Below are positions 1 through 64,000 of a stretch of 64,000 nt of DNA, piece by piece. This stretch comes from Anniella stebbinsi (lineage: Eukaryota; Chordata; Lepidosauria; Squamata; Anniellidae). The first letter of the stretch is position 1. Every line of letters begins with the position of its first letter. Position numbers and translations under genes: made by a program. A model generated the notes under the pieces. That model saw only the letters and a list, made by a program, of their open reading frames with translations, made no database searches and was not told where the DNA came from. The stretch is from assembly GCA_029215795.1 (NCBI GenBank), contig JARDYH010000003.1, positions 95,140,609 to 95,204,608 of the forward strand, in the 5' to 3' direction.

Positions 1-400
1 GGTTCCATTGACATACTGCTTTAATAGTCAGGAAGCTTTTCTTGATGTCCAGCCGGAACCTGGCTTCCTGTAACTTGAGCCCATTATTCCGAGTCCTGCA
101 CCCTGGGTTGATCGAGAAGAGATCCTGGCCCTCCTCTGTGTGACAACCCTTCAAGTACTTGAAGAGTGCTATCATGTCTCCCCTCAATCTCCTCTTCTCC
201 AGGCTAAACATGCCCAGTTCTTTGAGTCTGTCCTCATAGGGCTTTGTTTCCAGAGCCCTGATCATCCTTGTTGTCCCCCTCTGAATTTGCTCCAGCTTGT
301 CTGCATCCTTTTTGAAGTGTGGTGCCCAGAACTGGATGCAATACTCAAGATGGGGCCTAACCAGTGCCGAATAGAGGGAAGCCAGTATCTCACACGATTT
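1..400 (-). mobile_element. CR1 LINE, 3' fragment
   Basis: The plus strand is the antisense of the CR1 3' region familiar from birds, turtles and lizards. Its landmarks are a block around 173-245 matching the conserved 'CTCCTCTTCTCCAGGCTAAACA' type segment and a downstream block about the measured quantity of the LINE tail around 310-365. The element therefore lies on the minus strand. It is cut by the window start, and the right limit near 400 is approximate. Divergence from the remembered CR1 consensus is moderate, suggesting an old, dead copy. Confidence 0.85.
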
Positions 401-621
401 GGAAGTGTAGTCTCAGCTGAAGCGAGGCATGTGCAAGTAAATTGTGGAGTCCCTCTGCACATGCTGTCTGCTGACTCCTGTCTGCAAATATTGCTCTTCT
501 GTTTGAATGACTTTGATTTAATGCACTTTATATTTAGTCGTATTTCTATTTTTAAAAGGACGCAAGCCACCTTTGGGACTCAAACAAAGTCCAAAATTCA
601 GGGTATAAATGACTTTCAAAA

Positions 622-679
622 GACAGATAGATGAATACATAGGATGGATGGATGGATGGATAGACAGATAGATACAGAT
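622..679. repeat. GGAT/GATA microsatellite
   Basis: Tandem GGAT units at about 642-661 are bordered by GATA-type units on both sides. Confidence 0.85.
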
Positions 680-1410
680 CAAACTAGTGAAATTTCTCTG
701 GCGGGGGCGTGACAGAGTTTCCACACATACCTTGTTGTGTCGTGTAGGGTAATGCGGTTTGGGAGTAAGGGTATGCAAAGTCTGGCTAGATACATGGAGC
801 TGGTTGCTTCATCTAGAAACCACCCTAGAGGCTTTTGAAAGAGGACACAAGCACTGCAGGCACATTGTCTCTTACAACGTCAATAGCGAATTCGGGGAAG
901 TGCAGCCCAAATCTCACATCTCAGATGCTGACAACCAACACTGAGACCAGACTAAAAGCCTGCTAATTTATTCTCAAAGGGCAGCATTGTTCTCATTGCT
1001 TAAGAAAACAACATTTATTTTCATTCCACAAGATATCCACATTCTTTACAGACATAAGAAGTTGTGCTTTCAAGCATGTGTAACTTCTTCGGTTCAGCTG
1101 TTTGGTGATTCTTTTGGTTTTGAAAGAAATGTGAATGCTGAGTTGACTTAATAAATGTGAAGGAGACAGCGAGAGGCCTATTGAAAACATAACTCAGAAA
1201 CTCATGACAAGCAGGGAAGGCTAATGATTTTGTGGTTTGAATGGATGGCACCATTCCGGGGTGCCTCCAACCCTGCGGAATGCATTTAGTTTATTGGTAG
1301 TGGAATGAGCTGCTTCCTTGTCATTCTTCTAAAGGGTGTGTGTATGACTTCATAACAGCTTGGAAAATATGGTTCGTTACAGCAGATAGAGCTTGTATGG
1401 GAGGCAGACT
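680..1410. other. No gene seen
   Basis: Unique-looking AT-rich sequence. I see no repeat family or credible coding frame here. Confidence 0.4.
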
Positions 1411-1411
1411 A

Positions 1412-1500
1412 AGAGTACACCCCAATAAGTAAGACCTACTGAATTCAACAGGATTTCTCCTCTAATCCCTAGTAAGTATGTTTAGGATAGCAGACTGAAT
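1412..1500. repeat. Old copy of a dispersed 'gcaatcctat' repeat
   Basis: The order of short motifs (taagacctactgaattcaac, then agtaagtatgtttaggat) matches a short dispersed repeat. Other copies in this window lie at 5567-5628, 25203-25290, 38300-38329 with 39410-39475, 39820-39912, 51280-51375 and 60891-60965. The copies are divergent. Its class is not known to me. Confidence 0.5.
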
Positions 1501-1539
1501 ATGGTACTGGTAATCTTGACAAGTTTTCATGTGCAGAAA

Positions 1540-2530
1540 TGTGAACCTGAAGATTAATGGTGCAGAACTCCTTTCAGTCTGAGGACCAAATTCAGGGCCT
1601 GCATTCCAGTGGTGGGTAGTAGAGCTGTGCATTGCTTCAGATCCAACTCCCACATCTGAGGCAAATCAGGGTGATTCGGAGGGCTTTGAAACAGCTCTGA
1701 AGCGAATCAAAATAGATCCAAATCGGTCCGAAGTGCATCGGCATGGTCCAAATCGATTCGGATTGAATTGGACCTTTTTTCAAGCACAGGCAACCTGTGC
1801 TTGCAATATTTCTTTTGTTAGAGTAGGGAAGGGGGAGGAGGAGTTTGGAGGGGGAAATTTACTGTTAAATGACAGTTTCATCCCCCAATCCTTCTGAAGT
1901 CTTCCAGTTCTCTTTAGTAGCCTCCAATCAAAATGATGGAAGAGGGCTTAAAGACAATCAGGCGATCAAGCTTCCTTTGTCCTTGCTCATTGACTGTTAG
2001 ACTTGGTAGAAGTAGGGTGTTTTGGGCTGGCTAGCTTATGTTTCTTATTGGTGTGTGTTTGGGAGCTTTGATAGTTGGATCTTTCTTGAGCCTTCACCCT
2101 TTTCTCACTATTATCTCTTGCCTCTATTTCTCTTTCTTCTTGTCTTTTTTAAAAAATACAAAATCAAAAATCAAAAAGTTATAGGCATTTCTTTTCTCCT
2201 ATGCAAGTTGATAGGAAAATGAGAAATCTGAATCTCAATTCAGAAATACGAATCTCGATTTGGATTCAGATCTGAAGCGAATCAAAATAGGTCTGAATCA
2301 GTCTGAAGCTAATCAGGCCTAATTTGGACTCTCCAAATCAGGATCCAAAGTGAATCGAGAGGTCTGTGCACAGCCCTAGTGAGCAGTAGTTGCTGAAGGC
2401 AAAAGGGGTAGGGCCCAAAATACCCCAAATACCAGCATAATTTAGCTTAAATTCTTTACTGCCAGTAAATGAGACATGTAAACCTTTTAGAATGGGGAGA
2501 AACTGTCCCAAAGCTGGGAAATCAGCAAGG
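1540..2530 (+). repeat. Dispersed repeat split by a hAT-like insertion
   Basis: Sequence at 1540-1619 and 2379-2530 forms one repeat interrupted by the element at 1620-2378. A second copy at 9105-9345 shows the same order of landmarks without the insertion: a ctgaggrc segment, 'gcattcca', an 'aaaaggggyagrgcc' segment, then 'ttttagctta'. That copy serves as an empty-site paralogue. Confidence 0.6.
1620..2378. mobile_element. hAT-like foldback element, old copy
   Basis: The left end reads TAGAGCTGTGCAT and the right end, reverse-complemented, reads TAGGGCTGTGCAC. The flanking 8-mers gtgggtag (1612-1619) and gtgagcag (2379-2386) agree at 6 of 8 positions, as expected for an aged duplication. 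The interior is bounded by inverted arms rich in aatcg/gaatc words, apparently a decayed version of the (CGGAT)n arms of younger relatives. No transposase frame was found. Confidence 0.7.
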
Positions 2531-2579
2531 GACTGGTGGTTAGGGAAAGGCTATGGGGCTAGGGGAAGGAGGTGATTTG

Positions 2580-3480
2580 GCCCCCAGGCATAGATGAGTG
2601 CAAGGAGTGTGCCCAGGCACACCCTAATATCATCAAGGGGGGCCTCCACTTTCCTCCCCAACCCACTCCACTGCACTTTCCAGGACCGGCCTTACCAGAA
2701 ATGAAGCGGGTGCCATGCCTTGCCTCCCGGCCCTGCTGACTTACTTTATTTTCCTTAGTGAGGACAGGCACGCTCGCATCCTCTGCACACTGCCTTTCTC
2801 TGTAAGGTCTTTCTGCCTTCACAATCTGCGTTGCATGGATCCAGAAGGCAGAAAGGCCTTACAGAGAAAGGCAGTGTGCCGGCAATGTGGGTGCACCTCT
2901 CCCCACTAAGGGAAATAAGTAAGCCAGCTGGGAGGCAACATGCAGCGCCTGGCCCACTTCAAGGGGCTGTTGCTTCTTGGGTGCACATGGGAGTAGTGCA
3001 GGAAGCCACATTGGGGGGATCGCAGGAAGGGGACCCTCCCATGATCCCCCCCAATGCTGCCTCCTCCTCCCCTTCTTGCGCCTTGCATCTTGACCCTACC
3101 GGCCAGCTGGCTTACTTTATTTTCCTTAGCATGCTGCCTCTCTCTGTAAGGTCTTTCTGCTCTGAATCCACACAGCACGGATCTTGAAGGCAGAAAGACC
3201 AAGGTGGTGGTGGGGAAACAGGGGATTGCGTGGCTGAGGAAGGGGAGGAGGGAGAGGCACGGTGCCACAAATAAAGAGGGTGGGACAGAACAGGAGGCAG
3301 AAGGAGTGGACACAACGAGGTGGCATCCCGCGTTCCCTCTGCTCTGCAATGACATCCCGCTGCCCCTCAACTTTTCTACCACAGTGAGGGTTGGGCAAGA
3401 AACCACACTTTCCCCTCCTCTGCTCCAGTTGGGGCCTTTAAGGTTCTACACCCTAATGAAATGAGTTGTGCATGCCTATG
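2580..3480. repeat. Degenerate palindromic repeat cluster
   Basis: An imperfect inverted repeat has arms at about 2722-2822 and 2846-2937. A third related arm begins near 3105 and folds back at 3180-3200. The arms carry a 'cttactttattttccttag' block and a 'ctgtaaggtctttctgcc' block. The architecture resembles the repeated hairpin modules of the GC-rich foldback elements elsewhere in the window, but no clear termini or target-site duplication could be set. Confidence 0.5.
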
Positions 3481-3565
3481 CACCCAGGCCCAAGGTTCTA
3501 CACCCTTGCTCAAAGTAATAAGGTATCACTATGTGCTCCCCAATTTTATTTAATATTTATTTCAA

Positions 3566-3693
3566 GAAGGGTGCAATCCTGTGCACGATGAGACAGAAAG
3601 AAAATCCTACAACTCCCAACATTGCTGGCTGGGCATACTGGGAGTTGTAGGACTTTTCCTCCATCTAACAGGCATAGGATTGAACCCTCATTG
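3566..3693. repeat. Short inverted-repeat element (MITE-like)
   Basis: The ends pair as 'gcaatcctgtgc' against 'gcataggattg', with an internal inverted pair around ctacaactccca and tgggagttgtag. A second copy lies at 48797-48900 with the same landmarks in the same order. Confidence 0.6.
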
Positions 3694-3859
3694 TTTCAAT
3701 TATTTCTTACCCTGATTACAATAGAGCTCACGGCGTCATTTTGGCTTTGCATTTACTGTGGCCATCCAATACTTTTTAAGGCTTCCTGCCAGGTTCCCAG
3801 TCAGGAATAGCTACTGCACACAACCATCCTCCTCACATCCATGCTTTTGCCCTGAGGGC

Positions 3860-4450
3860 TAAATGGATACATGCAATCTTTACCTCCCTCTACCCCACCC
3901 CAACCATTTTGAGTGGCCTAAGCACACACATGTGCCATTTAGAATTTATGGCAAAAATATGGTTGCAAAAGAGAGATGTACAAATCATCAACAACTGAGG
4001 TCATTGGGGTTCTCCAAACTTCAGCCCGAAGCTCATTCTGATTTATGTCTGTATCAGATTGTGAGCTTTGCTTTTTTCCCCACATGAAAATATGCATGTA
4101 TTTTCATGCATATTTTTCCAAAATGCACGCATCAGTTGTACTAATTGTTTAAATGTACTCCTTTTTCTCCTATTGATTACGGTGTTCTTGTGTGCAGTTT
4201 TCAAAAGTATGCAATTTTTTCCACGCACATTTTTCAAATGTACTAATTTTTTGAATGCATTTGTTTTTGTTCCACAAAGTGCATCACCACCTCAGAAATA
4301 TACAAATTTCAACTGCAGATTGTATTCATGTCTATGTTCAGTTCCAGAGATGCAAACTGGGAAAATTCTGATTAAAAATGTACTGAAACAAATTTATACA
4401 TCCCTTATATGGGGGTGCATGATTCCACTGACCCCCCATGCAGTAACTTG
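3860..4450. repeat. Old AT-rich dispersed repeat
   Basis: Repeated words such as 'catttttc', 'aaatgcac' and 'tgtactaatt' recur. Comparable decayed stretches occur at 7380-7660, 26840-27130, 30428-30650, 47170-47480 and 59430-59640. I infer one or more ancient families; the boundaries are uncertain. Confidence 0.35.
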
Positions 4451-5566
4451 ACCAGGTTTGTTGTATGTGAGAATCAGGGTAGCCTTTTGAGTGGATGTGA
4501 AGGCGTTGTGGGAAGATGCTACTGAAGACTCTAAGCATTAATTGGCTCTATTCTTCATACACTGTAGGTATGGTTTCGACGATGCAGGAATCAGCTTGTC
4601 AGGCAAATGCTAATTCTGTAATTAAGGACTTGCAATCTGTGTGGTCCAGTTGCACAAAGACAAAGCAGATTGGATTTTTTCTGTTAGAGTTAAAGCGTTC
4701 TCTTTGAAATATCCGATTTCAGAAGAAAGACAGCATTTGCAAATGAGTGGCACAACGGATAGAACATAATCTATTAAGAGTTGGATTAATGTTTATTTTC
4801 TCAACAGTATAAAAGCTTATTGAAGCAGTCGGTGTGATCATTAGACATATAAAAGTAAACAATGTGCAATCATTCACACACACCCCTTTTCCCACTTCCA
4901 TCCAGATTTTGAAGGGATTTGCAAAATTTGGGAAGTTCTTATAAAAACAACAACCCTTAACTGAATAAAATACTTTCCCATCCCTAAATTCTTCTCATCT
5001 CCCAATCTTCCTCCGTTTATAGCTCTTTATTTCCCGAAACCATTGCAGAGACTGGTGGGAACTGCAGTACTGCATCAATATCTATAGAGTCTACCCTACA
5101 GTTACCATTCAAGTTTAAAAAGAAAATCTGGTGCTCATATGAAAAGTGAACGAACCCCCCCCCCACACACACACACACTGTTGAGCCTGAAATATCATAT
5201 CATCAACAAAAAGCCTATTCATGAATATATTTCTGCGCACAAGCTTCAGGAATAAATCTGTCTCTGGATGACAGTATTAAAGAATCCAATTTTTCTAGAC
5301 CTCAAAAATAAAAGCTTCTGTAATATTTTAGTAAACTGAGAGTTGATGGTGACATTCAGTATAGCCATGGATTAACTTATCATCCTTTATTCTTGAAGGA
5401 TTTATTATTATTTTTACTCTCCCTCGATCTAGAGCTTGGACTGAGGACAAATAGTGTGGTGGTCTGTCTATATAGAAATATTTATCATAATACTGAAGTC
5501 CCCTGGATTGTATACACAATGTAGTCTCATGTGGCTTTCCCATTGCATGTCGGAATAAAAACTAAG
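4451..5566. other. No gene seen; one C/CA microsatellite
   Basis: Unique-looking sequence. A poly-C run followed by (CA)n lies at about 5154-5179. No repeat family recognised in the rest. Confidence 0.4.
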
Positions 5567-5628
5567 GCTGCAGTCTTATACCCACCAAAAAAATAACTCC
5601 CACTGAAATCAGTGAGACTTGATTCTAA
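5567..5628. repeat. Dispersed 'gcagtcctat' repeat, partial
   Basis: Motifs 'gcagtcttataccca' and 'gaaatcagtgagactt' match the short dispersed repeat described at 1412. It ends abruptly at the neighbouring inverted-repeat element. Confidence 0.5.
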
Positions 5629-5629
5629 C

Positions 5630-6182
5630 TAGGGCACTTTCCGCACCAGCCATTTTCCAAGGCTGCCCTTACCTGCTTGCGGAGAGGCCACATGACACAC
5701 AGAGCATCCTACAAGCAGGCAGGGGCCAGCCCCCCATTTTCCCGGGAGTTCAAGGAATGCTATTATTCCGGTTTGTTCCCTGTTCCCGGCAGGGCAGCGA
5801 GATGGGCAGCTGGTGTGGCCGCCCATCCCGGGCGCAGCTGCATTTACCCATGGGTAAGCACTGCTGCACCGATGTCCACAGAGCCGTACCGAGGCCATCA
5901 GGAGGGGGGACCCAATTTCACCATCCCCAGGATGGCGGGGGAGAGGGGGAGCTATTGCGTATGGATTTTTTTTTTTAAAAAAAGAACTTGTTGCACAGGA
6001 GCGCTTGTGCGCTCTTCTGTGGATCTTTGGGGGAAAATGGCCACCGCAACTTGCAAAGGCCCAGGAGAAACCCGGAACATCACATTCATGATGCGGCTTC
6101 AGCGTGACGAACCCGGAAGTGACTACTTCCGGGTTTGCCTGCTTCCCACCTTCTCCACCCCTATGGTGTGGAAAGGGCCTAG
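5630..6182. mobile_element. Inverted-repeat DNA element, possibly hAT-like
   Basis: The left end TAGGGCACTTTCCGCACCA pairs imperfectly with the right end, which ends TGGTGTGGAAAGGGCCTA on the plus strand. The flanking 8-mers do not match, so I cannot prove the insertion by a duplication. Inside are an inverted cttacctgc donor-like string near 5668, a CCATTTTCC box near 5650, an AAAATGGCC box near 6035, and a perfect 11-bp hairpin at 6110-6135. These parts resemble the module list of the TAGGGNTGTGCAC family. The long open frames on both strands here have no recognisable protein features. Confidence 0.5.
6110..6135. repeat. Perfect hairpin with two ETS-like half sites
   Basis: Eleven-base arms (6110-6120 and 6125-6135) around a GACT loop. 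Each arm contains CCGGAAGT, the core bound by ETS-family factors, so two sites face each other. Confidence 0.55.
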
Positions 6183-6185
6183 ATG

Positions 6186-7050
6186 TCTTTTGGAGCGGGT
6201 TGCAAGCAATATAGCTTGTCTGATTTGAATTTCCTTTTTCTTTTGAGTTCAGAAACAGTGAAGTAAAGGGCAAATCAAACAATGAAAGGGTTGGATCATC
6301 TTCCCCATGAATAAGGCTAAAGGAGGTGGTATTTATTGGAAGTATCTAGTACTGCCACCATCCTTCTGCTTGTTCTGTTGTTCCAGTGGGACCCACTGCT
6401 AGCAAAATGGGAAGTTAGTGCTGCTGAAAACAATCAGTAGAAATGCTAATTTCCAGATTGGGACTGGTCAGTGGATCTCCCTTCTGTGAACTCCGATGAC
6501 CTGCCACACCTCCAAAATAAGTGTTTCCAGTTGATTTAAGAACCGCTAGCTTCCTGTTGTGCTACCTCTGGATTCTACGGAGATGCGAGCAGCATAGGAT
6601 ACAGCCCTGGGTATGGATATAAGAATAGAGTAATTGCCTTGCTAAATATGCCCAAGGTCGATCATATTCAACATCCTGATTGCAAAGCTCAGACTTCATC
6701 CATGAAACTGAGCACAATTTCGGGAGGAGAGTAGGGCTGAAATGAGAGGGTGGCCTCTTGGGGGCAAACTGGTTTGCCAGTTTGGATGGGGAGACCTGCC
6801 TCGTTCGCAGCAGTGGTAGCAATCTACAGGTAAGAAGGTAAGACCTTATTTTCTTTTAAAAGCTGCAAATTTTAAAAGGAGAGAGGGTCCTCTCCCCTCC
6901 AATTCCCTTTTGGTGTTCTAATGAAAGCTTCAGCTGCTGGAGCTCTTGCTCCAACTACCATCATTTCCTCCCAGTTCCAGCATCCCTATTTCATGTAGTT
7001 CACTGGTTGTAGCCATGGTTCGCTATGAACAAGTCAACTGTGATGAAAAA
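6186..7050. other. No gene seen
   Basis: Unique-looking sequence with no recognised repeat family or coding frame. Confidence 0.4.
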
Positions 7051-7054
7051 AAGA

Positions 7055-7282
7055 TCACATTGCAGCATGATTGTTAGAGTGTTGGACTGGGAGTCAGGAG
7101 ATCCAAGTTGTAGCCCCCACTCAGCCATGGAAGCTCACTGGGTGACTTTGGGCCAGTACCAGACTGGGTTGTTGTTGTAAGGATAAAATGGAGCGAAGGA
7201 GGATTGTGTAAGTCACCTTGAGTTCCTTAAGCAGGAAAGAAGGTGGGATATAAATGAAATAAATAAATGGATAAAAATAATA
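7055..7282 (+). mobile_element. Sauria-type SINE
   Basis: A tRNA-related head (ttgttagagtgttggactgg, then a degenerate B box) is followed by the conserved 'gctcactgggtgactttggg' body and 'ggataaaatggag' block. The tail is a 'gtgggatataaatg' region ending in AAATA repeats. This matches the squamate Sauria SINE, whose 3' tail is Bov-B-like. It is the best taxonomic marker in the window. Confidence 0.9.
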
Positions 7283-7379
7283 ATCCAACCAATTCTGAGT
7301 TTGGGATGAGAAGCACCAAATTTACCTTAGTCCTACAGATGGATGGATCTCTTAATTTTGGTTTCTCTCAATTTTCCAT

Positions 7380-7660
7380 TTTTCCAATTTCCAGTTCATC
7401 CCAAAGATTGAGATGATGATGATGATTTTGTATGAACATTCATAAGTATTTTTTTTGTACAAATATCTCCTAACATATGAATTTCTGCAAGCATTTTTGC
7501 CTAATAGACAAGTTTTCTGGAATCATCTCAATACAACACATTTTTAACTTTGCAAAATTCAGAGAAGTGTGAGGTTTGAAGGATAACCAAGTTTTGGTTT
7601 GCCCAGTGGTTCAAAAGTGTGAAATTAGATAAATTCTGTCTCGCTCACACACACATCCCT
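7380..7660. repeat. Old AT-rich dispersed repeat
   Basis: Degenerate 'acatttttaactttgcaaaa' type sequence resembling that at 3860-4450. Low confidence in class and limits. Confidence 0.3.
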
Positions 7661-7664
7661 AGTC

Positions 7665-8857
7665 TACTCCAACAGTTATATGCAAAAATGTCTTCCATTT
7701 TACAATGCCTTCAGCAAAGTGTCACTTCAGTTAAGATAAAGGGAGGGAAACACAAACAAATCACTGAGTTTAGATAAGGTGGGAAGAAACCTCATCTTTC
7801 TCTAATTAGCTTCATGAAGGCAGTATTTGGAGCTGCTCTTCGAATGAGATTAAGACTTGGCATCTGCTGTTGATCAAGACAAGCGTTCTCTCCCCCAATC
7901 TTCTTTCTCCTAAAATATAGTGGTTCTCAGATGTTAAAAGCTACAGCTCGATAGGGCTATAAAGACAGAGAATACTTCGTGTATCCTATAGAGTTCATTT
8001 TGTGTCATTCTTCCGCTCTGGAAAATTATTAACATTTATTTCAGATGGCAATATGATCCTTAATCTATAACAGTCCTCTTCTTCTAAAACGGTAAGGAAG
8101 CAGGAGGGATATTAGATTTAAGGAGAAAAATCTGTTGTCTGTGGGCAGAAAGTTTGAGGTTTCATAGCTTTAGACAGATTCTAACTGGTGACGGTGGATG
8201 ACACTCCCACATGGAATGTACCAAACTACTTACAGAAGACGTTGTGTGTGTGTGTTTTAACTTTTCTTTCATCCTGGTTACAGTTGGAGATTTTATTGTA
8301 GATGGAATGCTTACCAGCTAAGATTCAGTGTGACTGCATCTGAGGATGAAGTCACATAGTTTTTGTTTTAGGGCTACACCTAAAAGTTAGGAATGTGTGA
8401 TGCTGTGAATTCCATTCTGTTTCAGCCTGATGAGATTCTGCAGTGTTTCCATTTCAGCTGTGATGGAGTGGAGTAAAAAAAAAAAAAAAGTTGATTCTGA
8501 AATGTTTTGAGCATATTTTGTAGGTGCCATGATTTGCGCAAGTGGTAATTTGCGCAAATTGGATTTCTTTGGGGGGATCTTGAAATTTGCACAAATGGGG
8601 TCATATTTTTTTAAATATTTTTTTATTGGTGATCTTACACAAGTGCGCATGATTGCAGGTCCGCCTGTCCACTATGCAGCCCTGCAGAGGCATATTCCCA
8701 TCTTGTAGATATACTTGTCAGTTTAATCCATTCTACACTCTGCTTCGTTTAGCCCAGAGGAGCCATATTTCATAGTCGTCAAAGAACTTCTTAATTTCAC
8801 TCTCCTCTTTGGCACATTACTAAAAATGTATTGTGGGAATGAGACATGCTTGTAACC
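7665..8857. other. No gene seen; possible conserved non-coding stretch
   Basis: Mostly unique. 7785-7895 is a repeat-free, motif-dense stretch including TCTAATTAGCTTCATG. A poly-A run lies at about 8475-8489. Confidence 0.35.
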
Positions 8858-8859
8858 AT

Positions 8860-9035
8860 GTGCATCGGTGCAGTCAAATTTGCCCACCACTTGGTGGTAG
8901 AGAATCTGCTTTGCATGGAAAAGGTCTCACATTCAATCCCTCTCCAGGTAGGGTTGGGAAAAACTGTCAGAAACCCTGGAGGGCCACTGTCAGTCAGTGT
9001 AGACAATATTGAGCTAAGTGGATCAATGTTCCGAA
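8860..9035 (+). mobile_element. tRNA-derived SINE, diverged
   Basis: A-box-like 'tggtggtagagaatctgc' and B-box-like 'cattcaatccc' are followed by a 'gtcagtgtagacaatattga' body. The same body order occurs in the copy at 59039-59222. The 3' end is decayed. Confidence 0.75.
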
Positions 9036-9104
9036 TAAGTGGTTTCCCTTGCCACAGAGCCATGACTGACCCCCAGCTCACTGCCCAGTGTATACTGAAT
9101 GGCA

Positions 9105-9345
9105 GGAGTGTTACACCTCTTTCAGCCTGAGGGCAAAATTCCATTTCAGAGAAGCTTTCAGGGGCAGCATTCCAATGGTGGGAGGGGACAAAGGCAAAAG
9201 GGGCAGAGCCAAAATACCAAACATGCGGGCACATTTTAGCTTATTGCTAGTAACTAAGCCCTAGGAGTGGTGTTTCAATCTTTTCGAATGGAGGAAATCC
9301 TGCCCCAAACTGTCCAAATTATAGATGGTCCGGGGAAAGGGGGTG
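9105..9345 (+). repeat. Dispersed repeat, uninterrupted copy
   Basis: Second copy of the repeat that hosts the element at 1620-2378, with landmarks in the same order and no insertion. Confidence 0.6.
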
Positions 9346-9619
9346 TGGTCAGGAAAGGGTACATGCCATCTGTGGAACCCCAGAGGGCTGGATTCAGACC
9401 CTTGTGCAGGCTGCATTGGGTCCACGGTCTTCTGCACTATGGCTAATGTATAATATGTTCCTGAATCTTCCTGTTCTTGAACATTTGCCTGACATTATAT
9501 TGATGTTAAATGTATCTGTTGAAGCAGCACATTGTATTTATCGTCTTCTGTTCAGCCAATCCACAGATCAATCTCCATTACCCCCTGAGCATGCAATTCA
9601 AACAACCAAGACGGATGTG

Positions 9620-10038
9620 CTGAAAAGGACTGGTGTAATGTGATCTCATTGGCCAGTCCGTTAGCAAACGTGCTGCCCTGTGTTGTACCAGCTACAGTTT
9701 CTGGACCATTTTCAAAGGCAGCCCCACGTATAACGCATTGCAGTAATCCAAACGAGAGGTTATGAGAGCATGGATAACTGTAGCTAGGCTATCTCTGTCC
9801 AGATAAGGGCGCAGTTGGTATATCAGCCTAAACTGGTAAAAGGTGATCTTTGCCACCGAATTCACCTGTGTCTCAAGTGACAGTTCTGGATCCAAGAGCA
9901 CCCCCAAATTATGGACCCAATCCTTTAGGGGGAGTGCAACCCCCTCCAGAACAGGGTGAACATCACTTCGCCGGACAGATGAACCACCCGCTAACAGTAC
10001 CTCCGTCTTGTCTGGATTGAGTCTCCGTAGCAAGACAT
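9620..10038 (-). pseudogene. L2-type LINE ORF2 fragment (reverse transcriptase C-terminal part)
   Basis: The minus-strand frame at 10033-9692 reads through motifs typical of the end of L2/CR1-group reverse transcriptases. These are LNPDKTEVLL, a GVLLDPELSLETQV segment, LRPYLDRDSLATVIHAL and SRLDYCNALYVGLPLK. After a stop at 9692 the same frame continues with LVQHRAARLL down to about 9622, so one nonsense mutation has split it. Both the catalytic part and the 3' end are missing. It encodes no functional protein and marks an old 5'- and 3'-truncated insertion. A second, differently truncated L2 fragment lies at 48953. Confidence 0.9.
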
Positions 10039-10039
10039 A

Positions 10040-10500
10040 TATGCAAATTTAGCCCTGTTTACAGGAGAGATAAGGCCTGGTCTTAGATTAAGTACAAAAT
10101 GGGATTTCCACTTCCTTATGGCTCCTTCCCTTGCTGCTCTTACGTTGTCTGCATGCTGGAAATTCCTAGGAACTGTCAACGATGTTGTTCCTCTGCAAGC
10201 TAATCCCACCCATTCCTAGTAAGTGGCAGTGGTCGTGTTGGGGCAAACGATGCCATTGGCCTGCTCCATTTGTATTCTTGGATGCAGATGGAGTAGCATG
10301 GGATTAAATCATTCAGCTATGGTAACACAGGAAAATCTAAGGGCTGACTCCATATCTATGGGCTTCCCATAAAATTAGGCCCCGAGGTCTACTCAGTAGC
10401 AGCAGTGGCGCTGATCCTGTGATCTGCAACTGAAGGCTGCAAACCAGCTCCCATATTAAATTGCCCTAAATATGTCTAGGGAAATCTCCCCCAACATAGC
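10040..10500. other. No gene seen
   Basis: Unique-looking sequence. No repeat family recognised. Confidence 0.35.
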
Positions 10501-10650
10501 AAACAACCCCCCCCCACACACACACACACACACCAATGTTTTGGACTACAACCATGCTGCTGTTGTCATTTGGCCACCCAGGCCAAGGCCAATGGGAATT
10601 AAAGTCTAAAATATCTGGAGGGCCCCAGGCTGTGGAAGGCTGGGCTAGAA
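10501..10650. repeat. C/CA microsatellite and 'ccagatgtttt' MITE
   Basis: A poly-C plus (CA)n tract at 10507-10532 is followed by an inverted-repeat MITE. Its ends pair as 'tgttttggactacaa' with 'taaagtctaaaatatctgg'. Related copies lie at 14592, 31010, 37678, 42001 and 47736. Confidence 0.65.
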
Positions 10651-10654
10651 CACT

Positions 10655-11440
10655 GTAGAAAATTTAAGCTTTGGGGAGCTCAAAGAACAAGGGAATGCAT
10701 GCAGGTAAGCGGGCCCATCAACAGAAGGCATTGACACACCAATGCACCCTTGGCAACTGCCAATGGTATTGAGTGCTGACAGCAGCCATCGAAGGGCCAT
10801 TGAATTAGTTTCAGTGGATGACTAAATAGTCTCTTCCAATAAGATCACGCTAGTAGAAGGGATTACGGAATCAGCCATGACTGCATTTGCTATATCACTT
10901 TGAAACTTCAAACTATCTCGATAGGATTTAAGAGCGTCTCATCGTAGTTAACGCTGGATCCTTGCTTCTGTTTAAAGTACATCAAGTGTATTTTTTTTGT
11001 TTTTCAGTTGGACCATTCTTTTTTAAAATGAATTATATATGATGGCTCTTCCCACCTTAACCCATTCCCTGCGGCACAAAGACTGAACTTCCAGTACATC
11101 TGTCTCCTGTCAAAGCAAGGGAGAACCAGGGATGCTCAGGTTTGACAACATTATCCAAACTCCTTTTCGAAGCTCAGTTTGTCTCTCTCCCACTCTCATT
11201 TGTGTTGGGAGTATTGCAATCAGTTACTGGAAGGGGGCAATGTTGCAGTAAGTTAATTCACGGGAAGTTTTGGCCACAGCTAGCCTTAGGGTCTCTGGCC
11301 TACAATGTGGTTTCCTGTGATTTCCTTTTGCTCCTCCCTTTCCTTCCCCTGCCCCCCATCTCTGTTTGACCTCCTCTATTGCTGGGAGTAGATGTGTTTG
11401 CTCTCTTGCTCCTGTCAGTGTGACAGAACACAAAATGGAC
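10655..11440. other. No gene seen
   Basis: Unique-looking sequence without recognised repeats or coding frames. Confidence 0.35.
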
Positions 11441-11449
11441 TGAATAAAC

Positions 11450-11892
11450 TAGGGCTGTGTACGGACCCCCTGATCTGGATCTGGCTCAGGATCTGTCATC
11501 ACCTGGCATGACGTCGCTCTACTGAGAATCAGGCTTTGAGGACTGGTTCTCAGTAGAGAGGAAGAAGCGGCAGCGGCAGACAGCGGCGGCAGATGGTGGC
11601 AATGATGAGGAGGAGGCATCAGGTAAGCAGGGAGAGTGGAGGGAGGGCGGTGAGTCCAGTGACCTCACCACCGGCCTGACGTCCCTGGGTGCCAGCTGCG
11701 TAGCCAGCACCCAAGGACCTGGAAGGGCAATGGGGCCCCCGGATCTCTGGATTCATCCGGATCGATCTGGATCGATCCGATCCGGTCTGGAATGATCTGG
11801 ACCTCCCCCAATCTGGTTTGGATTCGGATCCGGGAGGTCCAGATCACCCCAATCCACTTTGGATTCAGGATCCGGATCCATGCACAGCCCTA
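11450..11892. mobile_element. hAT-like foldback element (443 bp)
   Basis: Ends TAGGGCTGTGTACGG and, reverse-complemented, TAGGGCTGTGCATGG. The flanks gaataaac (11442-11449) and gaataatc (11893-11900) match at 7 of 8 positions. The arms carry gatctggatc/ggatcc words. The core holds an inverted pair around ctctactgaga and tctcagtagag, a TGACGTC string near 11510 and a CAGGTAAGC donor-like string near 11620. It is an older relative of the GC-rich copies at 28258, 38330, 49601 and 54347. Confidence 0.85.
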
Positions 11893-11919
11893 GAATAATC
11901 TCTTTTTGAAATTCTATTA

Positions 11920-12080
11920 TTATTATTATTATTATTATTAATTCCATTTATATACCGCCCCATAGCTGAAGATTTCTAGGCGGTTTACAAAAATGTAAAG
12001 CATTGAACATTTTTTAAAAAAACACCGATATACAAAATTTAAAACCATAAAAAGCATAAAAACAGGTTATAAATACAATA
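11920..12080 (-). mobile_element. LINE 3' tail with (ATT)n
   Basis: (ATT)n at about 11919-11942 is followed by 'ataccgccccatagctgaag' and 'ggcggtttacaa', the antisense of a common lizard LINE 3' end. The same tail occurs at 24300, 35584 and 50474. The LINE clade is not certain; an L2-like source is likely. Confidence 0.7.
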
Positions 12081-12210
12081 TTATTGCATTTTAATATGCC
12101 AGAATGTTTGTGTGCAAAACCAATTTACTCTTTCTTCACTAAAGAAGGATGTGGTCTCCTTTAATTATGATATGATAGCCCATTTACATGTGAGACTGGT
12201 AAACACTCAT

Positions 12211-12436
12211 TGGCTCAATTCGGACGGCACAATAAACAACTGGTGTGGGGGAAACAATCGTCAGTTGTTTTGACTATCATGTCGTCCGAATGCTGCCATA
12301 GTCAACTCAGCGCTGATCCTAATCCACACCACAATTATTTATTACCATGTTGTGTGTGGGGAGTACCCCCTAACTGAACAACAATAAAGTTGATTATTAC
12401 CCCACCATTGAGTATCATGTCGTCCGAATTGAGCCA
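12211..12436. mobile_element. Terminal-inverted-repeat MITE
   Basis: Left TGGCTCAATTCGGACG pairs exactly with the right end (CGTCCGAATTGAGCCA). The trinucleotide ATT lies outside the GGCTC end on both sides. A longer relative with similar ends and the same ATT flanks lies at 41524-41988. A 3-bp target duplication would suit a Harbinger-like element, but I do not assign the superfamily. Confidence 0.75.
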
Positions 12437-12439
12437 TTC

Positions 12440-14590
12440 TGTGTTGCCTTTTGTTTCTCTCTGCTATCTGCTATTCTAACAAAAGGCATCATTACTAAAA
12501 AAAATCCCATCAGTTTGTGACCTATTCTTTGGTTCCTTTGAATGGGGAGAGTTGGGGTTCTGAATGGGAAAAGTGCACAGTTTTGTATATAAAAAAATGA
12601 AGGATAATTGTAATCCAACTGGCACATCAAGGTCCAGCATTGCATGATCAGACTTCCAGTTATGCAATGGAACATTCACTGGCACAACGTGACTTCGCTG
12701 TCCTCTCATCCTTCATGCACACACACCTCGCGTGTGCCCCAAATGTGCTCCAGAGAATTCCCAACCTTCCAGAGCAGATTTTGGGGGGCGGGCATACAGA
12801 GGGATGAGCAGATTTGGGGTGGGGCACACAAACTTCTCAAATCCAGGAAATGCAGGCCAGGTCTGTTTGTATTGGAATTCACAGTGGTCAAATTTTCAGG
12901 TTCTCCAAAAAATATTAACTGGATTGCCTGAAATAAGATGAATCATTGCCATTTGTGCCCGCAGAAAAGTCTGCAATTACATTTAGATTTATTTGTTGTT
13001 TTTAAATGAAGCATTTCTGTAAGATGTCTTTGTCAATCTTTGGTATTGTCTCCTGTATTAATATACAGTGAAATGGCTCATTTGAGTGACGGAGCGAGAC
13101 GGACTGTAATTCTTCTTGTCAGTAAAAGCAGCTCAGTTACTAAAATGGTGGGGGTGGGGGGAGATTAGGATAAGCGTGTAAATTTCCTGCCAGCTGCAGT
13201 TGAGAGACACAGCTTCCCATCTTTGTAAGTGTTAAGAGCTGGATGGCATTGCATCTGCCTCTTTGAATTGCGGCACTGCCTTTTAAACATTTCTCAAAGC
13301 CACCAAGCTTTGACGTTGGAGCAATAAAGATCAGTTTGTGAATTGATGTGTGGAGAGATTTGGTAGGCCTCCTTTCCACTGGGACCTTGGTGATGAACAT
13401 CATGACAAATTCAAGAAGTTAGCAAACATTGTTGCCATGACATCACTTGACGCTTATTTTATCTTTAAAGCGTGCCCGGGGGTTAGGGGGAGGGCGTGGA
13501 ACAAAACCTGACACTGGAGCTTATTGTCAACTGCATGTTTTCTATTAAAGTACCCAGAACTTCCCTGGTGCATAAAGAAGTATTTGTGTGTGGGAAGACA
13601 AGGAGGCAATATCATGCGCCACAAGCTGTGGAATATTATGCCTTCGCTCTCCATTGCTTTAAATGATGCTCTTCCTAATCTGTGAGGAGGATTAGCCTTT
13701 GAGTGTTTTTTCCAGGATATATAAACGGAAGGCATTCTAGAGAAACTGGCAGGAGAGATAGATTTTGACAAACAGTCTGATCTTTGACATCCATGCCCGG
13801 CACGCAACCTTTACTTTTGCTATCTTCAGTACCCCTCCCCAAAATTAACCCCCTGATATGGCATGTTAGTCCATTGTGTACTGTTGACTTTTTAAAAGTT
13901 AAGACTGTCTCTGTGCAAATATGGTGCTCCCAAATTAACTATGCACAAACTTTCTGATTTGTGTTAAAGCAATTCCTTTGGTGACGGCTTGTAGTAGATC
14001 TCTGTGGAGAAAGCACAAGCTTTGCTTCTTCCTTCCTTCTTTCTTTCTTTCTTTTTTTTTGCTGATGCAGTATTGCAATATGTAAACCATATGCATTGTA
14101 GTGTAAAGAAGAACGGATGGTCCGTCTGTTCTTAATGTGACTAGTAGTGCTCTCACATCTAAGGACAAATTCTGCCTTTGGGTGGATATGCAGGCTTTCA
14201 TTGGTTTCAGCTGAAGGATCGTGTGAGCCAGATCAGAGTCTCAGACAGGAAGGTTGTCCTCTCTATAGAAAAGGAAATCTAATGGAGCTTAGTAAAATTC
14301 GACTAAATGCTGACAATCTGTTTTTCTACAATCCATGTTATTGCCTCGGATATAAAACAAGAATCAGAGATGGTATTTTTGTGGGAGGGGAAGTTGCGTG
14401 TTTTAAGGCTTAAATTAGTGCACAACTATTGCAGTAATTTGAACCAGGGCTTTCCAAACACTGAAGAGGAGGATCTTGCAGCTACCGGTTCATAAGAACA
14501 TGAGGACACCCACTTTGTGTCTTTAAGTTCAGTTTCATGTATTATGACTTTCCTACATAGGCAGGTGTAGGAAAATGCATGCATGTTCAC
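12440..14590. other. No gene seen; one TTCC/TTCT microsatellite
   Basis: Mainly unique sequence. A pyrimidine tract of ttcc/ttct units lies at about 14024-14060. The stretch 13205-13410 is repeat-free and could be conserved, but this cannot be told from one genome. Confidence 0.35.
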
Positions 14591-14591
14591 T

Positions 14592-14693
14592 AGAACAGGG
14601 GTGGGCAGAAGGATTTCAACTCCAAGAAGCCCCTAGCAGCATGGCCAATGGCCAGTCATACTGGGAATTGAAGTCCAAAACATCTGGGAATCT
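14592..14693. mobile_element. 'ccagatgtttt' MITE copy
   Basis: The left end 'caggggtgggca' is hAT-like, and the right part 'gaagtccaaaacatctggg' pairs with the internal 'ttcaactcc' arm. Same family as 10530-10650 and 37678-37812. Confidence 0.6.
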
Positions 14694-14694
14694 A

Positions 14695-15690
14695 TCTTAT
14701 CTGAAGGGTGACATGAGAGTTTATGATGTTTATCAGATAACCAGTCAGCATGAGCTGATGGAAAACGCCGCTCCTCTGCCTAGCATTGGGGAGGATTTGC
14801 CCCTGCTCCAGGGAATGACGCAGGAATGAGGACACATGTTTGTGCAGACCTGCATCCTGCTGTGGGGAAAGTTGGCTGGAGCAAGAGCCACCCCCACTGG
14901 GCCATGCTCTGTGTTCACATGACACACAGAGCATGGGTAATTATGTTAGTGAAGGGAATGTGCATGTCACATGCAGGGGCAGGGGGGGAGAAGCCACAAT
15001 GGCAGCTTTCCCCCCTGTGATTATCCAAACCATGTCAGTGTGGCACGAACTAGTCGCCCACTAGAGTGGCGGAGCTGGATTTATTTTTTGGTGTGCTCCA
15101 TTTGGCCAAAGGAACAACTCACTCACCCACTACACATAATCAGCAGCAAGGAGGGGGTGCTAATTTGGCTAATTGGCTAAATGTGTTGTGGACACAATTG
15201 GTGGGCACTGTGAGCATCGTGGGAGGGGAGAGATGCCATCTTGTTGAGAATCTTGATGCACCTGATGGGCCACTAACCAGCCTACCGCTCATTTCCATCT
15301 TGCTGAAAAGAGTAGTGGAAAATGATGGCCCTTGGCCTATGCAGGATTTTGCTCATTGATCACCAACAAGTGGTGATGGGCTGGAGCAATCATGCCCCTT
15401 GGGTCCACCCTCATGGTAGACAGGCAATGAAATGATCCATGGTGGATCTGGATCAATGACAGGTCAAGCCAATGCTCAGAACCACAGTGGTATCCCCAAC
15501 AAGGAAACCATTTCGATATTGGCTAAAGTCTCCTAACAGCTGCAGCATGCACTAAACCTGAGTAGTTTTGTGCCTTGTTGCAGATTCAAGTGGTTATGAA
15601 TAAAGTTATAGCTCTTTATGCTATATTATAGTCTGCTTTTGTCTGCTTTTGTCATTTCTGGTGATGGTGGTGGAAATCTACTTGTGTACA
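14695..15690. other. No gene seen
   Basis: Several short open frames overlap on both strands but none shows recognisable domains or codon-like constraint. I treat it as non-coding. Confidence 0.35.
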
Positions 15691-15698
15691 CTTCAAAC

Positions 15699-15965
15699 TA
15701 GGACTGTGCACAGCCCCCCCCCCCAATTCACCTTGGAGGTCATTTCGAAGCCTCTGAAAATGGCCATGACTCAGGGAGTTTTGGGGCTTGTCCACCTCGC
15801 TTTTACACCTAAATTGAAGCAAGGTTCGGCCCCCCTGAAGCAGGTCAGCCTTTGTGGGTTCCTGGGCCATAGACCATCGTTCCTTTCTCCTTCTGGCTTG
15901 CACTTCAGGAACAGGGAGCACCTAGGTGAGCAGAGGAGAAATAACTCTGTTTTCCAAGGCAAATT
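15699..15965 (+). mobile_element. Possible one-ended relic of the TAGGGNTGTGCAC family
   Basis: TAGGACTGTGCACAGCCCC at 15699 resembles the family terminus, but no matching right end or repeat of the flanking 8-mer cttcaaac was found downstream. It may be truncated or a chance match. Confidence 0.3.
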
Positions 15966-17001
15966 ATGACACGTTACACACTAGAGGTGCATAGTTAGGT
16001 TCTTACAAAGCTGGTGCCCATCACAAAGCGTATTAGTGCATCAGTGTCTTTCTGCATGTATATAATGAAGGGTGGTGTGGCAGAAATCAAAATGCCAAGG
16101 CAAACACTGTTTCTAGAGATATTATGCAGAAGCCAATGCTGTTGATTTCAATATTACTTACTTCCAAAGTAGTATTCGGCTCTGCATGTTAAATCAAATA
16201 CCAATAATATTCTCATTCATTTTCTTTCTCCCATCTCCTCCATTTCTTTTCTCCCTCTCCCCAACAAAGGGAAACATCTCAGAGCTGTTGCACAACCTAC
16301 AGTGCTATGCATGAGAGCAGGGTCATGTGGGGGGGGGGCAAAGGGGCCAGTTGGCCCGGGGCCCATGATTTTGAGGGGGCACTCCAACGAAGAGCCCACC
16401 TTGCGGAAACAACGCAGAAGCCATCTGTCATGAATACCACGGTCAGACTACAAGCTCCAGAGGACCAGGCCACATGCGGGGTAGAGATATATGTGCCTAA
16501 GTTGCGATGGTTGTCCTTACTGTGTTGTCCTTAATGATCAGTTTGAAATGGGGGGGCACACACTTCCCATCTGGCCTGGGCATATTACCAGCTCTGCACG
16601 GCCCAGCATGAGAGACATCGGGACTATCTGAGTTAGTGGATGCAATTGTGAGAAATTAGCAAAAGAACCCTGAAATGTGTGTGTATATGGCACATTAACA
16701 CACACACATAGACAGTCACACTCACATATATACACACAATTCTCACATCCATGTCCAAATTCCAAGTCTCTAAAGAGACCGCAAAAGGGTCGGCTTCCTT
16801 CCTTTCTATTTTATTTCCTGACATCACCAATCTTTGCCAAGACAGAAGAGGCTGATGAGAGGCAGCAGATGAAGCAAATGAAAACAGGCCAGCTCACAAG
16901 GCAACTACCCATGAAGTATTTTTTCAAGCGCTCTAAATGAAATCCATAACAGTTGCAAATGTGTTTGTAGGGTAACTGTGTTTATGTCATAATTTATGTT
17001 T
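15966..17001. other. No gene seen; CA-rich tract
   Basis: Unique-looking sequence with GT/CA-rich DNA at about 16674-16740 and a 10-base G run near 16329. The right edge is where the giant palindrome begins. Confidence 0.35.
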
Positions 17002-17741
17002 TCAATAATGCCATTGATATGAATTGCATGTTTCTTCTAAACTGGATTATAAACCATGGACAGCCACCATTGTAAGCCAGAAAAGGAAAGGGGGAAAAAA
17101 GTTTGGTTGTTGCATTTTTAATCAAATGTGACTCCAGGGGCTACGAACTAGAATGCCTTTTTTACATCTCATTCATTGTTAGAAAGAAACTATCTGAAAT
17201 CTGAAAGGAAGCATGCAAGGTTATATTGCATATTTTCAACACAAGCAGAATCTTTGCCATTGGATTTCACCAGGGACGGCAGGGAAAAAGAATGGGAGTA
17301 GAAAAAAAATGTATCATTTGGAAAAGGGTGCCCTTTGCAGCAAAATAATAAAATGTAAAGCCCTTTGGAAGCCTCCTAGATGGGAGATTACATACAAAGT
17401 TATGCATACAAAGTTATGAATGACTATTAGTAGTAGTTTTCAGTCCCCGCCTAGTCTGGAGTGTTACAGAAATGGAATATATCATTAGAATATTTATGAA
17501 CTTTGGAAAAATAGAAATATTATTATTGGAGCAGACAGTGTTAAGGGGAACCAGATTCTCTCCCCCCACCCCAGTTCATTTCTCTTTTCATAATACAAAA
17601 CATAATTATTTGCTGGGGTCTTTTGATAATATCTGTTTTTTCTATTCTATTCTATTCATTAGCTGTGTGTATGTATATTGAAGGAATAAGTTTAGTTTAA
17701 TGATAAATAAGGAATAGTTTAATGAGAAATAAGAATAAAGA

Positions 17742-17983
17742 GATCCAGTGTCATGTAATGGTTAGTACATTGGACTGGGAGTCAGGAGATCCGTGTTCTG
17801 GTCCCCACTTGGCTAAGAAAGCTCATTTAGTGACTTTGGGTCAGTGACAGATTCTCAGCCCAACCTACATCACAAGGCTGTTGTTGTGAGGATAAAATGG
17901 AGAGGAGGAGGATTGTGTACGCTGCCTTGAGTTCCTTAAGCAGGAAAAAAAGTGGTATCTAAATGTAATAAATAAAATAAATA
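17742..17983 (+). mobile_element. Sauria-type SINE
   Basis: The head 'tggactgggagtcaggagat', body 'ggataaaatggagaggagga' and tail 'aatgtaataaataaa' match the SINE at 7055. It lies in the left flank of the foldback element. Confidence 0.9.
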
Positions 17984-18069
17984 TGCTGAGAGTCTCAGTT
18001 TAAATCTCTGCATTTCAATCCATTTCCCCAAATGCCCAGTTTAGAATTGCATCCCAGTTGCATTCTGAC

Positions 18070-18077
18070 TAGGTTGT

Positions 18078-18108
<31 letters not shown>
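18070..18108. repeat. GTT/GCT trinucleotide repeat
   Basis: (GTT)n passes into (GCT)n. It is mirrored at about 21475-21512 in the right arm. Confidence 0.85.
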
Positions 18109-18109
<1 letters not shown>

Positions 18110-18142
18110 TTTTGGGTCTGCCTCTACAAGAGAGGTTTAAAG

Positions 18143-21100
18143 TAGGGATGTGCACTGACCCCCCGGATCGGATCGGATAGCGAGTCGGAATCGGACCTGG
18201 GGGGTCGGATCGGATCGGATTGGATCGGAGGATGGTCGGATCGGATCGGACCGGATGTCCGATCCGGATCGGACGCCATTTTGAATGCTTTTTCCCATAG
18301 CCAAGTATTGTTTTACAAAAACGCCTATAACTTTTTCATTTTTAAAGATAGAAGGATGAAACTTGGGCACATCATACACTGGTTAGGGATAGTTATCTGT
18401 GAGAAATTTCAGAATGATTGGTGCATGCGTTTTGTGGCAATTAATTGTTTAATAAATACACATAAATGCCTATAACTTTGTCATTTTTAAAGTTACAAAC
18501 ATGAAACTTTGCCACATTGTAGGTGGTACCTTGAGACCTATCTGTGAGAAATTTCAGAAACTTAGGTGCTTGCCTTGTGTGGCAATTAATTTTAGAAAAA
18601 TGGGTAGTAGTGGGGTAAATACATTTATGCCTCCCATTTTTTTATTTTTGAAGATACAAACAGGAAACTTGGGCACATTACAGGTACCACTTGCCTTGAT
18701 ATGTGTGTGAAATTTCAGAAACATTGGAGCTTGCCTTGTGTGGCAATTAATTTTTGAAACAATGAGGAAAGAAACACCTATAACTTTGTCATTTTTAAAG
18801 TTACACACATGAAACTTTGCCACATTGTAGGTGGTACCTTGGGACCTATGTGTGTGAAATTTCAGAAACATAGGTGCTTGCCTTGTGTGGCAATTAATTT
18901 TTTAATAAATACCCAGGAATGCCTATAACTTTGTCATTTGTAAAGTTACACACATGAAACTTTGCCACATTGTAGGCGGTACCTTGGGACCTATGTGTGT
19001 AAAATTTCAGAAACGTAGGTGCTTGTATTGTGTGGCAATTAATTTTTGAAACAATGAGGGATTCATTGGACAGCACTTGCCCATAGGGATTCATTGGACA
19101 ATACTTGCCCATAGGGATTCATTGGACAGTACTTTCCTATAGGAAATCATTGGAAAGCACTTGCCCATAGAAAATCATTGGAAAGCACTTGCCCATTGAG
19201 AAATACAGTTATGCCTCCCACTTTTTATTTTTGAAGATACAAACAGGAAACTTGGGCACATTGTAGACTGGTTAGGGATAGTTATCTGTGAGAAATTTCA
19301 GAAAGATTGGTGCATGCGTTTTGTGGCAATTAATTTTTTAATAAATACCCAGGAATGCCTATAACTTTGTCATTTTTAAAGTAACATACATGAAACTTTG
19401 CCACATTGTAGGAGGTACCTTGGGACCTATGTGTGTGAAATTTCAAAAACGTAGGTGCTTGCCTTGTATGGCAATTAATTTTAGAAAAATGGGTAGTAGT
19501 GGGGTAAATACATTTACGCCTCCCATTTTTTTAGTTTTAAAGATACAAACAGGAAACATGGGCACATTACAGGGAACACTTCACTTGATATGTGTGTAAA
19601 ATTTCAGAATGATAGGTCCAGGCATGTGGTGGCAAGGTGTCTGCACACACCACTTTGAAGACTGTAGAAAATTTCTCCCGTAACGATCCTAGCGAGAGAG
19701 AGTGATCCTAGGCTCAGCCGTTCTGCTTAAGTAAAAAGGGAAAGTATCAATCAAAGCAGACACGAGCCAAGTGCTACTTTGTTTCGCCTTTTGTAATGGA
19801 TACTACCTCAGTTGCAGCCAAGCGTGCAAGGATCAAAGAGATGAGAGAAAGTGTTTCCTTCTTCTTCCCGGGAGGCGGGAGGGTGCAATTGACAGACCCA
19901 GCCTCTGTGTTAAAAAGGTTAATAACTTTTAATCTAAAAAATTCGTAGCCACCAAATGCCTGGACCTATCATTCTGAAATTTTACACACATATCAAGTGA
20001 AGTGTTCCCTGTAATGTGCCCATGTTTCCTGTTTGTATCTTTAAAAATAAAAAAAATGGGAGGCGTAAATGTATTTACCCCACTACTACCCATTTTTCTA
20101 AAATTAATTGCCATACAAGGCAAGCACCTACGTTTTTGAAATTTTACACACATAGGTCCCAAGGTACCACCTACAATGTGGCAAAGTTTCATGTATGTAA
20201 CTTTAAAAATGACAAAGTTATAGGCATTCCTGGGTATTTATTAAAAAATTAATTGCCACAAAACGCATGCACCAATCTTTCTGAAATTTCTCACAGATAA
20301 CTATCCCTAACCAGTCTACAATGTGCCCAAGTTTCCTGTTTGTATCTTCAAAAATAAAAAAGTGGGAGGCATAACTGTATTTCTCAATGGGCAAGTGCTT
20401 TCCAATGATTTTCTATGGGCAAGTGCTTTCCAATGATTTCCTATAGGAAAGTACTGTCCAATGAATCCCTATGGGCAAGTACTGTCCAATGAATCCCTAT
20501 GGGCAAGTGCTGTCCAATGAATCCCTCATTGTTTCAAAAATTAATTGCCACACAATACAAGCACCTACGTTTCTGAAATTTTACACACGTAGGTCCCAAG
20601 GTACCGCCTACAATGTGGCAAAGTTTCATGTGTGTAACTTTACAAATGACAAAGTTATAGGCATTCCTGGGTATTTATTAAAAAATTAATTGCCACACAA
20701 GGCAAGCACCTATGTTTCTGAAATTTCACACACATAGGTCCCAAGGTACCACCTACAATGTGGCAAAGTTTCATGTGTGTAACTTTAAAAATGACAAAGT
20801 TATAGGTGTTTCTTTCCTCATTGTTTCAAAAATTAATTGCCACACAAGGCAAGCTCCAATGTTTCTGAACTTTCACACACATATCAAGGCAAGTGGTACC
20901 TGTAATGTGCCCAAGTTTCCTGTTTGTATCTTCAAAAATAAAAAAATGGGAGGCGTAAATGTATTTACCCCACTACTACCCATTTTTCTAAAATTAATTG
21001 CCACACAAGGCAAGCACCTAAGTTTCTGAAATTTCTCACAGATAGGTCTCAAGGTACCACCTACAATGTGGCAAAGTTTCATGTTTGTAACTTTAAAAAT

Positions 21101-21473
21101 GACAAAGTTATAGGCATTTATGGGTATTTATTAAACAATTAATTGCCACAAAACGCATGCACCAATCTTTCTGAAATTTCTCACAGATAACTATCCCTAA
21201 CCAGTGTATAATGTGCCCAAGTTTCATCCTTCTATCTTTAAAAATGAAAAAGTTATAGGCGTTTTTGTAAAACAATACTTGGCTATGGGAAAAAGCATTC
21301 AAAATGGCGTCCGATCCGGATCGGACATCCGGTCCGATCCGATCCGACCATCCTCCGATCCAATCCGATCCGATCCGACCCCCCAGGTCCGATTCCGACT
21401 CGCTATCCGATCCGATCCGGGGGGTCAGTGCACATCCCTACTTTAAACCTCTCTTGTAGAGGCAGACCCAAAA

Positions 21474-21505
<32 letters not shown>

Positions 21506-22803
21506 ACAACCTAGTCAGAATGCAACTGGGATGCAATTCTAAACTGGGCATTTGGGGAAATGGATTGAAATGCAGAGATTTAAACTGAGACTCTCAGCAT
21601 ATTTATTTTATTTATTACATTTAGATACCACTTTTTTTCCTGCTTAAGGAACTCAAGGCAGCGTACACAATCCTCCTCCTCTCCATTTTATCCTCACAAC
21701 AACAGCCTTGTGATGTAGGTTGGGCTGAGAATCTGTCACTGACCCAAAGTCACTAAATGAGCTTTCTTAGCCAAGTGGGGACCAGAACACGGATCTCCTG
21801 ACTCCCAGTCCAATGTACTAACCATTACATGACACTGGATCTCTTTATTCTTATTTCTCATTAAACTATTCCTTATTTATCATTAAACTAAACTTATTCC
21901 TTCAATATACATACACACAGCTAATGAATAGAATAGAATAGAAAAAACAGATATTATCAAAAGACCCCAGCAAATAATTATGTTTTGTATTATGAAAAGA
22001 GAAATGAACTGGGGTGGGGGGAGAGAATCTGGTTCCCCTTAACACTGTCTGCTCCAATAATAATATTTCTATTTTTCCAAAGTTCATAAATATTCTAATG
22101 ATATATTCCATTTCTGTAACACTCCAGACTAGGCGGGGACTGAAAACTACTACTAATAGTCATTCATAACTTTGTATGCATAACTTTGTATGTAATCTCC
22201 CATCTAGGAGGCTTCCAAAGGGCTTTACATTTTATTATTTTGCTGCAAAGGGCACCCTTTTCCAAATGATACATTTTTTTTCTACTCCCATTCTTTTTCC
22301 CTGCCGTCCCTGGTGAAATCCAATGGCAAAGATTCTGCTTGTGTTGAAAATATGCAATATAACCTTGCATGCTTCCTTTCAGATTTCAGATAGTTTCTTT
22401 CTAACAATGAATGAGATGTAAAAAAGGCATTCTAGTCCGTAGCCCCTGGAGTCACATTTGATTAAAAATGCAACAACCAAACTTTTTTCCCCCTTTCCTT
22501 TTCTGGCTTACAATGGTGGCTGTCCATGGTTTATAATCCAGTTTAGAAGAAACATGCAATTCATATCAATGGCATTATTGATATGAATTATCTTTAAAAA
22601 TGAAAAAGTTATAGGCGTTTTTGTAAAACAATACTTGGCTATGGGAAAAAGCATTCAAAATGGCGTCCGATCCGGATCGGACCTCGTCGGATCGGATCGG
22701 ATCGGATCGGAGGTTGATCGGATCGGATCGGATCGGATTTTCCCGATTTTGGGGCGGATCGGATTCGGATCGTGGATCGGATCCGATCCGATGCACACCC
22801 CTA
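18143..22803 (-). mobile_element. hAT-like foldback element carrying an inverted copy of its own flank
   Basis: The left end TAGGGATGTGCACTGACC and right end GATGCACACCCCTA are flanked by a perfect 8-bp duplication, GTTTAAAG (18135-18142 and 22804-22811). Its left end equals the right end of the copy at 52817-58105, so it is in the opposite orientation. Arms run (CGGAT)n, GCCATTTTGAATGC, then ~150-bp repeat units. Between the true ends, 21441-22581 is not transposon sequence: it is a reverse copy of the left flank 17002-18142. The right-end remnant resumes at about 22590. The loop at 19629-19952 resembles the centre of 52817-58105. Confidence 0.9.
21600..21841 (-). mobile_element. Sauria-type SINE, inverted duplicate
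   Basis: Mirror copy of the SINE at 17742-17983, generated by the inverted duplication rather than by a second retrotransposition. Confidence 0.9.
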
Positions 22804-22811
22804 GTTTAAAG

Positions 22812-23142
22812 CTCTTTCAAGGCGCTTTAAAAAATTTACCTCTACAAGAACGGAGCGCAAATCGGGCATAGAGGCGCGTTATCTCTCCGATTATGTGCAT
22901 TATCGAATGCACGTTAAATCGCGAGTTTTATTTTGCTCCGGCCGTTAAAGCGCATATTGCCTATGTGAACAAGCGCTTATGCGCATTAACTACTTGTAAA
23001 GCACATTTTGGTCATCCGTTAATGCGCTTCGCCGCCTCTCGCCGCCTCTTGTGCAGAGGTATTAGGTGTAAATGCGCTTCAGCGATTATGCGCATAATCG
23101 CCTAACCGGGCGCAAAAGCGAATCCTTGTAGAGGGGACCCTA
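22812..23142. repeat. CpG-rich patch of short inverted words, possible MITE
   Basis: Unusually many GCGC and CpG words for a lizard intergenic region, with repeated atgcgc/gcgcat, gcgcattaa and cgattatgcgcataatcg. 'cctctacaag' at 18121 (before the foldback element) and near 22839 faces 'cttgtagagg' near 23125. The right edge GGACCCTA, reverse-complemented, begins TAGGGTCC. It may be a young inverted-repeat element that was the target of the foldback insertion. The ends could not be closed by a duplication. Confidence 0.45.
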
Positions 23143-23399
23143 GATGAAACAGCATGGGAATCATTCTGGCAGATGAATGAGGAAATAGTGCTGGCCAAAT
23201 TCCTGGAGGCTTTTTCATCAAGCCATGGGGGGTGGGGGCAAAATTAAGACTCCATCATGGTAGAACTCTTCACACAGAAGCTTTTAGACTGGCAACAGTT
23301 TCTGGAATGCCCAGGACATCACATGGTCTCCAAAGAGTTCAGGAATGGCTGCTGGGCTGAAAGACTCTGTTCTAAGAGCCCCGCACTTCAGCAAGCAAG
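23143..23399. other. No gene seen
   Basis: Short unique stretch. Confidence 0.3.
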
Positions 23400-23915
23400 G
23401 GCCAATCTACACATTCACTTGTGACGTTTTAAAATGTTGATTTAAACATTTTTAATTAAAGCGTTTTAAAACGTGTTCGGCCACATTACCTTATACTTAC
23501 ATTTTAGGAGATAGTTTTACCATATTTTCTTCGTATATTGAGGTCTCACGGAGTCTTCTCTGCGTTTCTATAGGCTACGTTTCTTACTTGCACAGTAGAT
23601 TCCATGCCCACTTCCTCCTAACCCCCCTTCCTTTCCCTTGCTTTCATTGACCTATTAAGTGTTACTGAGCATGCTCAGAAATTCACTTCCGTGATTGGAT
23701 GACAAGCGTTTGAAAGAAGAGAATACAATACTGTAAGGAAAGACACATTACTCAATTTACAATGATTTATCTAAATTTTAAAAATGGAACATAACTCATT
23801 AGATCGTGATAATAAACCACATGTTTTAAACGTTACAGTAAGTGCGTCATGTGGCCCAATGAGTGGTTGTAACCCATTTGAAATGTAGCAAACCTATAGC
23901 GTAGATTCCCAGCAA
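23400..23915. mobile_element. MITE with 'ccaatctacac' ends
   Basis: 'gggccaatctacac' at the left pairs with 'gcgtagattccc' at the right. An internal block 'gtgcgtcatgtggcccaa' also occurs in the partial copy at 30775-30966. The class is unknown but the form is of a non-autonomous DNA transposon. Confidence 0.55.
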
Positions 23916-24217
23916 GAATGAGGCTTTTGCTTTAGGAATGTGGGTTTCTCTCTCTTTTTAAACCCCCCCCACCACTAAAAGCCCTATTCTTGCTTGCAGA
24001 AAGGTGTGGTCAGGACTATCCGTCCAGGGAGGTAAACAGGTGAGCAGAGAGGGATGTTCTATCTGGGCTTTGTGTGTGTTTCCTTTTGGGATTTGTTATG
24101 GTTTGTTTTTGTTTGTTTGTTTTGGTGTAGTGTGTATTTTTCTTGTATGTGCTTATCCGTGTGTGTTTTGGCTGGATTGTGTGTTTGTATGGTGCCTAGG
24201 TGTTTTGTATGTGGGTT

Positions 24218-24250
24218 TGTTTTGTGTGTGTGTGTGTGTGTGTGTGTGTT
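24218..24250. repeat. (TG)n microsatellite
   Basis: Uninterrupted TG units at about 24218-24249. They create a spurious cysteine/valine open frame. Confidence 0.9.
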
Positions 24251-24299
24251 GTATGGCTTAGTGGATGTCTTCCTGTGTATGAGAGTTCAGACTCCACTT

Positions 24300-24372
24300 A
24301 GGTTTCATTATTATTATTTATTACATTTCTATACTGCCTTGTAGCTGAAGCTCCCTGGGCAGTTTACAAATA

Positions 24373-24411
<39 letters not shown>

Positions 24412-24930
24412 CACACTAATTGTATACATGAAGACAAAATATTTCTAAAAACAACATTGAACAGACAACCATAACCATAGGACAGACCCAGGGTCACTTA
24501 AAAACTCATCATAAGCTGCCAAATCCCTGAGAAGCAATATAACATTGTTGAGGACAAGTGGGCCTCATGAGGTAGATCATTCCAGAGATGGCAGTCTTGC
24601 ATGCATTGAGCTTCACTTTCTTAGCCCTCATCCATGGGTCCAAGCAATGTTCCCCCCAAGCACAAACTCCTGGAGTCAACCCTCCAAGTAGGAGCAAAAC
24701 CATTGCAATGCAGTGCTTCCGACTCCCAAATGTTCTCCAAGCACCACCTATTGAACCAAACGCCCACATAAGAGCAAAACCATGCAATGTAGTGTCTCCT
24801 TAGTCCCAACTCAGACAGTCATCCCATGGTAACGAAAGTCACTGAGAAATCAAGAAAAAAAATCAATAGGATCACACCTCCCCTTTCTCCCAAAATAGCT
24901 CATCATACAAGGTGTCCAAGGCTGTTTCTG
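24300..24930 (-). mobile_element. LINE 3' region with (TA)n
   Basis: 'attacatttctatactgcc' and 'tgggcagtttacaa' are the antisense of the lizard LINE tail seen at 11920. A (TA)n tract sits at about 24377-24408. The following degraded sequence to about 24930 is probably the body of the 3' UTR or ORF end. Confidence 0.55.
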
Positions 24931-25202
24931 TGTCCAAATCAACCCTGAGCATGGTATAGGCAAGTTATTTTTCTTTTAGCCTTAGCAGTTTTCTTTCTGG
25001 GAAATAGGTGTTTTATAACTGGTCAGACCCACTATGTCAGCCATTTTATGAATGGGCAAGTCCTCAATGGCAGCTATTTTATAAGTGTGCCCATGACAGA
25101 CTCTCAACATTCCAGATGTGCCTACCAGCAAATGTTGGGACTCCTGCTCTACATTTAATGCAACTTACTCTCTATTAAATGTATGTTGAATTCCAGCCTT
25201 AG

Positions 25203-25290
25203 CATGCAATCCTAAACACAGTTACTTGGGAGTAAGTTTCACTGACCTCAATAGGATGTACTCTGAGCACGCATACATAAGATTGTACTA
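25203..25290. repeat. Dispersed 'gcaatcctaa' repeat
   Basis: 'tgcaatcctaaacacagtta', 'cttgggagtaagtttcactg' and the end 'ataagattgtac' match the short dispersed repeat described at 1412. Confidence 0.6.
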
Positions 25291-25357
25291 TAAGTGTAGC
25301 TTTGCCTAAGGATGCTGTAGTAATTAAGCACGTTCAATCTCTGGTGTGGATTTCAAT

Positions 25358-26127
25358 TAGGGGTGTGCACAGGAGGAAAAATCGTATCGGAATCGGAATC
25401 GGGACTCAGATTTTGCCCTGGATTGGATCGGACAATCAGAGGTTCCTCGGATCAGATCGGATCCAATTCCGATACGAAAATTGGACATCCGATTTTTGGA
25501 TTGGATGCCATTTTAGGTGTTTTCGCCATAGGCTTGCATTGGGGGAAAGAAAGCTTTTCCCCAATGCAAGCCTATGCGGAAAACATGGGGGCGGGTGAGT
25601 GGGGACCTAACTCCCCCCTCCCTGTCACTCCCCCCACTCACGTTCCTTACCTGCCAGGGCTGTCCGCTTCTGTCCGCTGCCACCCGCTGGTCCTTTCTAC
25701 TGAGATACAGGCTTCGTGGCCTGCCTCTCAGTAGAGCACCGGGTGATGATGTCACACAGTGCTCTACTGAGAGGCAGGCCACAAAGCCTGTTTCTCAGTA
25801 GAAGGGACCAGCGGGTGGCAGCGGACAGAAGCGGACGGCCCCGGCAGGTAAGAGGGAACCTGTCTCTCACTCCACCTCCCCCCCATGCTCCTTACCTGCC
25901 GTGGCAGTCGACGGCAGTGAGGAGGCAGCAGTTAAGGAGCATGAGTGGGGGGAGGGGGAAGGATGTCCTACCCTCCAATTTTTTCTGATCCAGACTGGGT
26001 CTCTTCGGATTGGATCAGATCAGATCGGATGGTCCAAATGATCGGGATTGGGATTGGATCATTTCACCTGGTTTCGCCCAGATCAGGTCTGGATCATGGA
26101 TCGGGCCCGATCCGCTGCACATCCCTA
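25358..26127. mobile_element. hAT-like foldback element (770 bp)
   Basis: Ends TAGGGGTGTGCACAGG and, reverse-complemented, TAGGGATGTGCAGCGG. A perfect 8-bp duplication, ATTTCAAT, lies at 25350-25357 and 26128-26135. Arms contain atcggaatcgg and gatcggat words and a GCCATTTT box near 25508. The core is a set of inverted copies of ctactgaga/tctcagtag around GGTGATGATGTCAC. CAGGTAAG donor-like strings sit at module edges on both strands (near 25649 and 25846). It appears intermediate in age between 11450-11892 and the GC-rich copies. Confidence 0.92.
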
Positions 26128-26335
26128 ATTTCAATTTCTCTGGCACTAACAGTGATGCCAGGGCCACCTCCTGTCTCATTTTATCCAATTTACTTTCTAT
26201 TTGGACAAAAAAAATATTTTGACTTAGGCAAACTCTTAGGCAAACTAGAGGATAAGGCAAATGCACATCCAATTTACACCTGCAATTCCAATACTGAAAA
26301 CAGTTCTGCTTTTCTGGCAAAAAAAAATTGTGATC

Positions 26336-26830
26336 AGGGTGGCTAACAATGTAATCCAATTTGAAAATATAATCTTAATTCAAACACAGCATCAAAACAA
26401 ATCAATAAAAAAACACAACAACAACAACAACAACAACAACAAAGAAATAATCAGCAGTAACCAACTAAAACAAACAAATAAAATGCTCAGTAGCGGAGCA
26501 GCTTACATGCCAAAAGCCCCTCTGAGTGAAAACATATTTCCCTGCTGGCAAAAAGGTAACAGAGAGGTGGCCAATATACTCTTCCTTGGTGGCGAGTTCC
26601 AGAACTGGAGAGCAGCATGGAGATGGTCCTTTCTCACATCCTCACCAGATATGCCTCTGATGGCAGCGATATCAGGAGGAGAGCCTCCCCAAGAAGATAT
26701 AAAATTCTGGGCATGCTCATATGAGAGAAGACAGTCTTTCAGGTAGCCTGGTCCAAGCTAGTCCCAAGCTGCCTAAGGCTTTATAGGGCATAACTAACTT
26801 TTTGAAATGTGCTCGGAAACAGGCAGTGAA
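26336..26830 (-). mobile_element. LINE 3' region, decayed, with (AAC)n
   Basis: 'ggtggctaacaatgtaatcc' resembles an antisense LINE 3' end. An (AAC)n tract lies at about 26416-26441. The later sequence on grouped 'gttccagaactggagagcag' and 'cctggtccaagctagtccca' matches the style of antisense LINE 3' UTRs, but clade and limits are uncertain. Confidence 0.5.
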
Positions 26831-26839
26831 GCTTAGCGA

Positions 26840-27130
26840 TGGGAGAACCAGTGATTTTTCAGCACCTAACTTTTCCAAAAATCACTTCAGAGCTCTTTTT
26901 GGCTTGCACTGATCTTTGTTTTCTACCTGATTTAGGTTTGTTCAAATGGGGAAAACACAAATTTCAATAGGAAAAGTACACATTTCTGCACAAATGTTTC
27001 AAAAACCATTGACTAGCGTGTGAAACAGCCTTTTTAAAATAAATAAATAAATATTGCATTTCAAAGTGCACATTTTTTAACAAATAGGGAATTTTTAATG
27101 TGTTTGCAAATTTGGGAAATTGCAAACATT
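26840..27130. repeat. Old AT-rich dispersed repeat
   Basis: Degenerate 'gtacacatttctgcac' and 'aaagtgcacattttttaa' words, as at 3860-4450. Confidence 0.35.
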
Positions 27131-27139
27131 AATCAAAAG

Positions 27140-27590
27140 ATCTACTCTTCAGGATTGCTAATGGGACACGTTCACATGATTTGTGAACCAATGGTGAACT
27201 GCTGCAACAAAGGAGTCACATGCTTACTGGGGGCTGTCTATATGCATCCAAAATTCCATGGTGACTGCAAATCTGTGCTGCGTCAGTTATATGATGCAGC
27301 TGCAGATTTGCAGCCACCGTGGGGCTTTCCCACTAAACTGCACAGAAAAAAAAGTTGGGGACTCACCATTACTTTTTGGGTGGGAGTGAAATCACCCTGG
27401 TGTTAGATGTGATCAACATTGAGTGTGCAAGAAACTCAGCCCATCATAAGGGAGGAGTGCAGCAGAGAATAAGATAGCTAATCAGTTAGAGACATGTTCG
27501 TACTGTGTTCTTTATTTTGACTGGTTAGTATCTCTTTAACCTGAAGATTCTAAGTGTGTCCCATAATGCAGTTCTCAGGCTTGCTTCTGG
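27140..27590. other. No gene seen
   Basis: Unique-looking sequence with no recognised element. Confidence 0.3.
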
Positions 27591-27591
27591 G

Positions 27592-27734
27592 ACTGATCTT
27601 CACCAAGCAGGATACAACACTTAGAAAATGTTTTGAAAACTGTATATGGAGTGTGTCCTGGGCCCCAACAGTTGTCACTACTGTTATAAACCGTTATAAA
27701 CCGTTTTAAAGCAGTAGTGTAGATCCTGCCCTGG
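27592..27734. mobile_element. 'agatctacac' MITE, uninterrupted copy
   Basis: The degenerate left end 'ctgatcttcaccaagcagga' pairs with the right end 'agtagtgtagatcctgcc'. The body 'ggagtgtgtcctgggcccca' runs directly into 'cactactgttataaacc'. It is the empty-site equivalent of the copy split at 43673. Confidence 0.7.
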
Positions 27735-27735
27735 G

Positions 27736-28249
27736 TCTGACTGCTCTCTCAATGACAGTTATGTTTTCTAATGGCAGTTAGTAAGAAGTCTTCAAGAAGA
27801 CTAGATAAGATTAGTTTATCTCTACACTCCTATTCAATATATTAGTGTTTCAGTTTTGTTCTAAGAATAAACATTCATCATTTTTTGTTCTCTACTATTA
27901 AATAATCATCTCTAGCATTGTTCTTTAAGAACACACAAATTCTGACTTCCGCTAACATCTGGCTCTTCTGCCATCTGACCTTGCTCCGTGGCCAATTTGG
28001 GGGGCAGTCCTGGTGGAAGGTGACTAGTGACCGGTCACCGGAAACAAGGAAGAGGGGCAGCAGCTCCAATACCAGGATGATCACCAGAAACCGCTCCCTC
28101 CCTCCATGGGATTTGGGGGGAAGGCGGCATCAACTCAGCACCATGAAGACAACCCCCCATTTATGTTTTAAAACAATGATCCTCCTGACCAACTCACTAA
28201 AGTAACATTATTAGCATTTCAATCTGCCAAACAAGAGAGTTTTGGAGTG
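27736..28249. other. No gene seen
   Basis: Unique-looking sequence. Confidence 0.3.
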
Positions 28250-28257
28250 ATAAAAAT

Positions 28258-29340
28258 TAGGGATGTGCACTGGATTGGACCCGATCCACGATCCGAGTCC
28301 GGTCCAGTGGGAAATCGGATAAATTATCCGATTTCCGATCCCGCAGCTGGATCGGCCGATCCAATCCGAACCGGTCCGAAAAAGCTCCGAACCGGTTCGG
28401 CGGATCGGCGGATCGGCGGGCGCCCACTGGCGCCCACCGCCGCTTCCATTGGCGGGCGCCAGCGGGCGCCCGCCAATGAAAGTGGACAGCGGGGGGGGGG
28501 AGGAGGGGGGCACTTACCTTCTCGGCCCGGTGGCTCCCGTCCGGCGCCGGCGCCTACTACTACTAGCAGGCTCCGCGGCCTGCTCTAGGGTGGCGCGCCG
28601 GGTGATGTCATCACCCGGCGCGCTACTCTAGAGCAGGCCGCGGAGCCTGCTGGTAGTAGTAGGCGCCGGCGCCGGCCGGGAGCCACCGGGCCGGGAAGGT
28701 AAGGAGGGGGTGCGTGGAGGGGAGGAGGGGGCGCGCGGAGGGGGGAGGGGGGAGGGGGGCCCTTACCTGCCCGGCCCGGCGGCTCCCGTCCGGCGCCGGC
28801 GCCTACTACTACCAGCAGGCTCCGCGGCCTGCTCCAGGGTGGCGCGCCGGGTGATGTTATCACCCGGCGCGCTACTCGAGAGTAGGCCGCGGAGCCCGCT
28901 GGTAGTAGCCGCCGGCGCCGGACGGGCCGAGAAGGTAAGCAGTGGCGGGGAAGGGGGCTTACCCCCCCCCGGAGCCGTCCGCTTCTATCCGCTGGCGCCC
29001 GCGGGCGCCAGCGGATGGAAGCGGCCGGCCCCAGGGGGGGTAGGGAGCGCGGGGGAGGGGGTTTACCTGCCGGGGCCGTCCACAGCGGACGGCCCCGGGG
29101 GGGGAGGGAGTTAGGCCCCCCCTTACCCACCCGCCGCCATTTTTTCCTCATAGACTTGCATTGCAATGCAAGTCTATGGGGAAAAAAATGGCGGCCGATC
29201 CAAAAATGTACGATTTTTGGGTCGGGATCGGACTCGATCCGGTCCGGGGGGCCTCCGATTTTGTCCGAACCGGTCCGGGACAAAATTGGAGGTCCCGATC
29301 CGGGTCCCGATCCGATCCGGGGGGTCCGTGCACACCCCTA
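28258..29340 (+). mobile_element. GC-rich hAT-like foldback element (1,083 bp)
   Basis: Ends TAGGGATGTGCACTGG and GTCCGTGCACACCCCTA. A perfect 8-bp duplication, ATAAAAAT, lies at 28250-28257 and 29341-29348. Order: CGGAT-type arm, GC-rich stem, two large hairpin modules centred on TGATGTCATCA-type sites (28603 and 28852, spacing 249), then a hairpin whose tip is CATTGCAATG between GCCGCCATTTTT and AAAAATGGCGGC boxes. It ends in a second CGGAT-type arm. Module edges read GAAGGTAAG on both strands. CpG is not depleted, so the copy is young. The long proline/arginine-rich open frames inside are by-products of stop-poor GC-rich sequence. Confidence 0.95.
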
Positions 29341-29348
29341 ATAAAAAT

Positions 29349-30425
29349 CCTCTAAAAGAAAGTTGCCTTTTACTCTTCAGATGTGCTCTGTAGTAGCCGC
29401 CCCTTTTAGTACGACTTAAGCTTTCCATGCCCAGTTCTTAAAACAAGGGGAAAATGCTACTTTTATAGTTAAGCCACATTTTCGTCAAGTGAAACGTTAT
29501 TACATCTGTGTGAAAGAGAAGAATGTGTTGAATGTGAAAATAGCAGGCTTTTGGAAACAAAACACATTCTCTTCTTTACAGCCAGACACTTTCTGCCCAG
29601 GTACAGTTTCATTTTGCAAAAGTAGAAAGAAGACCACACGCTTTTGGAATTGTCATCCCGTGGAAATGAATGTTATTCCTTACTTGAGATAGCTGTAGCT
29701 TTTCCGTTATATTCCCCCCACTCCAGCTTTTTTTGTGGGTGACACTTCATTACTAGAAACCTGCTTCTTTCCCGCCTTTTGCCTCATAATTCAAGTTCTT
29801 GGCATGGCACATTGAATTTTTATGGGCAGGGTTAGTACAAATAATTCACCTCAGTCTACCACTTAGGTGTGTTCTCTGGGATTAAAAAGCAGTCAAACAA
29901 ATGTTGTTTCAACCTGAAGGTGAGGCGTTTCTTGCAGCTCCGGCCTGCTCACATCAGGTTTTAAAACCAACCACTCCTCACAGTTCCTGTCTATGACTAT
30001 AATGAATGTGGGGCTGATGCTACCCAGGTGGTCTTGGCCAAATATAATTGCAGAGGTCCAAAGCACAGACTGTGAAGTAGACAACAGACCTTTCGCCAGT
30101 AACAATCGTGGCATTATGAGGTTTGTTGAAATTGAAATCTACACCACTGCAGAAGAGGAAGAGGTGATTTCACCTCCCTGTTCTTGTGCTGAAGGATTGC
30201 TGCCTGATTTTGCTACTCCTCTTATGCCAAGGTAGAATGTGCTGAGTTTAGAATTTTCCCAGTCCCCAGTGCTCTGGTGCAGAGCGAGTATGAAGGGCAA
30301 GTGTGCTGCTAATTCTCTCCAATCACAGCAAGGTGAAAGAACTCATATTAAGGAGACCTATACCTCTCATCCACCACTGTAATTCTTCATTTGCAGTATA
30401 GTGTATTTTAGTTCTGGTTAGAATA
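29349..30425. other. No gene seen
   Basis: Unique-looking sequence. No repeat family or exon recognised. Confidence 0.35.
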
Positions 30426-30427
30426 AT

Positions 30428-30655
30428 ATAGGGATGTACAGATTTCGTAAAATACATTCCATCTGCCTTTCATGGATTGTCAGGTGCTTTTCATTCTGAT
30501 CATTCGTCTGATCATTGGTGGAATCGGTTTTTTTTTTCTAATTTCCTGAATTTACTCAAATTCACAATTGTAAAAATGCACAAGTCCTCCCAAAATGTGT
30601 GACTACTCCCAAAATCCACATTTTCATGCTTTAGCCCATGGGGCAAATGTATATT
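30428..30655. repeat. Old repeat with TAGGGATGTACA-like start
   Basis: 'tagggatgtacagatttcg' near 30429 resembles the family terminus but the remainder is degenerate AT-rich sequence and no right end is found. Confidence 0.3.
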
Positions 30656-30663
30656 ATTGGCCT

Positions 30664-30664
30664 C

Positions 30665-30704
<40 letters not shown>
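30664..30704. repeat. (TG)n/(CG)n microsatellite
   Basis: TG units interrupted by CGCGCG, a potential Z-DNA-forming alternating purine-pyrimidine tract. Confidence 0.9.
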
Positions 30705-30774
30705 CCCCACTTTCTTCTCCACCAATCAACTGCTAAGCATTTGGGCACCAGTAAACGAAGCACTGCCCCCATAA

Positions 30775-30966
30775 ATCACAAACGGTAAGGAAGGACACAT
30801 TATATCACTTAAAACGATTTATTAAAAGTGAAAGCATTGTATATAACTGAAGTGAATTTTAAAAAAACCTCAGATATACAACATTATAGGGAGTGCGTCA
30901 TGCGGCCCAAAGAGTTTTCATAACCCTTATAAAATGTTAAAAACCTAGTGTGTAGATCGGCTCTTA
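30775..30966. mobile_element. Partial 'ctacac' MITE
   Basis: Matches the right half of 23400-23915: 'ggtaaggaaggacacatta', 'gtgcgtcatgcggcccaa' and the end 'gtgtagatcggctc'. Confidence 0.55.
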
Positions 30967-30999
30967 GAGTAGCAGTGGGCAGTGTATGGACTTAGAGCC

Positions 31000-31135
31000 T
31001 ATCTACACAGTACCTTGGTCCTCCAGATGTTTTGGCCTACAACTCCCATGATCCTTCACCATTGGCTATGCTGGTTAGGGATGATGTGAGTTATACAATA
31101 AAATATTTGGAGGGCCACAGTTGCCAACCCCTGAC
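31000..31135. mobile_element. 'ccagatgtttt' MITE copy
   Basis: 'ctccagatgttttggcctac' and 'aactcccatgatcc' on the left pair with the 'aaaatatttggagggccaca' end. It is followed by 'gttgccaacccctg', a typical hAT MITE end. Confidence 0.65.
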
Positions 31136-31358
31136 TTAGAGTTTTAGAAATAACAACCAGTGGTTGCAATCAGTTTTAAAAAACAATGGCAGATTGCAAG
31201 AATACCATTTCTACAGCATATAAAGACAAAGTTGGAAAGATAGGGGAAATGGGGGAAAAGGAGCGAAGGGGTCAATATGGAGAAAGAGAGGTGTGAAACA
31301 TATAGCTGCTAGAGGTGAGAGACATACATCCACTAGTAGTACAAGATGAACAAGACCT

Positions 31359-31930
31359 AGAGGTGTGTACTGACCCACAGGTTGGATTTGGGCCCCAATT
31401 TCTTGTTTTGAAAAATGAACCAACTCGGCTCAAACACATATATCTTTGTTTCCCTCTTTGTCAGAATTGCGTGATATTTGCCAGGATGCCTGCCACGTTT
31501 CAGAAGAAATGCACGAGAGAGAGAGAGTATATGGAGTGTGTCCTGGGCCCCAACAGTTCTCAAAACTGTCAGCCTATCTACACTACTGCTTTAAAATGGT
31601 TTTAAATGGTTTATAACAGTTTTGAGAACTGTTGAGGTCCAGGACACACTCCATATACAGTTTTCAAAACATGTTCAAAGTGTTTTATCCTGCGTGTGTA
31701 GATAGGCTCAAAGTTTCAGAAGGATAGATGTAGCAGTTCACCTCAGAATTTTATTTATTTATTTATTTATTTGGAGGGAGGATGATTCACTTCCCCTTCC
31801 CCCTCCAATTTTCTGGGCAATTTGTATACAATTGGCACATATCTTAGAGGTGTCTCCAGGCAACAAACCTCCAAAGTTTCAGAAGGATAGGTGGAGCGGC
31901 AAAGGATACGGATGGATGATAACCAGTTTA
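31359..31930. mobile_element. Decayed relative of the foldback family, with MITE insertion
   Basis: 'TAGAGGTGTGTACTGACCC' at 31359 resembles the terminus of the 18143/52817 subfamily. Spaced 'gtttcagaaggatag' motifs (near 31711 and 31876) resemble the 'aatttcagaatgatagg' motif of their arm units. A 'ctatctacac' MITE (31571-31709) and an (ATTT)n tract (31750-31774) lie within it. No right end is identified. Confidence 0.4.
31571..31709. mobile_element. 'ctatctacac' MITE
   Basis: 'gcctatctacactactgctt' pairs with 'gcgtgtgtagataggctc'. The interior shares 'gtccaggacacactccatat' with the 27592 copy in reverse. Confidence 0.65.
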
Positions 31931-31934
31931 AGGC

Positions 31935-32880
31935 TTTTTTTTTTCGTGGTGCAGCCTGATAGTGTTGGAAGAATGGCTATCTCACAGTCCCATCCTTGCC
32001 ATCCCCCAAATCACAGTGACTGGAGAGCCCCTACTACAATGTGCTCTAGGATTAGAAGATGGACCTGTCACTTACTCAACTGCGCTCCTTTTCTCTCCAC
32101 CCTGTGCTTGTATTCAGTATTTAGAGAAAGACACTAACGAAGCTTTGTTCTGGAGTGGCTTCAGTTCTGTTGGCTCTGGAGGGCCTCAGGAAGCAAACGG
32201 AACTGGACTTAAGTGGTCTGATTCAGCTAAGGCTTTGGGCTGCATCCAAATCCGATGCATATCCTTTCTGTGACACCAAGCATTTTGATCAATGGCTCAT
32301 ATCTGTTTTGAAAGAACATGCAATAAGGAGCAGGTAGTGATTCCACTGTACTCCATTAAGACTGAGGCCTCCTTTTTCCAGGGTAGGGAGAGCACAGAAA
32401 AAATATCCACAGCATGGTCTCAGGGAACCGTGACACGAACAGTGCAATCCTATACATGTGTATTCAGAAAGAATGGCTTTGTTTTTTCCAAGGAGCTCAC
32501 TACTGTGTGTAGATAGGACTGTAGCGTAAAATAATAAGATCTGTCCCCCCCAATAGTTACTATTTATTTCTCCACTGCTATATCATGTAAGAGCCCATAC
32601 AGACAAGCAAACCACGGATTAGCATGGTTATCTGTGTAAGGATTATGGGTATCAGTGAAAGCATGTGAATGCACCTTTAAGCAAACTTCCCATGTCTGAG
32701 TACAGAGGTCAGATGTGGTCAAATGTGCTCTACCCCATATTCAACTCACCTGACTGCAGTGGAAGGGAGTATTATGGGTGTGGAGGGGGGTGATAAAGGG
32801 ACACGCTTGCAAGTCCCAGTGTTGGCAGGGCTTGGAGATGCCACTCTCTGGTGAAGGCGCCTACCAAGCCATTTTAGCCT
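31935..32880. other. No gene seen
   Basis: Mostly unique. A fragment near 32440-32520 ('gtgcaatcctatacatg', 'gtgtgtagatagga') looks like MITE debris. Confidence 0.3.
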
Positions 32881-32889
32881 GAAAGCCCT

Positions 32890-33535
32890 CCTCCTGGCCT
32901 CTTTGAAGGACAGCGCAGCTCCCTCCCTGTATGCAGTTTGGAGGCTCAACTCATCGCTCTTTTGAGGGCTGAGCAGGAATTTTTGGCACACAGTCCTGCA
33001 TCTTTTTGTCTGCTTCACACTGTAAGAGGGGCGGGAACATCTTAGGTCGATGGGGGGGGGGCGTCTTTTGGTTCAATTGGTCACATTCCCCTAGGTAGGC
33101 TGACACAGGTGGGCTATGTTTGGGTAGGGATGGTGATCATTCTGAGGCATTGTTAGTGGTGACAGGTGATGGCTGAGGCCTCCAGCTGAGGGTTTTGTGG
33201 CCCCAGTGGAAGGATAAGGTTTACCTGTGGGGCCATCTCTCCTTGCACACCCGACGTTTCGATGCCCAGGGGGATATGATTGGGGATGTTCCCAGTTTCC
33301 CCAAATGGGGAATTCCTGAGGGGTGCCAATTCTATAATCGATGTTCAGCAGGCAAAAAATGTTTCTCCTTATTACATTGACTGAATAGTGTCGGCATAGT
33401 GCAGTCGATGCCCAGGGATCCCCCTTTGCAGATTAAATTCGATAAATGTGGCCTGATTTTTAATCCATATGGTTGTGTTGTCTCTTTAATTTCCTGCCTC
33501 CTTCACTCGCAAGGGTGGGCCCTTCGGCGGAGCAG
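32890..33535 (+). mobile_element. LTR-like repeat, copy 1
   Basis: It shares a colinear series of blocks with the minus strand of 35880-36490. These are cagctccctccctgta, cttcacactgtaaga, a 'ggtcacatt' block, 'aggcaytgttgtggtga', 'gtggggataaggkttacctsygggcc', and an end block with 'ataaatgtggcc' then 'tgttgtctctttaattt'. The final block resembles an LTR polyadenylation region. No internal retroviral genes are seen, so a solo LTR is the simplest reading. Confidence 0.5.
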
Positions 33536-35540
33536 AAACTAACTGGACATACTGAACTGCCTTGTGAATTTTTGTTAATAAAACCTATACATGAGCTAAG
33601 AGGGCAGACGTCTTACTACTTTCTTCTAGTAGTAATTGCAAAAACATTAGCATCTGTAGCAACATTCCCAACAATAATAAGAATTTTACCATACATTGGA
33701 TACTGATTATGGTAGAATGGTAAAATGGTTATCTACCCACACTAACTTATTTACTAAGTGCTAACAGAGTGTCCAAAAAAGTATTCTCTACAAATATGTT
33801 ACAGTAGACTTCATCCAAGTGATTTATAGGAGTACTTAATTTCTTTTATATTCAGTTAGTATCAACTGCTTTGCCTCTAAGAATTGGCAAATGACCATTG
33901 ATGCATTCTGCCCAACACCAAGATACAGTTAGTTTAAAATAAATCCATGGTTGTTTGGCCTTTAATTTGATGTTCAACAGAAATTGTCTGACAGTTTTTC
34001 TAGCAGGGAAAAAGAAAAATCCTCTAATGCACCAGAACAAATGTTTATTGGCAGTATCTGAAGCCATGAAATTCAGTTTACATCTTATCTAGGGCATTCA
34101 ATGACTTACATTTTTTTTAGAAGCTGAACGGTGTAACTCACTATTAAGGTTACACCTATTAATTCTCCCAGGTGCATCTTTTATCAACAATTTTCACAGG
34201 CAGTGCGTTCTGAAAAATAAATCACACTTTGGCCGGGATCTTCCATGGGTTGTGGCAGGGGGAGGGTTTTTTATTCTTTTTTTTTGTAATTGAAGACTGA
34301 TGGCTCAGAAAGCTTCTCAAGCATTTGGCTAACTTGTTGATACCTGTCATGACTGAGAAGCCCATCTTTTTGTTTGGGAAAACCACATTTCAAATCTGTT
34401 ACGCTCTTCAAGCTAGTTAAAGAAGGGGCTGACATCCTGATGTTTTGTCCTCTCAGTAGATTGCTGACCCCTTAATGTCTGACATGTATTCTCGGTTTCA
34501 TGGCTTCTTAAGGACCAGATAGGATTGATGATTCTAAACAGATGGAGATAGATTCCTAGTTGTCCATTACATTCAAAATAGCTTTTTATATTGCTTTCTG
34601 ACTTTGCTTGTGACTCCACAATTTCAGTGATTATGTTCTTGATTAAGTAAATGTCTATGGATGGATCGGATCCTGCCCTTGGTTTACTAGGAAGCATGGC
34701 AAATGATCTTGTTCATGATTAGAAGTGTTTAAATACATATAGAGATGGACAGTATATGTGACCCACATAAAATAGAAATGGAGATTGGGGGGGGGGGGAA
34801 TGTAGGCAACTTGATTCAGGTTGGTCTCAGTATAACCTTGTTTCCTGAATCTCCAGTATTTAAAGATATGACAAAGGGAAAATATTATTCCCAGAGTGCC
34901 TACAAGGAAAAAACAGTCAGTGGGTAATGGGGTATGCCCAACAGACAGGCTGAAATTTCATCACAGACGATGTAGGATTTACTTGGTGTGAATAGCCCCA
35001 ATAGAACCTGGAGAGGGAAAAACTGAAGATTTTTCAGATGTTGCTTCTCCCCTTAGTCTACACTTTATCCATAGAGATGAATCCCCATGGCAACTTCTTC
35101 ATAAGACTTGCCATGATGTTTAGAATGTCTTACCGTGTGTATAGGCCTCATCACCTGTACACCAGCTCCCAAAAGCCATAGGCAACAAAGTTAAAATGCA
35201 GATGGTTAAGACGTTATGGGCATTTAAGCAGCATCTTTCCAGATTGCCTCTTAAATAAATCATGATATCAAACCTGCTGTGACAATGCAATACGTAGATA
35301 TTTTGTCCTTACGCTTGACAAAATACTGCATCCATATTTAAATCTCAAGTGTACTCTGCACTCATTATCCTGCAAGACTCAAGACTGATGTGTACATTTA
35401 GCAAAATTGTAGGCGTCTGTCCTCTGCTGACTGTGCTGCGGCAAACTATGGCTGAGTTGTCACATGTTTAAATACTTCCTTGCATTTAGAAGACCTGCAT
35501 ATGAAGTTGATACCTGATATTCCAGTTTTCTACATACATT
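33536..35540. other. No gene seen; G-run
   Basis: Long unique-looking stretch. A 12-base G run lies near 34787. No repeat family recognised. Confidence 0.35.
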
Positions 35541-35545
35541 TTCCT

Positions 35546-35585
<40 letters not shown>

Positions 35586-35650
35586 ACTGCCCCATAGCCG
35601 AAGCTCTCTGGGCGGTTTACATAAGTTTACATAACTGTTATTCCAAAATC
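35546..35650 (-). mobile_element. (GAT)n plus LINE 3' tail
   Basis: (GAT)n at about 35546-35583 is followed by 'gccccatagccgaagctctc' and 'tgggcggtttacat', the antisense of the LINE tail at 11920. The trinucleotide tract probably grew from the LINE's 3' microsatellite. Confidence 0.75.
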
Positions 35651-35654
35651 AGGC

Positions 35655-35875
35655 CTGCCAACAGTAAACTAAAGTAACACGTTGCAATTGAGTAACTGAC
35701 GGCTGTTTCACACTAGTGGCAGCAGCTGTACAGAAGCATCATTGTGAGGACCAGTACCTAGAAATGGAGGATGTACACTTGGCCAGCATGATTTGCACAA
35801 TTGTATGTATAATGTAAATGATGCTATACAGATTTTTCTTTGGTAGTTTACATAATACAGAGAGTTTTATACACA
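35655..35875. other. No gene seen
   Basis: Short unique stretch. Confidence 0.3.
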
Positions 35876-35879
35876 ACTT

Positions 35880-36680
35880 TCCCCACAATACACATTTGCG
35901 GGAATGGACGGCGAGAATAAAGAGGCAACACAATAAATTGGATTTAAACAGGGCCACATTTATTAACATATCAAGGTAGATGGAGGCCTATGCAGGCATC
36001 CTGTCTTTGGCCAACGTCTTGGCCATAATTGGGATCAGGCGAGCTATTCCTATCTTGGTAGGTGTCGCTGGTGCATCGACACCTCCCAGGATTGCCATTT
36101 GGGGAGGTAGGCCTTCCTATATCACGTCCCCTCAGGTTGCAAAACTCAGAGTGGGTGAATAAGGTTGGCCTCAGAGGTAACCCTTATCCCCACACCTGGT
36201 GCTGCAGGACTCCCAGGTGAGGGCCTCAGGTGTCACCAATCACCACAACAGTGCCTAAGAATGCTCACCAAAACCTGTACTTGCTCCCGATGCCCACACA
36301 CCTGCCCCCAATAAAATGTGACCAAATTCAACCAATTCGCCTATTTAGCTCTCCCCCATTGTCTTACAGTGTGAAGTAGGTGAAAAAAAACCCAAATCAA
36401 GTTTGAAGGTAACAAATTCCTACTTGGTCCCCAAAAAGGCAGCCAGCAAGCCCACACTGTCTACAGGGAGGGAGCTGCAAAGGAAGAAGGTGGGGGAAGG
36501 AACTGCAGCAGCCCTATAAATAGGCCCATAGCTCCTCCCCCAACCAGTGGCACCATACGGAGGCTGCCAATGGCAGGCCTCCACATGTCGTCCTCTCCGC
36601 CACCCGCAATTGCCCCTTTCCGCTCTGACAAGCCGGACGTGGTAGGAAGGGCCTTTTTGTATGTTAAAAAAATGCTATCT
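35880..36680 (-). mobile_element. LTR-like repeat, copy 2
   Basis: Reverse orientation relative to 32890-33535 and colinear with it over most of its length. On the minus strand a TATA-like CTATTTATAGGG (36514-36525) precedes a body and an AATAAA-containing end (gttaataaatgtggccct). This matches the promoter-to-polyadenylation order of an LTR. The 5' extent beyond 36490 is estimated. Confidence 0.5.
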
Positions 36681-36689
36681 AACAAATCT

Positions 36690-37205
36690 TGGAGTACTGT
36701 GGAATCTGAAGGATAACTATGTTCTAACTTGCATATTAGTCCAGAAGGTATAAATTAGATCAGTTCACTTAAAATGCAGAGCAAACTAAGTTCTCCAGAA
36801 AGATACAGAGAATGCCAGAACTCATGCAGCATGGGAAATGTAGTTTCCAACTGCTGGTACTCATCCTGAACATTAGGCCAAACTGAACACTGGAGATCAG
36901 GTTCTCCTTACCATCCCTTCTCCGCAGGATGACTATACACAGAGGCAGCTGGTGGACTACATGGAGAGCCAATCCCACCCCACCCTCCTTCAGGATGCAG
37001 TGGGCTGGAATGCTAGTGAGGATGATAACCAGGATTCTTGGGCGGGATGCTGACAGTTGTGCAGCCCAGGAAACATTGCATACCCCATTTGTAAGCCACT
37101 TTCAAAGTATTATATCCTGCTTGGTGTAGATCTGGTTTTGGCCTCATAAGACGTGTGGAAATTCATCCCAGGATTCAAAGCAAACTCCAGACAGAATGTT
37201 AGGAG
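36690..37205. other. No gene seen; MITE debris
   Basis: Includes 'ccatgtagtcc'-like words near 36955 and 'atcctgcttggtgtagatct' near 37106, ends of the 'agatctacac' MITE type. Confidence 0.3.
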
Positions 37206-37210
37206 ATCAG

Positions 37211-37428
37211 ATCCTTCCAGCGGAGACTGGTGACTCTGATTACGGTGAACCCATTCTGGATTTCAGTCAGAAACAGCCAGAACTCTAAAGGAGCTATCCA
37301 TGATGCTAAACCTATGTTGGGGATAGGGATCTGCACCTTGGATAGCTTCTCTAGAGTTGTGGCTGGTTCTGACTGAAACCCAGAATGGATTCATAATCCC
37401 ACTGACTCAGGAGCCTCCACTGGATTCA
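37211..37428. repeat. Imperfect inverted repeat
   Basis: The left arm 37211-37300 (…cattctggatttcagtcag…) pairs with the right arm 37338-37428 (…ctgactgaaacccagaatgg…), with about 37 bases between. No termini or target duplication were found. It is probably a foldback MITE relic. Confidence 0.7.
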
Positions 37429-37677
37429 TCCTGCCATTCCCTTTCTGCTTCATGACTTTCCACCTTGGGTCTCATTAGTGCTCTATCACAGTAGTTTTAT
37501 GTAGCCTTTAATTTAGCACCATCTTCCCTATGACAATCCCTTAATACCCATCTCTATGATAAAGGCAAAAGTGGGTGTCCTATTATTGCATAAGCCACAG
37601 CAATGCCACCAATTTCATTTTATTTAATTAGTGCACTTGTGCTTTAATGTAATACTTCTACTACGAATGTTTATAAA

Positions 37678-37812
37678 GCAGGTTCCCCAACCTGGCACCC
37701 TCCAGATGTTTTGGCTTACAAGTCACATCGTCCCCAACCATTGGTCATGCTGGCAGGGGCTGATGGATGATGTAGTCCAAAACATCTGGCACACACCAGG
37801 CTAAGGAAGGCC
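37678..37812. mobile_element. 'ccagatgtttt' MITE copy
   Basis: 'caggttccccaacctgg' and 'ccctccagatgttttggctt' on the left mirror 'gtagtccaaaacatctgg' and 'ccaggctaaggaagg' on the right. This is the most complete copy of the family here. Confidence 0.75.
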
Positions 37813-37814
37813 GA

Positions 37815-38320
37815 TATAAAGGCAGTCAGAAGTAACCATTTAGACAGTGTAACTATAAAAATGCCCAAGAAAATAAAAATCCTTCAATCTGCACCTGAAA
37901 TGGAGCCGTATGGGCTTCGCAGGGCATTCAATTCCAAATTTAATTGTAAAGAAGAAACTATATTATTCAACACAGTGTAGCAGTATGTGTATACATCCTT
38001 ATCCTCAAAATAGTGAAAATATACTGAGGTTTTGGAAACATGCAAATGAGAGAAAAGAAACATCGTTGGGCGGGATCCAGCCAAAATCAAACACTTTTAA
38101 GTTCCATTCGTTTTAATAGAGAAAGAATGCATGTGTTTAAATCTTTAAAAACAGTACAATAAATGAAATAATTTACATTTTTCTGCTCTTTTATGACACA
38201 CCAAACTCTGCTGCCCAACAACAGACTCTACCCAACAGTAGGGGCAAGCCCAGCTTTGCCATATTAGGAATTTGTGTATTTTTTTCCCTTTACATGTGCA
38301 GCCTGATCTTCAGCATGTTT
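37815..38320. other. No gene seen
   Basis: Unique-looking. The last ~30 bases begin the dispersed 'cagcctgat' repeat that the next element split. Confidence 0.3.
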
Positions 38321-38329
38321 ACTCAAAAG

Positions 38330-39409
38330 TAGGGCTGTGCACGGACCCCCCGGATCGGATCGGGACCCGGATCGGGACCTCCAATTTTGTCCCGGACCGG
38401 TTCGGACAAAATCGGAGGCCCCCCGGACCGGATCGAGTCCGATCCCGACCCAAAAATCGTACATTTTTGGATCGGCCGCCATTTTTTTCCCCATAGACTT
38501 GCATTGCAATGCAAGTCTATGAGGAAAAAATGGCGGCGGGTGGGTAAGGGGGGCCTAACTCCCTCCCCCCCCGGGGCCGTCCGCTGTGGATGGCCCCGGC
38601 AGGTAAACCCCCTCCCCCGCGCTCCCTACCCCCCCTGGGGCCGGCCGCTTCCATCCGCTGGCGCCCGCGGGCGCCAGCGGATAGAAGCGGACGGCTCCGG
38701 GGGGGGTAAGCCCCCTTCCCCGCCACTGCTTACCTTCTCGGCCCGTCCGGCGCCGGCGGCTACTACCAGCGGGCTCCGCGGCCTACTCTCGAGTAGCGCG
38801 CCGGGTGATGACATCACCCGGCGCGCCACCCTGGAGCAGGCCGCGGAGCCTGCTGGGAGTAGTAGGCGCCGGCGCCGGACGGGAGCCGCCGGGCCGGGCA
38901 GGTAAGGGCCCCCCTCCCCCCTCCCCCCTCCGCGCGCCCCCTCCTCCCCTCCACGCACCCCCTCCTTACCTTCCCGGCCCGGCGGCTCCCGTCCGGCGCC
39001 GGCGCCTACTACTTCCAGCAGGCTCCGCGGCCTGCTCTAGAGTAGCGCGCCGGGTGATGACATCACCCGGCGCGCCACCCTAGAGCAGGCCGCGGAGCCT
39101 GCTAGTAGTAGTAGGCGCCAGCGCCGGACGGGAGCCACCGGGCCGAGAAGGTAAGTGCCCCCCTCCTCCCCCCCCCGCTGTCCACTTTCATCGGCGGGCG
39201 CCCGCTGGCGCCCGCCAATGGAAGCGGCGGTGGGCGCCAGTGGGCGCCCGCCGATCCGCCGATCCGCCGAACCGGTTCGGAGCTTTTTCGGACCGGTTCG
39301 GATTGGATCGGCCGATCCAGCTGCGGGATCGGAAATCGGATAATTTATCCGATTTCCCACTGGACCGGACTCGGATCGTGGATCGGGTCCGATCCAGTGC
39401 ACATCCCTA
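38330..39409 (-). mobile_element. GC-rich hAT-like foldback element (1,080 bp)
   Basis: Ends TAGGGCTGTGCACGGACC and GATCCAGTGCACATCCCTA, with a perfect 8-bp duplication, CTCAAAAG (38322-38329 and 39410-39417). It is nearly the reverse complement of 28258-29340 and the same size. The two hairpin modules are centred near 38806 and 39056, spacing 250. The same CATTGCAATG tip between GCCATTTTT boxes lies at about 38468-38535. It was inserted into a dispersed 'gcagcctgat' repeat whose halves flank it. Confidence 0.95.
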
Positions 39410-39417
39410 CTCAAAAG

Positions 39418-39475
39418 TCCTACTGGGTCCAAAGGGACTTACTCCCTGGTAAGTATGGTCAGGATTGCAGCCTTA
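39418..39475. repeat. Dispersed repeat, right half
   Basis: 'gggacttactccctggtaag' and 'caggattgcagcc' continue the repeat whose left half lies at 38300-38329. Confidence 0.6.
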
Positions 39476-39479
39476 ATTG

Positions 39480-41520
39480 CCTCTTACTTTAAATGGAAAC
39501 AATATCTTTTTATTTACAGAGCAATTTAGTCATTCAGCATTTTCCCTCTGAGCTTGTCAGAGACTGTTAGCGTTGATCCACTTTGACATTGTGCCCAGAC
39601 AGCATCCGACCACAACCCCCAGAATAGAATGCAGCCATTAACAATTTAATAACCTGTTGTGGTACTTAATTTTATTTTTACACATCAGCACTGTCACACT
39701 TGCGAACGCTGCGATTTTTTACCATTAGCAAATGCAGCGAGAAAATTTGTGCTGAGGGTATGATCCAGCCAAAGTTAAGTGAAGGCCTTATTAATTTTAT
39801 TTTTAAAATGGGAAACAAGTTCAGCCTGATCCCATGCACGTTTACTCAGAATTCAGTCTCACTGTGGGACTTACTCACAAGTGAGTGTACGCATAAGGTT
39901 GTAATCTGCATTTATGTAATGATCCCTTTGGAATTAATGGGACTTTAAGCTGCTCAGTTATAGTTGGATCATGACCTATGTTTCCAGTAGGCCAATAACA
40001 AGTTCAATATTGCAGGTTTAAACTATCTTAAACTTCTGGTTTGCTATTAGTTTTTTCCTAAGAATATTTGATTTACACATCACAACTTCTGGTGAAATCC
40101 ATAAATGTGAATTGATGTTATCTTCTTATTTAAACACCAAATGGAGAAATCCACACATTTGCACCAACTATACTGCATCTGGCTTTTGCTCTGTGTGTAT
40201 TAATGTTTTTAAAAAAGCCTTGATACTACCACATTAGCAAAAACCAAAAACATAAACAATAAACTCTGTGCGCAAGTGGCCTCTCAAAATTCTCCACACT
40301 ATTTGTAGATAGACAAATGGGGGGGGGGGGCAATTTCACCGAATTTCTCCAGGGAGAGGAGAAATTCTCGAACTATTTCTCACAAGTAGGCATCACTTGT
40401 GAGAAATAGTTGGCAAGGATTGCAGAAGAGCTTCTGTCTTTTTTTCCCCTAAGGGCTTTTTTTTTTGTTTTGGTTGTTTGCATTGCAGTTGTAAATGGAA
40501 ACAGCATCAATTGTATATTGGCAGCCCGGCCCCCATTTTGCATCCCCCACAATGCCCCATATACCTAGCATCACTCCAGGGCATTGAGGGGAGGGAATGC
40601 AGCAAAAAGTAATCATGAAGAAAATGTGGAGAAAATTCTGAGAAGTGTCCCTTTATTTCTAAGGAGGTAAGCAAAGCAAAATCTCAGGACTTTCCTGAAA
40701 GTTTCTTTCCCCATGAAAGGGGATTTCATTTTTCTGCCTCATTCTCAGGGCAGTTTATAATTTATTTTGAATGTGGTTGGTCAAGGTTTTGAGTACCTTA
40801 ACTGATCACTGTGAGATGGCTGAGGGTACTGTCTATATTTTTCTTTCTATTGCACATCTCCCTATTGCTCTGCAGTCTCCCAGGCTGCCTGAACTTCCTG
40901 ATCTGAAAAGGCCCTACAGGAAGAATAAATCCATTATGTTTTCCCCGGGCGGGAAGTGTGGGAAGCAAAGGAGGCTATAGGCTGCCAGAGAGATGACTGT
41001 ACAATGAAAGACAGGACACTCACGCACACTCCTCAGCCATCTCATAAGAAAGGTAAGCACAAGAGAACCCTGAACTCAACCCATGAGAATTTCTTCAAAA
41101 TTTCTTCTCCTTTGAATTTATTTTTTGAAAGGAATTTCTTTTCTATCAAATTGAATGAGAAATGGTTGAAATTTTTCTTGGAGAAAGTTTAGGTACAGCA
41201 CTACTTAATATGTTTTGTCCTCCACAACAGGATAATGCTCAATTAAAGAAAATGAATACCGGTACAGAAATGCAATTAATTAACAGAACAGCATTCACAC
41301 CAACTGCCCCTACCACCCCTGTTTTCTGGTATCTACCCATAGTAAGTCATTGATCCTATTTTGCTTTTGGGGAATATTTTGAGGACATCCTTTTAAAACT
41401 GATTCAAATAGGAAGCACATTCCAGACTGGGTCTCCCAGTGACAGTGTAAATGTTTCACCAGCAATGAAGGTGATGTAGGTTAAAACACCCCCAGTGGAT
41501 TCAGCAGATAGACAGAAAAC
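39480..41520. other. No gene seen; one dispersed repeat and a perfect hairpin
   Basis: 39820-39912 carries the dispersed 'cagcctgatccc…ggttgtaatctgc' repeat. A G run lies at about 40320-40330. 40371-40411 is a perfect hairpin. The rest is unique-looking. Confidence 0.35.
40371..40411. repeat. Perfect 17-bp hairpin
   Basis: aactatttctcacaagt (40371-40387) is exactly inverted at 40395-40411 around a 7-base loop. Confidence 0.8.
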
Positions 41521-41523
41521 ATT

Positions 41524-41988
41524 GGCTGGGTTCGGACAGCACGATAAGCAACGGTTGATTAATTAAGCAATCATCCATTGCATTGCTTATTGTGTTGTCT
41601 GGTAGGGAGTAGACAACTGATGGTGCACTGTTTTCTCAAATTAAGCAACAGAGAAAAACAACCGGCTGCTCTGTTGCTTCCCTGTGTCATGTGGTGGGCT
41701 CCATTGCTTAATTTCATATGTTGAGTGTGCTATTTCAGAAGACCATAGAGTCCACCAGCAGGAGCAGCTGAAAGCACTCCGGCTGCTCTTCCACAGCCAG
41801 CAGAACTTGCAGTGGTTGATGGGATAGCCCTGGGAGGAGGGAGCAATGGCTGGCCAGAAGGACGACGGGAGTTTCAACTGCTCGATGAGGGGTGGAGCAA
41901 CATGTCGTCTGGGGAGTACCGGCAATATAACATACTGTGAGTTGCCTATTCCCCCCTCCGTTGCCTAATGTGTCATCCGAACGCAACC
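41524..41988. mobile_element. Terminal-inverted-repeat MITE, longer relative of 12211
   Basis: The left end GGCTGGGTTCGGACAGCAC pairs with the right end, where the plus strand ends ATCCGAACGCAACC. ATT flanks both sides, as in the 12211 copy. The interior contains repeated 'attaagcaa/ttgctta' words. Confidence 0.65.
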
Positions 41989-42000
41989 ATTGCCTCCTTG

Positions 42001-42530
42001 TGTTCCTCCAGATGTTGTTGGATTGCATAGGTGACCATATGAAAAGGAGGACAGGGGTCCTGTATCTTTAACAGTTGCATAGAAAAGGGAATTTCAGACA
42101 GTGTTATTTGTATGCATGCAGCACAAGGTAGGGTGACCAGATAAAATCCAGGTCAGGGCTCATGTAACTTTAACAGTTGTAGAGAAAAGGGAATTTCAGC
42201 CAGTGTCATTTGTATGCAATTAGTTCCTGGTGAAATTCCCTCTTCATCATAACAGTTAAAGCTGAAGAAGCCTTGACCAGATACAAAAGGTACTGTTGTG
42301 ATGAAGAGGGAATTTCACCAAGTGCCGCATACATTCAAATACCACCTGCTGAAATCCCCTTTTCTATGCAACTGTTAAAGATACAGGAGCCCTGTCCTCC
42401 TTTTCATATACGGTCACCCTAGTACTGCAACTCCCATCATGCCTTACCATTTTCTATGCTGGCTAGGGCTGACGGGAGTTGTATTCTAACAATTTTGGGG
42501 GGGCACAAGTTGCCCACCTCTGATCGATTG
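42001..42530. mobile_element. 'ccagatgttgtt' MITE split by another MITE
   Basis: Host halves 42001-42027 ('tcctccagatgttgttgg') and 42422-42530 ('gcaactcccatcatgcc…ttgcccacctctg') are one MITE, separated by the 42028-42421 insertion. Confidence 0.65.
42028..42421. mobile_element. 'TAGGGTGACCA' MITE, nested
   Basis: Left TAGGTGACCATATGAAAAGG mirrors the right end ccttttcatatacggtcacccta. The flanking 8-mers ggattgca and gtactgca match at 6 of 8 positions. An internal 'tagggtgaccagat' near 42131 suggests a partial second copy inside. Confidence 0.7.
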
Positions 42531-42635
42531 CAGTCACAGCAAAGCTACACCAATATTTGCACACATCCGTGTAGCTTGGCTCATAGGATTGCTCTCCCCA
42601 AGTCCTATAGGGCTGTAAATCATGGGTGTGCATTC

Positions 42636-42638
<3 letters not shown>

Positions 42639-42698
<60 letters not shown>

Positions 42699-42708
42699 GA
42701 AAGAAAGG
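42639..42708. repeat. (GAAA)n microsatellite
   Basis: About seventeen AAAG-type units, purine-only on this strand. Confidence 0.95.
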
Positions 42709-42714
42709 TGTTAT

Positions 42715-43588
42715 GGTCACATTACCAACACACCACGTACAGAAGCCTGTGCAAGGCAGCCTATTGCAGAATAAATGGATACAGTACAATACAGTACTGT
42801 TCTTTTAGGAATGTCAAAGTGGATGGTTTGCCTTTTTAAAAGTTGACTCTGTCAACGTCAGTGGTCAGATTTGAGGGATCAGACAGAAACCTGAAGTCTG
42901 AACTGAATTTTTTATTGGGTTGCTCTTTGTTTTGTTTTTTTTAATTCAGGTACTTCTCTCCCTATGAGCCACCATCTGATCTGAGTTATTTATACAATTT
43001 ATGGTGATTTCACAGTAACCTGATTGATTTCAGCAGCATGGCTTCAAATTTAAACTGGTATGACTCAGAGGGCAATTGGGCTCCATTGCAACTGTGAATC
43101 GACTTAATATCTCTTTGTCATCTTTGGTTCCATTAAGTCATTAAAAGTACTTAGCAGGCCTCTGAGAGCCCTGAATTCTGCTATTAAATTTACCACAGCC
43201 TGTAGTGCACAGTTGTCAAATTAAAATTTCAACAAGGGAAACTCTAAATCTATGGTGTCTATTGTATGAGGCACAGTGGAGCTAAACTATTTTGCAGTGG
43301 TATTTCATTTATGCTAGTTGGAAGCCTAAACAGGCTTACTTCGAAGTGAGGATAGAGTTCCATATTATGAGGTAAACACAGGGATCCATGTTTACCTCTT
43401 GATGCTAATACAGGGAACGATTCATTTGCCGGGGAGAATCAATTGGCAGGAGGGGGAGGAGATGCTTAGCCCTTCCCTATATATAGATTTCCCCCTACAA
43501 ACTCTAGGCTGGCCATTTTCTCCTCAACCAGCTCCAATCTGGATGGGGGTGAGGGCGTGGAGGTCTAAAGAGAAGAGGCTGTAAAGGA
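42715..43588. other. No gene seen; possible conserved non-coding stretch
   Basis: 43010-43230 is AT-rich, repeat-free and contains ATTA-type words. It could be conserved regulatory sequence, to be tested by alignment. Confidence 0.3.
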
Positions 43589-43590
43589 AA

Positions 43591-44311
43591 CCTGGGCCAG
43601 ATCTACACCAAGCAGGATATGACACTTTGAAAACTGTATATGGAGTGTATTCTGGGCCCCAATAGTTGGCACTAGGGATGTGTATCGTATCATCAAAATG
43701 TCAGATAATTATACAATATGGTCTTTATCGTACATCCGATTAACGATAGCAATATGATACATCAGACTACGATAATTATAAGAGACGATAAAAATCATCC
43801 GATAATTATCAGAATTTTATCGTATTATCAGAAGGCTTTCTTTCATTTGGGGCCACATGGATGGAGCTAGAAGGTGGGGTGTGTTTGCTGAGACTGACAG
43901 ATTCAGTGACCAATCGTGCAGCAAGGATTCCAGCAGGCTCCAATCACAATGTTGGAAGAGGGCTAAGGATATCCCCGTATAAAACCCCCACACTTGGTGT
44001 TCCAGCTCTGGGAATTAAGGCATTGAGGGGAGAAGGGTGGATTTTGTTGGAGTCTGTCCTGGCTCCTGGGTTTTATAGTTACTTAATTACTGCTGGATTG
44101 ATTTTGGTGGCGAATTGTTGGAGATTCATTGTAGTTTTGAATCTCTTTCTGTTCCTTTCTGTGTCTCTGGTTCGTTTGGCTGTTCGTTGCTTGTGTGTTT
44201 GAGTTATAATTTTTTTAACGTTTTCTGGTTGGTTTGATTGAAGGATTAGGTTAGCGTGAGTGGGGGTACTGTGACTGAGTGAGTGTGTTGTTGTCCCTTT
44301 CCCTGTTTAAC

Positions 44312-44361
<50 letters not shown>

Positions 44362-44393
44362 CCCTCCCTCCCTCTCCCCCTCCCTCCCTCCCT

Positions 44394-44439
<46 letters not shown>

Positions 44440-44664
44440 TTGCTTGACTGTGAGTTGCTGGTGCCCTCCCTGTACCGGGCATGCAGGGAGTTGGAGATGG
44501 GTCAACTGTGCAGGCAGAGGCGCCTATATGCTGCTTTAAGCTTCAGAAGCCTGGTCCGAAATTCCAATAACAATACGATACGATATTTTCGTGTGTGCAC
44601 ATCCCTAGTTGGTACTGCTGTTATAAACCATTTTAAAGCAGTAGTGTAGATCCTGCCTTGGTGA
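43591..44664. mobile_element. 'agatctacac' MITE split by a hAT-like element
   Basis: Halves 43591-43672 and 44608-44664 reconstitute the MITE seen uninterrupted at 27592-27734. Confidence 0.8.
43673..44607. mobile_element. hAT-like element with TATCG-type arms (935 bp)
   Basis: Ends TAGGGATGTGTATCGTATC and, reverse-complemented, TAGGGATGTGCACACACG. The flanking 8-mers GTTGGCAC (43665-43672) and GTTGGTAC (44608-44615) match at 7 of 8 positions, and the related empty site is at about 27672. The arms are built on gataattat/cgatacgatat words instead of CGGAT, so it is a distinct subfamily with the same terminus. The interior holds (TA)n at 44317-44357, (CCCT)n and (CT)n to about 44436. Confidence 0.88.
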
Positions 44665-44739
44665 GCATTCACTTCATCTTAAGAGACCAATTCACAAATC
44701 AGTTAAGTACCTGAATTTTGTGGACTGCTGCCATTCCAT

Positions 44740-45832
44740 GGATTATCTATCAGGCTTGTCAATAGTTTTAGAATTGGAGGCTGGACTAGTGTAATGCACT
44801 GTATGTGTGGGGCTGCCTTTAAAGATAGCCCAGAAACTTCATTTGATGCAGAATGTGGCCACTTGAGTTTTGGTAAGAGTGAAGCAATCAGATCATATTA
44901 TAGCCTGCCTACCCTTTAAGATCAGCAACAGAGTCCCTTCTCACTTTCCCACCTTTGAGGGCAGTTTGGTAAGCATCTGATATGCATTAGAGATATCATG
45001 AACATCTGGGACTAAGGTTTGGGGAGTTCCTGCCAGTTTGACTTGCAGGACACCAGTCCACAAGCCACCACACTAGCCCAACTCAGTGTTTCCCCAGTTG
45101 GGCAAATACGGCAGTTCTCACACTTTGCCTGACTTGCAGCTTGGTCTGTTTTATAAAGGCCAATTTTACATAAATGTTGGGTGCCATTTACATAAAATCG
45201 GCCTTTATGGAAAAGGACCCCTCCGTCTGTCAGCCGCCAACAGCATGGGAGTCAAACAGGAAGCACTAAGCACTTCTCTCTCAGTTCCCATCCTGCCATG
45301 TCCCACTGAGCAACCATGCCTCCCTTTGCTAGTGCCCATCAGGGAGAGGCATGGTTGCTCCACAGCGATGGTGGTGGCCGCACCATGGGAGCACCATGAC
45401 ACTTCCCTCTTGGCTCCCATCTTGCTGCTCAAAATGGTGGCTTGTTGGGGAAGTGGACGGACGCTTCATGTGTGCCCACAGACCTCTGTCTGGCTCGCAC
45501 CTTGAAGTAAACAGGGACAGCTGGCCAACAGGGATCTGACATGCAGAGGGTAAAGTTTGCCCATCCCTAGAATGAATTGCTATTGGAGGTCCATCAGGCC
45601 CCATCATTGCAGTCTTTTAGGGAAACCCTGAAAGTGTACTTGTTTCCTCTTGGCTTCAATTTAGTTGCCGGATTTTCAGATATTGATTGCTTTTATGAAT
45701 GTTTGTTACTCTGTTGTTTTGCTGCTTTATATTATATGCATTTGATTTGGTTGTAAGCCACCTTGCAAGGGCTCCTGCCCTGAAAGGCAGCCTAGAAATA
45801 TTTTAAAATCAAATAAAATGATCACCATGCTC
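44740..45832 (+). pseudogene. L2-type LINE ORF2 end and 3' tail, decayed and interrupted
   Basis: 44780-44860 retains the 'CNALYV..LPLKIAQKLHLMQNVA' region with frameshifts. 45565-45680 retains the later 'LEVHQAPSLQSFREALKVYLF' region. 45740-45832 has a tail with 'gtaagccaccttgcaagggc' and an AATAAA-like end. The segment 44990-45560 does not fit the LINE and is probably an insertion whose ends I could not define. The element is non-functional. Confidence 0.65.
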
Positions 45833-45834
45833 AT

Positions 45835-47045
45835 ATTTTCTTTTCCTTTTTTTTTAATGTTCTCTCGGTGTGTCCAATTGTGTTAAAATTACTATGACAA
45901 CAGATTGGTAATAAGGATTTAATTTTTGGTAACACATAAACGTCTGTTATGAATTGTAACACTTTTCATTATGTATTGTAACTTGGATTTGACACTGACA
46001 CACTCTTATATTACTACTATGGTGTACCTCTTTTCTTTTTTAGTTTGCCGTCTGCTGTCACATCAAAAATTATTTTGGTGTTTATCAAGGCTTCCCTAAA
46101 TTGATTAATTGGATTGACTGGATGCTGTTGGTTTCCAGGTGTTATTGACACTCTTGTTTGTTTTGATTTTTGATTTAATCAAAATTATGGTTTCTATCAT
46201 CTGTTTAATTCTGTGTGTCACTTTGGACAATTTATATTGGAAGAGCCACTATACAACTTGTTAATGAATAAACCTTCCATCCAAAATGTCCAGGGCAATG
46301 TGAGCTCATAGGTTTTAAGCCATTTAAAACTGTGTGTTTAGGATCAGGGGTATAAACCCAGTTAAAAGCAAAGAAGGTGCATTTATAGCTGTTAAAAATT
46401 CTTTTGGCTAAACTCACCCTATTTGTTGCTATGGTCATAAAATGGTACAATTTGTATTGTCGTGGTTTTAGCATGGTAAATCTGCCAGGATTTATTGCTT
46501 CATAAAGCACACTAAGTGAGCAACAGCTGAGCCTGAGTTTTCGTTTACAAGCCAAGGTTTGATTAGCAATGAGATGAGTAGCTGTTTCAGGTAAATTGGA
46601 GCCCTGACAATTAAGACTGCAGGACTTTCAGCAATTGTTACACAACAGCAGAGCATTAAGCAACAGGATGTCATGATTCCCGTTGATTATTCCAGGAATG
46701 ATTCAGAACAGCACTAGCAGAGCTGAGTGCACAGTGTACTTATTTGCATCAGAGTTTTTTCTGAAAAGTTTTTTCTCAGGAAAATGGTAGACACTGCCCT
46801 TGAGCACACCTAAAAGGGAACTCCCTTTCAATTAATCCCTTGTTTTTAGAATCCAGGAAGGCAGATCCTTTTTGCTTCCTACTCATAGGACTGGCTCATT
46901 CATTATTTTATGTCCATCATGTGATTTCTCATCAGTTAATGATTATTTCATATTTCATGACCCACTGAAAAACAAGGAGTTTGTACTGATACCTCTGAAA
47001 GCACTTTCTGTGGTGTTTGGTTTGTGTTAGTTCATGCATAAAGGT
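45835..47045. other. No gene seen; possible conserved non-coding stretch
   Basis: 46490-46720 is a repeat-free region rich in aattaag, caattg and ttgattag words typical of developmental regulatory DNA. Conservation is unverified. Confidence 0.3.
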
Positions 47046-47049
47046 GAAC

Positions 47050-47129
47050 TGTGACAATTTCCTGCATTGAGCTGGGGGTTGGACTCGATGGCCTCCTAGG
47101 CCCCTTCCAACAATACCATTCTATGATTC
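47050..47129 (+). mobile_element. CR1-type LINE 3' end
   Basis: 'gggggttggactcgatggcc' and 'cccttccaac…attctatgattc' are the hallmark 3' terminus of amniote CR1. It is only about 80 bases long, a severely 5'-truncated insertion. Confidence 0.88.
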
Positions 47130-47169
47130 CAGTTCATTCACCTGCTGCTACAGGCTTCGTGGAGGTTTT

Positions 47170-47480
47170 TGATAGGGGTGACTGAGAATTTTGTTGCTGT
47201 TCACAAATTATGTGAACCTGTCCCATTCGCAACCCCAAATGTAAACATGAGCAGGAATGGAATTCTCCGGAATTTTTCACAATTTCCCAAGCTTCTTTTA
47301 CATTTGGAAGTGCATACATTCAGAAGCGCAAATGTGGCTTTTTGGAAAACATGCATTTCCACCTGAAAACTGCATTTTCACACTTTAGCCTATGTGCACT
47401 TTGCGTTCTTGGGGGAGTGTACATTTTTGTGTTTGAAAAATGTGCACTTTCCCTCTTTGAAGAAAAAAAAATGCTCATAT
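47170..47480. repeat. Old AT-rich dispersed repeat
   Basis: 'ggaaaacatgcatttccacc' and 'gaaaaatgtgcactttccc' words resemble those at 3860-4450. Confidence 0.3.
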
Positions 47481-47735
47481 TCAGGAGAGAGAATGAGACC
47501 AGGTGAGCATCGAGGTGGGAAATGGAGAACCCCCAACAAGCTCAAGCATCACCCATTCTCCCTTCTCTAGTTTTTATGCTGGTCTCATGGAAATGCGCAG
47601 TTCATGGAGAGGGGTGCTACAGCTCCCATGACTGCATACACTTTAGAGCACCATAGTTGGCCAGGAGGCTTTTAGTTTCCATTCTGCAAGTAACAGGATG
47701 CAATGATTGCTATTGGCTGAGATGACTTTAAAAGA

Positions 47736-47855
47736 GGGCCCTCCAGTTGTTTTAGCCTATAACTTCTATCATTTTTCATGATTAGCTCTCCTGTCTAGGG
47801 CTTATGGGAGCTGTAGGTAAAAACATCTGGAAGGCTACAAGTTGCCCACTGTTGC
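47736..47855. mobile_element. 'ccagttgtttt' MITE copy
   Basis: 'gggccctccagttgttttag' mirrors 'gtaaaaacatctggaaggct', ending 'aagttgcccactg'. Confidence 0.6.
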
Positions 47856-47859
47856 TTTA

Positions 47860-48790
47860 AAAGAGTTTTAGACAATAGTAGATGAGGTCAAGCATTCACT
47901 TTGCTGGTCCCTTTGGCTATCCTTGAACTGTGGGCAGCAACCCAGTGTTTTGAACAAGGCCAAAACCATCCATGATGGGACCAACTAGGGACATGCCTAC
48001 TCAGTACTTTGCACAAGTTCACTTGCTTCGGTCTTTGGAAAACAACATATACTAAGATGTGAAGCTTTTTTTTTTTTTTACCACTACAGATAATGCCTCT
48101 TAACAGAATTGGAAAAAGGAGACAACATGATGCATCGGTTCTTGAATAAATAATGACATCCGGAGTCGTCATTAGTATTCCCTAATATGCAACTGAGTTA
48201 AAGGTTATCATGTGCTGCAGATTTAATGGATTGCATGAGAATTGCAGCAAATGACCCTTGCAGCTCCTCTAAACTTGATCGATCACAATGTAATTGTCAA
48301 GGCGGACTGGCAATTAATTTTCATTAGGCAAGGAAGTCATTAATGCATGTTGTTAGGAGAAAATGAGGATGAAATGGCGGTGGAAAGGATTCAGTCATTT
48401 TTTTAAAAAATACAGTAAAATGTTGACTTGACTTGACACTTCCCTGTGTGCAGGAAGTGTGGTGATGATGGTGTCCATGGTTGCCCTGCATTGTTTCCAC
48501 ATAAAGAGAGAGGAGCTTCCCTTTCTCAATTCTGGGGTGACCAAAAATACCCATGGGGCTTGGGAACCATGAAAGACTGTTTACTCTCACATGAACCTGC
48601 CTGCACATTAAGATAATCATATTAGGTCCTCCCTTGAGGCTCTACCATCTGGGTTTAGGTGGGTACGTTTTGATGAGTGAGTTTTGGCACAATGTAAAGG
48701 CTGGTTATTTTTTTTTCTTTTAATTATTCTGCTGTATGTGTGTGAAATATTTACTTATCTTCTGTTGCTTAAACTGTTTAAAATAATTTA
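47860..48790. other. No gene seen; possible conserved non-coding stretch
   Basis: 48180-48370 is repeat-free with gtaattgtcaa, caattaattttcattag and gtcattaatgca words. It may be conserved regulatory DNA. A T run lies near 48067. Confidence 0.3.
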
Positions 48791-48796
48791 GGAGGC

Positions 48797-48900
48797 AATC
48801 TTGTGCATGATTAAAGTACTACAGTTTCAAGCATGACTGGCTGGGGTATGCTGGGAGTTGTAGGATTTTGCGCTGTCAAAACAGGCATAGGATTGCAATC
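48797..48900. repeat. Short inverted-repeat element (MITE-like), second copy
   Basis: Same landmarks as 3566-3693: 'caatcttgtgcatgat', 'ctgggagttgtaggattttg' and 'caggcataggattgcaat'. Confidence 0.6.
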
Positions 48901-48952
48901 TTAGTGGTTTAAATTGTTTTAAATGCTAATCCTATACATTCAAAATCCTATA

Positions 48953-49473
48953 CTAGTTCAAAATATGGCAGCCAGGTTGGTCACCGATACACCTAGGGGT
49001 GACCATATTACGCCAGCTTTAAAATCGCTCCACTGGCTGCCAATTAGTTTCCGGGCGAAGTATAAAGTGTTGGTTATTACTTTTAAAGCCCTACATGGTT
49101 TGGGTCCAGGTTACCTACAGGATCACCTTCTCCCATACAATCCGCCCCGCACGCTCAGGTCTTCTGGGAAGAACTTACTACAGTTGGCCAAGACTAGGCT
49201 GACAACTGTTACCCAGAGGACCTTCTCTTCTGCCGCTCCCAGACTGTGGAATGACCTGCCAGAGGAGACTCGTCAACTTAACAGTCTTTTAGAATTTAAG
49301 AAAGCCATAAAGACTGTTCTCTTCTGGCGGGCATATCCAGTGGAATTTTAGAATGTTTTTAGGATGTTTTAATGCAGCTTTAATAATGTGTGTCATGTTT
49401 AAATCAGTTTTATGTATTTTATTATATTGTTGTTCTCCGCCTCGATCCAAACGGAGAGGCGGGTAAGAAATAA

Positions 49474-49503
<30 letters not shown>
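48953..49503 (+). pseudogene. L2-type LINE ORF2 C-terminus and 3' end
   Basis: The frame from about 48956 to 49351 is intact. It reads the conserved end of L2-group ORF2: QNMAARLV, HWLPISFRAKYKVLV, FKALHGLGPGYL, RTLRSS and PRLWNDLPEE. After the stop comes a short 3' UTR with 'ccgcctcgatccaaacggag' and a (ATT)n tail at 49480-49503. The open frame suggests a comparatively recent insertion, but with the endonuclease and reverse-transcriptase core missing it cannot be active. Any ATG upstream of 48950 is outside the LINE and is not a real start. It carries the complete 3' end that LINE-encoded enzymes recognise. Confidence 0.92.
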
Positions 49504-49504
<1 letters not shown>

Positions 49505-49600
49505 TAATCAGACAAAAGCGTTATTGAGTTCAGTGTTACTTACTCCCAGGTACATTGTGTATAGGCTTGTATCAATCTAGTTTTAACTGTACATTATTAT

Positions 49601-50473
49601 TAGGGATGTGCACTGGATCCGATCCAATCCGATCCACGATCCGAATCCGATCCAGAGGGAAATCGGACAAATTATCCGATTTCCGATCTCACAGCTGGAT
49701 CGGCCGATCCAATCCGAACCGATCCGAAAAGGTTCCGATCCAGTTCGGATGGATCGGCGGATCGGCGGGCGCCACATCACCTGGCGCGCCACTCTGGAGC
49801 AGGCCGCAAAGCCCGCTGGCAGTAGCAGCCGGCGCCGGACGGGAGCGGACATCCCTTTAAGGTAAGTAGGGGACGCGCGGAGGGGAGGAGGGGGTGCGCG
49901 GAGTGGCGTGCTTACCTTACAGGGACGTCCACTCCCGTCCGGCGCCGGCTGCTACTGCCAGCGGGCTTCGCGGCCTGCTCCAGGGTGGCGTGCCGGGTGA
50001 TGACATCACCTGGCGCGCCACTCTGGAGCAGGCTGCAAAGCCCGCTGGCAGTAGCAGCCGGCGCTGGATGGGAGCGGACATCCCTGTAAGGTAAGCAGGG
50101 GGTGGGGGGAGGGGGCTTACCCCCCCGGGGCCGTCCACTTCTATCCGCGGATCGAAGTGGACGGCCCCGGGGGCGTAGGGGAGGGGGCTTACCTGCCAGG
50201 GCCATCCACAGCAGACGGCCCCGGGGGGAGGGAGTTAGGCCCCCCTCACCCACCCGCCACCATTTTTTCCTCATAGACTTGCATTGCAATGCAAGTCTAT
50301 GGGGAAAAAAATGGCGGCCGATCCAAAAATTTCCGATTTTTGGATCGGGATCGGACTCGATCCGGTCCGGGGGGCCTCCGATTTTGTCCGATCCGATCTG
50401 TGACAAAATTGGAGGTCCCGATCTGGGTCCCGATCTGATCCGATCTGATCCGGGGGGTCCGTGCACACCCCTA
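49601..50473 (+). mobile_element. GC-rich hAT-like foldback element (873 bp)
   Basis: Ends TAGGGATGTGCACTGG and GTGCACACCCCTA. The 8-bp duplication ATTATTAT (49593-49600 and 50474-50481) is perfect but simple in composition. One and a half hairpin modules remain: the first starts mid-hairpin at about 49774, suggesting internal deletion, and the second is centred near 50000 (GTGATGACATCAC). The CATTGCAATG tip and ATGGCGGC box lie at about 50281-50320. Confidence 0.92.
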
Positions 50474-51000
50474 ATTATTATTAGTATTATTTTTATTTTC
50501 ATTTCTATACTACCCAATAGCCAAAGTTCTCTGCATGGTTCACAACAATTACAAACCACTGCATTGTACAACATGACACGACAGAACATAATAAAACATA
50601 GTCTAAAAAAATTAACGTAAACAATTTAAAACAATTTAAACAGCTAAAAACAATTTCAATAATATGTCTGTTCAGAACAGCTGACATAAATTCCCCAACA
50701 TACGTCATTAAATGCCTGGTGCTAAAAAATATGACAGTGTTGGTGCCAGGAGGGCCTTAGTGGAGAGTCCATCCACTGTTGGAAGGCCACCACCAAGAAG
50801 ATCCTCTCCCTTGCTGTCATCTTCCAATCCTCCATTGAAGAAGGCCCCAGATGTTGATCATAGTCTCCAGGTAGTATCCAGGAGAGGCTTTCCATCAGGT
50901 AGCCCTCCCACAGAAGGAATGAAACACCTGAGATCTTTGTCAGACTGGAATTCAGGCCTTAGATTGAAAGAGGTTCCTCACGCCACATAGCACAGCTATA
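50474..51000 (-). mobile_element. LINE 3' region
   Basis: 'atttctatactacccaatag' and 'ccaaagttctctgcatggtt' are a diverged antisense LINE tail. The downstream antisense body includes 'ggtgccaggagggccttagt'. It is probably the same LINE group as 11920 and 24300. Limits are approximate. Confidence 0.5.
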
Positions 51001-52808
51001 TGACCAGGTGAAAAATGGCCACTCAGCCTGCCATAAAAGGGATCAGGGCCAGAAAAGAAAGAACTGGGGAAATCAACAAACCATAAATAGCAGCAGATTA
51101 AACAGACTCAGCAATTAAAATATAGATAAGAGAGAATAAACAACCTGGTATTTTTTAAAAGAGTCTATGAGATTTTAAAAACCTGGGAGATACTTTTTAA
51201 AAAAAGAAAGATGTGAACCTCCCTTGAGAGATTGTCGCAATGGTGGGACACCACATCTGAAAATGTAGTGTAGCAGGGGATGCCCAATCCTACACATTCT
51301 CTTTTGGATGTAAGTCCTATTGATTGCAATAGGACTGATGTCGAGCACGTATTCATGTGTGGACTGCAGCCTTAACTTTTCAACTAAAAGGAGGAGTCAA
51401 TGCAGGGTGAACATGAAAGAAAGCATCTGGGTAGCGATTCTTGTTAGCACCAGCCCCTACTCACCCCTAATCCTTTAAGTCCCATAGATCATGGTGTTGT
51501 GGTTTTTAAACATAAGCAATATTCTGGTCTAATGCAAAACCAGTTTTCAGACAAAATAGTAAAACCAAACAGTAATCATGTGCCTTGTTTTAAAGAGAAT
51601 CACCTGGAAACGAAAACCCAAATAAAGCTGTTTCTACGCTCCTTTGTCAGCACTATTTATAAACTCATGTCTCGACCAACAACGTTCAGTATAACATATA
51701 CGGAACCCATTTTAAATTCAGTAATCCTGATGTAAACTGATGGGAACTCTTAAGGTACAAAACTGAAAGTTGGTTTCCATTATTTGCTCATATTCCTCAT
51801 CTCAAACTTGTTCTGCTGATCCACAATTTGGCTTGACCTCATTTGTTTCAGTCGCTCACTGTCCCTTTGTGCCTTCACCTTGGTGAATGGGTGGGAGGCC
51901 CCTACTGAACCCCATGACCATTCTGAAGCTCTGTTTACTTTGTTTGGAGTCCTTGGAATCTTTTGTCCTCAGAGGGACGACTAAATATGCCTTGACATTT
52001 TTGTCTTAAGTAAAACTTAGCAAAGCATCAGTATATGTGGCCCTTCATCTTTGTCTCCTCTGCAAATGTAGCTTGTGTTACCAAAACTCTTTTTGCTTCT
52101 ATCAAAAATACACCCGCCTTCCATTTTCTCTCAGTTGTTTTGCCTTAAGGAGAAATACGATGGCACACTCTACTTGTGATTTTTGTTTTTTATTTTTCTT
52201 ATACAGGTTTTTAAGAATGGAATCATCTTCTCTTGCCGGGTTGTCAGACGACCTATCCCCCCACCCCAGAAAAGATTTTTTCCTGGACAGTAGAGGTAAT
52301 AATTGGCAGCATTATCTGGCCCTTTACCCCTAGAATGAAGACAAGGCACAATAAATTTGGTGTAAAGATTATTACATTTTATTCAACATAAGGATCTGAA
52401 ATGAGCATTACGTAAAAAAATAATAATCAAGTGTGGGCATCTGGAACCAGAACGAGGGCCTTTCTCTGCTTCTGAACCAGAAATGCCACTCTATTCCCAC
52501 ATGGATCAAACAGCTTGTTGGTCTATGTGGTTAGGAACATAAGGCACTGCCTCACACTGAATGGCTGATCACCACATGCAGCACTGAAACACAAAAAAAG
52601 TGTACTGGCCTCAGCTTAGGGACATTAAAAACACCCCCACTTTAACATGGTGGGGTGGGGTTCTTCCTCTTTCTTTTTATGGTTTTTCCTTCACCATTCA
52701 GGAGAGATTTTAATGCTCTTACATGGAATAGAGTAGGGTCATGTCTCATTTAATCAAAAAACAAGGAAGGGTATAGTAGCACCTTAAAAGCTAATTGAAT
52801 TTAGTGAG
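51001..52808. other. No gene recognised; one dispersed repeat and a weak exon-like stretch
   Basis: 51280-51375 is a copy of the dispersed 'caatccta' repeat. 52207-52295 is preceded by a pyrimidine tract and AG and followed by AG|GTAATA, with one open frame. I recognise no protein in it. Confidence 0.35.
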
Positions 52809-53003
52809 GTATAAACTAGGGGTGTGCATCGGATCGGATCCGATCCACGATCCGAATCCGATCCGACCCAAAATCGGGAAAATCCGATCCGATCCGATCC
52901 GGACAACCTCCGATCCGATCCGATCCGATCCGATGAGGTCCGATCCGGATCGGACGCCATTTTGAATGCTTTTTCCCATAGCCAAGTATTGTTTTACAAA
53001 AAC

Positions 53004-54010
53004 GCCTATAACTTTTTCATTTTTAAAGATAGAAGGATGAAACTTGGGCACATTGTAGACTGGTTAGGGGTAGTTATCTGTGAGAAATTTCAGAAAGATT
53101 GGTGCATGCATTTTGTGGCAATTAATTTTTTAATAAATACCCAGGAATGCCTATAACTTTGTCATTTTTAAAGTTACACACATGAAACTCTGCCACATTG
53201 TAGGGGGTACCTTGGGACCTATGTGTGTGAAATTTCAGAAACGTAGGTGCTTGTCTTGTGTGGCAATTAATTTTTAGAAAAATGGGTAGTAGTGGGGTAA
53301 ATACAGTTACGCCTCCCATTTTTTATTTTTGAAGATACAAACAGGAAACTTGGGCACATTACAGGTACCACTTGCTTTGATATGTGTGTGAAATTTCAGA
53401 AACATTGGAGCTTTCCTTGTGTGGCAATTAATTTTTGAAACAATGAGGAAAGAAACACCTATAACTTTGTCATTTTTAAAGTTACACACATGAAACTTTG
53501 CCACATTGTAGGTGGTACCTTGGGACCCATGTGTGTGAAATTTCGGAAACGTAGGTGCTTGCCTTGTGTGGCAATTAATTTTTTAATAAATACCCAGGAA
53601 TGCCTATAACTTTGTCATTTTTAAAGTTACACACATGAAACTTTGCCACATTGTAGGCGGTACCTTTGGACCTATGTGTGTGAAATTTCGGAAACGTAGG
53701 TGCTTGCCTTGTGTGGCAATTAATTTTAGAAAAATGGGTAGTGGTGGGGTAAATACAGTTACGCCTCCCACTTTTTTATTTTTGAAGATACAAACAGGAA
53801 ACATGGGCACATTACAGGTATCACTTGGCTTGATATGTGTGTAAAATTTCAGACAGCTGGGTCCAGGCATGTGGTGGCAAGGTATTTTTGAAACAATGAG
53901 GAAAGAAACGCCTATAACTTTTTTATTTTAAAAGTTAGAAGTCTGAACATTGCTCACTTTGTAGATGGGTTAGGGGTAGATATGTGTCAGAAATTTCAGA
54001 ATTATAGGTC
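53004..54010. repeat. Tandem units of 145-162 bp in the left arm
   Basis: Unit starts lie near 53004, 53150, 53312, 53458, 53603, 53764 and 53911. Each unit holds a 'gcctataact' or 'gcctcccatt' start, a 'gaaact' block, 'gtgtgaaatttcagaa' and a 'ggcaattaattttt' end. Mirror images lie in 56940-57925 and in both arms of 18143-22803. Confidence 0.85.
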
Positions 54011-54346
54011 CAGGCATTTGATGGCTATGGAATTTTTAAATTACATGTTTCAAAAAAATTTCTACAGAGGCCAGGTCTTCCCCTCCCGCTTCCCGCGAAG
54101 AAAAGGAAACACTCTCTCGTCTCGATCCCTTTGATCCTTGCTAGTAGTATCCATTACAGGGCTCCTGTTTCCTTTCCTACTTTCACTTTTCAAGCAGAAC
54201 GGCTGAGCCTAGCTGAGTTTTGCAGCCATGCGTGCAAGGAAGGATCACTCTGGTCTCGATCCCTTTGATCCATGGTAGTATCCATTACAGGGCTCGTGTC
54301 TGCTTGAGTACAAAGTGAAAGCAGACACGAGCCCTGTAATGGATAC

Positions 54347-56648
54347 TAGGGATGTGCACTGGATCGGACCTGATCCACGATCCGAGTCCGGTCCAGTGGG
54401 AAATCGGATAAATTATCCGATTTCCGATCCCGCAGCTGGATCGGCCGATCCAATCCGAACCGGTCCGAAAAAGCTCCGAACCGGTTCGGCGGATCGGCGG
54501 ATCGGCGGGCGCCCACTGGCGCCCACCGCCGCTTCCATTGGCGGGCGCCAGCGGGCGCCCGCCGATGAAAGTGGACAGCGGGGGGGGGAGGAGGGGGGCA
54601 CTTACCTTCTCGGCCCGGTGGCTCCCGTCCGGCGCCGGCGCCTACTACTACTAGCAGGCTCCGCGGCCTGCTCTAGGGTGGCGCGCCGGGTGATGTCATC
54701 ACCCAGCGCGCTACTCTAGAGCAGGCCGCGGAGCCTGCTGGTAGTAGTAGGCACCGGCGCCGGACGGGAGCCACCGGGCCGGGAAGGTAAGGAGGGGGTG
54801 CGTGGAGGGGAGGAGGGGGCGCGCGGAGGGGGGAGGGGGGCCCTTACCTTTCCGGCCCGGCGGCTCCCGTCCGGCGCCGGCGCCTACTACTCCCAGCAGG
54901 CTCCGCGGCCTGCTCTAGGATGGTGCGCCGGGTGATGTCATCACCCGGCGCGCTACTCTAGAGCAGGCCGCGGAGCCTGCTGGAAGTAGTAGGCGCCGGC
55001 GCCGGACGGGAGCCGCCGGGCCGGAAAGGTAAGGAGGGGGTGCGTGGAGGGGAGGAGGGGGCGCGCGGAGGGGGGAGGGGGGCCCTTACCTTTCCGGCCC
55101 GGCGGCTCCCGTCCGGCGCCGGCGCCTACTACTCCCAGCAGGCTCCGCGGCCTGCTCTAGGATGGCGCGCCGGGTGATGTCATCACCCGGCGCGCTACTC
55201 TAGAGCAGGCCGCGGAGCCTGCTGGAAGTAGTAGGCGCCGGCGCCGGACGGGAGCCGCCGGGCCGGAAAGGTAAGGAGGGGGTGCGTGGAGGGGAGGAGG
55301 GGGCGCGCGGAGGGGGGAGGGGGGAGGGGGGAGGGGGGCCCTTACCTGCCCGGCCCGGCGGCTCCCGTCCGGCGCCGGCGCCTACTACTACCAGCAGGCT
55401 CCGCGGCCTGCTCTAGGATGGCGCGCCGGGTGATGTCATCACCCGGCGCGCTACTCTAGAGCAGGCCGCGGAGCCTGCTGGAAGTAGTAGGCGCCGGCGC
55501 CGGACGGGAGCCGCCGGGCGGAAAGGTAAGGAGGGGGTGCGTGGAGGGGAGGAGGGGGCGCGCGGAGGGGGGAGGGGGGCCCTTACCTTTCCGGCCCGGC
55601 GGCTCCCGTCCGGCGCCGGCGCCTACTACTCCCAGCAGGCTCCGCGGCCTGCTCTAGGATGGCGCGCCGGGTGATGTCATCACCCGGCGCGCTACTCTAG
55701 AGCAGGCCGCGGAGCCTGCTGGAAGTAGTAGGCGCCGGCGCCGGACGGGAGCCGCCGGGCCGGAAAGGTAAGGAGGGGGTGCGTGGAGGGGAGGAGGGGG
55801 CGCGCGGAGGGGGGAGGGGGGCCCTTACCTTTCCGGCCCGGCGGCTCCCGTCCGGCGCCGGCGCCTACTACTCCCAGCAGGCTCCGCGGCCTGCTCTAGG
55901 ATGGCGCGTCGGGTGATGTCATCACCCGGCGCGCTACTCTAGAGTAGGCCGCGGAGCCTGCTGGAAGTAGTAGGCGCCGGCGCCGGACGGGAGCCGCCGG
56001 GCCGGAAAGGTAAGGAGGGGGTGCGTGGAGGGGAGGAGGGGGCGCGCGGAGGGGGGAGGGGGGAGGGGGGCCCTTACCTGCCCGGCCCGGCGGCTCCCGT
56101 CCGGCGCCGGCGCCTACTACTACCAGCAGGCTCCGCGGCCTGCTCCAGGGTGGCGCGCCGGGTGATGTCATCACCCGGCGCGCTACTCGAGAGTAGGCCG
56201 CGGAGCCCGCTGGTAGTAGCCGCCGGCGCCGGACGGGCCGAGAAGGTAAGTGGCGGGGAAGGGGGCTTACCCCCCCCCGGAGCCGTCCGCTTCTATCCGC
56301 TGGCGCCCGCGGGCGCCAGCGGATGGAAGCGGGCGGCCCCAGGGGGGGTAGGGAGCGCGGGGGAGGGGGTTTACCTGCCGGGGCCGTCCACAGCGGACGG
56401 CCCCGGGGGGGGGAGGGAGTTAGGCCCCCCTTACCCACCCGCCGCCATTTTTTCCTCATAGACTTGCATTGCAATGCAAGTCTATGGGGAAAAAAATGGC
56501 GGCCGATCCAAAAATGTACGATTTTTGGGTCGGGATCGGACTCGATCCGGTCCGGGGGGCCTCCGATTTTGTCCGAACCGGTCCGGGACAAAATTGGAGG
56601 TCCCGATCCGGGTCCCGATCCGATCCGGGGGGTCCGTGCACACCCCTA
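54347..56648 (+). mobile_element. GC-rich hAT-like foldback element with amplified hairpin array (2,302 bp)
   Basis: Ends TAGGGATGTGCACTGG and GTGCACACCCCTA, with a perfect 8-bp duplication, ATGGATAC (54339-54346 and 56649-56656). It is the same subfamily and orientation as 28258-29340, but has seven hairpin modules in place of two. The open frames of over 200 codons inside follow from stop-poor GC-rich palindromes and mirror those in the 28258 copy. It inserted into the centre of 52817-58105 and is therefore younger than it. Confidence 0.96.
54600..56250. repeat. Tandem array of seven palindromic modules
   Basis: Centres (TGATGTCATCA) start at 54691, 54933, 55175, 55431, 55672, 55914 and 56163, giving spacings of 242, 242, 256, 241, 242 and 249. 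Each unit is itself a hairpin: ggcgccggcgcctactact and its complement surround ctgctctag/ctagagcag stems. Units are separated by a G-rich linker between GGTAAGG and CCTTACC. The near identity of units points to recent amplification. Confidence 0.92.
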
Positions 56649-58113
56649 ATGGATACTACCAAGGATCAAAGGGATCGAGACCAGAGTGATCCTTCCTTGC
56701 ACGCATGGCTGCAAAACTCAGCTAGGCTCAGCCGTTCTGCTTGAAAAGTGAAAGTAGGAAAGGAAACAGGAGCCCTGTAATGGATACTACTAGCAAGGAT
56801 CAAAGGGATCGAGACGAGAGAGTGTTTCCTTTTCTTCGCGGGAAGCGGGAGGGGAAGACCTGGCCTCTGTAGAAATTTTTTTGAAACATGTAATTTAAAA
56901 ATTCCATAGCCATCAAATGCCTGGACCTATAATTCTGAAATTTCTGACACATATCTACCCCTAACCCATCTACAAAGTGAGCAATGTTCAGACTTCTAAC
57001 TTTTAAAATAAAAAAGTTATAGGCGTTTCTTTCCTCATTGTTTCAAAAATACCTTGCCACCACATGCCTGGACCCAGCTGTCTGAAATTTTACACACATA
57101 TCAAGCCAAGTGGTACCTGTAATGTGCCCATGTTTCCTGTTTGTATCTTCAAAAATAAAAAAGTGGGAGGCGTAACTGTATTTACCCCACCACTACCCAT
57201 TTTTCTAAAATTAATTGCCACACAAGGCAAGCACCTACATTTCCGAAATTTCACACACATAGGTCCAAAGGTACCGCCTACAATGTGGCAAAGTTTCATG
57301 TGTGTAACTTTAAAAATGACAAAGTTATAGGCATTCCTGGGTATTTATTAAAAAATTAATTGCCACACAAGGCAAGCACCTACGTTTCCGAAATTTCACA
57401 CACATGGGTCCCAAGGTACCACCTACAATGTGGCAAAGTTTCATGTGTGTAACTTTAAAAATGACAAAGTTATAGGTGTTTCTTTCCTCATTGTTTCAAA
57501 AATTAATTGCCACACAAGGAAAGCTCCAATGTTTCTGAAATTTCACACACATATCAAAGCAAGTGGTACCTGTAATGTGCCCAAGTTTCCTGTTTGTATC
57601 TTCAAAAATAAAAAATGGGAGGCGTAACTGTATTTACCCCACTACTACCCATTTTTCTAAAAATTAATTGCCACACAAGACAAGCACCTACGTTTCTGAA
57701 ATTTCACACACATAGGTCCCAAGGTACCCCCTACAATGTGGCAAAGTTTCATGTGTGTAACTTTAAAAATGACAAAGTTATAGGCATTCCTGGGTATTTA
57801 TTAAAAAATTAATTGCCACAAAATGCATGCACCAATCTTTCTGAAATTTCTCACAGATAACTACCCCTAACCAGTCTACAATGTGCCCAAGTTTCATCCT
57901 TCTATCTTTAAAAATGAAAAAGTTATAGGCGTTTTTGTAAAACAATACTTGGCTATGGGAAAAAGCATTCAAAATGGCGTCCGATCCGGATCGGACATCT
58001 GGTCCGATCCGATCCGACCAGCCTCCGATCCGATCCGATCCGACCCCCCAGGTCCGAATCCGATCCGCTATCCGATCCGATCCGGGGGGTCAGTGCACAT
58101 CCCTAGTATAAAC

Positions 58114-59035
58114 TTTTGAAGACTAGATCCAAATACGGGGCTTAATATAAAGCATAAACATGATGACTGGCATCCCCATAGCTGTTGAATCGTAAGAGGC
58201 CAATAAATATTACAGTCAATACATTTTAACATAAACAAATCAGAATTTTCTTTCCACATTTTCTTCCAGATAAGACACGGAGCTGTCTTTGGGAGGGATT
58301 GAGTGCTTATAGTGATGGCACTCTAAATTATAAAGAATTAGATAAAGTATAGCTTTTGAGAGGCCTTCATATAATCTAACCATCGTGAAAACAGGTGCAG
58401 GGATGAATCTTGCCTTGAAATCTATGTGTGCTCAGAATGTCCTTGAGGACTTTTATTCTGATCACTCTTCCTTCACAGTCCCTATCGCATTCACATTGTT
58501 TTCTATGTCTTTCCTGGCCCTCTAGAAAACAGATGAGTCCTAAATGTGGACACCAATTTCCATCCTACTGTCTCAATGCATTCTAATATCTTCAAGGAAA
58601 GCGTCACATGGTGCTGTGTTATACCGTTTCTTCTGATCTTTAAAAATGGGTTTGGGGCAAAGCTGATATTTGTTCTTGAAATCTAGGCTGTATTCCTCAA
58701 CATATGCAGCAAATTTCATTTTGCAGTATTTTGCCCTGTATTCCTGTATGAAAAATTATTCTAGTATCTCAGTGTTCAACAGCATGGTTGTGTTACAACT
58801 GAGAGAGTTGCATATGGAATGCTGAATGGTAGAGTTGAACCAGGACTGGGAATCCCTTTTGTCCTCAAGCATCACATGCAGAGGTGAATGGGCATTTGGG
58901 GGTGGGTCTGCCAGCTAGTAGGCATAGCCAGAACAGTTGGTGGCCTTGGTAGAATATGGTGGGTGGAGCCTGGGCTGGCATCCTCCTTGCCTGTCTCTCT
59001 CTCCTTCTCTTTCTCACACACATGGATCCATGGGA
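58114..59035. other. No gene seen
   Basis: Unique-looking sequence. No repeat family or exon recognised. Confidence 0.35.
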
Positions 59036-59038
59036 AGA

Positions 59039-59222
59039 GGGCCATATCTCACTGGTAGAGCATGCAGGAGATCCCAGGTTCACTCCTTGGCATCTCCAGG
59101 CAGGGCTTGGAAAAACTCCTGCCTGAAACCCTGAAGAGACATTGCTGCCAGTCAGTATTGACAATACTTGGCTAGATAGACACATGGTCTGGTTCAGTAC
59201 AAGGCAGCTTCCTATGTTCCTA
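59039..59222 (+). mobile_element. tRNA-derived SINE
   Basis: A-box-like 'cactggtagagcatgcagg' and B-box-like 'aggttcactcc' are followed by 'gtcagtattgacaatacttg', 'ggtctggttcagtacaaggc' and the end 'agcttcctatgttcctac'. It is the better-preserved partner of 8860-9035. Confidence 0.85.
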
Positions 59223-59429
59223 CGGGGAGAACATACATGGGAAGGGGAGGATGACATAGGGCGAGCACCCATATGTTGTCCTCCTCATCACATCTGCACT
59301 CCTGCCAACCCACCAAAGGGTGTTTGATGGACGGGAATACAATGTTCAGTACTGGAGGACAGTAGAGGAGGAGGAGGAAAGTCCTCCCTGTGTTTCACCC
59401 TCACCATCCTCACTCTTGCCAGCCCACCA

Positions 59430-59640
59430 AACATTTTGCAAATGTACACATCGATTGTACTTATTTTTTGAAATGTACACATTTTGAATATGCACTCTTC
59501 TTCTTTGTCTGCGGATCACACAGCGGGCTCAGAAATGTATGGACTTTGACCACAGATCGTGTCCAAGTCCATGTTTGGTCTGAAAGGTGTGAACTGGGTA
59601 AAACACTGATCAAAACTGAACTGAAATGAATTTCCCATAC
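59430..59640. repeat. Old AT-rich dispersed repeat
   Basis: 'cattttgcaaatgtacacat' and 'tttttgaaatgtacacattt' resemble 3860-4450; the two share 'ctgatyaaaa' near the end. Confidence 0.4.
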
Positions 59641-59788
59641 TTTCCTAATCTGCTGCTGCTGCCAAAAAAGATCATGGCGGCGCTGCCTGGGGTTTTCTAT
59701 GCTAGCAGTAGCAAGGGACTCCCTCCCTTATCTTCAATCTCTGATAAGAGATCAGAGAAGGATTTCTCTTGCTAACAATATCCAGACT

Positions 59789-59880
59789 TCTCTCTCTCTC
59801 TCTCTCTCTCTCTGAACATGTGTGTGTGTACATATGTGCAAGCACATGTGTGTGTCTGTGTGTGTGTGTGTGTGTGTACA
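59789..59880. repeat. (TC)n and (TG)n microsatellites
   Basis: (TC)n at about 59789-59813, then interrupted (TG)n to about 59878. Confidence 0.9.
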
Positions 59881-59884
59881 TGTA

Positions 59885-61415
59885 CAGTCTCCTTGCACCC
59901 TTGGGGCCAAAAAGGGTGTGCACCCCTGCTTCAGGGTATAGAACTAGTCCACCAGATGGCCATCTCAAGCTGGTGTCTTTCTAATCACATGAAACTCAAT
60001 AAAACCATCTCCTCCTATGAGCTTATTGGAAATCGTGATGGGAAAGTTGGGTGAAGCCATGCTTAAAGTGTGTTTGCCTCAACAGCAAACTCTACCCTTG
60101 AGATATAGCTCTGAAGCCTAATACTCATCACTCCCAAATATGAATGAAATGGTAAAGTTACTAGCAAGCGTACTCTACTCCCCTTTCTCTGTTTCTGCAA
60201 GCTCTGATTTACAGCAACGCCTAATGGTGTTTCATCTCGAAAAACCCAAAGTAATTAATTTTAATACAGAGGGTTTATCCAGTCAAATATCTGCATATGG
60301 CTGCTCCCACCACAGCTTTTTTTGATTACAATGGGCTATTTTACCAATAATGGATACCATACAATACAAAGCATGAAACTGTCGGCCTTCATCCTCCAAG
60401 TTTTATTTTCAAACCACAAACATTTAGAGTCAAAGCGTGCAGACTGATGGGAGGATTGATTCCCAAGGTACAGCTGAAGGCTTCAAGCAGAACAATTTGC
60501 AATCATCAGTGGCATGGTCAAAACAAACTAGTCAGGACTTCCACACCTAATAACCAACTATGGCAGTTGTAGAGCAGGGGTTTTCAAGCTTTCTACACTC
60601 CCGGAAACTTGACGCTTCAACTGAGCAGCCAAGGAACTTGACGCACCAACTCAACTGTGATCGGTGTATGGCAGAAGATTCTGGGACATTCTCTAGATTA
60701 ACATGTACTGGGCACTTCTGTTTGGCTTCCCTGCTGCCATGCCTGAACAAAGAGTTTGGCCTAAGACACTGCATTGCAGAAGACAGCTGATCTTGACAAA
60801 TTGCTAATAAGCTTCTGCAGAAGCCCAGGTTTCCCTGGAACACCGTTTTGAAAAGCCACTGGCTGCAAGAACGTTGTTTGCTAACTAGCAGCCCAATCCT
60901 ATGACCGTTTTTCAGAGTTCAATAGGACTTACTTCCAAGGAGGTAAGCACTGGATTGCAGTCTAAATTCTTTGAACTGAAGTTTCTTTTAAATACATGAT
61001 AAAAGTATTACATAGTGAATACAAAAGAAGGAGAAATCACCACCACCACCATCTTCATCTTACATTTTATATAGTGCTTTCAAATATTCAAAGAATCCCA
61101 TGTGCATTATCTAATCTTTGTGATAAACTTGTAAGGTAAATTTGGTTTATTACCCCTTTCTGAGACTGAGAGAGGGTGGATACCACTGAGTTTGAGGTTG
61201 AGGGGAAGGGGGGGGGGGAAGAAAAAAAGCCTATCTTGGATTTTAACTGTGGCAAATTTTATTTTATTTTTTTCATTTACATCCAATCAACAATTTTATT
61301 TATATTTTATTTACAGCAACCCATTTAAGTTCAATGAAAAATGAGGTGGGGGCAGATTGCCCTTCCTCTTCTCTCTTCCATCCAAAGAACTGGCCTTTTG
61401 ACCCTTGGGCCCCAT
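59885..61415. other. No gene seen; dispersed repeat copy
   Basis: 60891-60965 is a dispersed 'gcagcccaatcctatgac…ggattgcagtc' repeat. 60195-60345 is AT-rich and repeat-free. A G run lies near 61209. Confidence 0.35.
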
Positions 61416-61419
61416 GCAA

Positions 61420-61580
61420 CAATGGAATTGGATGAGGACTGGTAAACTGAGGCTCACTCCAGAGAAGATTGAGATACTGTTATCCATTACAAGAATGGCC
61501 AATGGGTTTGTGATATCCAAGAAGCTTCCAGGGTGTTGCATGCCCTGTGTACCATTGGCAGTGGGCTACCAGCTCTGGCC
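61420..61580 (+). pseudogene. L2-type LINE fragment, strongly decayed
   Basis: The frame KLRLTPEKIEILLSI resembles the L2 reverse-transcriptase segment seen as LNPDKTEVLL at 9620-10038. Flanking sequence cannot be aligned by eye. Confidence 0.45.
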
Positions 61581-62755
61581 CTGCAATCCTCCCCCTCTCC
61601 AAAAGTCTTACTGGAGGATCCATTTTCTGTGGTCAAAATATAATATCAGAGACCAGCAATCAAAAAGACATTTAGAAGGACTGGATCATTTTGGTCATTG
61701 TTCTAGCTATGCTTCCTTGGAAAGACTGGATGCAACATATGGACATTTAACCCTTCCGCTGAATATTGTTCCAAGTGTATTGGTGAATGCAATTTATAAC
61801 AATGACCACTGAATGACTCTTGAAGGCCAGAATACATTGCAGATCACAACAATGGTTGCATTTCAGCAAAAGATGTACTGCCACCTGTTTCATTGACCAC
61901 CTAAATCTTCTGGTGTATGATGTGCAGAAATATAAAAAAGGACACGTTATTGTGTTATTCACAGCTCATCCTAAGCAATGTCTCAGCCATTTACCTTTCA
62001 CACCCTGTGTGGATGGAAATCTTCACCGTACATTTGCTGGTAGTGTTGCGTACTTTTCAGTGTGTTTGAATTATACAGTTTGAGTCTCTTCACTGACGCC
62101 ATTTGTTCTAGATGTTCATCCTCTTTAGCTGACACCATCCGCCATTGCTTTCACGAAATACTGTGCTCTCTGATATAGGATACATAGCATTTATCATGCC
62201 TTTTTCATGTGCACACTTACAAGTAATAGTGATGAAACTATTTCATGCTGGTGTCTAGGCAGCAATGCCTTTCTTGCTAACCTTATCATATGTACTACTG
62301 ACATTGCTACAGAAGACAACTTGACTTAGCCTATAACCAATAACAGAAGTGTTGAGTGTGTAAGCCCTTAAAGAGCTGGAAAGAAAATTCTGTCCAACAA
62401 AAATACATTTTCTAAAATTGGTTCAGACTGTATGGCTGGATAAATAGTTCAAGTTGGCAAGAACTTTGAGACTAACACAGACACACACACACACACACAC
62501 ACTCACACATAGAGAAAGTCAGAAAATGGATCCACTGACCCAGAATTAAATATCATAACCATCCTAATATAACAGGAACGGCAGTAGTTCTTGGAAATAT
62601 ATTTTCTGTGGATGTCAATTTTAAACAAAGAAAATAAGATGGTGAACTATTATTCTAGTATGATTGCTTTGAATATAACTTTTTTTTTTTTTTAAGTGAA
62701 ATCTTTCTCTCTGTTTCTCTCTCACACACACATTCTCTTTTTCACACACATTAGA
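61581..62755. other. No gene seen; (CA)n
   Basis: Unique-looking sequence. (CA)n at about 62479-62502 and a T run near 62681. Confidence 0.35.
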
Positions 62756-62760
62756 GTTTC

Positions 62761-62993
62761 ATTCTTCAAAGTAGCCCAACGTGTTTTGGCCCTGTTGTAT
62801 ATATCTCTGGGCCTTTTTCAGGGGTTACAATTAGTAAATAGCCTGCAGAGATCTCTCAAAAGGTGTCTCACAGGATTTATTCTTCAATATATATTTTCAG
62901 AGATCTCTGTAGGCTATTTACTAATTGTAACCCCTGAAGAAGGCTCAGAAATATATGCCACAGGGCTGGAATGTGTTGGGCTACTTTGAAGAA
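62761..62993. repeat. Inverted repeat with ~100-bp arms
   Basis: The left arm 62761-62860 mirrors 62893-62993: tagcccaacgtgttttggcc against ggaatgtgttgggcta, and caggggttacaattagtaaa against its complement. The 'cctgaagaaggc…gttgggctactttgaagaat' order recalls terminal repeats of Penelope-like elements, but I cannot confirm this by eye. Confidence 0.7.
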
Positions 62994-63166
62994 TAAAATC
63001 TTATTTTCCTACATACTGGGATTTATTTCCTCATTTTCATAGGTCCCTTTCCTTTTGTGTCACATCCATAAGCCTTTATTTTAACTCTAAACTGCCTTGA
63101 GGGCCTTGGCAGAAACATGACATTTATATGTAGTTACTAACTAGCTAAATAAATAACTCAGAAGTT

Positions 63167-63212
<46 letters not shown>

Positions 63213-63222
63213 CCCCCCCCAA
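63167..63222. repeat. (TC)n followed by a C run
   Basis: (TC)n to about 63210, then about ten C. Confidence 0.95.
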
Positions 63223-63929
63223 AAACCCCAGTTTATGCGCACACTCTCTGCTGTGGCTATTCACCCTTTTGGCCCAACATAACTGATCACTCCCATGTTT
63301 TGCTACTGCTTCTAATAGCAATCTGGTCAACCTTTCCTCTTTAATGTGTTATTTATTTCTCTTCCATATACTTCCTTATTGTTTTCCATAATGCTATAGA
63401 CAATACTTGTTTGTGCATCCCTTTCTTTGTCCTGCAAACCTTTGTTGCTTCCGGTTCGTTGTTTACTCATCAATATCTGTCACACCAACTGGCTGTTGTC
63501 ACACCATTGAATATGTAATGTGCAATTAAGTTTTTAATTAATATGAATATATAATCTTGCACCACTTATAACACCTCTGACGCTGGCTCCTTGACAAATG
63601 TGCAAATAATATAGGCACTTAATCATCACATTTTCTGACTTCACTTCTCAGCTGTGAAGGAGGCTAGATTATGACCCAATGGCTGATTTCCTAATTGGGG
63701 TAAAAAGAAGAAGAAGGAAATAAAGACTCCAGCTAGAACAAATAATACATCATTAATGGTAGCTGTCCTCATCAGATGTATGTGGATGGGACAGGCATGC
63801 ATGTATTTGTGGAGGGATAGATAACTCTAAATACCATTTGTAAGAAAAACATTGTTCAATAGAATTTTCTATATAATTTAGAGCTAGATGGGAAAAGTAG
63901 TCAAATTACTGCATGATAAATGTCAAAAT
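63223..63929. other. No gene seen
   Basis: Unique-looking AT-rich sequence. Confidence 0.3.
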
Positions 63930-64000
63930 TAGGGGTGTGCATCGGATCGGATCCGATCCACGATCCGAATCCGATCCGACCCAAAATCGGGAAAATCCGA
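63930..64000 (+). mobile_element. Left end of a hAT-like foldback element, cut by the window
   Basis: Begins TAGGGGTGTGCATCGG and matches the left end of 52817-58105 base for base over the 71 visible positions. The preceding 8-mer gtcaaaat is the predicted target duplication to look for downstream. Confidence 0.93.

Follow-up and report, generated by a model that had tools for sequence, protein, structure and literature searches.

Animal single-copy Pack-TIRs are reported to form by gap filling, and 208 of 370 of them are hAT elements (Tan et al. 2021, PMC8277862). According to that survey, gap filling often uses microhomology and involves no transposition, and parent copies with a transposable element (TE) within 100 bp were excluded. 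In the published human DUP-TRP/INV-DUP rearrangements, as the accounts considered here describe them, the first junction is homologous and lies in inverted repeats, and the second is made by microhomology or end joining, with templated insertions (PMC4352052, PMC10766186). Galileo foldback-like elements have long, internally repetitive inverted arms that are said to form secondary structures, breaks and rearrangements, and template switching in gap repair has been named as a source of defective foldback-like copies (PMC2775673, PMC4168063). We analyzed a foldback transposon, in a 64-kb stretch of Anniella stebbinsi DNA (the window), that bears an inverted copy of its own left flank inside its right arm. 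Capture of own flank through the opposite foldback arm was not found in the literature searched, as far as the sections consulted extend. The preliminary description of this locus knew of no such event described for the family; its claim to novelty is weaker than supposed there, as the logic of its two junctions is already published for gap-filled Pack-TIRs and DUP-TRP/INV-DUP. The locus and a second foldback element used for comparison (TE2) are laid out as follows.

17002-18142, + strand: left host-DNA flank, the parent copy used as template, with a SINE-like stretch inside (1 difference in 1,141)
18135-18142, + strand: left target-site duplication (TSD), GTTTAAAG (end-pair and TSD listing)
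18143-19635, + strand: left end (L type, about 18143-18253) and left foldback arm with internal repeats of about 145 bp (self-BLAST, repeat comparison)
19636-19945, no strand: spacer between the arms (arm similarity is lost at about 19636 and 19945)
19946-21232, - strand: original right arm, inner part, as far as the break point (arm-to-arm alignment)
21233-22588, no strand: 1,356-bp secondary insertion in the right arm, made up of copied outer left arm (21233-21440), inverted TSD plus flank (21441-22581) and filler (22582-22588) (comparison with the TE2 arm, arm alignment)
21429-21440, - strand: extra internal copy of the left (L-type) terminus
21441-22581, - strand: inverted flank copy, starting with the inverted TSD CTTTAAAC (flank alignment)
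22582-22589, + strand: filler TATGAAT(T), 7-8 nt, the last T common to the right arm (snap-back extension test)
22589-22803, - strand: original outer right arm and R-type end (4 mismatches in 215 against the matching TE2 end)
22804-22811, + strand: right TSD, GTTTAAAG (end-pair and TSD listing)
52817-58105, - strand: TE2, TSD GTATAAAC, a comparison copy without flank capture (self-BLAST, end comparison)

The transposon is 4,661 bp long (18143-22803), and its ends, which start with TAGGGATGTGCA and TAGGGGTGTGCA, are each adjoined exactly by GTTTAAAG, a perfect 8-bp repeat. The proposal of one insertion bounded by this duplication was thus borne out. The arms are inverted, about 1.5 kb long and built of internal tandem repeats of about 145 bp, as in foldback elements. 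An 8-bp TSD, as in hAT elements, was perfect in seven of the ten listed end pairs and had one mismatch in two; the remaining pair (15699/21440) is spurious, its right end being the copied left end, its left end mismatched and its duplication bearing one mismatch. Ac-type hAT elements have TSDs of the form nTnnnnAn. This form fits all seven perfect TSDs, and eight of nine when the one-mismatch pairs are added, the pair GAATAAAC/GAATAATC being the one that fails. Open reading frames (ORFs) within the element reach at most 105 aa. No Pfam match was found in the 10 ORFs scanned (8 of them in family members) among the 32 window ORFs of at least 110 aa, Rfam had no match anywhere in the window, and the 27-base end pattern had 0 matches in the viral and prokaryote contigs scanned. 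The element is probably a non-autonomous, hAT-like foldback element.

When the window was compared with itself by BLAST, 17002-19633 proved to be the reverse complement of 19948-22581 (2,634 aligned positions, 99.4% identity). Within this match, the flank and its inverted copy differ at a single position (A at 17146, G at 22437), confirming base for base the reverse copy first noticed there; identity of 99.9% over 1.1 kb of inverted sequence cannot plausibly be due to chance. Each 25-mer of the flank occurs at most twice within the window, the flank being present in two copies only and 94 bp of the arm in three. The flank further out (15001-17001) has no copy within the element by BLAST. The SINE-like stretch (about 17743-17990, bounds set by eye), a putative Sauria SINE, is present in both the flank and the inverted copy, and the window holds a relative of it that is 75% alike (7082-7267 against 17770-17976).

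Because the inverted copy spans the point where left end meets flank, a junction that exists only once the element is in place, the copying must have followed the insertion, as the preliminary description had argued. Delivery of the copy by transposition was rejected, since the copy includes the element's junction with its present site. Two nested elements were likewise rejected: the right arm is in register across the insert, and the insert has no matching TSD. We also counted the differences between the arms, as had been suggested at the outset. The copied tract has 1 difference in 1,371 positions, against 13 substitutions in 1,262 and 2 one-base indels in the inner arms (right versus left arm over 18373-19634; Fisher p 6e-4, or 2e-4 with the 2 indels counted; flank alone versus arms, p 2e-3). 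The alignment had given 41 differences, of which the 25 from 19636 on, in the spacer, were left out and 1 flank and 15 arm differences kept, the latter being the 13 substitutions and 2 one-base gaps. By this count the copied tract is younger than the remaining arms, which supports the proposed order of events. A right-arm conversion starting near 20351, considered from a 2,231-nt match, was dropped; the arms differ from 18373 inwards.

The borders of the secondary insertion were defined with the help of TE2, which has L and R ends like those of the 18143-22803 element and an arm that is uninterrupted at the break site. Upstream of the insertion, all of 20 bases agree with this unbroken arm, downstream of it 211 of 215 do, and the match on both sides indicates a clean insertion in which no base was lost. 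Copying could have started anywhere in 21211-21326, where the arms are identical, and 22589-22682 exactly repeats 21233-21326, an identical run of 94 bp. The filler is exactly what extension would add if the end of the copied strand snapped back, with a stem of 5 and an extension of 8; in the control, 20,000 random trials gave 3 matches of 7 nt. The extended hairpin folds at -9.7 kcal/mol (z -3.7), equalled in 2 of 200 shuffles. For the un-extended end, the predicted fold has another shape, without the 5-bp snap-back stem, at -2 kcal/mol, and 124 of 200 shuffles fold as well. The notion that the break marks the border of a subterminal stretch with special conservation lost ground; the four arms share two near-equal difference-free runs, the longest of 116 bp (18257-18372) and an inner one of 113 bp (18734-18846).

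These data suggest that the insertion probably arose by abortive homology-directed gap repair via the opposite arm, which overshot into the flank and was ended by end joining of the polymerase-theta kind. A hAT-like foldback element would have inserted at 18142/22804, and its right arm would later have been interrupted, by a break or a stalled fork, at the present 21232/22589, which leaves 215 bp to the right end. The inner 3' end may then have annealed to the inverted left arm (the arms share 99% identity over about 1.26 kb) and been extended on it. Synthesis would have copied the outermost 208 bp of that arm and continued past the left end, over the TSD, for 1,141 flank bases in all; the run into the flank would follow because the left arm ends where host DNA starts. 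On release, the last five bases of the new strand, ATTGA, could have folded back on TCAAT six bases away, been extended by 8 nt on the strand itself and been joined, with 1 nt of common sequence, to the waiting right side of the break. Before extension the snap-back stem has only 5 bp, which counts against this account, as does its absence from the predicted fold of the un-extended end. The copy, its making after insertion, the gain without loss, the arm-homology and templated-filler junctions and the youth of the tract are shown by the DNA itself; that a break and not a stalled fork interrupted the arm, in which direction synthesis ran and which polymerase acted are all three what we infer. 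A template switch from right arm to left arm and back, as originally put forward, remains the simplest fit. Its details required correction: entry lies within the right arm (21211-21326) rather than at the element's end, and the return is at 22589, after 7-8 nt of snap-back filler, rather than near 22582.

Replicative template switching without a double-strand break (FoSTeS/MMBIR), a possible although less likely course, would have a fork stall in the palindrome, the nascent strand copy the opposite arm of the same or the sister chromatid together with the flank, and the strand then return to its own template. It fits the same junctions, and no feature here separates it from break repair. A lossless return opposite the point of departure is natural for a resuming fork, and the 94-bp direct repeat (21233-21326/22589-22682) permits a small step back. 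Snap-back filler is more usual for end joining, which counts against switching at a fork. Replicative switching has been published for inverted repeats (PMC4352052, PMC10766186), and 3'-end fold-back has been proposed also for replicative small inverted triplications (PMC13334657), at least in the portions of these reports considered here.

We consider it improbable that the structure was built into the contig from a chimeric or missed-adapter palindromic read, as an assembly or library artefact. Near-perfect palindromes of this kind are classic artefacts, but such a palindrome would not rejoin in register the element's own, different right end and then a matching TSD; moreover, the two flank copies differ by one base and the filler at the return junction is templated. 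Aberrant hAT transposition, by off-centre opening of hairpins formed on the flank ends at excision or by joint movement of the element and a host-DNA hairpin, has a precedent in a Ds element beside whose 3' end lies a 598-bp inverted repeat derived from the vector, for which a model of this sort was put forward (Langer et al. 2007, PMC1978519). That element is likewise of Ac/Ds type, with a non-element repeat inside the TSD. In the published case, the repeat is placed beyond the terminus, between TIR and TSD half-site, stems from the former donor site and is explained by a hairpin model tied to excision, whereas our copy is embedded in the right arm, derives from the present site and was entered by seamless arm homology. 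We rejected the excision hairpin model, since the copy is in the wrong place for it, and regard aberrant transposition as very improbable. Scarcely credible is an inverted duplication of flank and left arm into which the element or its right end inserted later: no supporting point was found, the two TSD copies enclose the structure in its entirety, and the right arm is in register across the insertion.

Under the favored reading, gap repair via the opposite arm, the locus resembles gap-filled Pack-TIRs, in which a TIR element already in place acquires host DNA from close by at a break within it. It also fits the Pack-TIR requirement of a non-TE filler, 100-5,000 bp long, between two portions of a single TIR element with both termini retained. 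The parent, 17002-18142, adjoins the element itself and is not TE-free in its flanking 100 bp, so that the element works like a gap-filled Pack-TIR yet lies outside the definition of Tan et al. (2021). Unlike the Pack-TIRs described in the parts of that survey considered, entry here used long arm-to-arm homology, and what fills the gap is the flank directly adjoining the element, in inverted orientation and together with the element's own terminus. As in DUP-TRP/INV-DUP, the first junction lies in inverted repeats and the second has a templated insertion. There is, however, no inverted triplication flanked by duplications. Compared with the published cases at inverted low-copy repeats, as far as their descriptions go, the repeats here are the arms of one transposon, the scale is 1.4 kb, and return opposite departure leaves no flanking duplications, with the flank duplicated rather than triplicated. 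Galileo shares the arm architecture but belongs to the P superfamily, with a 7-bp TSD in most copies, and the sections consulted report inversions and arm variation, not own-flank capture. Plant MULEs with multiple or extended long TIRs, in which acquired sequence can enter the extended TIRs, are of another superfamily with TSDs of 9-11 bp, and the part of that account consulted mentions neither a mechanism nor own flank (PMC3310237).

The two foldback elements also suggest how the arms evolve. Inner-arm divergences from a separate comparison include misaligned spacer and were not used. In a site-pattern count from which gapped columns and columns from about 1125 on (where the two elements are built differently) were left out, 36 of 861 arm columns were element-specific and 0 end-specific, and 0 of 102 end columns were element-specific and 27 end-specific (Fisher p 2e-18, with columns that are not independent events, two foldback elements only and a border between ends and arm set after the alignment was viewed). 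The arms thus agree within each element and differ between the two, and the ends remain distinct. Such joint evolution of arms within an element is what occasional copying between the two arms would be expected to produce. From these patterns, arm-to-arm copying in foldback elements seems to recur, and the flank capture looks like an overshoot of it. Flank capture itself is a single case in one assembly.

The locus is a readable record of one repair event, in which junctions, template, order and an unbroken comparison copy all lie in one 64-kb window, and it links the literature on host-DNA capture by DNA transposons with that on rearrangement mediated by inverted repeats. It also provides a simple genome-wide signature, an element's own flank inverted within one arm, for a class screened out by design in the animal Pack-TIR survey, which excluded parent copies beside a TE. 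More speculatively, and rather improbably in our view, long-armed foldback elements may keep their arms alike by mutual copying, with repair regularly overshooting the template arm and making host flank into cargo between functional ends. The animal Pack-TIR survey, as described, could not have detected such overshoot, since it discarded parent copies beside a TE (PMC8277862). The captured cargo could then include another mobile element, as here, and overshoot would give foldback elements a lasting way to grow, to take in new DNA and to extend palindromes in chromosomes.

Self-comparison of the window showed that 19948-22581 is the reverse complement of 17002-19633. The 17002-19633 stretch runs from the host flank into TE1, a foldback element (18143-22803) with the target-site duplication (TSD) GTTTAAAG directly outside its ends, at both 18135-18142 and 22804-22811, and with the terminal sequences TAGGGATGTGCACTGACC and TAGGGGTGTGCATCGG just inside the TSDs. 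The preliminary description held that TE1 carries an inverted copy of its own flank, and alignment of arm and flank confirmed this: the host flank 17002-18142 and 21441-22581 show 1 difference in 1,141 bases. Its coordinates also agreed with the self-comparison, except that the return point is 22589, not about 22582. No 25-mer of the flank occurred more than twice within the window. Two SINE-like copies, about 75% alike, lie at 7041-7300 and 17736-18000; they have tRNA-like heads and AT-rich AATAAATAAA tails, and we take them to be probable Sauria SINEs, which would point to a squamate host (lizard or snake). The right flank adjoining TE1 (22812-23120) has, by eye, many GCGC-type short inverted motifs, and BLAST at E 1e-3 matched it to no other part of the window. 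The word CCTCTACAAGA is found at 22839, right of TE1, and at 18121, just left of it.

By chance 0.10 occurrences of the pattern TAGGGNTGTGCA would be expected in the window; 19 were found, including the copied end at 21440. Pairing of these ends gave 10 pairs, seven with a perfect 8-bp TSD, two with a one-mismatch TSD and one spurious, which uses the copied internal end.

Perfect-TSD pairs from end pairing
18143-22803, TE1, foldback element
25358-26127, family member
28258-29340, family member
38330-39409, family member, opposite in orientation to 28258-29340
49601-50473, family member
52817-58105, TE2, second foldback element, opposite in orientation to TE1
54347-56648, related element in the middle of TE2

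A T at TSD position 2 and an A at position 7 were present in 7 of 7 perfect TSDs and in 1 of 2 one-mismatch TSDs. Eight-base TSDs of this form, together with TAGGG-type ends, are typical of Ac-kind hAT elements. TE1 contained no ORF longer than 105 aa. Pfam gave no matches for the 10 ORFs scanned of the 32 in the window of at least 110 aa; eight of the 10 lie in family members, and no transposase was found among the ORFs scanned in the window. A 50-aa ORF (MDTTSVAAKRARIKEMRESVSFFFPGGG...) in the TE1 spacer (19796-19948) might be a gene remnant. The element within TE2 has the TSD ATGGATAC and contains about seven copies of a GC-rich tandem repeat of about 242 bp (54586-56237), and an identical ATGGATAC site, unoccupied, lies in the TE1 spacer at 19796-19803. 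The members at 28258-29340 and 38330-39409 are 98.8% alike, lie 9 kb from each other and are bounded by separate TSDs (ATAAAAAT and CTCAAAAG). Perfect family ends at 2378 (- strand) and 63930 (+ strand) had no partner within the window.

Long inverted arms reaching the ends were found in two of the seven perfect-TSD elements, TE1 and TE2. Each has distinct left-type (L) and right-type (R) ends of ~110 bp, matched between the elements, and the R end plus outer arm showed 4 mismatches in 215 between them. We used the TE2 arm as the reference for the uninterrupted course of the TE1 right arm. The 20 bases upstream of 21233 in TE1 are identical to their TE2 counterpart, after which the TE2 arm runs on into TATCTTTAAAAATG; in TE1 this continuation occurs twice, at 21233 and again at 22589. 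The former is the left-arm copy and the latter the original right arm, so 21233-22588 is a 1,356-bp insertion into an otherwise unbroken arm, with no bases lost. The start of copying falls within 21211-21326 and could not be placed more closely because the left and right arms are identical there. The TE1 break falls inside a 116-bp run (18257-18372) that adjoins the variable ends and shows no difference among the four foldback arms; a second identical run (18734-18846, 113 bp) is nearly as long, so the first need not signify a conserved site.

The insertion includes, in inverted form, the point where the L end meets the left flank. Because this join was absent before TE1 landed, the copying followed insertion, as had been proposed. 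The copied tract 17002-18372 shows 1 difference in 1,371 positions from its own copy, whereas over the 1,262 positions of the remaining arms (18373-19634) there are 13 substitutions plus 2 one-base indels (Fisher p 6e-4 for substitutions, 2e-4 for all differences; p 2e-3 for the flank alone against the arms). The fewer differences in the copied tract indicate that the copying took place after the TE1 arms had last been homogenised.

The two arms share 99% identity where the entry junction lies. On the exit side, the copied strand terminates in ...AATTCATATCAATGGCATTATTGA; next come TATGAATT and ATCTTTAAAA, the latter belonging to the right arm. The last five bases of the copied strand are complementary to TCAAT, and the eight bases after them are the exact product expected from snap-back extension; since the final T is common to filler and right arm, the filler is 7-8 nt. 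When random 7-nt fillers were placed behind random 81-nt ends drawn from 16001-18142, a 7-nt templated extension arose in 3 of 20,000 trials. Templated fillers of this kind are typical of polymerase-theta end joining. The extended hairpin had a predicted free energy of -9.7 kcal/mol (2 of 200 shuffles equally good; z -3.7). The snap-back fold was absent from the prediction for the un-extended end, which weighs against a stable hairpin having formed before extension.

We favour abortive repair of a right-arm break. The right arm of TE1 would have broken, and the broken end would have invaded the left arm and been extended through it on into the flank; the new strand would then have been released and extended on itself by snap-back, and end joining would have closed the break. 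Fork stalling with template switching also fits, being consistent with the same sequence letters. An origin of the copy in assembly or library preparation is possible but unlikely; against it speak the return in register to TE1's own R end with its matching TSD, the one-base divergence between the two flank copies and the templated filler.

Tan et al. (2021) report 370 Pack-TIRs, of which 208 are hAT, across 100 animal genomes, with 160 of 281 unique cases at most 15 kb from the parent copy and breakpoint microhomology in 190 of the 281; they favour internal-break filling after insertion (PMC8277862). Their survey removed parental copies that had TEs within the adjoining 100 bp, a filter that the TE1 case would fail, and they state that end-bypass cases with parent-linked TEs may be missed (PMC8277862). 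Human DUP-TRP/INV-DUP rearrangements have junction 1 in inverted repeats and junction 2 with microhomology or templated insertions, the same two-junction logic as TE1, but they have flanking duplications and TE1 has none (PMC4352052). Related switching is described for small inverted triplications, whose DUP/IN/DUP build is not seen at TE1 (PMC13334657), and in a model that treats inverted copy-number variants in general (PMC10766186). A 598-bp inverted repeat has been described at a Ds element, but that repeat lies outside the terminus (PMC1978519). Accounts of Galileo mention secondary structure and breaks, as well as inversions and template switching during gap repair. Extended TIRs of plant MULEs can integrate acquired sequence (PMC3310237), so arm growth by capture is less novel. 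Own-flank capture via the opposite arm was not found in the literature searched, which covered a minority of subscription papers, so this absence is weak evidence of novelty. TE1 represents a known kind of repair, well preserved, in a setting that the main survey removed by its filter.

We compared the left and right arms of TE1 and TE2 over ungapped columns only. In the outer ends, 27 of 102 columns separated L from R and none separated the elements, whereas in the arms 36 of 861 separated the elements and none L from R (Fisher p 2e-18, with columns that are not independent events). Because both end types are common to TE1 and TE2, at least one of the two elements has probably had its arms homogenised since they diverged. 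The column pattern is support for homogenisation, not proof, because the columns are non-independent, the border between ends and arms was chosen after viewing the alignment, and n = 2 elements. These data suggest that arm-to-arm copying is usual in these elements and that overshoot beyond the arm end is the unusual step.
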